Assembly: GCF_051622035.1 (NCBI RefSeq)
Contig: NC_135356.1
Span: 12,882,079 to 12,946,078 of the forward strand
Source: Arctopsyche grandis
Lineage: Eukaryota; Arthropoda; Insecta; Trichoptera; Hydropsychidae
Length of the DNA stretch: 64,000 bases
Reading direction: 5' to 3'
The position numbers and the translations under genes were made by a program. Under the pieces are notes generated by a model. The model had not been told where the DNA came from. It was given only the letters and a program-made list of their open reading frames with translations, and did not search any database. Shown here piece by piece: positions 1-64,000 of the stretch (position 1 is its first letter; each line of letters opens with the position of its first letter).

Positions 1-105
1 TTAAAATGTACCAAAGAATACTTTCCGTACTTGCAGGATATCTACTGCTGCCGATTCGTGCTGGATATGAACAGACCCTTACCAGTGTGGCTAAATAACA
101 ATTAT
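1..105. mobile_element. Harbinger-like MITE, cut by the window edge (same family as 49764)
   Basis: The sequence GTACCAAAGAATACTTTCCG, then TACTTGCAGGATA and TATGAACAGACC, matches the right half of the element at 49764-49963. The left half lies outside the window. Confidence 0.6.
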
Positions 106-535
106 ATTTATCCTTTCCACCGAGTATCAAGTAAAAGTCTTCGGACGTAATTCATCATTTTCATCAGCATAATCTTTGAGCTTAAATGGAAACTCTGGAA
201 TAGTTAGGCTCCAACAGGATTCGATAAATACACACTGAACAATATCCTAAAAGTAATTCAAGATTTGCTCTGAGGGAGTCCCTTGCCATATTTGTACTTT
301 TCTCCAAAATCTACTCGTATATAGTGTTATTTTAATTTAAAAAGTTCAGAATGGTGTTTGATAGACACAAATTAGAATAATATTAGTAAATATTCCATAA
401 ATGCTTGTAGAGACGAGTAAATTAAAAACTGTTTTGTCTTTTATGGAACGCCTATACACAATTCGTCAGTACCGTAAAGGGAACAGAATTCAGACTGCGA
501 GTCCGTGCAAGCGAACGACGTGGCGGACCATACCA

Positions 536-1297
536 TAAGGACGAAAACACGCTGAGTGGTATGAAAAGTCATGTCCTTGGCTCCCCGCTGTGACAGTGGG
601 TGTTTCCCAAACCGAATTCTGGTGTATGTACATACATAGTTGCACGTGCAGAGTGCATATGTTTTTCCTAAATTTCTTCAAATATGCGATTCGCCGTTAT
701 TGATCACTATCAAGCAAGGATAAATACAAGGATAAAATATCACCCAAAATACTCCAAGGGGTGAATTTTGGGATCGTTTACCATGTATATAGGCTAGAGG
801 TGCTGCGTTTTTTTTCACATTTTTTTTACATATATACCAGGAAGGCCTTACAGGTAAACCCCAATGCGCCTTCCTGGCCAATTACAAATTACAATGCAGC
901 ATTTTTATTACAAGCAAATTAACGAGACATCTATGAATTGTACATAAATTTTATTGTACATTAATCATACTTCAAATAGTGGTGACATAGTAGGTAGGAA
1001 GGATTTATGTATAGCCATTTTTTTTAAACGGGAACCGTTTCAACAATGAAATCAGAGAAAATTGGCAAACTCTGATAGGAAACGATCGACCTGGAGTCAC
1101 AATATCCAAGTCTGACCAGCAGCACTACAGATGTACTCAGAAAAATTCTTTTCCAATCGAGGTCAGCTCATGGGATCGAACACGGCGCCTCTCGGTGCTA
1201 AGCAGAACCTTAACGACCGAGCTATGCTGCTGGCTATGTTTCAAAAGCATCTAAAAAAAACCCGTACCACGTACCATTCAGTGTGTTTTCGTCCTTA
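536..1297. mobile_element. TIR MITE ('GTGTTTTCGTCC' family), interrupted by a SINE
   Basis: Ends are TAAGGACGAAAACACGCTGA and GTGTGTTTTCGTCCTTA in inverted orientation. The interior 670-810 (TTCTTCAAATATG, GTTATTGATCACTATCAAG, CTCCAAGGGGTGA) recurs at 11790, 34840, 37980, 38930 and 53970. The SINE at 820-1236 sits inside it. No clear target duplication was found. The family is not one I can name. Confidence 0.6.
820..1236 (-). mobile_element. tRNA-derived SINE, copy A
   Basis: Read on the minus strand it starts TAGCCAGCAGCATAGCTCGG, with a tRNA-like A box, and has a degenerate B box (GTTCGATCCC region). A body with GATCGTTTCCTATCAGAGTT follows. The 3' tail is a CCAGGAAGGC...GCCTTCCTGG hairpin, then AT-rich sequence. 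Other copies are at 30562, 41010 and 51062. Confidence 0.8.
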
Positions 1298-1508
1298 CAA
1301 TCTACTACCACTACCTCAAGTCGGGCCGATTCCGGTTTCTGAACTTTGCTAATCTGAGTGAACGATTTGAATTTATTGTAATTGAATTTTAGGTACTAAC
1401 CTAGTCCCTTTGTGCAATTACGGCACGCCACTAGTATATATGTACATATGTATGTATATATTTTGTATGAAAAATCAGTATTTCCAATCAATATACGTTC
1501 TCCAGTTA

Positions 1509-1677
1509 AGGTCTGACCGCACTATACGTCTGCGACACGAACGGCAGCGTGCGGCCAAGTATTGTTTGTATGAAATTGTATGAGATATAACGCACTATGC
1601 GTCACGCGACAGAGTTGCCTTTTGTATCAACTTTGTCGTGCTGCAGCAGTCGACGGCCGCATAGTGCGGTCATACCT
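1509..1677. mobile_element. Harbinger-like MITE, 169 bp, TTA duplication
   Basis: The inverted ends AGGTCTGACCGCAC and GTGCGGTCATACCT match at 13 of 14 positions. They are flanked by TTA at 1506-1508 and 1678-1680, the TWA target typical of PIF/Harbinger. The two arms share the GCACTATNCG motif. No coding capacity is present. Confidence 0.7.
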
Positions 1678-1697
1678 TTAAGCTCTAGAGAAAGGTT

Positions 1698-4573
1698 CTG
1701 CTTCTGCTTCTGTCAATAAAGAATAGCTTGAACAGGCACTAGTCTTATTTCGTCACCCTTGCCACGTGCCCCATCCGAATGCAGCCACGTTGTATGATAA
1801 ATCTACGCCGCTCAAAACTACAAAGCTAACATTGTTTTGGGATACGCAAGCTTTTGACAAATAGTTACACATTTGTCGCACTACATGCATATGTGTGTAT
1901 ATATTAAAGCCGTGCGTGCGCAAATCAATCAAGCGGATTTTTACATAATTTGCACATCAGTTCACTTTTCGCGGTGTAACCGATGTGAAATGGCAAGTTT
2001 TTTTTTTTTTTTAAGAAACTTTTAAGCTCAGCATTGCTTAAAAAGTGCACCGATAAGTGGGTCACGTATCTTAGTTCGAAAACAGCACTGGCCGTTTAAT
2101 TTAGACATGTTACTTGCGAAGTTGCATAATGATAATGTGTGGTCGATACGATGCGATGACACGTTGACGAGTTCACTTGGTGAGATGTTTACAAGTGCAA
2201 AATCTCATTGCGGAAGCTGCGGTTCAGATGGTCAACACTTGGTTGGTCTCATGACGGAACTTGTTTATTTACACTTTTTTTTTGTGTTTGTAAAAACGCT
2301 TGAGAGTGTTTTTTGACCGAAAAATTCACCGGGTCGATTACACGTGGGAAAGATAATTTGAACTTGACCTAATTTATCGTTTAGTTAAATTCTACAAGTT
2401 TTCTACGCGTCCTTGATTATATGCATATGTATGTATGCAAGTCTAAAATAAATAAATAAAGAAAAGGTACTAAACATAAAAACATTACCTTGTTTAAATA
2501 TTACACAATATATGTATGTATATTATTATATCAACTGAAGTGCATTACTTGAATGAATCCTCGTAAACAATTCCAATTTGTTGCTGGCATTTCATAAATT
2601 TTGAGCAATTTAAAATGGTTTGGCTCGTTGCCTTTAGAATTTCTCAATAATTTAACATTATTTGAACGAATTTGAACAGTGTAAGCGAAACAAAGAAAAA
2701 AAAACAATATGTGTATTTTAGTACGAATTTTCATTGTTTCGGATGTCGAAGGACGAGTCAAATGTTAGAACAATAGACTAAATCTCCATACAACGTAATA
2801 AAATACGTTTTTTTATCGGCAACTTCCGAAAAACACCCATTTAATAATATATCATCGTTTAAATCTTTAATTAAAAATTAAACAATAAAAAAAAGCTTTT
2901 AAAATATTAATCCTCATCGAAATCGAAGGGTCAAAATTTATTTTTAAATGAACTTGAACGCAATTTGACAGCCGGAAAACCGGTCACAAATGTCTCCGGA
3001 TATAATGTAGTCGGATTAGTATGTAAAACCAGTTTTTGCGAATGGGTATTAAATGCCCATTAAATGGGTCAGGATTTTATTCATATATATACGTACATAT
3101 AGAAACCACATATACATATGTATATACATACATACATACATATAATACAGGGTTGCCATAATTGTCGAAATGCTAACTGGGACATTTTGAAATTTAATGA
3201 TACGTGGTAAAATTGAAATCCTGGGCCATTGAATTCAGATCATAAAAAACTTTTAATAGGTTTTTGAGCTCTTTTTCCTATTATGCTTTAGATTAACATT
3301 AGAATAATATAATACTGTGATTACTAACCAAATTAAATTAAAATTGTAAAATAGAAAATGATCAGTAGATCAGTAGCTATTAAAATAGATATAAGATGTA
3401 TTGTGAACATAATTTCGTAATAATAAAAAGCATTTAAAAATCAAAAAAAAATAAAAAACTTTTGACTATTTTAATTTATTTAAAATATATATTAGGTAAT
3501 CAGAAAGATAATCAAATTATTTATATTTCAACCGATGGCAGCGGCTATATAAAAATCTTCATTTTTTTATAATTTGGGGTCAAATTTAAATCCACCAATT
3601 AGTAAAAAAAACTTCGTCGCATTCATTTAAAATTTAAATTCGTGATGACGATTTCCGGGCCCCTTGATTTTGAAGCCCGGGACCGTTGCTCCCTTCACAC
3701 CGCTCTGTGTATACGATTAAGTAATTGCAGATCGCACGATGAAAATACCACATTCGCATTCAACTCGAAATTACCTCATATTTACTTGTTTTTCTTTATT
3801 AGTATTTGTCTCAATATTTAATCTTAGTCTAATTAAAGGCAAACATGAATTATATGTATTACATATTCATATAAAAATTCCAAAAATCCAAAATTAAATT
3901 TCAATGATATTCATTATCCAAATATTTCAATGATCTTTACTTTACTGGAAAATTTAGATTTCTAGATTTAGATTTTAAGTAAAAATTGTTCCGATTTGTT
4001 GTTGAAATTTTTTAATGGTGTTTCAAAGAAAAAAATAATACATTTATAATTTTTCATGCTGATTATATATGAACATAGTATGTACGTAGTTACATATGTA
4101 CATACAAATAGACTTTGAAACAGTCACCAAAAGACTTGTACTTTTAGAAAATTAAAGAATCCAAATTTTAATATGCAGTCGACTGTTGCAAACTATGTAT
4201 GTGTGTAGTATAATATAATATTGTGGTACGTATGAAATTGAACATTGCTCAATTTCCTACATAAAATTTGGAGTGGTAGAGCGAAACGGTTCTGCGTACG
4301 AAATTTCATTAGGTAAAGATTCAATCTTTTATTACACACGCGCACCACACTTTTGGAATCGACGCATGTGCACACACACATACATACATACATATTTACA
4401 TATGTACATTCTTTGTTTTCCAAGGTTGGAACGCTAAGTTCGATTAATCCGATAAAGTGAGTCCTTGCATTGAAACATCTTGTTCTTGTCAAATTTGTCA
4501 AACGTGCATTCGTATTAGGGGATAGTCGGGTATATTGGTATAAGTTTTTATATCATTTCAAATTCTATCTTAA
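1698..4573. other. no host gene seen
   Basis: AT-rich spacer with CATATGTA/GTACATAC microsatellite runs, for example at 2411 and 3085-3142, and the LINE tail at 3245. No exon with convincing splice sites or protein similarity was found. Confidence 0.5.
3245..3462 (+). mobile_element. Jockey-like LINE, 3' end fragment
   Basis: GAGCTCTTTTTCCTATTATG leads through TGATCAGTAGATCAGTAGC to the tail TTATTACG/TAATAATAAAAAGC and an A-rich end. It is the sense copy of the tail found inverted at 31655, 42238 and 60176. Confidence 0.7.
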
Positions 4574-4581
4574 CATACACT

Positions 4582-4825
4582 CAGTGGTGTCACCCTAATG
4601 GTTTCCATGGGATTCTGGAAACCCGTTGTTAATAATCAAAAGTTTCAGGATTTGACAAAAATTCATATAATTTTTGTCAAAAATTATACAAATCTTGAAA
4701 ATTTAATGAACTTTCATGTAATAATGCCTTGGACGAAAAAAAAATGTATTGTGTATATTTTCAAAATAATTTTATTGAAAAAAAAATTGGAAACCGGTTG
4801 TTCCAAAATTGGGGTGACACCACTG
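4582..4825. mobile_element. hAT MITE, 244 bp, 8-bp duplication
   Basis: The inverted ends CAGTGGTGTCACCC and GGGGTGACACCACTG are flanked by perfect CATACACT repeats at 4574-4581 and 4826-4833. CAGTG ends and 8-bp targets are hAT hallmarks. The interior is AT-rich with no transposase remnant. Confidence 0.85.
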
Positions 4826-4833
4826 CATACACT

Positions 4834-7800
4834 ACCAATTTACACAGTCGAATTTTTCCTTGTACAATCATATAATTTAATACTCAATCATCAATTGAAA
4901 TAACATGTCGACGGTTTTCGATTACATTTCTCCCGAAAAAATAGTGTTAATATACATACCTAAATAAATTTATATGGTAACCAAACTTGTTCTAGTTCAA
5001 TCTCAAGATTTTTAATTTAATTGAAATTATTAAAATATCTAAGAAATTCCTACTTGTTTCATATTATGTGTTCATATGTACATACGTACTGTGTGTATAA
5101 ACCTTTTTCACACGTTTGCTTAACTTAGCATTCTATCACTTTTTTATTTCAATTCTTCTTCGTTTAACTCTTCGTTCAATTTAAATAGCATTCTAATTTC
5201 TTCCATTTAATCTAACCCTAAATATATCAATTTTTCACTTACATATTTATTATTTACTCAGTATCTATTCAAACTACATAAATTTGGTATCGCAATTCCA
5301 CATTCGCGTCCTTTTTAATATTGAAATTTTATATAATACGTAAATATTAACTCACCATGGTCCGCAAAACCCATACGCTGTATTTTTTACTAAAACTTCA
5401 TTGAAAGGCCGTCAATGCAACGTTTTTTTAAATCCCCCAAACTCCATAGAAAAAAAATGTTTAAAAGATTCAGTTTTAAACTTTCATTCATATATACATA
5501 TATGTATTCCTTTATCCATCGATATCGATAAATAAATTTAAAAAAATGATACATTTCTATTGTTTATAAAAGCTTCGGTTGTCCAAGGAATGAATCGATA
5601 ATATTCCAAAATAATTATGTTCAGAAAACATTCCAAATCATCGGATATTTGAAATTGACTGGTTTTTTTTTCGCGTAGCATACATATTTCTCAAATTGAA
5701 TCTTTCATTTAAACGAGTAACACAATGAATAATGATCTATGTATATATTATATATTCTATAAGATAGATATCGTTTATTATATAAAAATGTGTTGAAACC
5801 TTTTAACATACATATAAAACATATATAAATCATATACAAAATTTAATATAGAAATCGCCACAGTTTGAGAAATATCGATTAAATAATTCATACGATCGAA
5901 GATAGTGTAAACATGCATTTTTTTATTTAAGCAATAGAAAGGTTTAGGATTTATATTTAATTTACAAAACCTATTATTTTCACCGTTACTTTGCGAAAAC
6001 TACGAGAACTCTCACAGAAAATTTTCCGAACATTCGGGCGGCCCATAATAAGTTAATATACAAATGAATATTCATGATTTAAGTATTTTTTTTTAATTAT
6101 GTACAAATGCATATTTTAAGTCTATTTCTAATTTTAAAATAATGTTTGTGGAAAAAATATTTTTCATTAAATAATTGACACTTATTAATCATTATGGTTT
6201 TAGTGATATCTAGTCGTAGTATATGTATTTTCAGGCAGAATTCTTTTCAGCACATAAAATGGTTCACTATTGTCTATTATTCGGAACGGTATGTAGAAGT
6301 ATAAGTGTATACAAAATCTAAATATAACACAAAATCCAAAACAATGACATTTTTATCAGATTAAAATTCAACCATCACAATTAAAAATCATACCATACAC
6401 AAAGATACGATTGTAGTCCAAATTATCCTACTTTCCCCCAAATAATTTGTAGATCATACACACGGAGTCAGTAAAAGCATTCCAGCTGTTGTTACAAGCT
6501 GTTTGGTATCTTATGAAAGGATCGACAGATGCACATGGCTTTTGAAACAATTGATCGTAAGTGGAGAAAATGACGTGCTAAATCGAAACAGTCACACGAT
6601 ATCGCAGGACTAAGGACTGTGCGGAAAATTCTTCCATTGAACACCCTAGTCGTGCAACGATTTTTCACATTAGTTTATGTATGATTGAATTTTGCGAAGT
6701 CATGTGAACCGATCCGTTGGAAAATGAGCGGCTTTCACCATAGATGGATTATTAATTCCATGGGATTCGTCCCATATCTAACCGGTTTTAATTTGATTTC
6801 TCGCCGACAAGATGGCTCTTCAAGTTCACATGCAAGATGCACTTGTAGCGAAAGTCGATACTTCGAGTAGATCGTAAGTTATGAAATCATCTTCATTTAT
6901 AGTATTGTTGGGTTTTCTTATTTTTTTTTTATATTTCCAAAAGTCTCGAAATACAAACACAAGTGAAGTTCGATAGGGCTAATACGAGTATTTACTCGGA
7001 ATATTAATAGCATCCGTGTGAAAGACAGTTTTGATGCTTGATTAATGTATGACCTTTAGCGGTTAGGAATCAAGACATCCCAAAAAAAAGTGAGAAAGAT
7101 TATAGTTATATAATGGAATATAAACTGTAGCAATAAAGATTATAAAAATATTTTAGGGTTATATATGTTTGTACCTAACTACATAGGTCACAGTCATAAA
7201 CATATCAAAAACATACTAAATTATAATAGATAATCTTAGGAGCAACACATAAATAGTGTTTAAAAATGAATCTTAAATATGTCTATATACAGACATTAAT
7301 GGGTAGGAAGATTAGACAATATATGGGGGTCAAAGACGCGTGAGATTAGAGAAAATTCAAAATCCAGATCATCAATTACATATGCATTGTGATAATACTA
7401 GCAATTGTAGTTTATAGATTTTTAAATTGCATCCATGTTGATTTGATGCTATTCTCGTGACATATCAAATTATTATAGCAATGGCTATAGCACAAGATTT
7501 TACGGGAATAATATGTAAATAAACAAGTAAACATTCAAGAACAAGAAGCCACTGGGTGATGGCACTGTATATTTTTAATATTGATTTTTATTCAGTATTG
7601 ACAAGTTTTCAATTAAAGTTCATGCATACGTACATATGTATGTATGTAATCAAATGAGATAATTTCACGTGTACCAAAACGCAATTAGCAAATTCAAGGT
7701 TTCACTTTAGGCCGTGGTTATTATGATGGATATGCGAATAACAATTCCATGCAAATGCTACATAGATAGAGATAAGAAAACGGATCGAGATTTTTAGATA

Positions 7801-8020
7801 TAATATACGATTGTCGTTGGACGAAGGTCGATCATGAATAAAAACAAAAAAGAAACACGTTCCTACAGCCCACTAAATTACTTCTACATATAACCCTGTG
7901 TTGACCATTATTTCGCACAATGGAATATACATATGTATATCTTCTTGAGAAGTAAACGTTGAACGGAATCCAATTCATCAGACGAATTGACATGTTGTAT
8001 TGCTAAATTGAGGAATAGGG
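4834..8020. other. no gene seen
   Basis: AT-rich spacer with scattered GTACATAC-type microsatellites, for example at 7627-7648. No coding exon, RNA gene or bounded transposon recognised. Confidence 0.5.
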
Positions 8021-10170
8021 CCGGCTTAAAGGTACAGCAGACTAGGCACGTGCCTAGGGGCGCCATGAGGCGCCTTATTTTTTTGTTTCATTAATAAATT
8101 GAAAAAAAAATATATATTTAAAAATAATTAACTTTTTTTGAATTTATACAACTTTATTACTATACTAAAACTATAAAACTTATATTCAACTTTATTTTTC
8201 TACTCGAAGTAACAATACTGACTGTAAAATATTATAATTTACGAGTAACGCAAGAAATTGACTGAAATATCAACGATTCACGAATAAAATATGCCAAACA
8301 ATAAACTGTCGCCGGTACAAATGGTAACTTAGAACTGTATTTTAATAAAAATTCTTCTGAAATATATACATATACATATGTATATAAGGGATGGATGAAT
8401 ATTATATATTGAACATAAAACGTGTATATTTTTAATAAAAAATTGTAAATTTAATTTTATGTTTTTTTACTATTAAATTTTTCTTGAACATAAACTTTTA
8501 TAAAATTTATTATTTAAAAAAAATTAGGGGAGGGGGCGCTGAAACCAATCTGCTTAATAAGCATTACATTCCTGTGAGAATTTCGCAGAAAACGTTCATG
8601 GTGGTAGTGTCTCAGTCAGAATGAAAAAATGTCATTCAAAATGCTCTCAAACATTCTAGAAAGTCCTATTACTCCTATTAGGTTCTGAAAATATCCTAGA
8701 ATCATATAAAAAGCTAATAAACTATCTAGAGATATTTTGTAACCAAGAAAAATGAAAATTCTCGGCGAATAATCTTTTGGAGTACATATATTCTCGTTCT
8801 GCGAGAATATTCTCGAATTACAATACTAAATATAAGTAATTGAATAAAATTTAACAATTCGTTTGGAAATTGAATATTGTCTGGCATATTTTATATATTA
8901 CTTAATTACGTATTCTCTTAAGAAAAAAAAATAAATAATAAGCATAAAAAAGTCATCGTTAAACAAATTATTATAAATATGCAATCGATTTTAAAATATG
9001 TTATGTACATACATATATACATATGTACATATATATCCTTTATATTATAATCTTTATTTGTTGATAGAAAAGTTGTTCATCACTAAAAAATCGCTAGATC
9101 AAGCTAAATCTACTGATTTGTCTACAAACTTTAAGTCCGACATATAAACAGTGCTGTCATCCAATTTCCATAACAACGAGTTTTCAACAAAAATTCTTGT
9201 CACAACTAGCTTTTAGAAAAACAATAATTAATACCTTTAACTACATTATATTCAATCGAAGATTGAACACATTTTGAACAAAGTGTTTCCGGAACTCCAC
9301 TGTAAATGTACGTATCTGAAGTAAGAAAAAAACATTCCTTAGCCAATATTTTCGGAAATGTCACATGCAACGGCAATTACCGACTCAGGAGTCCGGTACA
9401 ATCGCATAAAGGTCAAAATTTTGAACGTGCACACCAGAAGGCGTGGTGAGTGGAGACCAAACCAAGCAAGGCCAACTAGATTGGTAACCTTTGCGAATAC
9501 TAAAATTGTGCACAATGAACGCCGAGATTCGGACACTTGTCTCGGCGATACGATACGAGCACTGAATAGTCGAAACAAAGACGAGCGGAGAAAGTGAGGG
9601 AGATTGTTTTGAACAATTGTGTAAGCTCGGTAATGAGCCAAGTGCCAAGACCGGGAAGAATTAATGGCTGCCGATCATTTCGAGCTGATGATGGTGCAAA
9701 ATACGATATACTCCGTTCGCTTTAAGTATCCAATAAACTGGCTACGTCATCGAAGTGCCGAATAATTAATTGTATGTACACTCTCTAAATAATTTGATAC
9801 CCAAAAAGCTAATTCGCATGCTTTTGAAGATTATGATTTCATAATTCTGAAGTTGACAAAAGACCTACATACATATGTATGTAACTCTGAGATGACAAAA
9901 ATTCTACTTCCTGTTATTTTTACTTTATCTTTGTGTGTGCGTAATAACTATAAATAAAGTTTTAGTCTTAATCTTAATCTACAAACCAACAAGAAATTAC
10001 AGTTTTGGAAAAAAATGTCTAAGCTCGAAAATAAAAGCATTACTTCCGATTGAAAAAAATCATTTTCCGAAACTCGCTATTCTTTAAAACCATTAAAATG
10101 TGATCAGAGATCGATAGTGAGTATCATACCAGTCAAAATCTCTCACGAGTACAATATTTAATGTATTAAT
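8020..10170. other. spacer with one-ended transposon-like remnants; no gene seen
   Basis: Near 8020-8080, GGGCCGGCTTAAAGGTACAG followed by GTGCCTAGGGGCGCC looks like one end of a hAT-type element; no matching right end was found. Around 9330-9660 the sequence is less AT-rich and holds short overlapping frames on both strands, without splice or protein support. Confidence 0.35.
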
Positions 10171-10177
10171 ATTTACA

Positions 10178-10949
10178 CCAATTCAAATGCACTCAAAGAA
10201 ATATGGAACGTTGTATGTTTAGTACAGTGGTTCTTAACCTTGTTGGAGGTACTGAACCCCACCAGTTTCATATGCGCTTTCACCGAACCCTTCTTAATTG
10301 GAAAAATAAAATATGTTTTTTTTCAAATTCAAAACATAGGTACATATATATTTTACTGGTGCACAAAATGAACCGTGCATCAACATCACTGTATTCAAAG
10401 AACTAAACCATTAAAACATTTATACTTTCACACAAAAACATAATAATGAATATAGATCAGTTCAGAAATGCGCGGCTTTAACTTGGCAAGTGCCACTCTC
10501 ATGTTATTTTCGCAAAAAATTCTGTTCCTTTTCTTCGTTTTTATGTCCAGCATCCTCGAAAAGGATTGCTCGCAAAGATATGTTGTAAAAAACGGTATGA
10601 AAATCTCCAGAGCTTTCTTAGCAATAGCAGGGTACGTTACCATTTGTTGACACCAAAACGTTGAGAGCGTTGTTGTTCTGAAGAGTTGCTGTTGAACCTG
10701 GCTCTGCTGAATTTCCGCCGAACCCAGGTTAAGAACCTCTGGTTTAGTATAACGAGATGAGAAGTATGACAACAATAGACAAAACAGTAGGTCGGTTAAG
10801 AGATTGAAATTTCTCGACCAGTACATAAAATAATCTAAAAGAGTGTATGGAAGACCAGAAATTAGATGGATGGACAGAGTAAGAAAATGTTGCCCAGAAC
10901 AGAGAAGAATGGAAGTGTGTAGAAGTCTTCATCCAGTAGTGGATAAGTG
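10178..10949 (+). mobile_element. RTE-type LINE 3' fragment, split by a hAT element
   Basis: ATGCACTCAAAGAAATATGG at 10190 and, beyond the insert, TAACGAGATGAGAAGTATGAC with TTCATCCAGTAGTGGATAAG match the end of the LINE at 45509-48060. Divergence is high, so this is an old copy. Confidence 0.75.
10225..10741 (-). mobile_element. internally deleted hAT transposon, 517 bp, with transposase C-terminal remnant
   Basis: The ends CAGTGGTTCTTAACCT and AGGTTAAGAACCTCTG are inverted. The flanks GTTTAGTA at 10217-10224 and 10742-10749 are a perfect 8-bp duplication. The minus strand codes FWCQQMVTYPAIAKKALEIF and CEQSFSRMLDIKTKKRNR, which resembles the hAT dimerisation region of ZBED5-like domesticated and free transposases. 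It is inserted in the RTE fragment. Confidence 0.85.
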
Positions 10950-11178
10950 AATGGTAAAATTTGATATATTTCGATATCCCAAGAATCTGTGTTTATAACT
11001 TTTTTGTTTCATTTGACGAATTTCACCTGTCACGATATAAGGATAGATAAATAAATACAATACAAATAAAGTAAAAATAGTCTTCGTATCAAAAAACAAT
11101 ACTTATCAATATATAAAGAAAAAGCCCATAAGAAGTTAATGAAATGTTCACATTAGATAGTAAATTAGCAGTCATTAA

Positions 11179-11699
11179 GAGGGCTGAACAGCAGCACCTT
11201 GTCCATACAAACGAACTATACTTCTCCCTTCCTCAATTATGGCACTAGAGAAATTATTTTTTAATATGCTATGGATATCCACCATTGGGGTGCATCTATC
11301 GTTTTATTTTTTTGATTAATTATTTTTTATAGGACATAGGAGCCGCCAAACATCTATAAAATCGCCTCTTTTTTACACCCACGAAACGGGTCCAGCGTGC
11401 TTATTTAACGGTCGATTTAAAAAAAAATACGCCGATAGATGCACAGAAAGTATCTTTCTCATACCGATGATGATTTTTTTTTTAATTGGTCCAGTTTTGG
11501 AGGTGAAAATAGTAGAATACGAAACCTCGATTTTGTCAATTTAAAATACGTTTTATCTGGTCGAAGTGCAACTGTCGCATTCACTCAATATATATATATT
11601 GATATATATTGTCGCATTCACTCAATATATACAAACACTCAATATATATATCGAAGAAAGGAACGGTAACAAAATTAAGGTTTCGGGTGTACAGCTCTC
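11179..11699. mobile_element. TTAA-flanked piggyBac-like MITE, 521 bp
   Basis: TTAA lies at 11175-11178 and 11700-11703. The ends are GAGGGCTGAACA and GGTGTACAGCTCTC. The interior matches, in inverted orientation, the element at 27276-27747, which sits in a furrowed intron. This copy has a local duplication of CACTCAATATATA near 11582-11645. Confidence 0.75.
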
Positions 11700-11784
11700 T
11701 TAAGGGCGAAATCACAGAAGGAAGAACGGCACATCGTGTGCTTGACTCGTGTGTGACGTCACGTGCTCGTCGTGTGACATTTGG

Positions 11785-11925
11785 TTCTTCTACATTTCTT
11801 CAAATATGGGATACACTGTTATCGATCACTGTCAAGCAAGGATAAATACAAGGATAAAATTTTGCCGAAAACACTCCAGGGGGTGATTTTGGAAAGGTGT
11901 GTGCTGGGGTTGCCTGTTGGTCAGT
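11785..11925. mobile_element. fragment of the 'GTGTTTTCGTCC' MITE family
   Basis: CATTTCTTCAAATATGGGAT, GTTATCGATCACTGTCAAGC and CACTCCAGGGGGTGATTTTG match the interior of the family. Neither end is preserved. Confidence 0.6.
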
Positions 11926-13225
11926 ACAGCTCACAGACATTCACTCAAACTATCAACATTAATATGAAGATGATTTCTACTATGCATATGTACGTATACA
12001 TTCATATGAGCCGTTATATTTGAAAGTGTCATAAGTTAACTTTTCTCCATTTCGAGAAATATCTCGTAAAACATTAAATATAATGTTTTGTTTGCATTTA
12101 ACAATATTTAAAAATACTGGTGACCTATATATAATACGTTTATTATGCTTTTCCAAGATTCTGGACATATCGAATTAAAATAAGTGATAACAATTTGTGA
12201 ACTAAGCCAAACAGAAATAGTGTTTTTGGAACTGAAAATTGGACTTTCAAATGTAACGGCTCATACGGGTACACATGTGTGCATGAAAATACACAATATG
12301 ATGAAAAAACATTGAGCTAATGTTTCCAAATTACCAATACCGGTTTTCGACGGGTTTATTTTGGGCATTATTTAAATCGTGTGGGAAATTTTCGTACAAA
12401 TTAACACCGCATTAATCAATTGCGAGATTCGGAGTCGATCGGATCGCTCAAGTAACGGAACGTTCGGCCGCGTATAATCTCAAATTGACTCAAATGTGAA
12501 ATAACCACACGCGCGTTCATTTTTTCCCCATAATGGGAATACACATATGTATACATATGTTGTTTTCGCATTCTTAACCCCGAAAAGAGCCAAATATCGC
12601 GTCATAACGGTGCAATATTATTTATATGCAAAATTTGCACACTTGGGTTAATGCGTTCGCCTTTGGACTGACACTGTACACACGTATTTATGTGTGTGTG
12701 TGTGTGTGTGTACTGATCGTGCGTTGAAAATTCAAATTTTGTCGAACAGGCAACTACATACAGTGAGGCTCGTAATGAAAGAGGACTGTTGAAAAAATAG
12801 TCAGTGTTGACAACCTTGCATTGCCAAATCGTGATTTAAAAGAGAACATTCGAAAAAAAAGCGGCTTACAACGGCCCGACAACGGAAGAACACTCAATGC
12901 CGTTTTTCACCGTCGTTTGTAGATTTCACTTTTTCAAATCGCAAATTGCTCCGCTTTGAAAACGTGCACACGATTTTACGAATGTGTGATTAATGATATT
13001 TATCGCCAGCGGCTCCCAAAATGTCCCGCATAGCACACGTCGACCCTTTGCACACTCGATTTTTAACGTTTCAGCGAAATGAGTAAGTCTAGACCGAATT
13101 TGAAACGAAACACTTTTGCCTAGTAAGTCACATTATCACTTTCTTTGAAAGCTCGACAGTTTGTGCTTGGCCTCTGATGTTTGGATGCGAAATCAGTAGA
13201 CGCATGTCGCTCGCTTACGGGAGTT
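11926..13225. other. no gene seen; less AT-rich island at 12360-13200
   Basis: No exon was identified. A (TG)n microsatellite lies at about 12690-12712. The stretch 12360-13200 has more G+C and CpG than its surroundings and matches no repeat in the window, so it could be regulatory; that is only a guess from composition. Confidence 0.35.
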
Positions 13226-13418
13226 TTTTTTACATTTATATAAATAATTATTTATATTTAGGTCAAATAATTGACATGTCCGGTAGTAAAGAGGTTGGAA
13301 TAAAGTGACGTATAAAATTAGGATGAATTGGACGAATGAATGCGGCTTTTATCAAATCAAAAATGCCACTTTGCCAGAAGAAAAAGATCTTCGATCAATG
13401 TGTTTTGCCAGTGATGAC

Positions 13419-13551
13419 TAGAGGTAGGACCGGAAGCGTGCCGTTTATTGTTAAATTATTGTAAATGCTTTGTAAAAAAGGTTCGGCAAACCTTTAACAA
13501 TGCATTTACAACATTTCAACAATAAACGGCCCCCTCAGGGTCCGGGCTTTA
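13419..13551. mobile_element. 133-bp hAT MITE, first of a tandem pair
   Basis: Ends TAGAGGTAGGACCGGAAGCG and GGTCCGGGCTTTA. Flanked by GTGATGAC at 13411-13418 and 13552-13559. The interior is nearly palindromic (TTGTAAATGCTTTGTAAAA and AACAATGCATTTACAACATT). Confidence 0.85.
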
Positions 13552-13559
13552 GTGATGAC

Positions 13560-13692
13560 TTGAGTACGAACCCAAAACGCGCTGCCCATTGTCCAATTGT
13601 TGTAAATGCTTTGTAAAAGAGGTTCGGCAAACCTTTAACAATGCATTTACAACATTTGAACAATGAACGTCACCCTGGTTATCCGGGCTTTA
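13560..13692. mobile_element. 133-bp hAT MITE, second of a tandem pair
   Basis: Ends TTGAGTACGAACCCAAAACG and TATCCGGGCTTTA. Flanked by GTGATGAC at 13552-13559 and 13693-13700, so the middle copy of the target is shared with the first element. Same length as its neighbour and as the copy at 60404. Confidence 0.85.
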
Positions 13693-14164
13693 GTGATGAC
13701 GTATGGATGTGAAACTTGGACAATGAACACCGGTTGCTACACAAAGTCCAATGCACTCAAAGAAATATGGAGCGTTGTATGCTTGGCATATCGAGGAAAG
13801 ACAGAAAACGGAATACGTAGGTGAGAAGTATAATAAGCATTGAAGTAGAATGCTTCATTATACTTCAATGATAATAAGGGTTGTGGATATAGTGTAGAGA
13901 TTAAAAGGCCAATATGTGGGCCACGTGGCTAGAAGAATGGATGAAAGGTGGACAAAATCAATGCTAAAATGGTACCCGAGAGAATGCAATAGGGTAAAAG
14001 AAATACCGCGTGGAACATGGGTAGATAAAATTAGGAAAATGTGTGGAGTGCGATGGACTAGTGGAAGCGTGTTGGAGAGACCTTCATCCAGCAGTGTATG
14101 GCGAATGGCTGTAGATGATGATGATGATAATTCAGGTCCAACATCAAGAGAATCTTGACCGATT

Positions 14165-14475
14165 GATTAATTTCTTCTCCTGTTCTATTTTTCCAATACT
14201 TCCAATATTTTTATACTTTAGTTTAGTTATGTAATGTGCTATTTAATCATATTATAGCTTTCATTATTTTCCTTTTCATTTGTTTATTTTGTATTTACCT
14301 TTTTCATTTGTTTTATATTTGTAAATTTCAATTTCTTCTTATATTCTATTTTATAACCTTTTTCCAAATATTTTAATACTATAGTTTAATTATGCAATGT
14401 TCTACATATTTTGTCATGCCTTTATTATTTACTTTTTAATTTGTTTTCCTTATATTTATCTTTTTCATTTTTGTA
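14165..14475. repeat. diverged tandem duplication, unit about 160 bp
   Basis: TTAATTTCTTCTCCTGTTCT at 14167 is followed by ATACTTTAGTTTAGTTATG. The same order recurs about 165 bases on: CAATTTCTTCTTATATTCT then ATACTATAGTTTAATTATG. It lies directly after the RTE tail and ends near an AATAAAATAAAAT run, like a LINE 3' tail. Confidence 0.5.
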
Positions 14476-14619
14476 AAAATCTATTATTGGACTCGGATGT
14501 TACATATATTATTTATTTACTATTTGTTTTTTTATACATATCTATGTACATCCTGTCTGTTGATTTTTCAATTAATAAAATAAAATAAAAATAAAATAAT
14601 GATGGTGATATCGATATGT

Positions 14620-16695
14620 ATGTATATTTCAACTTTAAAGGTTAAACTTCTATCGTGCGTGACTTTTCAAACATTCAGCTTTTTTCAATTCATAATCCAT
14701 TCCGAGCATAGCAATAATAGTGATACTCGTAATCATTGATATAACGTCCTGTATAATAATTATTATTAATAACAGACACATCGAGACGCACATGGCGACA
14801 CAAGGCACTCATACGAGACACAACAAACGCACGCACGTAAACATGCTTCAAGCGATACGAGTCTCATTTCCATCAACACATACCCCATGTCCCACCCGAA
14901 TTTAGGGGTTCTGCAGCATGTCTGCCAAAAAACGTGATTTGATCCGTACCATCGTATCTCTGAAGACAAGACCGTGTAATTGCGTCCGTTAAATCTGTTG
15001 AACCGTTGAATCGAGGTTTCACTGTGCGCACACCTAACTATGTGTATACATCTGGCAGATTTCCTTCTCGGTCTCATTTTTCACGATATCGATCGGTTGC
15101 GCAGCAGCTCGATCGTGCACTTGATTTATCATGTCTGTAACACTTCCCGAAAACTCAAAGTTCTGCCATTGTGTTTGATAAGCAAAGAGGTGTTTCAAAA
15201 AGCAATAACAAAGACATCACGACTTGTTGTGCAATATAACTCGGGTCGAAGACCTTTCTTTCGCTCTCGCGGTGTTTGGCTTTTCCAGACAAATTTGGCA
15301 ATTTGCGTAGCCGTTTAGAGTCCACTTCAGAGTAAGTCGAAATGACCCAGGTTTTGACTGTGTGTGTGTGTGTACGGTATTTGTGTAGTCATCGCTTAGC
15401 TCACTTTTGCGTGGGACGATCGGAAAGTCGCCGTTGACCAAAAAGAGCCACTTCGATTTTGGACCAATCTGCCAAGTTGCCAATGATATTATTTATGGTC
15501 ATCGGTTAAGATAATTGCGGTGTATAATAAAAATAAATGAATACTATACATAAGGAGAATGCCTTGAAATGTAAAAGATTGAACTTCGAATACAAAAAAA
15601 TTCCGATTTTATAAATTTGCAATATGTACTATTAACTGGTGTGAACCATTTTTCGACTCCAATGCGATGTTTAAAATGGTATTTTGTTCAATTATAAAAT
15701 TATTTTCCCAATCCAGTAGGTAGTGCTCATACTGGTGAGATTTTCCAAAGGAAAAATGTTACAACATACTCCCCCCTCCCTTAGTTTAAGGAAGTTTTCC
15801 TGAGTGCTAATTTCAGCACATGCAAAGGAAGCTATGGGGTGGTGGAGGGGGCAATAGTAGCAATCATCCCCCTTCCTTTATCTATGGGAATGAAATTTGA
15901 AATGGACATAGACATGGACATTTACAAGATATTTTATACTTACATATGCTCGTTATATTTTGCACATATGTATCTATGTATACATTGACACTAGTTTATA
16001 AATAAAAAAAATACTAACTCCTCAACATCTATGTATTATTTTGGCCATTCTCTAGATAATCATACAAATGTATAAAGTTTTTATTTATTTTTCAAAAATC
16101 TCGCCCCCCCCCCTTTCAAAAATGACTGATTCCGTCGCTGGGTACACGTGCAATAGGTAATTTTTTGAATGCTGAATCAATATAACGTTTCAAGTGCCAG
16201 AAAATTAAGTTTTCAGGATAGACTTAAAACTATTAAAAAGTAAATAAATAATGAATACACATATTAATAAATTATAATTCTTCTCCGAGGTCTTATATAC
16301 ATTCAATGAGCAATCAATAAGTCTTAGATATAAGAAAAAAATAAAATAAAAGTACAAAACGTTTTTAGCGCCATCATTTATGCAATCATTAAGTGCTATA
16401 ATAACGTTGTATGTATCACTTTTATAATAATAAATGGACGAATTCTATAGCGTCATCTCTCTCAACTCTCAGATGTTACCCTGATCATGATGGATGAAGA
16501 TATCATCAGCTTTTGGGTATTAATCATATCTTAAGCAATATTCACCGTGTTAAAGAAAGTCGTAGAACTCAATAAATATACATACATATATCCATCTTAA
16601 CGATACAAGTGAGAATGCAACTAATACTTAAAACGTTATGACTTGATACTTCAAGTTTCTACCCCTATTAGGCGGTATTTCAAAATTGTCTTAAA
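14620..16695. other. no gene seen
   Basis: 14760-15480 is richer in G+C with short frames on both strands but no splice-supported exon. 15740-15900 has C-rich runs (CTCCCCCCTCCC). The rest is AT-rich spacer. Confidence 0.4.
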
Positions 16696-16703
16696 CTCTT
16701 AAA

Positions 16704-16805
16704 TAGTCACCGGAGCCTGATGGGGCCGTGTATTGTTCAAAGGTTGTAAATGCATTGTTAAAGGTTTGCCAAACAATGGATAGCACTGTGACTATCCTAC
16801 CTCTA
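16704..16805. mobile_element. deleted copy (102 bp) of the 133-bp hAT MITE
   Basis: Flanked by perfect CTCTTAAA repeats at 16696-16703 and 16806-16813. The right end ATCCTACCTCTA and the core GGTTGTAAATGCATTGTTAA match the family. About 30 bases of the second arm are missing. Confidence 0.85.
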
Positions 16806-16982
16806 CTCTTAAACTCTGCAAGTAAAGGCTGACACATACATTTCAAATCACGAATAAAACGCATTTGAGCCTACGTGGCCCTTACAACTATCTGGTTTGG
16901 CACCACTCATATCATGTTGATTAGAAGGTCCAGAACCAAGCTATCCCGTCGTAGGTTTAACGGTCTAAAAGTTTCAACTTAA

Positions 16983-17220
16983 CACATTCAGCCCGGCGCA
17001 TGATTTCATACATTTGCCCATGTGGCGGCACTGTCACGCGTATCGGCACCCAATTACGCGTGACGGAATTAAATCACTTTATATAATGAGTTGTCCCTAA
17101 ATCTTTAGAATTTTATAGGAATTTTAGTGTTGGGGTGCTCAATGAAGTGGAACCGTAAAATTATAGTCTGCTATAGTACTATCCGCGTGGCCACCGGTGG
17201 TACACGCCGGGTTGAACGTG
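16983..17220. mobile_element. TTAA-flanked MITE, 238 bp (piggyBac-like)
   Basis: TTAA lies at 16979-16982 and 17221-17224. The inverted ends are CACATTCAGCCCGGCG and CGCCGGGTTGAACGTG. A second copy, inverted, is at 49967-50193 inside a Kelch-gene intron. Confidence 0.8.
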
Positions 17221-17618
17221 TTAAATTGAACTATTGATATATTTTAATGATATACATATACATATATGTATGTATGTAGAATTTGCGGAACAAACTAAAA
17301 ATAGTTACTCTAACTTTTATTTCAATATTCATATCTTTCTACATAATAAGCTAATATATAAAAATATTCGCACGTTATATGTAGAAAGTCGTGTGATTGC
17401 CACACATACACACACAAATAGCATTCCGTAACGAGCGAAAAAATGTAGTAGACAATTAAATCTATTTTATCTTTCGAATTTTAGAATTCGAATTCGTTCT
17501 GACTATTGTTTCCGAATTGCGTATATAAGTATGTACATACATACGTATTAAATATACGTACATACACATAATATGATACACGTACGAAGATTAATTCAAT
17601 TTTCGTATGAAATCGTTC

Positions 17619-17681
17619 GAATTTCAGTGTGCGAACGAAATGTTCATTGTTGGCGAGCGTGCTAAACGAATCATAATCGTG
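17619..17681 (+). promoter_or_regulatory. possible core promoter / 5' UTR upstream of the candidate leader exon
   Basis: The arthropod initiator pentamer TCAGT occurs in GAATTTCAGTGTGCGAACG about 60 bases before the candidate ATG at 17682. The stretch is less AT-rich than its surroundings and is not part of a repeat seen elsewhere in the window. No clear TATA box or downstream element was recognised. A five-base match is weak evidence. Confidence 0.2.
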
Positions 17682-17727
17682 ATGGATCTTTTTTTTATAT
17701 TATTTATTGTTATTTTGTTTTGTTTCC
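17682..17727 (+). CDS. candidate first coding exon (signal peptide) of the furrowed-like gene
   Basis: An ATG opens a very hydrophobic stretch, MDLFFILFIVILFCF, and a GTACAT donor follows at 17728. The exon would end in phase 1, exactly what the first Sushi exon at 22533 needs, and the joined sequence would run from the leader straight into the Sushi start. The leader has no basic n-region, and a later GTGATT donor at 17742 would give the wrong phase. The 4.8-kb intron would carry a foldback and a hAT relic. This is an inference from phase and hydrophobicity only. Confidence 0.3.
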
Positions 17728-18090
17728 GTACATTTTTACGCGTGATTTCGTTATTATTATTTTTAATGTGACCACTTTTGACTTTCGTTCGCGTATATAA
17801 TAATAATACAGTGTGTACTTTATGTTTTAACTTTCTATCTCGACCGAGCGCGAGAAAATAAAAACACTATATTGCACATTAAAATATTGGATGTTAACAC
17901 TCTGGCTGCGGGGACTCAAAATATCCGCGTCTTCTGAACTGGTGGAGGACGCGGAATCTGCGTACTTACGAAAAATCGTACTTCTTCCCTTTATCCAAGA
18001 TTAGGTTCGAGTACTAACGTATTAAAGGTTTTTATTTCCTCCATAACTTCTAAATAACCGCCTCGACTAAGCTATACACATATGTATGTA

Positions 18091-18466
18091 CCGGTCTCCG
18101 TGACGGGCCGGAATGTGAAATACCGAAAACGAAAATATCGGAAGGCAAAGATCGAAAATCGAAAGATCAAAAAAAAAGGGTGCATGGTAAACGGTACATA
18201 CTCACTTAATTGGCGCGAGCAGAATACAACAGGAACAAGAGGAACAGGCTTTTCCTCCCGTATTAATGTGCGCGCGCAGAAAACGGGAGGAAAAGCCTGT
18301 TCCTCTTGTTCCTGTTGTATCCTGCTCGCGCAAATTAAGTGAGTATGTACCGTTTACCATGCACCCTTTTTTTTATCTTTCGACTTAAGATCTTTCGATT
18401 TTCGATCTTTGCCTTCCGTAATTTTCGTTTTCGGTAATTTCACATTCCGGCCCGTGAGGTAGACCC
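18091..18466. mobile_element. foldback element, about 375 bp, near-perfect palindrome
   Basis: The left end CGGTCTCCGTGACGGGCCGG and right end CCGGCCCGTGAGGTAGACCC are inverted. Both arms pair over their whole length (GATCGAAAATCGAAAG, GCGCGAGCAG, GAACAGGCTTTTCCTCCCGT), with a short GC-rich centre. Flanks share GTATGTAC, but that sequence is common in the local microsatellite. Relatives are at 26931, 29987, 42768 and 57851. Confidence 0.8.
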
Positions 18467-18474
18467 GTATGTAC

Positions 18475-20134
18475 ATATATATCGCTGTGGGTTTTGATCG
18501 ATCTAATTCGCGATATGATCTGATCTTAGGAAGAATGCGTGCATAATTTCCCCGAAAATTGGAATCCGAATCGGAGCTGACAGGCGCGTAAATACAAAGC
18601 AGGGAGCAAAACAATGGTGATTGTGTACGAGCGTGGCGAATGCACAATGGCGCAAGAAATCGTTAATTAATTTGTGTATCGTTTCAGTTGATCAAGAAGT
18701 TCAAGCGAATTTCTCCGATCGGTCAAATTAGCGTTCCGATTGCAATTTCTCTTTTGTTTTTCATCGTGGAAAAACATCGCCATTGAACTTCCGCCAACAT
18801 TGCTCTCGATTGATCGTCTAAATCTAATTACCTTTGTATGTATATTGTTTCAATGAGTCTAAGACAAAACACTCCTCTAAGAGATCAATAGATTGACAGA
18901 TGAGTAAAAAATTTCTATTCAATTCATTTTACATTTATTCGTATGGAAGTACATATGTATTATATGTAGCTGACTAGCAAGATATTAATCTACATACATA
19001 CACCAGACTTTGACCTTTTCTTAAGACCTTTTAGATCTTTTAGAATAGAGATTGGAAACATTCAGTTTATATTTATTAGCTCTTACATTTCCAAACAACT
19101 CAAATAATCGCATTTTGATAGTGTTTAATACTTTTCTATGTATGTATATGTGTTATTGTAGAATAAAATTTGTAAAAGCATTTAAAATGCTTAAAATACC
19201 ATGGACTGACAAAGTATCAAATGCGGAAGTCATTGGAAGAGTAGGGAGAGATATGAAACTTCTGGAAGCAATTTATTAGAAGAAAAGCAAATATGATGTA
19301 CACAATTACACAATTACAAAAATCATTCCTTCAAGGGAATTCATAGAAAATTAATCGCAAGAAAGTATTAGATACGGGGACGAGTAGAAGTAGATAAATA
19401 AATTATAAACAAAAAAGGTTATACATATCCCTAAATACTAATTTATCTAAACGAGATTTATGTCAAAGTTTTCAAAAGTCTCAAAGTACAAACATAAGTT
19501 ACACATTGTGGGCTATCAGAAGTATTGATACAATCAGAGTAATAATTTTCACATAATCACAGAATTCTGCTTCGACAAACAAAGTAATTAAGATACGGAG
19601 CAGCATCCGTGTGGAAGATAGTTTTAATACTAGATTTATGTGTAGCCCTTGAGTGTTGGAGATAAACATATCACAAAACCGAGTAGATTATATGTACCTA
19701 CACATTGTTTATTATACGGTTCTGGATAATGAATGATATTAGTATATGAGGGTTGCGCGGGTCGTGAGAAAGACGCAACTGCAACAGTAAAGATTATGGA
19801 AAATAATACTTTGGAGTTAAACGGGTCGTGTCACTGTGGTGTATCGCTTTAAAGTCACAGACGATATTGAAAACCCTAATAAATTTAATTAGATAAGAAC
19901 GTGTGGCTGTAGAATCTTAGAGCAATAAAGATATCGAAAAATCTAATAAATTATAGCAGATAATTCTAATAGCAAAACATCAATGGTGTTAAAAAACGAA
20001 ACGTATATACAAATTGTTGGGGAGATTAGACAATACGTGCATACGTGGGGTTAAAGGGTATTAAACATATGTATGTACATAGGTTGTGGGATCATACCAC
20101 ATAAGAACAGAAAAAAGTTGTTTTAGACAAATTT
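18475..20134. other. no exon seen; probable long intron or 5' region of the furrowed-like gene
   Basis: 18475-18840 is less AT-rich and contains TCGTTTCAGTTGATCAAG, another initiator-like TCAGT. No coding exon could be tied to the furrowed gene here. The rest is AT-rich. Confidence 0.3.
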
Positions 20135-20142
20135 ATGTAGTT

Positions 20143-20974
20143 CAGTGCTACTCAAACTTTTTCAGTTGGCGGACCAGCATATATTTTTCAGTAATTCTCA
20201 CGGATCAGCATCATATTTTTCGCGACCATTTAGAAAGGTTGAGTTAGTTTATTTAATTATGAATTTATTAAGAATTCTTTTTTTTTCTATGTCATGTTTT
20301 ATTTAATTATCTTTTCCTTATTTAATTTGTATATTTGTATATCTAATTTTAGTTGTATTTCATGTACCCTTTCTTAATCTTTTTAGCACACTCGTCGCTT
20401 TGGAGCAATATGTTAGACGAGAGTGCTTGATTAAATGATGTTGTATAATAAATAAATAAAAATAAATAAATAAATCTATATATCATATATGTATGAAAAA
20501 TGAAAAAAGACAAAGATGAAAAATGAAAATGAAAAAAAAAACTAATGAGACATGAGCTTGTTTGTTATTAGATAACTTATCCAGTCGTGGTTTTATCGAA
20601 GACAATTAATTCCACACGTAATGGATCATGAATATTTACATTATTACGATATTTTGTCTTTATTAAACTAATGGTTGAGAAACCAGTCTCGTAAAGGTAA
20701 AAGTGTTTCAGTGCATATTCTTAAATATCTGGGAAGAATTCTGCTTTCAATTTGATCTAAAAGGACGCAAGTGAAGTTGTGGTTTCAAAACACTTTTTTA
20801 ATTCGTCATTTGTAGTCAGATCAATTAGTTTATCTTCCAAATTAATTAATAGATACATACATACGTTATAATAAGCTATTGTTTTAATTTTTTATTTACT
20901 TCTTTGTGCACGGACCGGCTACCGCCGGTACATGGACCAGTACTGGGCCGCGGACCATAGTTTGAGTAGCACTG
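20143..20974 (-). mobile_element. hAT transposon relic, 832 bp, carrying a LINE tail insertion
   Basis: The ends CAGTGCTACTCAAACT and AGTTTGAGTAGCACTG are inverted, flanked by perfect ATGTAGTT repeats at 20135-20142 and 20975-20982. The minus strand codes YETGFSTISLIKTKYRN followed by INIHDPLRVEL-like text (20600-20700), as in Charlie/ZBED5-type hAT transposases. Most of the transposase is gone. A LINE 3' tail lies at about 20272-20475. Confidence 0.85.
20272..20475 (+). mobile_element. non-LTR retrotransposon 3' tail within the hAT relic
   Basis: A hairpin (GCACACTCGTCGCTTTGGAG ... GACGAGAGTGC) is followed by (AAAT)n. Similar GTCGYYTTGGGGTAATT tails occur at 59788 and 60059. Confidence 0.5.
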
Positions 20975-20982
20975 ATGTAGTT

Positions 20983-22009
20983 GTTTCAAACATAACAGGA
21001 TCGAAAGTTATTCACCCAGGTGGTCGCCAACTCCTGAAAGGAGACGGTTTTCAGAGAGGAATATTGTAGGATATATTCATTTAATATTTTGTCTACTCAA
21101 GATATTCTCAGTATTTTAGTGTAGCTCCACATTTTAAAGGCTGCTTTATTTTCATCTTAGATTGCGTGATCTTTCAGATATTCGTGCTATAAGTACGAAT
21201 ATCTGAACACTGTAATCGGACAGGTGTACTGCATAATGAAGAAGTAATATCTCAATCCTGGTGGTTTTGATTCATTTATTGAATCCTTCCAATTATATTA
21301 CTATCTCTTCCCACTTTACGTTCATCCTCCAAAAGGCAATCTCTTCTGCTTCAAAACGCATAAACTTTGAATCAAAATTAGCCTAAATATAACAGCATCC
21401 ATAAATTAAATTTATGTTTCACGTAGAAACAAATGCACTCTGAATATTAAAATGGAGTATAAATTAAATTTGAAAATTGTTAAAAGCAACCTCTGAAGTC
21501 TGCGAAAAAACTTACAAAGCATTTAAAATTCAATGTTTTTGACCTTTTACTGTATTGTATTGCCGAAATTTGACCTGTCGCATGTGTCCTATTTTCTCAA
21601 CTTCACCAATGAGAAGATCAAGGTTTTTTCCTATGAATCTACATACATACATGTGTGTGAATCATCGACACATTTATTTCAACAATGTATGTCACAAAAC
21701 CAAGTCAACCGCATCACAATGAGATAATCTTTATTTACGACGCACTTCCATCATCTCAATCTATACAACAATAGTTTTACATATGTATGAAAAATTCGAT
21801 TAAGACATTGTCTTAACCGGCGATTTTTCAACCGAAAAATTTCAAGAAGTCTGGAGTTGAAAACTTCCCAATTTGTTATAAGTACTTACTTTGAATTCTC
21901 CCAATTTATTTTATAGTAGTATGTATTTATGTATGTATGTATGTAGACTATTTTCAACCATTACAAAATTCTTTTAAAAGTTATTTCTATTTTATCTTAA
22001 TTTTGATAA
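20983..22009. other. intronic or intergenic spacer; no exon seen
   Basis: AT-rich. A small perfect inverted repeat, GATATTCGTGCTATAAGTACGAATATC, sits at 21177. No supported exon. Confidence 0.35.
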
Positions 22010-22350
22010 ATTTATTTATTTAAAGTTTGGACCATTGTAGCATTACAGGAATTCCTAATGCGCCAAAATGGTCAAAAATATAACAGAAAAGAAAATAAAC
22101 AAAATAATAACTAAAGAAATTAGACATAACAAAAACAAAACATATATGTATATACACAAACAAGTAATAATAATAATAATAATAATTACAAATTATAAAA
22201 AACAGAAAAGAAGGGAATGTATGATAAAAGAAAAGAGAGAAAGAAAAATAAATGTAAACATATGTTTATACATAGACAATAATACATGTATACATAATCA
22301 TAAAAAAACAATAGCAATTATAGTAATTAAAGAACTTTATAGTAGGTAAT
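22010..22350 (-). mobile_element. LINE 3' tail, copy 1 ('GACCATTNTGGCGCATTAGGAATT' family)
   Basis: On the minus strand it ends with GGCGCATTAGGAATTCCTGT, then GTCCAAACTTTAAATAAATA. The same sequence is at 45268-48170, where an RTE LINE has landed in it. This uninterrupted copy shows the empty site (ACATATGTTTATACATAGAC at 22259). Confidence 0.7.
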
Positions 22351-22532
22351 TAAAATTTATATATCAATGGAACTGATTTCCATTGTAATTTAGTTTTATG
22401 CAAGTTAATTCTGAGATAGAGTCCATCTGTGGCTTACAAAACGGTCTATATGTAGTGCAAATACTAAAAACCTTGTAAAAAAAAGTTTAAAAGCCCCGTC
22501 TTAACTGAAATCTGTTTTTGTTTTAGGTTTAG

Positions 22533-23587
22533 AAAAAAAATGTGGATCTCCACCAGTTCCAGTCAACGCACGAGTAAAACTCTCAAACGATGCACTGACA
22601 TCCGGCACCACAGCCTCGTACACCTGCGATGATGGATACGAGCTCTTCGGAACGTCGATGCTGCAGTGCACACCGATGGGCAGATGGAACGGAGACTTGC
22701 CCTTCTGTGGTAATTTCCACACATCACACTAATTCAATGTCACAATATGAAACACACGTATAAAACACATCTCAACATGTTGCAGGAACAAATGTTGCTT
22801 ATCGCAAGCCCGCAAATCAGTCGACATCGGTCCGCGGTGGAAGTGCATTCAACGGAAACGATGGCGAGAAGACGACGGAACATGACGGCAAAAGATGCAC
22901 AGAAACGCAGAGGGAAGCGTCGCCATGGTGGCAGGTCGACCTCCTCAGACACTATCCAATCAAAGTCATCAGGGTTACGACGAGAGGCTGCTGCGGTGAA
23001 TAACATTATTTTATGCATAATGCATCCATTTATTTGGACGCACTCGCAACGTATTCATTTTGGCTTGTAATCTGATATAGATTGATGCTATCGTCAGAAG
23101 GACACTTCAATTTCATCTATCTATTATAATAGTGTTGATGCATAACATGCATGCTCGTTGATACAAATAAAGTTAATGAAAATATTTTTTTTAATAATTT
23201 CAGGACATCAACCGCTTCAAGATTTAGAAATAAGAGTGGGAAACAGTAGCTCTGAACTACAAAGAAATCCTCTCTGTGCTTGGTTTCCTGGTACCATTGG
23301 TAAATATAATATATTTACATTATGTACATAGATGTTTTTCAAATTAGCACAAATAATACAAAAGTTGTGCTTCAATTATAAAAAATCAAAGCTATAGCCA
23401 CCTTTAAGTATATAATTTGCTAATTGCGTGTAGTTAAATTGACCTTTAAATTCCTCCCTTTCAGATGAAGGTATTACAAAAACATTCACTTGTGCCAGAA
23501 CTGTGATAGGACAACATGTATTTTTACAACTTGTGGGAGTAGAGGGCTCATTGTCACTGTGCGAAGTAGAAGTTTTCACAACAGAAG
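22533..23587 (+). CDS. fw: furrowed-like exons 1-4: first Sushi domain and fucolectin (F5/8C-type) domain
   Basis: Exon 22533-22709 is one whole Sushi module (KCGSPPVP start, YTCDDGYELFG core, RWNGDLPFC end), flanked by phase-1 introns. The next three exons form a fucolectin/tachylectin-4-type F5/8C domain: NVAYRKPANQS near the start, PWWQVDL in the middle, and a last strand ending LCEVEVFTTEG. The acceptor at 22526 is also usable but gives the wrong phase, so the acceptor at 22532 was chosen; it makes the exon 177 bp and symmetrical. The fucolectin fold normally binds fucose with a calcium ion; whether the binding residues are kept cannot be judged by eye. Confidence 0.85.
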
Positions 23588-26500
23588 GTAATATTTTGTT
23601 TAAATTGAAATAATTCAAACTTTAAACGAATAGGAAACTCAACAATAGTAATAACCGAACGTTTTTTCTGCTCTACATTATATGAATTTGCCATCATGAA
23701 CCAACAAGTATATTAAATTGAATATGATCAAACTTTGTGACAGGAGAATAATCAATGATTTATTATGTCTGTTTGGTGTACTCAGCGGAGTTATGGACTG
23801 TAGTGAATTAGTGGATCTCATAAATTTTCATATACCGGGGAGATTTACCAGATGCAACTATTTATTCCACATCAAAAATTATGCCACTAGTTTAGGGCTG
23901 CCATACGTCCCCGTTGACAGGGACATGTCCCAGTTTCGAGGTCTGTGTCCCGGTGTCCCAGTCCGAGAGTCATTTATCCCCGTCAATTTCAAAATTTAGA
24001 CATTTAAAAAAATTATTCAATTATTTTTTAATATGTATCGAACAAGACCTTTTGAACCAAGAAATCTCAGGATGCACTCTCTATACTGTGGTCCTAAAAG
24101 GAAAGACATTTACACGTCAAAAATTGTACCCACTTAATATCTAATATGGATACGCGCGCGCATATTGGCAACACTGACAACAACTGCCCACTGCCGGCCA
24201 CTGCCCAATTTCGCCAGCTGGCAACACCGACAATGACACTGACAAGTACGAAGCGCGCGCAGTTCGTTTACTGTCTGCTGATAATATCCGTTGTTTCTGT
24301 TTGTTTCTGATCGAAGAGGACTGATATTTTGATGTAAGTTTTTCAATACATAGATATATAATAATTTTCAATGATAGTAAATATCTAGGTAATCAAGCAA
24401 CCCAGGCATACAATAAACTGAAAAAACACATATACATTACGACGACACAAGTAGAAGCATTTGAAAAAGATGTAGAGAATTTTTACAACGTTGGAATTAA
24501 TTATTTGGCAAAGTGGTCAGTTCCACTGGCGAAATATGATGTTTTTTCATGGATGCTTCTCCATGAAGTACCCGAATGGGAACATGTTGAAAAAACTATT
24601 GCTTATTTAAGTGAAATGGGAATATTGTTCACGGATTCAATCTATGAGGAAGTAAAGTATATGAAGTCATTTATCGAAAATAAAAAAGCCGAAGAATGGA
24701 AAACGAAAGATGTGCATGATAAATGGTTATACTATTTCAAAAAAACTGAAGAGACAGAAAGAAAAGCTAATCTACTGAAAATGTGCCAATACTTGTTCGC
24801 CATCCCACCGCACAATGCACATGTTGAACGTGTGTTCTCATTAATTAAAACTCAATGGACAGATGAGCGCAATTCGCTTTCTATTGACACAGTAAAAAGC
24901 ATAATTCAATGTACTTTAAATTATAAAATGTCATGCATTGAATTCTATAATGATATAAAAGGGGAAAAAGAGTTACTTCAAAAAACGAAAACATCGGAAA
25001 AATATGATTGGGCAAAGAAGAGCGATGATAATGAAGTCACGGAAATCAGAGAAGAGTGAAGGCGATAGAAGAATAGGCTACTGTACATGAAATACAATGT
25101 TAATGTAAGGTTTCATTTAGTTAAATTTATTTGAATCGTCCAATTATCTATATTTATTTATTTTAGATTTGGTACAGACGCTTCCACAAAAAAAACCTAT
25201 TATCAATCTTTAAATTTTTCTTTCAATTCAATTTTTGTTTAGTTCCAATTACTTGTTGAAATGTTGTATATTTTTTTATAATACAGCTATGAATATCGAT
25301 AAAAATGTTTTGTTTTGTTTGTTTTTTTTTTTTTTTTTTAGGGGGTTGTCCCCGTCGGTGCTCTGACACTTATGGCAGCCCTACACTAGTTATAAAAAAA
25401 ATTCAACGTTACCCCGACTTCATAAACTGGGAAACGAATTTAGCCAAATTGATTCTTTTAATATTAGTAAATATAGTTTAAAAAAATTGTTACATCATCA
25501 TTATTCTAATTTATACAAATGCTAAATGCATTTTATTTTATTGTTTAAAACTCATAATTAGTTTTCTTTTCTTTTCTTATATTAATATTGTGTTTTTTTT
25601 GTTTTATTGTTCTATGTATTATTATTATGTATGTTCTATATTATTATTGTTCAATGGTCCTTGCGGCCGATTATAAAATAATAAAAAATAAAAATAAAAT
25701 AAAATGAAGTGATGAAATTAATTGCAATTGGCCAAATTAAGAATTAACTAGTGAGGGAGAATAATATAACTTCAATTATGTATTTTCAGAATTTTCAAAT
25801 GACAGATGTGCTGTAGGAAGCTCAACGGAGAATTCTCAACTTGCCGTCTTCTCCAGAACTTGCTACGAGTTTATCACAAGTAAAGGTGGCTCTTTCGACG
25901 ATGCTAGAAAGCATTGTATGCAACAAGGTGGTGATTTAGTAAACAATTTCCAGGTAAATATAAATGAGCTATAACGCAATAGTTGTTTATACTTAAGTTT
26001 GGATAGAATTTTAACTCACCTACCCATTAATTCTATGGCGCTGCGGCATACAAATTCTTGTATACTCAAACAATTCATATTATTTCAGGGTGCAACGTCT
26101 AGTTTTCTGCTGCAAGAGTTGGAGAGGGGTAAATCTCAGCTGAAAACCAATTTGGTATGGATCGGTGCACAAAAGGATGCCGGAATAGCGTCGCGAACAT
26201 GGAGATGGGTCAACGGTAAATCTACGCTTTAACATATTGTATCGATACAGATGGCTAAAGCTTGCAATACTCTCTTACATAGCTTTCCTCATCTGAAACG
26301 CCTTATTCTTATCTAATGTAAGCAATGTATAATTCAGGGGATACGGTGAACAAACCAGCCTGGGGGAAAAACCAACCGAACAATTACAACGGTGAACAGA
26401 ATTGTGTGGTGTTCGACGGAGGTAACGCATGGCAATGGAATGATGTCGGATGTAACCTCGACTATCTCCACTGGATATGTCAACACTGTGAGTGATACTA

Positions 26501-29500
26501 TATCGAATCCAATTGCTTTGTGATACTGCGCCACGTTTGCTGAATTTTGATGATTTTTGCGATTTTTAAATTGTTTGTACGATTTATGTTCAGTTGCTTG
26601 CGTGTATGTTTTGCAGACTGCGCTAATCTTGTTCGTGTATTTCGCATAAGAGTAGAAATGTGTGGTTTAAAATGTGGAAACGCATAATTTATTGAATATT
26701 TCAGCACCGGTGACGTGCGGCAGTCCTGATAAACTATTGAATACGACAATAGTTGGAAAGAATTATACTGTCGGAGCTAATATCGGCTATAAATGTCCAA
26801 TTGGACATATGCTCGTCGGAAATATAAACAGAACGTGCAGCGTTGAAGGATTTTGGACTGGGTTAGCACCCTCTTGCAAATGTAAGTTTTATTGAATTTG
26901 ATTTTTACTATTTTTGTATATCATTTTAAGTGGTCTCCGTCACGGGCCCGAATGAGAAACGCCCGAAAACGCAAATATCGGACGGCAAAGATCGAAAATC
27001 GAAAGATCTTAAGTCGAAAGATCAAAAAAAGGGTGCATGGTAAACGGTACATACTCACTTAATTTGCGCGAGCAGGATACAACAGGAACAAGAGGAACGG
27101 GCTTTTCCTCCCGTATTAATGTGCGCGCGCAGAATACGGGAGGAAAAGCCTGTTCCTCTTTTTCCGGTTTTATCCTGCTCGCGCAAATTAAGTGAGTATA
27201 TGTTTACGCGTCGTCAACGGGAATTGAATGCGTTATTGTGGCATTACTACTAAAATACAGATTAAATATCCTTAAGAGGGCTGTACACCCGAAACATTAA
27301 TTTTGTTGCCATTCCTTTCTTCGATATATGTATATATTGAGTGAATGCGACAGTTGCGCTTCGACCAGATAGTACGTATTTTAAATCGATAAAATCGAGG
27401 TTTCGTATTCTCCTATTTTCCCCTCCGAAACTGGACCAATTTAAAAAAAAATTTCATCATCGGTACGAAAAAGATATTTTCTATGCACCTGTGTGCGTAT
27501 TTTTTTCAAAATCGACCGTTAAATAAGCACGCTGGACTCTTTTCGTGGGTGTAAAAAAGAGGCGATTTTATAGATTTTTGGCGGCCCTAGCTCCTATAAA
27601 AAATAACTAATCAAAAAAATAAAACGATAGATGCATCTCAATGGTGGATATCCATAGCATATTAAAAAATAATTTCTCTAGTGCCATAATTGAGGAAGGG
27701 AGAAGTGTAATACGTTTGTATGGACAAGGCACTGGTGTCCAGCCCTCTTAAGCTGTGAGGTTTTTTTTTTAAAGAAACTCTTTTTAATAAAATAAAATTA
27801 GTATTTTTTATAAATCTAAATAAACTTCCCAATAGTCAATTGTCAATGTATTATTTTTCTTGAAAATATTATTAATATCACTGCACTTTTGTTATTCACA
27901 TTATTTTATAAAAAGTGTTCTCGGGCTGCAGATTAAACAAGGTTGGCTTAAAAACCTTAATTTTTCAAAATACAAAGCAAAACTTTTTACTAATATTGCC
28001 AAATATATATTTATATATTCCAGATGTTGATTGCGGATCACTGGTCCCCATGGAAAATGGTACTATAACGTTCGCAGAAAACCGAACGACACATGATGCC
28101 ATCGCAGAGTTTCAGTGCAAGCAAAACTACACTCTGATCGGGAACAGAGAACGTCAATGCGGAAACAACGGAAAGTGGTCTGGCGAATCTCCAAGGTGCT
28201 TGTTCGATTGGTGTCCGAGTCCACCAGCGGTGTCCGGGGCTACGGTGTCCGTTGACGGTAACAAAGCTGGTTCTATCGCAACGTATGCGTGCTATCCGGG
28301 ATTCATTCTGTTCGGTCAACCGGTGAGCGCCAATATTACACATTTATTTACCGTTGAATTCGATCCAAGACTTCCAGAGCTGATTATTGAAAATTGCTAT
28401 TTCAGAACGTCGAATGCACACTGGGTGGAACTTGGTCCGGAGTCACGCCATCGTGCAAATACGTCGATTGCGGCACTCCGGCTCATATAGACCACGGAAG
28501 TTTCAAACTCCTCAACGGCACGACGACGCATGGCAGTGTCGCTCAGTATACCTGCGATGAGGACCATTGGATTCTCGGAGATGAAATGCTGATTTGCAAC
28601 AGGGATGGAAAGTGGTCTCACGACACTCCGTCTTGCGATCGTCAGTATTACTTAACAATCATTAATCATATGAAACTTACTTGTTTCCGGGAATTTGCGG
28701 ACATTCTTACGACCACTTTTTTTTATCACCGAGTGAATTAATTTGGTTTATTTGTGAATGTTTCAGTCATCACTTGCGAGGAACCGCAAGGACCAGCAGG
28801 TGGTTATGTGGTTGGATACGATCTGAACGTTCACTCCACTATTGAATATCACTGTGAGGCCGGTCACAAGTTGGTCGGCGAAAGTGTATTCACTTGTAAA
28901 AGTAACGGCGACTGGTCTGGCGAACCTCCCGTATGCGAATGTAATGTCTCACATACAATACATAATCAGTAATGCACCATTTATGTATGAAATTAATATA
29001 TAACGCTTTTGCAGATGTTGACTGCGGAAAAATTCCACCGATGCTGTACGGAGTCGCCGAATATATCAACGGAACCACTCATCTCGGAAGTCTCATCAAA
29101 TATTCGTGCTCGCACAGTTACAGACTGGTCGGGCCTCATGTTAGAGTCTGCCAGGAGAACTTTCAATGGAGTAATTCGTCGCCGAAATGTGAAGGTATGC
29201 CCCATATTTTTGTACCATTTCTGAATCTGGACATTTTCCACTCGTACTTATATCTGAGCTAAGATCAAATTAAAGTTGTGGTATCTAATCAAGATGCTAA
29301 ACTGGTGACGTGATATCTGGTGAATCTAATATCTGTTAAACTGGTGACGAACACCGATACGGATATCTGTAAACAATCGACGAGGTGGTTGTCAACGTCC
29401 GGATGCGAACAAGGCATTAGATGAAGAAGAAGAAGTAAAAATTAAAGTTCTATATAATCTATATGTTAAGCTGGTGACGTAATATTAAAGTAAATATGTA

Positions 29501-32500
29501 TATTGTAAGATGTCATTTAAGAAAGTTGGAACATGTTTTAAAAATCTTGGAAGATAGGATGTCGAAGAGGATCCTCTTCGGAAAACTTTAGGGTAAAGTA
29601 AAAGGACAGTAGGATGACCTAGAAAGAACTGGAAAATGTTAGACGAGCTTAGCCACTGTTAGATAATCAACACTGTTAACCAAATGTTAGATTAGCTAGC
29701 AGTATACATATTAGCTAATTAAGCTAGGTTAAGCCGACTGAGAGATTCCGGGTTCGAATCCTAGGTTAGACTTCGATTGACAAAAAACATAAGATTTTAT
29801 TTTATTATTTTTATTTTTATTTAATTTATACCAGGAAGGCCTAACAGGTAAACCCAATGCGCCTTCCTGGCCAAAGACAATTATATATACATACATATAT
29901 GTACACCATCCATATATACACAAATACTTACACGTATACACAAATACACATACATACATACATAAATATAAAAATACACATATATACGGGTCTACCTCAC
30001 GGGACCGAAAGTGAAAGTGACCAAAGATCGAAAATCGAAAGATCTTTCGATTTTCTTAAAGAAAGAAAGAAAAAGGGTCTCTCTCCCCGTCGTACATACT
30101 CACTTAATGTGCGCGAGCAGGATAGAACAGGAACAAGAGGAACAGGCTTTTCCTCCCGTATTCTGCGCGCGCACGTTAAACAAGGCTGTATGACAAAAAG
30201 AGAGATAATTTCACCGCATGCCACTCATATATATTATATATACATAGTACCCTTTAGCATGCACTTTTTTTTTTGATCTTTCGACTTAAGATCTTTCGAT
30301 TTTCGATCTTTGCCTTCCGATATTTGCGTTTTCGGGCGTTTCACTTTCGGTCCCGTGAGGGAAACCGCGAAATATGTAGCTAGAAGAAGAAAGATGTATG
30401 ATTTGAAGTATTTCTGCAATCAGATTTGGATATTTGTGACATCCAAGTCGATCGTTTCCTATCAGAGTTTGCCAATTTTTCTGACTTAAATATCGAAACA
30501 GATATTGACTCATTATTGTCACCAATAGGATTTCAACTGATAATTAATTATATGTATATATTAGCCAGCAGCATAGCTCGGACGTTAAGCTTCTGCTTAC
30601 CGTCAAGAAGGTGCCGGGTTCTATCCCTGAATGAAAATGAATTTTTCAGAGTATGCTGTTGGTCAGACCTGGATTTGTGACTCCAGGTTGATCGTTTCCT
30701 ATCAGAGTTTGCCAATTTTCTCTGATTTCATTGTTGAAACGGTTCCCGGAAAAAAAAATTGGCTAAAAATCCTTCCTACCTACTATGTCACCACTATTTG
30801 AAAAATTTGATTGATGTACAATAAAAATTTATGTACAATTCATAGATGTCTCGTTAATTTGCGAGTTTTTTCAGTGTCTCGCAATTCAACGACTTATAAT
30901 AAAAATGCTGTATTTGTATTTGTAATTGGCCAGGAAGGCGCATTGGGATTTACCTGTAAGGCCTTCCTGGTATATATGTAAAATAAAATAAAAAATAAAA
31001 TAAAATAAAATATTGTTCACGTTTAGCCACAGTGTCAATTAAATTTCCGGTTTGCTAAAAATATATCCATAAAAATTACAGAAATAAGGTGTCCAGAGCC
31101 AATCGTCGCCGAGCACAGCATACTATCGGTGACCGGCAACGACAGAATGTATGGACGCACTCTGATTCGAACCGTAGAATCAAGCTTCAGCGGAATGACC
31201 ACATACAAAATCGGAGCTTTATCCAAGTATCGATGCGAACGAGGCTATGTTATCGTCGGCGAGAGTCTATCCACGTGCGAAGATAACGGAATGTGGAGCG
31301 GAGATACGCCTCGTTGTCAATGTACGTACATACAATACAAATGTGCACATGTAGCTGAACTCTTCAGCTCAACTCTGCTTACTTACAATAGAATCTAACA
31401 TTTGACTGTGCTTTTAGACGTCGATTGCGGAGAGCCGGGAACCATCGTCCATGGAAAAGTCACCCTCGCTACGAACGCTACGTATTACGGAGCAGCGGCG
31501 CTCTACGAGTGCGATAAAAATTGGCAATTGGACGGAGTTTCGCGTCGATTGTGCCAAGACAATGGCACTTGGAGTTCGGAAATTCCAGCATGTAAAGGTA
31601 TACATATTAAATTTATATCAATGGAAAGTCTGAGCGAAATGTGAAAAATATGATGATTTGATTTTGATTTTTAAATGCTTTTTATTATTACGAAATTATG
31701 TTCACAATACATCTTATATCTATTCTAATAGCTACTGATCTACTGATCATTTTCTATTTTACAATTTAATTTAATTTGGTTAGTAATCATTGTATTATAT
31801 TATTCTAATGTTAATCTACAGCATAATAGGAAAAAGAGCTCAAAAACCTATTTACAATCCTTATAAATGCTCATAATACATGTAATACATAATATTAATT
31901 AAAGACTCTCTAAAGTCGATGATCTAAAGCAGATTGTGTTTAGGTAAGTATGATGATTTCACAATAATGTTTGATTGTAGAAATAACTTGCGGCGATCCA
32001 TCAGTTATTGATCAGCAGCAATACGCTGGGTTGACTGTACTAGTGTCGACCAGAAGCGTTACTGGAACAGCTGCATACCAATGTGACAAAGGATTTGTGA
32101 TGCAGGGCAACAAAACCAGAGTTTGTCTGGCCAAAGGAGCGTGGAGCGGCATACAGCCGCACTGTCAACGTAAAACTGATCCATCAAAAGAATTATTTCC
32201 ATACGTTTCCTTAGTCATTTCTAATTTATGTGTCGAATGTTTTCAGCCATCGATTGCAAACACCCTGGAACGATCGAGAATGGTCGAGTTATAATTACCA
32301 ACGGGTCTACGTTGTACGGCAGCGGTGTTGAATATCACTGCATACCACATTTCCAGAGAGTGGGTCCGTACCTTCGCAAGTGTATGGACAATGGATTGTG
32401 GTCCGGCGAGGAGCCAACCTGCGAGATCATGTCGAACGAAACACAAAATTCGAGCAACTTGGCCATGAACGTCGGAATCGGATGTGGAGTTTTATTGTTC

Positions 32501-33691
32501 CTTTTGATTTTATTGGGAATCGTTTATTTGAGATTGTAAGTGTATTAAAACTTGATTTTACAAGCCATCACTATAAGTTTAACAACCGAATTAAAAAAAC
32601 AATAAAAAATTTATGGTTCTGAAGTGAACAAAATTATGAAATAAAATTTCATATATACTATTTCGCTTCCGCAATATCTTGAATACCATCTAGCATCTCT
32701 ATTGTTCATTTCTGACTGATGGTTTCGATATGTTTCCTGCTCATTGCATCTTTTCACTATGTAGTTTCCAAATATTTTGTATCTGTAGTTGTATTCTTGA
32801 GGAATTCTGCAGCTTTTTGTTTGGTCGTTGAGCTTCATTCATTATTTATTTGAATTTGGTCAGTTCCATTTTTCAAGGATCTGCGTGTTCCTCTTCTTCT
32901 TTCCACACTCATGACTACAACCAATATTTCAAGATATCTTTTCCTTAACATGAAACGTGACCGAGAGATTATGGAAAGTCTATCTTCAACTTCGACCTTT
33001 CCAAGGACAGAGATGTTGGAGCAATTGACTTCAACACTTTATATTCTGTCTTCTTCTACCTTAACTGCCCATAATTCGACAGTAAAGATAGTAAATTTGA
33101 TGCATCTATATTTAAAACGTATATGTATGTATGTATTTTTATGCTTTGAAGATGTTCATTGAATCTTATGTAGCATCTTAGAGAAGCTTTCGTTAAACCT
33201 AAGTTTAACAAAATATATGTAGAATCAAACCTAACCCAACACATTCTGTAAAAAACCGATTCAAATTCATAAAAGTATTTCCATTGTGTTTGTTATCGTA
33301 ATTACATATATAGTAATCGAGTTCCGCTGTGTTAAATGTTGAAAATATCCATACGCGTGTAATAAAATTTTACTTTTGCGTTTTTAGGAGGAAAGCTATG
33401 CCTGTTAAAAACACAGAAAACATTGAAGGTGCTGAAAGGAAAGAAGATCAGAATGCAGCTGTGATGAGCTACGCATCGTTGCACGACGGCACAAATGGAA
33501 TTAGAGGAAATCACATATACGACCACGTTCAGGATAACGTCTATGATGCACCATACGGTGATCATTTGACGGATAATCATACATATAACCAAAGTCAGAG
33601 TGGAGACTCAGATACCACGTATGAGCCGGAGCCACAAACAGGCTACGGTCCCAACGCTGTAGTAACAATAAACGGGGTGGCTGTGCGTTGA
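22533..33691 (+). CDS. fw: furrowed-like selectin-family receptor (Sushi / fucolectin F5/8C / C-type lectin / Sushi array / TM)
   Basis: Single-pass surface receptor, coded by 17 exons read by eye: 22533-22709, 22786-22995, 23204-23299, 23465-23587, 25790-25953, 26089-26215, 26338-26487, 26705-26881, 28024-28322, 28406-28640, 28767-28940, 29015-29194, 31082-31321, 31418-31597, 31981-32169, 32247-32535, 33388-33691. All junctions are GT-AG and phases agree, giving about 1103 residues without a stop. Domain order is Sushi, fucolectin-type F5/8C, C-type lectin, ten Sushi, transmembrane helix, tyrosine-rich tail ending VAVR-stop. This is the architecture I know for Drosophila furrowed, a selectin-like adhesion protein acting with Frizzled in planar polarity and in eye and bristle development; that role is inferred by family. 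The signal peptide lies upstream (candidate exon at 17682). Introns carry several transposons. An AATAAA follows at about 33960. Exon calls are strong; the symbol rests on domain order. Confidence 0.85.
23893..25383 (+). mobile_element. hAT transposon, 1491 bp, in a furrowed intron
   Basis: The ends TAGGGCTGCCATACGTCCCC and TTATGGCAGCCCTA are inverted, flanked by perfect CACTAGTT repeats at 23885-23892 and 25384-25391. It lies between the fucolectin and lectin exons, in the same orientation as the gene. It carries the transposase C-terminal third; the BED finger and catalytic core are missing, so it is non-autonomous. Confidence 0.88.
24400..25059 (+). pseudogene. hAT transposase, C-terminal fragment
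   Basis: The open frame runs from about 24400 (NQATQAYNKLKKHIYI) to the stop at 25057-25059. The C-terminal dimerisation block reads LFAIPPHNAHVERVFSLIKT, then TDERNSLSIDTVK, the conserved hAT C-terminal region. The frame is uninterrupted for about 220 residues, so the insertion is fairly young. The catalytic DDE core is absent, hence no active transposase. Confidence 0.85.
25384..25789. repeat. intron remainder with a LINE-like AT tail
   Basis: TCAATGGTCCTTGCGGCCGA at about 25650, followed by AATAATAAAAAATAAAAAT to 25707, looks like a non-LTR retrotransposon 3' tail. No exon is seen before the acceptor at 25789. Confidence 0.4.
25790..26487 (+). CDS. fw: furrowed-like exons 5-7: C-type lectin domain
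   Basis: Three exons (25790-25953, 26089-26215, 26338-26487) make one C-type lectin domain of about 145 residues. Landmarks in order are RTCYEF, KHCMQQGGDLV, LVWIGAQKDAG, WRWVNG, QPNNYNGEQNCVVF, WQWNDVGC and HWICQ. The WND calcium-site motif is present. The sugar-specificity triplet reads QPN, between the mannose-type EPN and galactose-type QPD, so sugar choice cannot be predicted. The cysteines expected for the two conserved disulphides are in place. A 2.2-kb intron upstream of this block carries a hAT transposon. Confidence 0.88.
26705..32430 (+). CDS. fw: furrowed-like exons 8-16: ten consecutive Sushi (CCP) domains
   Basis: Ten Sushi modules follow the lectin domain. Starts read VTCGSPD, DCGSLVP, WCPSPPA, DCGTPAH, ITCEEPQ, DCGKIPP, RCPEPIV, DCGEPGT, ITCGDPS and DCKHPGT. 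Each has the four cysteines and a W-G or W-S turn near its end. Most modules are single exons bounded by phase-1 introns, the usual modular arrangement. The exception is the exon pair 28024-28322 and 28406-28640: the first holds one whole module plus half of the next, and the 83-bp intron interrupts the fourth Sushi domain in phase 0. Likely role is a stalk or binding rod that projects the lectin domain; inferred from family. Confidence 0.88.
26931..27201. mobile_element. foldback element, right arm truncated
   Basis: TGGTCTCCGTCACGGGCCCG starts the left arm. The right arm stops at TTAAGTGAGTATATG, about 130 bases short. A Helitron-like end (ACGGGAATTGAATGCG) follows at 27219. Confidence 0.75.
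27219..27255. mobile_element. Helitron-like terminal fragment
   Basis: AACGGGAATTGAATGCGTTA followed by TTGTGGCATT matches sequences at 48880 and 62088, where a CGCATGCCGGGTT hairpin follows. Short and one-ended, so the family call is tentative. Confidence 0.4.
27276..27747. mobile_element. TTAA-flanked piggyBac-like MITE, 472 bp, in a furrowed intron
   Basis: TTAA lies at 27272-27275 and 27748-27751. The ends are GAGGGCTGTACACC and GGTGTCCAGCCCTC, a near-perfect 14-base inverted repeat. It is in the opposite orientation to the copy at 11179. Confidence 0.85.
29795..29890 (-). mobile_element. solo SINE/LINE 3' tail in a furrowed intron
   Basis: The CCAGGAAGGC ... GCGCCTTCCTGG hairpin with a T-rich run on its left is the inverted tail of the SINE family. 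Just upstream, GATTCCGGGTTCGAATCCTA at 29745 has a good tRNA B box, but no complete tRNA or A box at the right spacing. Confidence 0.5.
29987..30367. mobile_element. chimeric foldback element in a furrowed intron
   Basis: Outer arms CGGGTCTACCTCACGGGACC and CGGTCCCGTGAGGGAAACCG are foldback type. The centre (CTCTCTCCCCGTCGTACATA ... GAGATAATTTCACCGCATGC) is shared with the CAGTG-ended element at 42768. The copy thus joins two families. Confidence 0.7.
30420..30520 (+). mobile_element. partial SINE body
   Basis: GTCGATCGTTTCCTATCAGA and GTTTGCCAATTTTTCTGACT match the SINE body. It lacks the tRNA head and stands 40 bases before a full copy. Confidence 0.5.
30562..31012 (+). mobile_element. tRNA-derived SINE, copy B, in a furrowed intron
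   Basis: Starts TAGCCAGCAGCATAGCTCGG, B-box-like GGTTCTATCCC, body GATCGTTTCCTATCAGAGTT, hairpin tail CCAGGAAGGC...GCCTTCCTGG, then AAATAAAATA repeats to about 31012. It is the most complete copy at the 3' end and stops about 70 bases before the exon at 31082. Confidence 0.85.
31655..31948 (-). mobile_element. Jockey-like LINE 3' end in a furrowed intron
   Basis: Inverted relative to the gene: TTTTTAAATGCTTTTTATTA at the left, GCAGATTGTGTTTAGGTAAG at the right. It makes up most of the 383-bp intron between the exons ending 31597 and starting 31981. Confidence 0.75.
32431..33691 (+). CDS. fw: furrowed-like transmembrane helix and cytoplasmic tail
   Basis: After the last Sushi cysteine a short linker (MSNETQNSSN) leads to a hydrophobic helix, VGIGCGVLLFLLILLGIVYL, near the end of exon 32247-32535, followed by arginine. 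The last exon, 33388-33691, codes about 100 tail residues rich in tyrosine: IYDHV, NVYDAPY, HTYNQS, DTTYEPE and TGYGPN. Such motifs can serve SH2 or PTB binding or endocytosis, but no partner can be named from sequence. The gene stops at 33689-33691. Confidence 0.85.
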
Positions 33692-34770
33692 GACAACAAT
33701 TTACAGCCTCAGAAGTCTGATTGTAATTTTAAATCGTATCCCAAAGTAAATTTTTATATTTAGAGTGTTTATACGATGTTTTTGTACATTCGTTTTCCTC
33801 CTGTATGTTTTTTTTTTTTTTTTATATTATGCATGTATTTATAAATCTATAAATATTTGTCTCCTTGATTTTTGTAAGATATCTGTAAGGTTTTTTTATG
33901 TGATTGTAAAACATCTCATATTTGATTTTTTTCTTATTAGATAGAAATGTTTATGTTTTAAATAAAATAAAAAAATATTACAATGTAAGTAATATACTAA
34001 TGATTCTTTTTTTTACATACCTCCTTTACGTTTCACTTACGATTACAATTCAGGAAAAAGTTTGCCTCTTATCCGATCGTTTTCATACTTTGCCATATTG
34101 CTCATTTTGGTCATCAATACAAGTAAATGAATCCTCCGCCATTACGATAGAGATAAAATATCGTTTAAGAAGCGAAACAAGTCCGAATATTTTTAAAATC
34201 GGTGACAGTTGGTAGTCATTAATTTTATACATAGATGACGGTAGTAAAATAAAATTATTGGCATTTTTATTCAAAATAATAATTTTATATACAAATTATG
34301 TATAGAAGAGGTATGTTTTTAAAAACTGTTTTGCACATTTTATGATGAATCACTCCCATAATTTATATGTAGTTATATAATGGACATTGGTCCATAATTT
34401 ATTCTAAATGGACACTGGTCCATTTAGAATAAATTAACAATTTATTCTAAACGGACCACAGTGAAAAATATATGGAATAGTCCTCGTGCTATTTTACATT
34501 TGTAATTTCACCAATTAAAATAAAACAAATGGATTAATTTTCGAAGGTATCTGGAACTGATACAAAGTAGCGCATATGTGGCGATTTGATTTAAGTCTTT
34601 AGTTTTTAAATTAATTTTTTAATATTTTTATAAATAACTACCTGCAACTTACAAAATGTACCGTCTTGCCGAATTTATCAAATATCGGACCTCTCCTAAA
34701 TTTGGCCTAAAAATGAGATAAAGACAAAAATACCGCGGGTATCGATCTGCCTAAATTGGGAATTGGAGAG
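33692..34770 (+). other. 3' UTR and spacer after the furrowed-like gene
   Basis: The 3' UTR probably runs to about 33985, with AATAAA at 33960. Beyond that the sequence is AT-rich, with a short inverted repeat of TGGACANTGGTCCATAATTT and TTTAGAATAAATT at 34380-34455. No gene seen. Confidence 0.4.
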
Positions 34771-34970
34771 TTAGGGTGAAAACACACAAAGTGGGACGTG
34801 GGAGATGTTTTTTTATATGCTTGACAGTAATCAATAACGGTGAATTCCATATTTGAAGAAATGTATATGCAAACACATGCAACCTTCCAAAAATATTCAT
34901 TCTGCCCGTGCACAGTGGGAAGCCTAGGACACATGACGTACCATGCCACTCTGTGTGTTTTCACTCTTAC
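34771..34970. mobile_element. TIR MITE, 'GTGTTTTCGTCC' family, about 200 bp
   Basis: The ends TTAGGGTGAAAACACACAAA and CTGTGTGTTTTCACTCTTAC are inverted. It contains the family core GGTGAATTCCATATTTGAAG. Confidence 0.7.
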
Positions 34971-34999
34971 GTTCGTTAGTAATTTTTGTAAATGGATTA

Positions 35000-35192
35000 T
35001 TGCGCAAATTGCGAACGTGCGCACGACAATCGTTGCCACAAAAATCACGAATACGGAATATATGGCACTCGAGTTCTCGTTAGTACAATTTATTAAGCTT
35101 TCGATTGATGGAGTTTTTGGGTGCCAGATGATACGTTATCGAGATTTTAGTGACGTGCACGAGATCGCTTTTTGCGGAATAATCACCGAACC
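35000..35192. mobile_element. partial element of the 'GGTTCGGTGATTATTCCGC' family
   Basis: The right end GCGGAATAATCACCGAACC is the inverted form of the starts at 55504 and 56294. The interior CACTCGAGTTCTCGTTAGTA is also shared with 56395 and 58553. Confidence 0.6.
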
Positions 35193-35236
35193 AGTAATTT
35201 TACATTTAAATACATATATGTATTATTAATTATTAT

Positions 35237-35712
35237 TGTTTTCAAATCAAAAATGCCACTCTGCCTGAAGAAAAAGATCTTCGATCAATGCGTTTTGCCA
35301 GTATTGACGTATGGATGTGAAACTTGTACACTGGACGCCAAGTTGCTACACAAAATCCAATGCACTCAAAGAAGTATGGAACGATGTATGCTTGGCATAA
35401 CGAGGAAAGACAGGAAGCGGAACACGTGGGTAAGAAGAATGACAAGGGTAGTGGACATAGTGGATAGAGTGAAGAGATTGAAATGGCAATGGGCGGGTCA
35501 TGTAGCTAGGAGGATGGACGAAAGGTGGACAAAAGAAGTGCTTGAATGGTACCCGAGAGAATGCAAAAGGGTAAAAGGAAGACCGCAGGGAAGATAGGTA
35601 GACGAAATTAGGAAAATGTGCGGGGTGAGATGGATGAACAGAGACGAGTGGAAGCATGTTGGAGAGGCCTTCATCCAGCAGTGGATGGTGTATGGCTGTA
35701 AATGATGATGAC
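35237..35712 (+). mobile_element. RTE-type LINE 3' end fragment
   Basis: The frame KMPLCLKKKIFDQCVLPVL is followed by MERCMLGITRKDRKRNTWV and HVARRMDERWTKEVLEWYP, nearly identical to the C-terminus of the LINE at 45509. A single stop interrupts it after KGRPQGR. It ends with ATGATGATGACATTGATG. It is 5'-truncated, as is usual for LINEs, and younger than the copies at 10178 and 13230. Confidence 0.85.
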
Positions 35713-35730
35713 ATTGATGTATAATACACT

Positions 35731-37853
35731 AGATGGGCCCAGACGTGTTATTTTGGTCGGAGATCTTGTCTTCACTAACTGAGGGGTGCGGGGGGTTTAA
35801 CTACCGGGGAAGTTGGGTTTTTTTCCCTACGACGCAGCGGTACCTACCTACCTACTAACAGAAACTGTGCATGCGCCAAAAGGGACACAAGTATAACACG
35901 TGAGGGCGGATCTAGTATATTCTAGATCTATGGATGATGATGATGTATTATTAAGTAAAAATGTTGAAACCAGAGTCGCTCGATTTTTAACGACGCCGAA
36001 TCTAGCTCCACAGTCCCGAATTTAGCTCTCGTCAAAATTAGCCAAATATTGAAAATTTTCCCGATTGAAATACGGAAATATTTTATTACGATGGCCACCC
36101 CAAATAATAAGCGCAAGCCTGGCCGCCATTTGGGATATTTTAGCTCAGTCGACGGGTTCACTCCGAATCGTTAATAGTACATCTCGTGGTTCGGAGAGGT
36201 GACCTTGGTGGCTCGGATAAGCTCGGTTTGAGACGGAACTACCCGAACGCTAGCCGGTGTCACCCGGGCTAGGGCTGTCGCCTTCAGGTTTATTAATACA
36301 CAGCATTTTTAGTATTGATTTTAAATTTGCATTTTTATTGTACGTATTTGCGATTTGTAACGATGGATATGGATAATCTATCCAATTTTTTGTAATACAT
36401 TACCAATGAGTGAACTTCCACCACGATTCTCAATGATTATATCGAGGGCGTCATTTTTTTTTTTATAATGATCACAAAATTAAACAGGAGATAACAAAAC
36501 TAGCACTAGACAAATAGCACTATCGAGGTGACAAAAAGTGTTCAGTAATTTCACGGGGCTCAGCCTTTTTTCAATTTGAAACGTATTCAATATGCCAACG
36601 ACTGCAGCGTTTCTTTATCATTTATTTGTTTAATATTTAGTTTAAACATTTGTTTGCAAACAGTGATGGTTAAATTGAGACCACTTTAGATCCTCTGTCT
36701 CCTTCAATATGTTTCATATTTATAACGTTGGTTTAATTTGTTCTGTTCTATTTGTTGGTAATTTTTTTTGTTTTTATAATTCGCGTATTGTTTTGTGTGT
36801 GAATATTAAAATGTTGCGATTTTAATTGCATTTTGATCAATTTCATCATTTCTTTGTCATAATTTTTTTAGCTTTTTTTTTGGACAAAAACGTGGATGTG
36901 GATAAAAACCACATCCAATTTTTCATGTATGCAGTGCGAGTATTAACACCCAATTCCTATTAGTTTTTTTTTTCGACTATTGCGACTTCTTAAATGTAAT
37001 TTGTAATTTGTAATTTGTTTTCTATTTTTACATTTTGTGTTTGTTTAGAGTGAAATTCATATGTAAGTGTTGTATAAGGCTGGATATACATATGTTATGT
37101 ACATAGAATAGAGGCTAATAGACGCGTACCGCGCAATAACATATGTACATGATGTATATTGCTGGTTGTGGAGTAATGATTTTATGGCCGCAGTCGTAAA
37201 TAAGTAAAAAATTGAGCGAATCCAATTTCGTATTTATGTGAATATTAAATTAATAATTAACGTTTGGGATTGTGACTCACCAATACCCAATATGTACAAT
37301 ATGGAGATCCGAACAGCGTGGTTCTATCGTTGTTTTTTTTTTACAAGCCTTTTCTATGTTTCGTGTTTAGGTCAAATTAAGAACATTTGAAAAATCAAAA
37401 AAAAAGGTTTGATTTTCGTTTTCATAAATAAAAATACAAAATATTAAAAGAAAAATAGTTTAATTTAAAGTTAATGATATAAATATGCGCCACTTTGTAT
37501 TATTCGAAAATTAACCTTTTCGTCGTATACATAGGTTGATGAAATTTCTACCGTATGTACATACATACAATGTATGTACGTGCCTATTTTTATGTCTGTA
37601 ATATGTGTCATTTTATTACACTTATTTGCGGTTGCACAAATTATGTCAACATATGCGCAACATCTAAAAATAATGTAAAAATTGTCATAAATTTAAGCCA
37701 ATTCATCGAACATTCTGGTATGAAATCGAAAAATTATTAGACTGAAACAAATGATGTTTGTGAAGCTGTGAAGGTTTTGGAATTGATTTCTATTTGCCCC
37801 AAACGCTTCATTATTGCTCCACAACAATTGTCAAGAATCGTATTAAAGTACGA
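35731..37853. other. no gene seen
   Basis: 36170-36290 is an isolated GC-rich stretch (GGTTCGGAGAGGTGACCTTG, CGCTAGCCGGTGTCACCCGG) with no frame or repeat partner in the window. The rest is AT-rich spacer with microsatellites. Confidence 0.4.
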
Positions 37854-38158
37854 TAGGGGCGTAAACACACTGAGTCACGCGACACGGTTTTTTTTTTATA
37901 TACTTTTGAACTCGCAAGAAAAAGCAAGTACGCCTAGCCTTACCCGAGGCACGTGGTCCCAAAAATCATCCCCTGGAGTGTTTTTGGTGATATGTTTCAC
38001 AATGATCGATAACGGTGAATCCCATATTTGAAGAAATGTAGAAGCAACTTATCGAAATAATAAGATTGTACAAATTAACAATGAACTGGGAACGCCCTTC
38101 TTTGACTGGAAGCCCTGAAGACGTGCCGTGCCGTTCCTTTCAGTGTGTTTTCGCCTCA
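37854..38158. mobile_element. TIR MITE, 'GTGTTTTCGTCC' family, about 305 bp
   Basis: The ends TAGGGGCGTAAACACACTGA and TCAGTGTGTTTTCGCCTCA are inverted. The core CATCCCCTGGAGTGTTTTTG and TCGATAACGGTGAATCCCAT is family-typical. Confidence 0.7.
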
Positions 38159-38441
38159 ATTGATGTCCTTCCTCATAATCAAAGATCAGCTTTGGGACGA
38201 TGCTTTTGGTACAAAAAATGGTTCAATTACTATTGTCAACCATGCTTTTTTGCTTTCTTGCTTTTTAGCGATCTATTGTTATTTGATGAGCACCTAGCCT
38301 ATCGATCTCGGAAATCTAACTAATTGTATTGTGCTGTGAACAAAAACTAACCGGGTGGGAGGGGGGGATTTTCAAGCTTTGTACCAGGGCTCATACTATT
38401 GATGATACGCCACTGGGTCTACACATTATATATAGCATATC

Positions 38442-38733
38442 AGCTGTGGCGAACTTATGGCACACATGCCCAACAACATAGAATTTCAAAGAATATCCGA
38501 CAATTATACATAAATATTCAAATATAATTTTTTGCTGTGCCATATTTTGAACAATAATGAAAAAATAATTCAGTTATAACTAAATTGAATGGTTATTAAT
38601 ACAAAAAATTCTTTCGAAAAATAATATGTGGCCTCTGAAATTATAATACTCACATTTAAATAGTTGAAAATACTATTTTAATTTTGAATTTTGAACACGT
38701 GAATTCAAAAAGGTTCGTCATCACTATAATGTA
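38442..38733. mobile_element. probable hAT MITE
   Basis: The left end CAGCTGTGGCGAACTTATGG and right end GGTTCGTCATCACTA are imperfect inverted repeats of a common hAT type. Flanks do not give a clean duplication, so bounds are approximate. Confidence 0.4.
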
Positions 38734-38929
38734 TTCTATTCGAATCAGTCGGATGTTGGCATTTATTTAATTCTGAACCCCTTACAATGGTACATATCTT
38801 CATGACTATCAACGTTTAGGAATAGCAGATGGCTTTATACATGTACACACTGAATCGTACGACAAGCCATGCCTAGGTAGACTCCAACTGGGATGGACAT
38901 ATCCTCATGTCATTGTTATTTCTTCAAAT

Positions 38930-39112
38930 ATGGGAATCACCGTTATCGATCACTGTCAAACTTATGTTAACACACGAATGAAATATCACCGAAAATACTC
39001 CAGGGGGTAAGTTTTGGCCTGGGTGCCATAGCATAGATTAGGCGTGCTACCGTTTTTGCATGTGCAAAACTATCTTAAAAAAAACACGTGCCGCGTACCA
39101 TCCTTATACTTA
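38930..39112. mobile_element. fragment of the 'GTGTTTTCGTCC' MITE family
   Basis: TTTCTTCAAATATGGGAATC, ATACTCCAGGGGGTAAGTTT and ACACGTGCCGCGTACCAT match the family; the right terminus is lost. Confidence 0.55.
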
Positions 39113-39535
39113 AAAAAATAATAATCCCATTAGAAAAATTACTAGAAAAACAGAAAACCAAAACTAGACAGAAAACCAAAACGTTAAGTTATGAACAGGA
39201 CCAGACGACAAGAAAAACTGAAAGTTTTCAAGTTCTTTCATGAAAATTTTGTGTTTTACCCCCAATCCCACATTTAGGACATTTTTCTTTCGGCGACCAA
39301 CCAATACTCAACTTCCTTGAAGAAATACATCTGGCAGTCGCAAATATAATAGAACATAAAATACCTAGCCCTATGCGGACCGACGCTATACCTGCTATCC
39401 CGTTTTTTTCCCCGAATTACAGTTCAGGTATGTTACAAGTTGAAACTTGCATCAGCCATCCACAAGTATACAACGGTGACACGACAACTCGTTCACAGAT
39501 TTTCCGTAAACCGAGGATGCGCTCCAGGCATTACG

Positions 39536-39730
39536 TATACGGCCATCTCTATCTCACCCAGTCTGTTCACCAAGATCTCGTTTACTATGCCATTACGTAT
39601 GCAGCCATCTCTTTCACAGACCGTCTGTTCACCGATAACAGACGGTCTGTGAAAGAGATGGCTGCATACGTAATGGCATAGTAAACGAGATCTTGGTGAA
39701 CAAACGGGGTGAGAAAGAGATGGCCGTATA
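39536..39730. repeat. 195-bp hairpin, near-perfect inverted repeat with arms of about 93 bp
   Basis: The left arm begins TATACGGCCATCTCTATCTC and includes AAGATCTCGTTTACTATGCC. The right arm ends GAGAAAGAGATGGCCGTATA. The central GACCGTCTGTTCACCGATAA closes on ACAGACGGTCTGTGAAAG with a loop of only a few bases. The inner 70 bases or so pair perfectly; mismatches cluster at the outer ends. It could be a small foldback MITE or a hairpin-RNA source. No other copy is in the window. Confidence 0.7.
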
Positions 39731-40668
39731 CAACAAGCTAACCTAAATGCATTTTAAAAAGTACGTCTTGCTTCGTATTTTTTAATGAATATAATTTTTT
39801 CGACTCATTTCTTTCGGCCGCCTTTATATTTCGGCCGCCTGTGTGCGTTGCACACATTTGTACATATGCTAGGCGCGGCCCTGTACGTTTTGCTTATAGT
39901 TTTTCAAGTCAATTCAAATTATTTTGCACTTATTAGCTCAAATGGCAGTTGGGCAAAATATAGCATAATATCATTATGTCGAATTTCATAAATGCAGAAT
40001 ATTAAAATGTGGGGAATACAGTGTTCATTTGTATCAGGGAACAGAAACGTACGAAAAGGTGGATCAAACAGTAAACTCAGCGTTCAAACAATTACTTGTA
40101 ATATTAGGAATATTGCAATTTACTGTGGTATTTTTATGTGAAAACTCTAAAAATTGTCAGTCAGCTGTTGTTAAACTTCGATTCAAGGACAGTGACTTCC
40201 AAAGCACACATTAAATATTCGTACCAATTATTTTTTAACAAGCACACTTCATGCCATAACACTGCAAGCGTTTGAGTCATAATTTCTCAAATAATTGGCT
40301 TATAATTCATCAGCCAATTTTTTTTTATAAAATATAAATTATGTTTATTTTATAACATTTCCGCTTTTAAACCATAACAATTATCGTAGCACGCTCTTTA
40401 CAATGAATCAAGCGAAATGCGCAACAGCTAGAATTTTTGTAAATGTATAAGTATTTGGTTTTTTTTAAGTAGCACAAAATTATGCAAAAGTTCAATTTTT
40501 TAAATATGTACAATGATTTTGATTGATAAATATATTTCTTTTCTTGATTTTCGGGCGAGAGGAGGGGGATTGTGTGATGCATATTAAATTTTTGGCAATG
40601 CGGTATTAGTATTTTATTAACTATTGTTAAAATTCTTAATTTTAATATGTAATTTATTTATTTTGCAG

Positions 40669-40720
40669 CTCAAGTCAACTCATTAGCACTTGATTTGTTC
40701 GCAACTGGGATATTTGCAAA
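40669..40720 (+). other. 5' UTR part of the SLC66A3-like gene
   Basis: A good acceptor (TTTATTTTGCAG, AG at 40667-40668) precedes the start codon by 52 bases with no upstream ATG in between. This implies an upstream non-coding exon that I could not place. Confidence 0.5.
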
Positions 40721-43345
40721 ATGGGGACCCAACCGGTTCAACTATTTGCCGACTCCTTAAGTCTAATCACAATCGCATCATGCCTTGTGTTGAAAGTGCC
40801 TCAGATCATGAAAGTGAAAGAGCTGAAATCAGCAGCAGGAGTAAACCTGCAAGGCTTACTTTTGGAATTGTTTAGGTATTTATTTATTTATATTTTGAGG
40901 TGGACCCAATTTTATATTTTTCCCATGATGCCGTTATCGGGTTGCCCCTGAACAACATCTATGGTATTAAACTAGTACATATATAAATTGTATTGATTTT
41001 TGAAACCTTATTCAAATAGTGGTGACATAGTGGGTAGGATGGTTTTTGGCAATTTGATGAGGAACCGTTTCCACAAAGAAATCAGATGAAATTGGCAAAC
41101 TCTGATAGGAAATGATCGACTTGAAGTCACAAATATCCGATTCTGACCAGCAGCACTACAGATAATACTCGGAATTAATTCTATTCAGTCGAGTTTAACC
41201 CACGGGATCAAACTTCTCGATGGTTAGTTAGCATTAGCGCAACCACCAAGCTATGCTGCTGGCTATGTATGTAAATATACATTAAATATTTGAAATTTCC
41301 CATTACAATACTAATATCAAATATATTGTATGTATCTCGTATATACAGTGGAATTATGTAATATTCCAATATTCTTGAAACCTCTGCCACTCAACTCTTT
41401 CACTGCGGAAGCTGCTATAGCAGCTCCGTCATATGCAGACGAAAATTAAAGAGTTGACTACAGTGCTCCTCAATATTGCTGCTGCTTTACGATTATTAGA
41501 GCCATGTAGAAATGGTTATAGCGCAATTTATCGCAAGAATTTTAAATAAAGAAGTGATAATTCAATACGTAGATTCTCTATTGAGACATATATTTAACAA
41601 TTAGTTTGCAAACATTTTCAATTTTGAATAAGGGGTTTCCAGAAATCTTAAAAAAAAACCATTGGGTGAAAGCACTGGGTTTGTATGTACATATGTGTAT
41701 GCAAATGCAAATTAATGTGTTTTTTAAATTTATTTTTTCAAGTTATTCAACAACGTTCCTGTACAACTACTGCAATTCGTACAGCTTACTTTCGTACATG
41801 GAGTATCCAATCATATTGTTACAAGAGATTGTTCTGATATATTACGTATTGTTATACTCGAAAAAGATTGAAAAATTCAGCACACAGATGTACGGTCTGG
41901 TTTATTTTGGAATTATGGCATTGTTCTTGGTCGACATATTGTCTCCGAAAATTTTATCGTTCCTATTGGTAAATTTTTATTTAAGCAGTTCACTCATGCT
42001 TTTAAATAATAATATTACATTTTATAGCTTAAATTAACAATATCATTAATGTTACTATAATATTTTCAGCCTTTTACAACTCCGATTAGTGCTTCTAGTA
42101 AAATGATTTTCTTATATGAAATCTACCATACTAAGAATTCCGAAGCTGTTTCACTTTTGACTTGGTTGCTCTCGGCTTTCACAAATTTGAGTGAGTAAAA
42201 TACAATAATCCTATCACCATTCTAGGGAATCCCTATTTTTTTTTTTTTGATTTTTAAATGCTTTTTATTATTACGAAATTATGTTCACAATACATCTCAA
42301 TACAATTTAATTTAATTCGGTTAGTAATCATAGTATTATATTATTCTAATGTTAATGTACAGCATAATAGGAAAAAGAGCTCAAAAACCTATTTACAATC
42401 CAATATAAATGCTCATAATACATCTAATACATAATATTAATTAAAGACTCACTAAAGTCGATGACCTAAAGCAGATTGTGTTTAGGTAATCTGTGTTAGG
42501 GAATCGCTATAAAATCTGCCAATCTATGTAAAATCTAGAGAATTGCTGACATTATCTGAATTTTGTTGACAGAATGTTTAACTATTGTTGTTTGACTTTT
42601 GATCAAATTCAAAATCAAAAACCTTCAGTTTCATTGAGAGCGATAAAACAATAATTTTACCCTCTAATTCAGTCGTTTTGTTTTGATAATGGGTGACCGT
42701 CACCGCACCGATAGTCAAAAAATATATGTTAGATTTATACGGTTAGTATGTATATATGTACATATATCAGTGGCGTGCGGTAAAACTCTCTCTCCCCCCA
42801 TCGTACATCCTCACTTAATTTGCGCGAGCAGGATACAAAAGGAACAAGAAGAACAGGCTTTTCCTCCCGTATCCTGCGCGCGCACATTAAACAAGGCTGT
42901 ATGACAAAAAAAGAGATAATTTCACCGCATGACACTGATATATATTATATATACATATTACCGGTTACCATGTACCCTTTTTTTTGATCTTTCGATTTTC
43001 GATCTTTGCCTTCCAATATTTGCTTTTTCGATCTTTTGAATTTCGGTGCCGATCTTTTTGAACGCCCAAAGTATATAACTTTGTGAATTCTACTATGTAT
43101 AGTCAACTATTGATTCTTTCTGAGTGTACAGCGTATTTTAACCATCACAATATGTTGTCAAAATGGGTTATATGTATGTATAATATTTCAAACATTTTCT
43201 CTCTGTATTTACAGCTCGAATATTTACCGTGGCTGTTGACTCAGGTGATATAAACCTACTGGCAAACTTCACCATATCCACCGCATTGAGCGTCTCCATT
43301 CTATTATCAGCTTGGTTTTATAAGAAGAGGCGATATGCCGACTAA
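40721..43345 (+). CDS. SLC66A3: SLC66A3 / PQLC3-like PQ-loop membrane protein
   Basis: Four coding exons, 40721-40875, 41743-41968, 42070-42190 and 43215-43345, join in phase to a 210-residue protein; the human protein is about 202. The first PQ motif reads KVPQIMKV, followed by SAAGVNLQGLLLELF. Exon 2 has the family-specific SYMEYPIILLQEIVLIYYVL-like core, and exon 3 has PISASSKM and SLLTWLLSAFTNL, matching the second loop, which in the human protein also lacks a literal PQ. The end KKRRYAD is a short basic tail. Several transmembrane segments are evident. The SLC66 family includes lysosomal amino-acid exporters, but the substrate of this member is not settled. An acceptor at 40668 precedes the ATG by 52 bases, so a non-coding first exon probably lies upstream. 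Intron 3 holds a LINE tail and a foldback-related insertion. Confidence 0.88.
41010..41265 (-). mobile_element. tRNA-derived SINE, copy C, in SLC66A3 intron 1
   Basis: The minus-strand head TAGCCAGCAGCATAGCTTGG and the body match the family. The hairpin tail is missing. Confidence 0.7.
42238..42500 (-). mobile_element. Jockey-like LINE 3' end in SLC66A3 intron 3
   Basis: TTTTTAAATGCTTTTTATTA to GCAGATTGTGTTTAGGTAAT, inverted relative to the gene. It lacks the TCTACTGATCATTTTC segment found in the other copies, a small internal deletion. Confidence 0.75.
42768..43065. mobile_element. hAT-like MITE (42768-42937) fused to a foldback right arm, in SLC66A3 intron 3
   Basis: The ends CAGTGGCGTGCGGTAAAACT and AATTTCACCGCATGACACTG are inverted. 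The flanks ACATATAT and ATATATAT agree at 7 of 8 in AT-rich sequence. The 43 bases that follow lead into the foldback right arm (TTTGATCTTTCGATTTTCGA). The interior GGAACAAGAAGAACAGGCTT is foldback-derived. Confidence 0.65.
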
Positions 43346-45267
43346 TTTGACTCTGTCTTTTTTACACTTTATGTGGATCAGCGGCTAACTTATTATATAT
43401 TTTTTTTATTACAATTTTACATTATTCATTTACTATAAGTATTTAATATCGAAACATACATACGTTCAAAGCTGACTTGACAGAATATTTTCTGTTGCAC
43501 AATTATGTAGTACTGATGCTAAAATTTTACTATAATTAAATCATTTACTATAATTAAGTATATATGATGCTAAAATTATATATAAGATATAGTGAATATT
43601 TGATTATTAGGCAATAGATAACTCATTGTGGACCGTCCGAGGTTTCTGAAAACTCTCTATGACAGTCTGCGCATTTTTGCAAAGTATTACGTTTTGTAAA
43701 TTAAACATAACTCTTAAACCTTTCTGTTAATCAAATTAAGAATTGGAATACAGCTTCTTTACAGTAAGTTGTCTTCGACCGTATGAATTATTAGAGCAGT
43801 ATTTCTCAAACTGTGGTGATTACTGTATTAAATGTTGTATAAAATTTATATACATTTCACTATACTTTCATGTAATAAACGTTATCTATATTATAGATCA
43901 TTGTGTATAAGTCATTAGTCATTTGAATATGTATGGCATGTGAAAAATAACCAGTCAATTTCAATATCTAGCGATTTGGAATCTTTTCTGAATACTATTG
44001 TTTTGGAATGTATCCATCAATTGCTTGGAAAAAAGCCAAGCTTTAAATCATATAAGTTTTTATATTTATTAATTTATTTATCGATACTCTGTATTTTGAA
44101 ATTAAATCTTTGAAAAAATACTTATGAAATTTGGAGGATTTAAAAACACACGTTGTGTTAATTGTCCATAGTGAGTTTATATAAAAAACAAAAACTCAAA
44201 ATTACTAGAATTTTATTTAATATGTGAATTTAAAACTCGTATTTGCTGTGTATGTATAACTTATTGATTATAATACTTGTATTTAATTGAATTTAATATT
44301 CATAATTGATGTGTATTGATATTGTACTTTATCTCATATGTATTATTATATGGTATATTTTTATCCTTGTGACTTTTAAGAGTAATAATTTACAATTGTA
44401 TTCAGTGCCAGTATTAATTAGGGTGTGGGGCTGGGTCGGGTTTTTGTGGTTTTTTTTTTGTATCTTGTAAACAATCTACAGGAAAGAGCCTAAATTAAGC
44501 TCACAGCGAATTCAATATCTCATATTATTAGTAATGAACTTTTCGATGAACTTATTAATTTAAAAGCATTTCTTTCAAATAAAGTTAAAGGTAAAATTAA
44601 TCCACTCATTGTATTCAATTTTATAGCATAATTTATGGATTATATCCGAAAATTTGGGTTGCTATTCGAATTTTGCTGACACTGGGACTCTATCTATTGA
44701 AAATGATATCGCACCTAAAATATAATTTTATTTATTTACCATCAATTGGGAAAAAGGAGGATGGTAACCCATTTTTTATCATTTTTTTCTAAGGGCGCTT
44801 ACAAAATAAGCACTGGTTCTACTATGTACTGTTCTCTTATTGATATTAACAATGTGTCAAATTATATTGAAACCTTGCCGGTCAAATTGTACTAGTATTT
44901 ATAGAAGTATTGCATTTTATTAACTATTTTGCTTATCGACCGGTAAAGTATAATTAGCAATTTTTTTCTGTGATTATATATGTACATATGTACATGTATA
45001 CAGTTTTTTTTATATTATTTATTTATTTTCGATTAGCGTAAATGTAGAATGAATTGCATATTTTAAAACAAGTAGAATGCTTTAAAAAAAGTTGTTTTTT
45101 TTTACTATAAATACATAATTAATGCCCAACCTAGTCTGGAGCTGCGTTCAATCTATTTCTATCTTTATCGTTTATAAAACGGTATCAATTTCCGGATCTT
45201 CAATCATCGACTTCGATTAATTAAGATAATGTTTATTAATTATATAAAAATATTTATATTTTTGATT
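43346..45267. other. 3' UTR of the SLC66A3-like gene and AT-rich spacer; no gene seen
   Basis: A hAT-like end, CAGTATTTCTCAAACTGTGG, occurs alone at 43798. Otherwise AT-rich sequence without bounded elements or exons. Confidence 0.4.
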
Positions 45268-45508
45268 ATTATTTATTTAAAGTTTGGACCATTGTAGCAT
45301 TACAGGAATTTCTAATGTGCCACAATGGTCAAAAATATGACAGAAAAGAAACAAAACAATAATAAAGAAATTAGATATAACAAAAACAAAACATATATAT
45401 ACACAAACAACTAATAATAATAATAATTACAAATTATTAAAAACAACAAAGAAGGGAATGTCTTATAAAAGAAAAGACAGAAACAAAAATAAATATAAAC
45501 ATATGTAT

Positions 45509-48060
45509 ATCATCATCATCATCATCATTTACAGCCATTCGCCATCCACTGCTGGATGAAGGCCTCTCCAACACGCTTCCACTCGTCTCTGTTTTGCGCA
45601 ACACTCATCCATCTCATTCCGCACATTTTCCTAATTTCGTTCACCCATCTTCCTTGCGGTCTTCCTTTTACTCTTTTGCCTTCTCTCGGGTACCATTCAA
45701 GCACTTCTTTTGTCCACCTTTCGTCCATCCTCCTAGCTACGTGACCCGCCCATTGCCATTTCAATCTCTTCACTCTATCCACTATGTCCACTACCCTTGT
45801 CATATTTCTCACCCACGTGTTCCGCTTCCTGTCTTTCCTCGTTATGCCAAGCATACAGCGTTCCATACTTCTTTGAGTGCATTGGATTTTATTTTGCATC
45901 TTGGCGTTCAGTGTCCAAGTTTCACATCCATACGTCATCACTGGCAAAACGCATTGATCAAAGATCCTTTTCTTCAGGCAGAGTGGCATTTTTGATTTAA
46001 AAACAGCATTCATCCGTCCAAATGCACTCCACCCTAATTTCATACGTCTCTTTATCTCTTCATTTTTACTACCAGACATGTCAATTATTTGACCTAAATA
46101 TAAATAATTATTTACTACTTCTACTGGTTTATCATCTAAGGGGATGCTATCAGGCATGCAATAACTATTGAACATTAGTTTAGTCTTATCTACGTTAATT
46201 TTTAATCCTACTTTTCTACTTTCCCTGTCCAGCTGTGTTAGTCTGATAAGTAGGTCAGCTGAATCACGAGCTACTAAAACTATATCGTCTGCGAACCGAA
46301 GGTGACTCAAAAAGCGACCATTGATGCTTACTCCGGCTGTATCCCAATCCAATTTCCTGAAAACTCCCTCAAGCACCGCATTGAATAACTTGGGCGAGAT
46401 TGTATCTCCTTGTCTTACTCCTTTTCCTATGCTAAATCTATCTGTACCTGAAAAAATTTTAACCGAAGCTGTGGCATTCTTATATATTGCAGCTAACAGT
46501 CCCACATAGGGTTCCGGCACTCCCTGTGTTTTTAGAGCGTTAAGTACTGCATTATGACTAACTGTATCGAAGGCTTTCTCATAATCGACGAAACCTAGGC
46601 ACAATGGCCGTTGGTATTCGTTGGCGCGCTCGATTAGTTCGCCAACTACTTGGAGGTGGTCCATTGTGCTGAAATTTGCCCTAAACCCTGCCTGCTCTAT
46701 AGGTTGGTTCTCGTCGAGGATATTCTTCAGCCTTTCTGTAATAACCTTCGTGAAGAGCTTGTAGACCGCTGAAAGTAGACTAATGGGTCGGTAGTTCTTG
46801 ATATCGCTTTTGTCGCCTTTTTTGTGTATTAAAATGATAGTTGCGTTATTCCATCCTTCTGGTATAGCTTGGTTCTGGATGCATTTGCTGAAAAGCCTAG
46901 CTAAGATATTAATTAGGGGGGGGCCGCCACATTTTAGTAAGTCAATGGGAATATTATCTTCCCCTGGGGTTTTACCGTTCTTTGCAGTTTTTAGCGCGGC
47001 CTCTACTTCGCTAGGCAATACTGCAGGAACCCTTTGGCCGTGTGTCGATTCCAGAGCGGGGAATTGGCCGTTGTCGTTCTCGTATAGTTTTGCATAGAAC
47101 GTGTAAACTCTGTCTATGATTTCTTCTCTATTCCTAATTATTACTCCGCTCTCTGATCTGATTGCGATCATTTGGTTTTTGCCTAAGAAAAGATCCTGTT
47201 TGCACTTTTTCAGGCTACGGTTATTCTTAATGGTATTTTCTATTAGCTTGCTGTTAAAATCCCTGACATCCCTGACTATTCTCTTTTTAATTTCCTTATT
47301 TACTAGATTGTATTCTTGCTTATTATTATCCCTATCTAAATTCCTTTTATGCTTAATTAGGTTTTTTGTTTCCGCTGAAATTTTGCTTAATTTAATCTGT
47401 TTCCTGAATCCACCTAATTTCTTACCTGTTGAGGTTAGAACCGAACTAATTACAGTGTTCAATTCCTCGATGTCTGCTTCTGGGTTTAATTTCCCGTATC
47501 GATTTCCAAGTTCGAGTTCGAATTCCTTTTTCCTAGACCTTAGTTGAGCGAAATCTGGAGAGTTACTGCATCCTTTTATTAATTTCCTTCGTTCGCAATT
47601 TATATTAATGGCCATCTTGGCACGGACTAATCTGTGATCGCTACCTATATCTACTTTACTTAAAACACTAACGTCTTTAACGGAGTGCAGGGCATTTGTT
47701 AGGATGAAATCGATCTCGTTTCTGTCTCCTTTAGGACTCTCCCAAGTCCACTTATTGTTGGTGTTTTTCCTGAAAAATGAATTAGTGATAAAGAGCCTGT
47801 TGTGTTCTGCGAATTCTATGAGGCGATCGCCTCTGTCGTTTCTTTGGCCGGTACCAAAATTGCCTACTGCTCTTTCTGTATTTGCCTTTTGTCCTATTTT
47901 TGCGTTAAAGTCGCCCATGATTATTTTAAAGTGGTGACGGCTGTTATCGTATGCGTCCTGTATTTTTTCGTAGAAGTCTTCTATTTCCTCGTCTGGGTGG
48001 CTAGATGTGGGGGCGTACACTTGGAAGATTTGACAAGTGTACCTGCTCGAGATTCTTAAT
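45509..48060 (-). mobile_element. RTE-clade LINE, 5'-truncated, long intact frame
   Basis: The minus strand is open from the truncation point (about 48060) to the stop at 45525-45527, then ends in a (GAT)n tail at 45527-45509. This short-tandem 3' tail and the RT type fit the RTE clade (craniofacial-development-protein-2-like endonuclease/RT). The 5' end lacks the first half of the endonuclease. No stop or frameshift interrupts about 845 codons, so insertion is recent. Confidence 0.9.
45525..48020 (-). CDS. LINE endonuclease (partial) - reverse transcriptase
   Basis: The coding part of the LINE. The N-terminus holds the second half of an APE-type endonuclease: VYAPTSSHPDEE, IIMGDFNAKIG, WTWESPKGDRNEIDFIL and KVDIGSDHRLV, the last with the catalytic SDH. 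The reverse transcriptase follows: IILIHKKGDKSDIKNYRPIS, AGFRANFSTMDHL, LCLGFVDYEKAFD, GVRQGDTISPKLFN and the catalytic RFADDIVLV. The C-terminal tail has LKWQWAGHVARRMDERWTKE and WMANGCK-stop. The nominal start at 48020 is a GTG inside the endonuclease, not a true start. The enzyme nicks DNA and copies the LINE RNA at the nick; with half the endonuclease missing this copy cannot mobilise itself. Confidence 0.9.
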   Translation of the reverse strand: MYAPTSSHPDEEIEDFYEKIQDAYDNSRHHFKIIMGDFNAKIGQKANTERAVGNFGTGQRNDRGDRLIEFAEHNRLFITNSFFRKNTNNKWTWESPKGDRNEIDFILTNALHSVKDVSVLSKVDIGSDHRLVRAKMAININCERRKLIKGCSNSPDFAQLRSRKKEFELELGNRYGKLNPEADIEELNTVISSVLTSTGKKLGGFRKQIKLSKISAETKNLIKHKRNLDRDNNKQEYNLVNKEIKKRIVRDVRDFNSKLIENTIKNNRSLKKCKQDLFLGKNQMIAIRSESGVIIRNREEIIDRVYTFYAKLYENDNGQFPALESTHGQRVPAVLPSEVEAALKTAKNGKTPGEDNIPIDLLKCGGPPLINILARLFSKCIQNQAIPEGWNNATIILIHKKGDKSDIKNYRPISLLSAVYKLFTKVITERLKNILDENQPIEQAGFRANFSTMDHLQVVGELIERANEYQRPLCLGFVDYEKAFDTVSHNAVLNALKTQGVPEPYVGLLAAIYKNATASVKIFSGTDRFSIGKGVRQGDTISPKLFNAVLEGVFRKLDWDTAGVSINGRFLSHLRFADDIVLVARDSADLLIRLTQLDRESRKVGLKINVDKTKLMFNSYCMPDSIPLDDKPVEVVNNYLYLGQIIDMSGSKNEEIKRRMKLGWSAFGRMNAVFKSKMPLCLKKRIFDQCVLPVMTYGCETWTLNAKMQNKIQCTQRSMERCMLGITRKDRKRNTWVRNMTRVVDIVDRVKRLKWQWAGHVARRMDERWTKEVLEWYPREGKRVKGRPQGRWVNEIRKMCGMRWMSVAQNRDEWKRVGEAFIQQWMANGCK

Positions 48061-48879
48061 ACTTATATACACAGACAATAATAAATTTATACATAATCAT
48101 AAAAAAACAATTGCAATTATAATAGCAGATACATAAAAATATCAAATATAAAATATAACATAAGGAATGCCTTGCACCTACAGCCAGTTCCAATAAATAA
48201 GAACCAACTGCAAATACAAAACATCCCTGTGAGGCCTAAATGGAAGAGAGTTAATCGAAATTCCACTCATAAATCACAATCAATCATGAAAACAATAATG
48301 AGCGCAGACTACCAGATAAATGGGTTAGAGTAATATCCGATAATTTACGCTTACTAAGGTGGAAAATATCACATTCAGTCTCGGCAGCAACGATTTCATT
48401 AAGAAGTCGAATAGCTCTTGGAATAGGAGCCATTCGAAAAAGGACTGTGCAGGTAAGAAATGATGATGTCTACCAGGCACATAGTTATTAGTGACATAAA
48501 GTCCCAACTGCTCTAGCAACAACGGCCATGCCGTATTACCACGTAGTAGCTGGAGAACGAAACGAATTAATGAGAAGTTTCAAGTGAATTATACCCAAGC
48601 ATGCCCAAAAGGAAAGGAGTAGGGTAGAGATATGGGTAATACCCATATTCTTTCCTACATATATGTATAGGAAACGAAGAAATGATTTTTGTACTTTCTC
48701 CATCACCAAAGAGTAATTTGTTTCATGCAGATTCCACACTAGTGGCAATGCAATGCAATAATTTCAAATGTTTTCGCGTCACCACCTACGTTGTTAGGGT
48801 AAAATAAACAAACAATTGAATAATTTTCAATGTGTTCGCCGCCTGCATTTTTCCGACAAATGGGAACGGGAACGGAAAT

Positions 48880-48940
48880 ACAACGGGAATTGCATGCGCT
48901 ATTGTGGCATTGCAACGCATGTTGGGTTCAGCTGGTATAT
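48880..48940. mobile_element. Helitron-like 3' end
   Basis: ACGGGAATTGCATGCGCTAT, then TTGCAACGCATGTTGGG (short hairpin) and TTCAGCTGGT. Helitrons end with a small hairpin and CTRRT. It lies 140-200 bases beyond the Kelch stop, in the likely 3' UTR or flank. Confidence 0.45.
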
Positions 48941-49077
48941 TTATAAATTAAAAAAACTTGTTGCTAAAATAAATTTATTTGAAATAGCTTCTACTAAATA
49001 GCTAGTCTACATCTATTTTTGACACAAATTTTATTTTATTGGAGTGCATATAATATATGCATAAAATACAACACAGT

Positions 49078-52000
49078 TTATTCATTATTCAATAAAGCCA
49101 TTGGCACAAATATTAAACTGAAAGAACTTCGCAGTTTTGGAGTAGGCATATCATGTTCCTTCCATTTGTTTATACTAGGATCATATTCCATAATTGATGG
49201 TGAACTCGAACCTAAAAATGAGATGAAACATTTATCAAAAGAATAATTATTTTATAATCATAAATGGTACTACATATGTATAACACGAGGGACTTTTTGT
49301 TACATTCCAACATACATATGTATGAACAACAATAATAATATAATATATAAATGTGTCTTCATAAAAATACTCGGATGATTTTTATATTATTTTCAAACTC
49401 GAAACTAAAATTTTTGGACACGTGGGCTCAAAAAAGTGCGTCACTATTATAAACTTTATGGAGACATAATAATGTATGTCTCGTTTATGTTAATCAAAAT
49501 GAGAATGATCCCATGAAAACTCACCTATGCAAAGAATTCTTCCATCGAAAACTACTGCCCTGTGTCCGCACATAGATCTAGGAAGACTAGCCACCGATGT
49601 CCAGGTTTGAGTCTTGATGTCAAATCGCTCCACTGAGCTTTCGATCTTTTTAATAGTACGACCTCCAATTGCATAGATGTGATCTCCCAGTGTGACAGCC
49701 TGTAAGTTGCAATATGAATATAGCATTCGGAGAACACCTTTAACGTTTACAATTTGCGTTTAAAGGTCTGTTCATACCTATCCAGCACGACCCGTATCCT
49801 GCGAGTGCGGATAGTATTCTTTGGTACATTATATGGACGTATATGTCATACTCCATTCGCGCATGCGCATTTACGCATTCATGCGCGTCCATATAGAATG
49901 TACTAAAGAATACTGTCCGTACTTGCAGGATACGGGTCGTGCTGAATAGGTATGAACAGACCTTAACACGTTCAACCCGGCGTGTACCACCGGTGGCCAC
50001 GCGGATAGTGCTATAGCAGACTATAATTTTACGGTTACACTTCATTGAGTACCCCAACACTAAAATTCTAAAGATTTGGGGACAACTCATTATATAAAGT
50101 GATTTAATGCCGTCACGCGTAATTGGGTGCCGATACGCGTGACAGTGCCGCCACATGGGCAAATGTATGAAATCATGCGCCGGGCTGAATGTGTTAAATA
50201 AATGTGATAAAACTAATAATTACGGCAAACGACATTCTTTCCACTTTCATTGGTGGGGCGGCAGTCCATTTATTTTGTCGTCTATCATATATTTCCATAG
50301 TATTGAACACATTTGTACCGCTATATCCTCCTATGACATAAACTTCCATTCCTACTACTGCTATTTCGTGACTGTAACGTTGGGTCGACATGGCAGCCAT
50401 ATAAGTCCACGTATTCGTACCTGGATCATACCTTAAAAAATGAAATATTAATCGATATTTTTTATTTTATTATAACATGTATAATATTTTACGTTAAACG
50501 AGATTCCTCGAGATAACGGAAATATTGCATTGACAGTACTGTGAATATGCACTAACCTTTCTACAGAGTTCAATGTATGTTCATAAGATTCAAAACATCC
50601 CCCAAAGACGAAAACTTGACCATCCATCACAGCAGCTTTAAATGATTGCCTTGCTTGTTGAATTTCTTTCAATTCTGTTATTTCTTTTGTCATAAGATCC
50701 AAACAGAAAACCTGTGATAATTATGTATGTATACATATATTGTATATGTTATCCGTGTTCACTCCAATTCGTTCATAAACATACTAATTAATTCATGCAC
50801 GAACTATTGGTTGTAGTTTAAGTGCAAACAGGCGAAAGCTATCTTCAAATAGACTCGCCGGTTTCGCGTGAAAATTATTAGCTGTTTAAAACCTTTGAGA
50901 TGTTAAAACGCCAAGTATTTGAAATGGGAAATCCTATGGAAACCTCATTACAACGTTAAATTTAACGTACGTGCGTACCTACAATTACAAATATTGCAAC
51001 CCAGAGTAAGCGTCCATACATTTAGCATAATTAAACTTATGCCTAGTACATATAGTACATATAGCCAGCAGCATAGCTCGGTCGTTAAGCTTCTGCTTAG
51101 CGTCGAGAGGTGCCGGGTTCGATCCCATGAGCTGACCTTGATTGAAAAGAGTATATCTGTAGTGCTGCTGGTTAGACCTGGATATTTGTGACTCCAGGTC
51201 GATCGTTTCGTATCAGAGTTTGCCAATCTGATTTCATTGTTGAAACGGTTCCCGGTAAAATTGGCAAAATATCCTTCCTACCTACTATGTCACCACTATT
51301 TGAGATTGATTTATGTACAATAAAATGTATGTACAATTCATAGATGTCTCGTTAACTTGCGAGTTTTTCATTGTCTCGTAATTCAGCGACTTGAATAATA
51401 AAAAAAATGCTGCAATGTTTGTAATTGGTCAGGAAGGCGCATTGGGGTTACCTGTAAGGCCTCAAAATCTAAATCTCGAGTTCGAATTTTCGCATGATCA
51501 CAAAACTTCATCTATTGTTACTACGTACATACATAGATAAAGTAAAAATAATATAGATACATTTAGATTTTTTCAGTGACCACCGCATCAGAACATCTTT
51601 CAGTAATCTTTAAATAATCAAAAGTTTTTTGAGATTTTCAATGGCATAGGATTTCAATTTTACCATTTATAATTCAATTCCCAAATGTCCCGATCAACAT
51701 CTCTACAATAATTAGTGCATGAACAAATTATTCGTTTATCAAATTGTTCTTTTGTGTACACTAAAACTGGCCAAGTTGGTTCGTGAATATGACACAAGAC
51801 CTACGACCCAAGCTCTCTCTATCTCAGTTTGAAATTATTGGGTTAAGCCACTTTTTTGCTTAAAATATAATATTCCAATTATCGTTTGAACTAATGATAC
51901 CTTGTTGGTAGGTTCAATTAAAATAATACCGCTTATCATCATCAGTTTGTTATCCAACAAAACAGTTTCAAACCAACAAGTATTACTGTTTAAATTGTAA

Positions 52001-55000
52001 AATGTAGACCACTTATTAACAATGGGATTCCAAGTTTCAATTTCACTAGAATTCTGAAAGTCATCAATAAAATAATGTTTAAATAAATAAATTTTATCTA
52101 AATTAATCAAAATAATAATTCGTACTGTGCGATCCATTCCTCCAACAATTAACATTGTTTCTTTGTAGATATTTCTACGTGTTGGAACTAACCAAGACAG
52201 TTCTGAACCCATTTCGGGATTGTAAGACGATTCTAATACATCTAATAGCAGTTGACAGTTATAAAATGAATCGTAGCAGAGTGGCTTCACTTCTTTTATT
52301 AAAAACTGAAAATTCAATATTGAATTTAAGTTTAAAATTAGCCAAACGATTAAAACAAATTATTCGTAAAACTGGAAAATATCAATTACTTCAATGGAAA
52401 ACTGTCTCCATCTGATGTGTTTCATCAGGGTATTTAAATGCGTCTTCCGAGATTCATAGTCATGTAGCACCCACATCTTCAACCCTGTAAGTACCTGTTC
52501 TTCCATTATCACATTTAATTCATCAAACTGTAGCAATTCACACAATCGATCACAACTTATATTGAAAAATTCTTCTCCTTGAATTACCTAAAATAGCAAT
52601 AATTTCCCTGTCAATTGCAATGAATTTAGTGTGCACACATATATAATGATAAAATCTGACATGGTATATGTACATATATGTATGTAGTATTGGAAAATGA
52701 AACATGTAATTTCAGCTGTAATCAAAATCAATATAAAACCTATGCACCTCTAAATAATTGCTTGCAACATAAAACTTTGTTTGCTCAAATAATTGCAAAT
52801 ATCCATATTCTTTTGCAATGTTTTCAATGAAAAAAACATTTTTGCTATCTATAATTTTCTCTAGGTACTTCTCACAATATCCTTCAAGTTCACACGCCTG
52901 AATCATTTTGCAGAATTCAATTATGTTTCGTATTTGATCTAATCTCATGTCTGAAATAAAAATAAAAGTGGTATGGGGTATGTGCTATATTAGTATTTTA
53001 TAAATTGGTGTCTGTATGCATTCTTACCGACTTGTCCCAAGTAAAAAAACTTTATAGCCTTCTTGACAGACTCGGCAAGAATATCTTGACTTCCTTCCAG
53101 AATTATTTCAGTAGTGGTAACATTTATGTTGTTTTTAAAAAAATCGTTATTGCTCATCAGTATTAGCTTATGTGTAGGGAATCTGGAAAAGCGCAAATTT
53201 CACGTGTCAGTCTTAAACTCTTAACCAGTGTATACTAAATATAATTTTTCTGTGTCCATGTCATAGAGGTAATATGTATGTATGTATGTACATATATACC
53301 TCTTAGGTCCACTGTGTAATTTTAATTTTAAATGTGCAATCATTATTATTTTTTGTTACATACTATTTGAGGTTTACTCAAATATTATAAGAAAAAATAA
53401 CGTATTTCACCTTTTTTTTGTTGAATATTGACCTTTTAAATTTGCATGAAAAATCTAGCACACAATTTGTATGTACATATGTGCGTATGTAAATATTATT
53501 TACAAAAGTATAGCTAACCATACTACATAAATATATCAACATTAAAAGTAAGATTTTTTTGTCAAAAATACGTACATAATTGCATGTCCTTTACACATGG
53601 TTTGCATTACACATGCAAACCGGTGCAAATAGGAAAAAATTTCGCGGAGCACTATTCAATAAAATCACGGATCAATGGCTACGTTTACACTACCGATATC
53701 TACACCCGATCCCATATTGCAACCTGTGGTTGCTATTTAGGAACTGGTTATGGAAAAATTCCTAAATATCGGGTGGATCGGATGTAGATATCGGTAGTGT
53801 AAACGTAGCCAATAAAAACGGCTATTTAACAAAGAATTTTGTGTATTAGGGTTGTCAACTGGGAAGTTAAAAAAGGGGACATTTTTCAAAACTATTTGAT
53901 TTTATTAAAAAAAATAATAAAAGCTTGAAATCTATAATGTCGTTATTATTTCGACAAGTTCTCCTACATTTCTTCAAATATGGGATACACCGTTATCGAT
54001 GACAGTCTAGCAAGGATAAATACAAGGTTACAATTTTAGTGAAAACACTCCAGGGGGGTGATTTTGAGACATTGTGTGCTGGGCGTTCCATAAACATGCG
54101 CAAGGCATTCCACATTTTTTTCGCATGTTAAAACTATCTAAAAAGAAGCATTTGCCACGTTAATCGCTGTGTGTTTTCGCTCTGGATATAACATTTCGGC
54201 TTGCTCATATTTCAAGCAAACATACTACTCTGGGAGTGGTTTATTTGATGAAAAAATAGAAAAGAATTATAAATATTTTAAAAATATCACGATCAGGTCA
54301 AAAATGCAAGAACATTTTAAACTTTTTTTCCAGTTTCTTGATTCGTATTGTGCGGACCACCACTTTGGTTAGCGTATTTGCGGACCACCACTCTAGGTGG
54401 CATTAGATGACGTCATTGCCATGAACACGTAAATGATTAAATACAAATACATACTAAACATGATATGTATATGTTATATGCATATGTATAATAGAGAATG
54501 ATACGCTCGTTCGTCATCATTACAAGGTTTTATCCGGCTTCGCTCTGTATTTGTAATACACATAAACCGCTAAAACATGGCTGATCTGATAGTAAACATT
54601 CTATTAAATTTATTTGTATAGTTTTATTTCATATATTTTTTTTTGAATATTCATGTGTTTTTTTATTAAATTTAATGTCACGGATTCTATGAACCAAAAC
54701 TTACATATGTCAAAAAAATATATGTATAGACTAGATGTTTTACCCGGCTTCGCTCAGTATTTGTAATATAAATAGCGTAAACATAGCGAATCTAATAGTA
54801 AATATTCATTTGTTTTTTTATTAAATTTATTTGAATCGAAAAAAAAAATCGATTTTGACATGTTTACGAAATTCCCAACCGACAATACTTGCATATAAAG
54901 TATCTTTCGAAATTATATAGTGGATAAATTATATATACATTAATAAGTTATAATAAAATATGACGTTCGATATATTATGTTATAGTTATAAATATTAGTC

Positions 55001-55187
55001 TGTTATTATGTTTGCATGTTTTAATTACTAATTTGCTATTAAATAAATAAATAAATGATACTGACCTATTTTTACCGACTATCAAATCGACATTACACAA
55101 CGAATTTTCTTCATAAAAATTGTACATTTGTTTTAAAATAGTTACTGCGCGTCGACCTCGAAGAAGCTCATCGTTGATTTCTGTCAT
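49078..55187 (-). CDS. BTB-BACK-Kelch protein (kelch-like, cullin-3 adaptor type)
   Basis: Ten exons on the minus strand, in transcript order: 55187-55066, 53182-53028, 52950-52748, 52587-52390, 52305-52126, 52053-51901, 50711-50557, 50431-50224, 49699-49525, 49211-49078. All splice sites are GT-AG, phases fit, and the product is 560 residues, normal for a kelch-like protein. The BTB domain spans exons 1-3 (SLCNVDLIVG, FPTHKLIL, IKFFYLGQV), BACK spans exons 3-5 (YCEKYLEKII, LCELLQFDELNV), and about six Kelch repeats follow (LIVGGMD, VFVFGGCFE, VYVIGGYSG, IYAIGGRT, ILCIG, final MEYDPSINKWKE). The second repeat reads MMISGII, with the diglycine lost. BTB-BACK-Kelch proteins usually bring substrates to the CUL3 ubiquitin ligase; the substrate is unknown. 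The first intron is 1.9 kb and full of repeats. I cannot assign it to a numbered KLHL member. Confidence 0.88.
49764..49963. mobile_element. Harbinger-like MITE, 200 bp, in a Kelch-gene intron
   Basis: The perfect inverted ends AGGTCTGTTCATACC and GGTATGAACAGACCT are flanked by TAA at 49761-49763 and 49964-49966. The two arms extend imperfectly (CAGCACGACCCGTATCCTGC). It shares its right TAA with the TTAA of the next element. A second copy opens the window. Confidence 0.75.
49967..50193. mobile_element. TTAA-flanked MITE, 227 bp, in a Kelch-gene intron
   Basis: TTAA at 49963-49966 and 50194-50197; ends CACGTTCAACCCGGCG and CGCCGGGCTGAATGTG. Inverted copy of 16983-17220 with high identity. 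Its right end lies 27 bases from the exon at 50224. Confidence 0.85.
51062..51465 (+). mobile_element. tRNA-derived SINE, copy D, in a Kelch-gene intron
   Basis: TAGCCAGCAGCATAGCTCGG, a full B box GGTTCGATCCC, and the body and tail as in copy B. The tail stops at CTGTAAGGCCT without the AT run. This copy has the best-preserved A and B boxes. Confidence 0.85.
53677..53810. mobile_element. 134-bp MITE with 27-bp perfect inverted ends, in Kelch intron 1
   Basis: GGCTACGTTTACACTACCGA and TCGGTAGTGTAAACGTAGCC are exact inverted repeats, extended by TATCTAC on the inside. AAT occurs on both flanks as a possible 3-bp duplication. The superfamily is uncertain. Confidence 0.7.
53962..54185. mobile_element. 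TIR MITE, 'GTGTTTTCGTCC' family, partial, in Kelch intron 1
   Basis: ACATTTCTTCAAATATGGGA, ACACTCCAGGGGGGTGATTT and CTGTGTGTTTTCGCTCTGG match the family; the left end is missing. Confidence 0.6.
54186..55065. repeat. rest of Kelch intron 1: short repeated segments
   Basis: TTTTATCCGGCTTCGCTCTG at 54528 and TTTTACCCGGCTTCGCTCAG at 54740 start two diverged copies of a 100-bp or so segment, each followed by TTGTAATA and ATTCATTTGTT-like sequence. GCGGACCACCACTYT is also duplicated, at 54353 and 54380. Origin not assigned. Confidence 0.4.
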
Positions 55188-55503
55188 CTTTTACGTATTT
55201 TTATTATATTTTGATTTATAAAACAATTTTAATAATTTTCCGATTTTGATGACACCGATGATAAGTTTCACAGATGCGTCAATGCAAATCCGACGCTTGG
55301 AGCCAACTGGTATATATACTACTGGTACATACATATTTACATAAATCGAGGAAGCATTCGCTAGGGTTCTCAATTATTCGTAGTTTTCGAATATACTAAT
55401 ATCGAATAAAAATTGATGAAATACTCGTATTTTTTATTTCTGAGAACCTCAAAAGCAAATTTAAAGTGGGTATTATGTATGAGTGGGGGGGTATTACACT
55501 ATC

Positions 55504-55720
55504 GGTTCGGTGATTATTCCGCACAAAGCGATCTTGCAAATGTCACTAAAATATCGATCACGGATATCTGAAACATCTGAAACCTGAAAATTCCATCCTT
55601 CGAGATTTACCCACGCCAAATGTCATACTAACGCGAACTCGAATACCAGATAATCCGTATTCGCGGCAAGAATTATCATTTGCGCAATCGAAATGTGCGA
55701 AATAATTCATTTACCCACAC
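55504..55720. mobile_element. 'GGTTCGGTGATTATTCCGC' element, diverged copy
   Basis: Starts GGTTCGGTGATTATTCCGCA, then CAAAGCGATCTTGCAAATGT and CTCGAATACCAGATAATCCG. The far end is not clear. Confidence 0.45.
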
Positions 55721-55775
55721 TACGTGATTCTAGTATCGCGTATTTCAAAACAACCCGGATTCGCTACTGATTATC

Positions 55776-56293
55776 ACCAGTGGCGTAGCTAGAAATTTTG
55801 GGCCCTGATGCAAAAATTACGTAAGGGCCCTTTGATTATATTTTATTTAAATAAGGGCCCCTTTGTAAATTACGTAAAAAATTACGTAAAGGCCCCTTGA
55901 AATAAGTTTATGTACATATTTTACATAATAAATATTCATATAATAGAGAAAATAATAAAATAATCTAGAAATAAGCTCAAAAATTTTAATTTTAGTGTTC
56001 TTGTCAACAATGTCACCAGTGATTTTTAAACAATGTTCTGCGGAGTCATAAATGCTCTAGTAAGAACAAGATATCAATAATATTTTTGAAACGTCAAACA
56101 TTTCATCTAAATAATACGGTGCTAGCAAAAACTAACGCTTTTAAATCTTTTGGGCTTTGCACTTGCTCTTAGGCAATATTTGAAGAAACATTGAAGTTAG
56201 TATTTCTTCTCGAGAATTTGTATACTTAATGCATTTTTTTAACATTAAATTTGTATCAGTATTTTTAAAAGCTTTGAACCACAGCCTTTATTT
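55776..56293. other. spacer with a one-ended hAT-like terminus
   Basis: CAGTGGCGTAGCTAGAAATT followed by TTGGGCCCTGATGC is a common hAT-type end. No inverted partner was found nearby. No gene seen. Confidence 0.35.
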
Positions 56294-56444
56294 GGTTCGG
56301 TGATTATTCCGCAAAAAGCGATCTCGCGTAATTCACTAAAATCTCGATCACGGAACATCAGGCGCCCAAAAACACGCGAAATATTGTACTAACGAGAACT
56401 CGAGTGCCAGATGTTCCGTGATCCAGATTTCGGTGACTTGCGCG

Positions 56445-57520
56445 CAGAGCTGTGGAGTCGGAGTCGGAGTCGTGGAGTCGCGGTGTTTTGGCCGGAGTCG
56501 GAGTCATGAAAAATGAGCGATTCCGACCATTTTTTCTCCGAACTTGAAGTCTGGCTTCGTCATCCTTATATGGTGACAAAAGTATTGCAAGCAAAAAACT
56601 TGACTCCTGGTGAATTTTACAAGGAGTGGATGAGCATTATTTTTCGTGTGTCTAAAATTCAGAATAATATTATTGAAATAATACTAAAAAAACGGCATGC
56701 TATTCAGAGAAAAACATTTACTGGATAATGATATTCTATTGACTGGGATATATGTTGACCCCATGGTTTGATCCATATTCACAAGAACATATAAATAGAG
56801 CTATGAATGCTCTGTTTGAATTAACGTATGAAAGGTCTTCGAGTGGGAAACGAGACGAAATCAGGCAGCTTTGATCAATCAATACTTGAATTATCATCAT
56901 CTTCATCCGACACCACTGAATCTGGAGACGAATTTGAAAAACATCTCAATGAACAAGATGAAATAAATCGTCCTCGTTTGAGTCCCAATATAGCAGACGA
57001 AGGAGACTTTTTCAAAATTTAAAAATGAATTTTACGATGCATTGAAAATGGTGGAAAAAATTGACTGAGCTTATAATTTAAATGTTAAAATGGCAATACA
57101 GCAGTATCCAGAAATCTTAAAAGATTCAGTGTCGATCGTTACAGTATTTCCGCCAATCCAAGTATCCGTAAAGCGGTTATTTTCCGCTCTTAAAATCCTC
57201 AATTCTGATTTGAGATCTTCTACGAATACAGATTTAATAGAAGCAATGTTGTTTTTAAGAATAAATTCAAATAAATAATTAATAAAGTTTGATCTTGTTT
57301 TATTTTTATGCCTATAACATGAAAAATATTTGCAAAAGTAGAAAAACAACCTGATAAAATTTAAAATTTTTGAGTCGGATTCGGAGTCGGAGTCGTGTTG
57401 TTAGTAAATATCCAATTCGGAGTCGTGTTGTTGGTAAATATCCGAGTCGGAGTCGTGTTGTTGGTAAATATCGGAATCGGAGTCGGAGTCGTGATTTTTT
57501 TTAACGACTCCACAGCCCTG
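56445..57520 (+). mobile_element. hAT transposon relic, 1076 bp ('GTCGGAGTCGG' type)
   Basis: The ends CAGAGCTGTGGAGTCGGAGT and CGACTCCACAGCCCTG are inverted. The flanks CTTGCGCG (56437-56444) and CTTGCACG (57521-57528) agree at 7 of 8. The interior 57090-57278 codes IQVSVKRLFSALKILNSDLR, the hAT dimerisation motif, ending AMLFLRINSNK-stop. An acidic fragment, LSSSSSDTTESGDEFEKHL, lies at 56885. The transposase is broken in several places. Confidence 0.85.
57365..57490. repeat. GAGTCGGAGTCG minisatellite within the hAT end
   Basis: GAGTCGTGTTGTTGGTAAAT with variants repeats about three times at roughly 34-base spacing, amid GGAGTCGGAGTC hexamers, just inside the right terminus. Confidence 0.7.
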
Positions 57521-57571
57521 CTTGCACGAGATCGCTTTTTGCGGAATAATTAATCCCTTTACCCCTTTATA

Positions 57572-58290
57572 GGGGTAAACGGACTACTAATCATATGTGA
57601 ACCAGTCACAAGACAACCGGTCGCTCTAGATCAGTCACACGTGATCACTCGTCAAACTAAAACTTGTCACGAGAAAACTGGTCACACCCTAAGACTGGTC
57701 ACGAGAAAACTGGTCACATCCTAAAATCGGTCACGAGAAAACTGGTTGACCGATTTTAGGGTGTGACCAGTTTTCTCGTGACCAGTTTTAGTGTGACGGG
57801 TGATCACGTGTGACCGATCTAGAGCGACCGGTTGTCCTGTGACTAGTTCACCGGTCTCCGTGACGGGCCGGAATGTGAAATTACCGAAAACGCAAATATC
57901 AGAAGGCAAAGATCGAAAATCGAAAGATCTTAAGTCGAAAGATCAAAAAAAGGGTGCATGGTAAACGGTACATACTCACTTAATTTGCGCGAGCAGGATA
58001 CAACAGGAACAAGAGGAACAGGCTTTTCCTCCCGTATTATTGTGCGCGCGCAGAATACGGGAGGAAAAGCCTGTTCCTCTTGTTCCTGTTGTATCCTGCT
58101 CGCGCAAATTAAGTGAGTATGTACCGTTTACCATGCACCCTTTTTTACATACCTCTTTTGTTTTTGATTTTTCCACTTAAGATCTTTCGATTTTCGATCT
58201 TTGCCTTCCGATATTTGCGTTTTCGGTAATTTCACATTCCGGCCCGTGAGGTAGACCCCTAGTACACATATGACTAGTAGTCCGTTTACC
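57572..58290. mobile_element. long palindromic MITE with a foldback inserted in its right arm
   Basis: The left arm GGTAAACGGACTACTAATCA, then CAAGACAACCGGTCGCTCTA, pairs with TAGAGCGACCGGTTGTCCTG and, beyond the insert, CATATGACTAGTAGTCCGTT. The centre has three GGTCACGAGAAAACTGGT-type units. Removing the insert restores a continuous palindrome of about 305 bp. Confidence 0.8.
57851..58258. mobile_element. foldback element, 408 bp, inserted in another palindrome
   Basis: Ends CCGGTCTCCGTGACGGGCCG and CGGCCCGTGAGGTAGACCC. Flanks CTAGTTCA (57843-57850) and CTAGTACA (58259-58266) agree at 7 of 8. This is the longest and best-paired copy of the family in the window. Confidence 0.85.
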
Positions 58291-58299
58291 TTATAGCAG

Positions 58300-58470
58300 C
58301 GGTTTCCAAACTTTATGCTACTACGCCTCCCTAAAAAAAAATTTTTTTTTGCGCCTCCCTACTTTTTATTTTTTAATAGATATTATAATATAGACACGTT
58401 TTAAATAATAAACCTTTATTTTTAAAAAAATACTGAACACTACAATGGACAGAATAATAAAAAATAAGGG
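58300..58470. other. one-ended hAT-like remnant
   Basis: CAGCGGTTTCCAAACTTTAT followed by CGCCTCCCTAAAAAAAAATT resembles a common hAT 5' terminus; no right end seen. Confidence 0.35.
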
Positions 58471-58673
58471 GTAAATGGACTATTCGTCACATTGGGGTGG
58501 TCACAAAGACAATTTTTGCCATGAAAATCGCGAATACACAATATTTGGCACTCAAGTTCTCGTTACTATGATAGTTATCGTTAGTATGATGGACTTTTCG
58601 GCTGCCAGATGTTCTGTTATAGAGATATTAGTGACTTTGTGACGAGTAATTTGTGACCAGTAATCACCGAACC
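58470..58673. mobile_element. 'GGTTCGGTGATTATTCCGC' family, partial
   Basis: CACTCAAGTTCTCGTTACTA, GCTGCCAGATGTTCTGTTAT and the end GTAATCACCGAACC match the family. The left boundary is uncertain. Confidence 0.5.
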
Positions 58674-58861
58674 AAAATAAGGCTTATAGGCTAACATGAT
58701 CAGTCGACTATTTGTTAATGGCAACTCTGCAACAGATCTTCCGACATTGACAGACGGCTCTCTGACAGCTGGTGTCGCCGTATCTTCACCTTCGACTCCA
58801 GTCCAATCAAGTACATACTATTTAATTGCAATACACTTTTAAATGATAACCTGCACTGTAA

Positions 58862-59281
58862 GGGGGTCTGCACACTTGCCGGATCGTCCGGTGCGGCCCG
58901 CAAGCTGCCGGTAGCCGTTCCGAACGATCGCGGCCGCATTGAGGGCGTAAACCGCAATCCGCCTCGATCGTAACATTTTTTAAATTTCGTCCCATGCTCG
59001 TCTCTTTGCCGTCCTATCACTGTAGCTTTTGTCTTTCAAGTCCCAAAGGCATACTCTACTTTGGACCGGTGAAAAATGAATCGACCGGTGTTGAACATCG
59101 TGTAGTAATCGAGCTGTACACGAATGTGCGCGCCGACGACCGACTGAAAACCGCACCCTGAATTGAAACATCCGCAGAAGCCTGCGGTTCGCACGACCGC
59201 ATAGTGTGGCGGCTATCGCTCATTTGTATGAAAACGGACAAACGGGAGAACTGCACCGGTCTGGTAAGTGTGCTGACGCCC
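58862..59281 (-). mobile_element. PIF/Harbinger-like element, 420 bp, with a MADF remnant
   Basis: The ends GGGGGTCTGCACACTTGCC and GGTAAGTGTGCTGACGCCC are imperfect inverted repeats, flanked by TAA at 58859-58861 and 59282-59284. The minus strand at 59060-58980 reads CLWDLKDKSYSDRTAKRRAW then DEI, the Myb/SANT-like MADF signature of the Harbinger accessory protein. Confidence 0.75.
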
Positions 59282-59284
59282 TAA

Positions 59285-60175
59285 TACAACCATTTGCGAT
59301 GCGAAAAAATTTTTTTTTATATGTATTTCAATCTCATGTGCAATATCGCGCGTTTCTCTAGGCCCCATATGGAAAAACCGTCTATCGACTTGCGTATCCA
59401 TATGGCCACATACTTCCAAGTGTTGCAATGAGCAATCCTATTATTTCCGTTTTAGCATCTTTTGATTTTCTGCCGGCTTAAACTCAAATTTTCATCCTAT
59501 TGAGATTATGAGGTTAAGATTTAATACAGATGGTGCTTTTTGTGCAATGTAACCTGCTCTCACTGATTTTATTTCTAATGATTTATCCAGTTTAATTGTT
59601 GTGACGAATCCAATAAATGGATATCCTCCCCCTTAGTTTCTAGCAAATTCGAATTATTAGCATCTCGAATTTGTTGAATCTTATAAAATGCTGTATATCA
59701 TAAAATATTGATATATTGTATATACAAATATACTCTATTGTATTATACTCTATTGTATTGTCCTGTTATATTTGAAAATCTAACTATATATGTCGCTTTG
59801 GGGTAATTTCTGTCATGGCAAAATAAAACAATACATATAATGTGAAGTTTAATTTTCCAGACCACGGTACGAAATGCAAGCGAATTGATTTATTCGAACG
59901 GACTTTTCAGAGGGCCTTTATAAAAATCAATACATAATGTATTTCTCGCAAATTTGCTCTGTATCATAAATTTGTTGATTGTCTCTATTTGTATTCTATG
60001 TACTGTTACGTTTGTAAAATTATTACTTATGTATAAAAAATTGATCTAACCATATACATATGTCGTCTTGGGATAATTCCTGTTACGGCACATGTGATGT
60101 ATGTTTGTAAAAATAAATAAATATATGTATATGTATGGAAGTGGTATTGCACCATCGCGTAACTTGCGTTATTAG
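59285..60175. repeat. two diverged LINE-like 3' tails; no gene seen
   Basis: TATGTCGCTTTGGGGTAATT at 59788 and TATGTCGTCTTGGGATAATT at 60059 are followed by GGCAAAATAAAAC and GTAAAAATAAATAAATA. Each is preceded by similar AT-rich sequence, suggesting two insertions of one family. Confidence 0.5.
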
Positions 60176-60895
60176 TTTGATTTTTGATTTTTAAATGCTT
60201 TTTATTATTACGAAATTATGTTCACAATACATCTTATATCTATGTTAATAGCTACTGATCTACTGATCATTTTCTATTTTACAATTTAATTTAATTTGGT
60301 TAGTAATCATAGTATTATATTATTCTAATGTTAATCTACAGCATAATAGGAAAAAGAGCTCAAAAACCTATTTACAATCCTTATACATATAAATGCTCAT
60401 AATTACAGAGCGGACCCAAAGCGCGCTGTTCATTGTTCACATGTTGTAAATCCATTGTTAAAAGTTTGCCGAGCCTTTTTTACAAAGCATTTACAATAAT
60501 GGAACAATAGACGGCGCGCTTCCGGTCCTACCTCTACTCATAATACATCTAATACATAATATTAATTAAAGACTCTCTAAAGTCGATAACCTAAAGCAGA
60601 TTGTGTTTAGTTAATCTGTGTGTTATACCTGAAGGGTATAGACATTTTGTTGTAATCACCGAGACTCTTCACAAGTGTGTAGTATGGTTATTAGTGATTC
60701 TGTCATAGAATCTACTGGTTAGTTTGTTAGTAATGTCTGTAACAAACGGAATATTATATATGGCATGCAGTTTTTTCAAGTATATATGGGTGTATTATAA
60801 ATTATTTTTAGGGATTTATTTTGTATTACTTGGAGCTTGGAAAGGTTAGTATTCGAGGCGTTATTCCATACAGGTGAAGCATAGGTTAAGCGTTA
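60176..60895 (-). mobile_element. Jockey-like LINE, 3' part with RT C-terminus, split by a MITE
   Basis: The minus strand at 60895-60780 codes LTYASPVWNNASNTNLSKLQ, then VIQNKSLKIIYNTP, the typical C-terminal region of Jockey-clade reverse transcriptase ORFs, followed by several stops. The tail matches 3245, 31655 and 42238. The MITE at 60404-60536 interrupts the tail. Confidence 0.8.
60404..60536. mobile_element. 133-bp hAT MITE inside the Jockey tail
   Basis: Flanked by perfect CTCATAAT repeats at 60396-60403 and 60537-60544. Ends TACAGAGCGGACCCAAAGCG and GGTCCTACCTCTA. Same length as both copies at 13419 and 13560. Confidence 0.88.
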
Positions 60896-61057
60896 TTAGT
60901 ACATATGTACATATGTATGCTTATGCGAACGATTCTTTACTAATAACTCTCGTTATTCAATATATTTTCTGATTTACAACTTAAACAACCATAGTTGTTT
61001 CTTTTTTTTTCAGATTTCGTTGTATCTTTCGAAAGAGGAAGTTCTTTCGAACATATC

Positions 61058-63794
61058 ATGTCTTCAGATTACAATAACGATTCGTCGTCGGATATCGATA
61101 TGACCTCAGAAAGTGGTACCACGGAATCTGAAATGCCGACAGAACATGAAATGTCTACTGACGAATCATTGCCAGAATGCAATACGTTTAAGAAAGGCTA
61201 TATTCACACCTCCTTACACGGTTGCATTGTTTGTAGAAGAGCCGTGAGCAAGTACATATATATACTGTTTGATATTATAGTACAATGACATTTGAATGTG
61301 TAAATGTGTTTGAAACGTGTTGTATTTGATGTATTTGATGTCCCCATTATATTGAATGTATGAATTGACTTGTGATCGCCAACGTGTTGAGGACTTCAGG
61401 AAGTGATGTTAGCGGCAACCGTTCGGAATACCCGACACGGCGAAAAGGTTAAGGTTGAAATATTAAGTTATAGTTCTACTCTGGAAAACGTATATTTGAT
61501 TTTTCATTGAAAATGGAATGGATAATAGAAACCTGTGTATAATATTATCCAAACGAAAAATCGTTTTTGCAAATAATTTAAACGACTCTTTTCTTATTTC
61601 TTGAAGTCTTCTCATGGATGGTGTCGCATTCGTCGAAACGCGATTCGATAAACTACAGCACCATACTGCTATACAGGGTGTTCTGAAGCTAAGTGCAAGG
61701 CCTTAAAAGGATGATAGCTCATATCATTTAGAAAATTTTGAGCCATACATACATACTTTTCAGTACAAAGTTTCATATTTAGTCATCCTTAAAAATGAAA
61801 TAAAAAAAAAAACCGTGAGACTTTGTGCTGAGGTATGTATGGCTCAAAATGTTCTAAGTTGTGACGCATTGGGGCAACCTGTCAGGTCACATTGGTCATT
61901 AATTTGTTATTGTTATTCTTTATCCATTTATTTATATTTATTATATAATCTATATATATAAAAAAATAATGTTTGTCTGTCTGTGTCGTATGCGTTCCTA
62001 TACCATTCAACCGGTTGCGATGAAACTTACATGAGTTATTGTGTGCATGCCCACGATGTTTTCTGTAAAAAAATCCCACCCTAAAACGGGAATTGCATGC
62101 GTTATTGTGGCATTGCAACGCATGCCGGGTTAGTAATAAATATAATAAAATAAAAAAGTATGAGCTATCAAAGGCCTTGCAGTTAGCTTCAGAACACTGT
62201 ATATTGCGATCTATTTTTTTTAATACTCTCGGATCTGCGGAACGATTTTTCGTACCATATACGGAGTTTCGGAAAGACACAATAATATTTTCTGTTTTCG
62301 GAGTTTCAAATATATTTACTAATTTTTAATACTAAGCAGCCACTGCAAAGCTACGTTTTTTTCAAAAATATTTTTAATCTTTTCAAAATTTGTCCTTTTT
62401 TATTCAAAATTTACAAGCTCGCCCAGGGGAACCAATCTTGTGCTGTTTCCATTAAATCCACCTCTATCAAGATACCAAGACGAACTTCGAATGAAAATGC
62501 TGGATATGAGGAAAAACAAAATATATTTTTTCATTGAGCCGATTATGTTTATGAAATGATTGTTTGTATAAAAATACTCTGTGTTGTATTTGAAGTACAA
62601 TCGAAAATCACAAGTAATTATATGCATGTACAGTTGAAATGATTGTATAATAATTACTTGTGTTGTACCTTAAGGTTTCCACCGCATCCTAGGTTTATAC
62701 AACTCTATGAAGAAATATAAGTAAGTATAAATTTTATATATTTTGCACATGTTTTCTAAAAATTTTTCACCATTTATATGCACCTATGTATGAATGTATG
62801 TATTGTTTAACAAAAGCTTTGCGAACATTTGATAAATTGTTTGTGGAATTTTAGATGATCGCATTAACTGTTGATTGCTTGTCTAACGACCGACTTTCAT
62901 ATATACTATACTATCATTTATTATTTTCTGCTTATATCACGCGACTTGTTGACGTGTAACATACCACTGAATCCATTGCTTCTTCATTTATAACCGAATG
63001 ACTTCACATTGATATATATTTTTTTCACTTAAAATTGAATGATGAAAAGTCTAGACATGAAATGCTCGCATTTAATGTACGGTCAACTATTATTATAATC
63101 AAGGCTGTGGAGTCGAACGAAAACGCTTCCATATTTGATTTCAATGCATTGCTGAATGATTTGAAGAACATTCAGAGTGAGATTTTTTCACGACTCGACT
63201 CGGCACCGTTGATTTAGCAACTTTATATGTAAATTTATATATTATATAATGTATACCTGTGTTATATATAATGCTTTATGATTCGTGTTTTGATTTATAT
63301 ATATATATATACATACTGTATGTATGTATATATACACACACGCACACACAGAATAGCGCTATTATATTATATGTACGATATACATATCTTTTTCATACGA
63401 TTTTTTACTTACTCACAGTTCTAAATTCGAGGAAGCCTACCGGTATGCTTTAATAATAATGACAGCATTTAAGGAGGACATCAGGTTGTTTAGACGGCTG
63501 GTCAGTGAGATTAAAACTGATATATGCTCATCGTGCTTGATGCTAGTGTACAAATACAAAAAATATCCCCCCGGAACAACAGTGGACTGGAATCACGTCA
63601 GTTGATATATAATATTCATTTGAAAACGTCTTTAGATTTATTATTTGAATTTTGAGTTCGACCAAACATTACAGATAATCGACTCGAGAATTCCTGGCGA
63701 AGAAAAGGCAGAGGCAACAATGGTTAATGTAGACCCTCTGGTACCACCAGCTAGAGAAGTTGAAAATCCACCAGACCAGCTCGATGACGATTGA
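61058..63794 (+). CDS. unrecognised gene, at least four exons, acidic N-terminus
   Basis: Exon A starts after an acceptor at 61013 and ends at the GTGAGC donor after 61243. With ATG 61058 it codes 62 residues, rich in S, D, E and T, then HTSLHGCIVCRRA with a CxxC pair. The frame is also open upstream to the acceptor, so the true start may lie in an earlier exon. A middle exon is likely near 63045-63178 (frame SRHEMLAFNVRS, ends NIQ before GTGAGA). Exon C is 63419-63596 (FEEAYRYALIIMTAFKEDIR, then ICSSCLMLVYKYKKYPPG with another CxxC). The last exon is 63675-63794 (IIDSRIPGEEKAEAT to LDDD-stop), joined in phase 0. The junction between the middle exon and exon C does not fit in phase, so a small exon is missing or the middle exon is wrong. 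I do not recognise the family. Confidence 0.45.
61858..61948 (-). mobile_element. LINE-like 3' tail inside the mariner-like MITE
   Basis: GTGACGCATTGGGGCAACCT and CTGTCAGGTCACATTGGTC form the hairpin-type tail, with an AT-rich run to the right, inverted. It resembles the SINE and LINE tails at 820 and 22010 in layout but not in sequence. Confidence 0.5.
61949..62140 (+). mobile_element. short Helitron-like element
   Basis: Starts TCTATATATATAAAAAAATA, then ATGTTTGTCTGTCTGTGTCG and ACCATTCAACCGGTTGCGAT, a common insect Helitron 5' end. It ends AACGGGAATTGCATGCGTTA and GCAACGCATGCCGGGTTAGT, a hairpin close to the 3' end. No Rep/helicase remains. Confidence 0.6.
62200..63040. other. intronic stretch of the unrecognised gene; no exon supported
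   Basis: AT-rich. A missing small exon of the gene ending at 63794 may lie here or at 63180-63418, but no candidate has good splice sites and a fitting phase. Confidence 0.3.
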
Positions 63795-64000
63795 AACACT
63801 GGATTTAAAAACGCATGTAATTATGTCAATATTGTATAAAGAATAGATATTTTTGTAAACGTGTACTCGATACACGGAAGACTGAGAAGGATAGTCATTT
63901 ATATATAGTAGTATTTAAAATGTGATAATTAATATGATCAGTTTACATACATGTGATTGCTGATTTTTTTTTTTGTTTTTGTGAACTGATCGAATGAGAT

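Follow-up and report, generated by a model that had tools for sequence, protein, structure and literature searches.

Two hAT-type MITEs sharing one 8-bp target in an RTE-type LINE of Arctopsyche grandis, and the recurrence of shared targets in the genome

In the stretch of Arctopsyche grandis DNA analyzed here (64,000 nucleotides of contig NC_135356.1, called the window below), two MITEs of 133 bp stand side by side at positions 13411-13700, with the same 8 bp before, between, and after them. Our preferred reading, to which we assign a probability of roughly 0.8, is that these copies belong to different subfamilies of a single hAT-type MITE family and transposed independently into the same target through site preference. 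In this process, a first MITE would insert into GTGATGAC of the RTE LINE and duplicate it, and a second, landing in one of the resulting pair of copies, would add a third GTGATGAC. A putative transposase favoring the palindrome nTNATNAn, with G or C at its ends, would leave two copies of a good site with each insertion, and the same target would be used again because the preference is strong and two good sites remain each time.

The window pair, its subfamilies, and their family

Read off the window sequence, 13411-13700 runs GTGATGAC, 133 bp, GTGATGAC, 133 bp, GTGATGAC. The first copy of the target (13411-13418), which is single in the empty RTE relatives L209, L211, and L212, is followed by element e1 of subfamily 1 (TAGAGGTAGGACC...GGTCCGGGCTTTA; 13419-13551, plus strand), by the second copy (13552-13559), a spacer common to both elements, by element e2 of subfamily 2 (13560-13692, plus strand), and by the third copy (13693-13700). 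Both elements were recognized by subfamily match, consensus, and hairpin fold. They split a LINE 3' fragment (13243-14095, plus strand), delimited by its joined flanks and its match to L209 over 13243-13418 and 13692-14095, which we take to be of RTE type from the earlier note's call and its PVMTYG-type motif. When the flanks are joined, one GTGATGAC is left, within TTTTGCCAGTGATGACGTATGGATG, and the translation FDQCVLPVMTYGCETWTMN runs in a single frame; the target corresponds to the codons V-M-T of the LINE motif PVMTYG, which the joined flanks read through. The paralogous empty sites serve as a stand-in for empty alleles at the window locus. In 4 LINE relatives excised from the best 40 scored, the site is uninterrupted, as CCAGTGATGACGTATGG in 3 (L209, L211, and L212) and as CCAGTGATAACGTCTGG, with 2 changes, in L210. 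The earlier note's description of two 133-bp elements and a thrice-repeated 8-bp target inside a LINE that reads through is thus exact in the sequence. Elsewhere in the window, LINE 3' fragments at 35239-35682 and 45548-46121 also cover the target site, one with an intact, empty GTGATGAC, and further left-end matches of the MITE family lie on the minus strand at 16805 and 60536.

An ungapped alignment of the two elements shows 26 differences over 133 positions. From its own subfamily consensus (built from 29 copies for e1), e1 differs at 3 positions and e2 at 6, versus 20 and 23 when each is compared with the consensus of the other subfamily. Among the best 40 scored matches of each, e1 is 97% to 98% identical over the full 133 bp to 39 other copies, and e2 is 93% to 96% identical to another set of 39 places. 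The subfamily 2 consensus begins TAGAGTACGGACC, where e2 has TTGAGTACGAACC, its left end having mutated to TTGAG. The membership of e1 and e2 in two different subfamilies argues for two insertions and against duplication. The earlier note had dismissed a simple recent duplication, and the subfamily difference and the 26 substitutions bear this out; e1 and e2 each fall in their own subfamily and are not each other's closest relatives. That note had left the choice between a second MITE and a dimer undecided; the separate subfamilies, together with spacers that are locus-specific and usually equal to the outer targets (see below), speak for a second insertion rather than a dimer. Perhaps e2, which carries more differences, is the older element and inserted first, although ages read from these consensuses are biased since the sets were picked by similarity to e1 and e2. 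The 57 copies sampled include some in tandem, and one with an indel (L047) dropped out of the subfamily 2 consensus.

The family has the marks of MITEs, and its ends and targets agree with the assignment to the hAT superfamily made in the earlier note. The elements are short and homogeneous in length (133 bp, with 39 further e1 copies over the full length among the best 40 scored), and their inverted arms (13410-13477 and 13493-13560, 76% complementary) fold into hairpins with z-scores of −8.1 for e1 and −4.8 for e2. Copy number is high: a right-end pattern has 1469 genome matches against 24 for its control, giving 1445 right ends, and a left-end pattern has 7825 against 2713, giving an estimate of about 6150 left ends when the 82 true end variants among 100 listed matches are scaled to the 7825 and the control rate is subtracted. 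Ends in the hAT superfamily have the form (C/T)A(A/G)NG, and the family ends TAGAGGTAGGA / TAAAGCCCGG, TAGAG / TAAAG in most copies, fit this form. The target duplications are 8 bp long, as in the hAT superfamily, and their core is of hAT type as well (next section). They are exact and differ between loci in 39 of 57 copies, and in 34 of 60 in another set chosen by right end from contig C1. The arrangement in the window is therefore beyond chance, since other copies of the family also have exact, locus-specific 8-bp duplications. Membership in a piggyBac-type or CMITE group was rejected, as there is no TTAA target and the MITE targets are 8 bp.

One of the 150 hAT dimerization-domain matches scored in the genome was examined as a possible source of transposase. 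This match (L213, G000:C11:28301200-28305200) has a frame of 628 aa, and its candidate ends, TAGGCTTG, are flanked by a duplicated CTGAAGAC; it was rejected because it carries none of the MITE ends, which places it in a different hAT family. A further MITE of the family, at positions 659-791 of L002, has ATGATGAT duplicated and adjoins LINE tail sequence; GAT repeats fit nTNATNAn.

Shared targets and target preference across the genome

Pairs of element ends 0 to 30 bp apart were searched for genome-wide, and control patterns gave 0 matches. Head-to-tail junctions numbered 45, of which 32, at 25 loci when a 9-unit array is counted once, have exactly 8 bp between the ends; 59 of 81 head-to-head and 4 of 6 tail-to-tail junctions also have 8 bp. 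This amounts to about 86 loci with a shared 8-bp target and intact ends (25 + 59 + 4 − 2, an array on C9 occurring three times), and the counts are lower bounds, for the end pattern misses even the window pair, in which the left end of e2 is mutated. The earlier note's expectation that re-use of the same 8 bases would be rare is contradicted by these loci and by the many RTE copies filled at one site, described below.

Sequence around 69 of the 8-bp junctions was fetched (L004 and L007 were excluded from this set, two filler regions, L147 and L148, were set aside, and 3 of the 45 head-to-tail junctions, C2:34212120, C2:34439024, and C7:10692238, were not fetched as junction regions, the last being seen in L032). 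In 49 the outer boundary was resolvable on both sides, in 16 on one, and in 4 on neither. All 3 targets are identical in 35 of the 49 resolved pairs, as they are in the window pair, and spacers differ between loci and mostly equal the outer targets. The partners are unequal in length in 41 of the 49, the commonest lengths being 133, 102, and 144 bp.

A strong site preference, at which the earlier note had hinted, is evident in 73 exact duplications (among them 2 likely duplicated loci, L033/L034 with shared flanks and L175/L176 identical over 202 bp). These define a palindromic target, nTNATNAn, whose core is present in 63 of 73, with T2, A4, T5, and A7 each at about 94% after pseudocounts and G or C favored at the ends; no clear extended motif was seen outside the 8 bp in 39 empty sites. 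The core conforms to the nTnnnnAn target of hAT elements of the hobo/Hermes type (PMC3276498, PMC2803484). The spacers are stronger sites still: 57 of 78, a set that takes in 49 of 50 listed head-to-head loci (59 in all) and omits one of two same-array C9 spacers, match STNATNAS, versus 32 of 73 targets of other copies. Their distribution is described better by the square-law expectation f^2/p (logL −382) than by the single-site distribution f (logL −395), with a best exponent of 1.5 rather than 2.

For independent insertion governed by the 8-mer preference, with about 6150 left ends and 1445 right ends, the expected numbers of junctions are 6.7 (head-to-head), 3.2 (head-to-tail), and 0.37 (tail-to-tail), or 4.6, 2.6, and 0.37 with 5112 left ends, compared with 59, 25, and 4 observed. 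The orientations are in line with the abundance of the ends, and because the excesses are alike in all 3 classes, orientation looks random. The excess is about 8- to 11-fold; if the upper bound of the bootstrap is taken, it is 5- to 6-fold in the two larger classes. This, and an exponent of 1.5 rather than 2, suggests that 8-mer preference alone is not enough to account for the number of re-hits. Context or local accessibility may account for the remainder.

A LINE codon site filled repeatedly

The target of the window pair was followed through other copies of the LINE with a pattern joining LINE flank, GTKATGAC, and element start, searched genome-wide with the first 100 matches listed. It gave 29 exact matches of filled type (window included), 34 with one mismatch, and 188 with up to two mismatches, some of them visibly empty sites, against 8 for the control. 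Twenty-one of the 29 exact matches were examined: the window, C4:32308615 (L215), and 19 chosen regardless of multiplicity. The 20 regions fetched (in one of which, L221, the sequence ends early) are all filled, by elements of 83 to 176 bp and one of 226 bp; the second GTGATGAC is exact in 19 and has one mismatch in L231, and LINE sequence resumes after the last target in 16. Since these elements have many lengths and both orientations and are mostly dissimilar, with a few 94% to 98% alike, the fillings appear to be mostly independent events.

At several of these sites there are multiple elements. L215 has GTTATGAC four times around 3 elements, L002 has at least 4 elements, ending in GTGATGAC-GTATGG, and L234, L216, and L217 likewise hold more than one; L072 was rejected as an abutting case, its RTE copy (L214) being uninterrupted there. 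Among the 19 sites chosen regardless of multiplicity, a second element is present in 2 to 3, two at 8 bp and the third (L230) probably at 10 bp; C11:8868116 (L234), the 20th region, was picked for a known double and is excluded from this figure. Whether this exceeds the first-hit rate turns on how many sites are empty, and for that number 2 extrapolations, each good to an order of magnitude only, disagree and favor opposite outcomes. The first, drawn from 9 single-base empty-site variants among the two-mismatch matches listed (contigs C1 to C4), gives about 400 to 600 intact empty sites and a first-hit rate of about 4% to 8%. The second, drawn from site-covering RTE copies in the window (2 besides the one carrying the pair) and in 1.5-kb flanks (L066), of which 1 in 3 is intact, or 1 in 4 with L214 added, points to about 1500 or more, so that the first-hit rate would be about 2% at most. 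Filled in many LINE copies with its target nearly constant, this codon site offers natural replicates for studying how transposons choose their targets.

Alternative explanations and known systems

Tandem elements could also arise if one insertion were duplicated locally, by unequal exchange or slippage, or if a ready-made dimer were inserted as one unit. Across 50 pairs (window pair included), however, median identity within pairs is 0.72, versus 0.71 between loci (Mann-Whitney P = 0.73), partners at least 90% identical make up 5 of 50 pairs versus 10% of between-locus pairs, and in none of the 50 are the partners mutually closest in the sample; this speaks against explaining the pairs in general by duplication or by insertion of dimers. 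We consider local duplication highly improbable for the window pair, whose elements fall in different subfamilies, and more widely head-to-head junctions (59) outnumber head-to-tail ones (32) and 41 of the 49 resolved pairs are unequal in length. It does suit an array at G000:C2:9123411-9124666 (L004, L007), where 9 alike units of the same family stand head-to-tail with GTTATGAC/GTTATAAC spacers, and which may have grown from a dimer through unequal exchange. Insertion of a dimer would sit well with the equal lengths of e1 and e2 but is barely credible, because one and the same donor spacer would then be brought to new targets, whereas the spacers are locus-specific and, in 35 of 49 resolved pairs, identical to the duplications on either side; the only one recurring unchanged at several places is a 17-bp spacer on C2 and C1, not the 8-bp spacer of the window.

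Less improbable, though we still hold it doubtful, is an assisting role for the resident element, which would attract a later insertion to the target that it has itself duplicated. Such attraction would add to the sequence preference and could work, for example, by local jumping or by transposase bound to the ends of the resident MITE. The 8- to 11-fold excess in all 3 orientations (5- to 6-fold at the upper bootstrap bound) would be explained in this way, as would the density of family ends around other copies, which climbs toward the element, from 3.4 times uniform at 500-1500 bp to 5.7 times at 200-500 bp and 17 times at 31-200 bp. These figures rest on 6, 3, and 5 ends per bin, of 19 found around 55 loci (L055, L056, and L063 being excluded from 58), and the nearest bin contains the far ends of adjacent elements. 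The raised density at 200-1500 bp suggests local or contextual heterogeneity, from which part of the excess probably comes. The stronger spacers (STNATNAS in 57 of 78 versus 32 of 73) are likewise expected if site quality drives re-use. At the RTE site, 2 to 3 second hits among 19 sites are unremarkable if the first-hit rate is 4% to 8% (P of 3 or more, 0.05 to 0.19), but 3 would be unlikely at a rate of about 2% (P = 0.006). On this doubtful reading, the target duplicated by a MITE would become hotter than an identical sequence at another place, and insertions would seed arrays of mixed composition; the paralogous RTE site, one sequence in many loci, would allow this to be measured directly.

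Independent insertion through site preference is a known process, of which the window pair is a clear case. Reviews citing McGurk and Barbash 2018 describe dimers formed in this way as common in Drosophila, including expansion of hobo (PMC12628747, PMC7214746), for which an array of 13 to 19 copies is given in PMC7214746. The pairs reported here resemble the Drosophila double insertions in that they probably arose through repeated insertion at one preferred target, and the 9-unit array resembles the expansion of hobo. Those double insertions are commonly head-to-tail, as cited in a paper on Atlantic cod (PMC12368964); here, unlike in Drosophila, the elements are non-autonomous MITEs of mixed subfamilies in apparently random orientation, and insertions have returned many times to one paralogous LINE site. 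The 8-bp duplication, palindromic motif, and layout are shared with hobo, whose motif is GTNCGNAC, formerly given as NTNNNNAN (Linheiro and Bergman 2012, PMC3276498), but the center of the MITE target is AT (GTNATNAC) and the 39 empty sites show no clear counterpart to the motifs reaching beyond 8 bp described in that paper.

Full-length MITEs also stand in tandem in the CMITE arrays of Acropora corals (PMC2872659), which differ in their TTAA targets, piggyBac type, and alike units and spacers, and which were attributed to slippage rather than independent transposition. The arrays at inversion breakpoints in Atlantic cod (PMC12368964) are likewise of tandem hAT-derived MITEs, but they are long and lie at the breakpoints, and the term "target site" is absent from the main text of that paper. 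Our literature search found no paper uniting hAT MITEs, tandem arrangement, and a re-used target site. To these systems the present genome usefully adds a paralogous codon site of a LINE that has been a target many times, and with about 86 loci, mixed subfamilies, apparently random orientation, and a nine-unit array, it shows how site preference can start tandem repeats.

The recurring 17-bp spacer, GTTATGAGTGTTATGAC, separates head-to-tail elements at C2:31066441, 31988678, 33730745, 34212120, and 34439024, and head-to-head elements at C1:12160232. The C2 sites lie in a stretch of 30.8 to 34.4 Mb. Of the 22 hAT transposase matches listed with a 628-aa frame, 14 are in this stretch too, which suggests a large repeated block.
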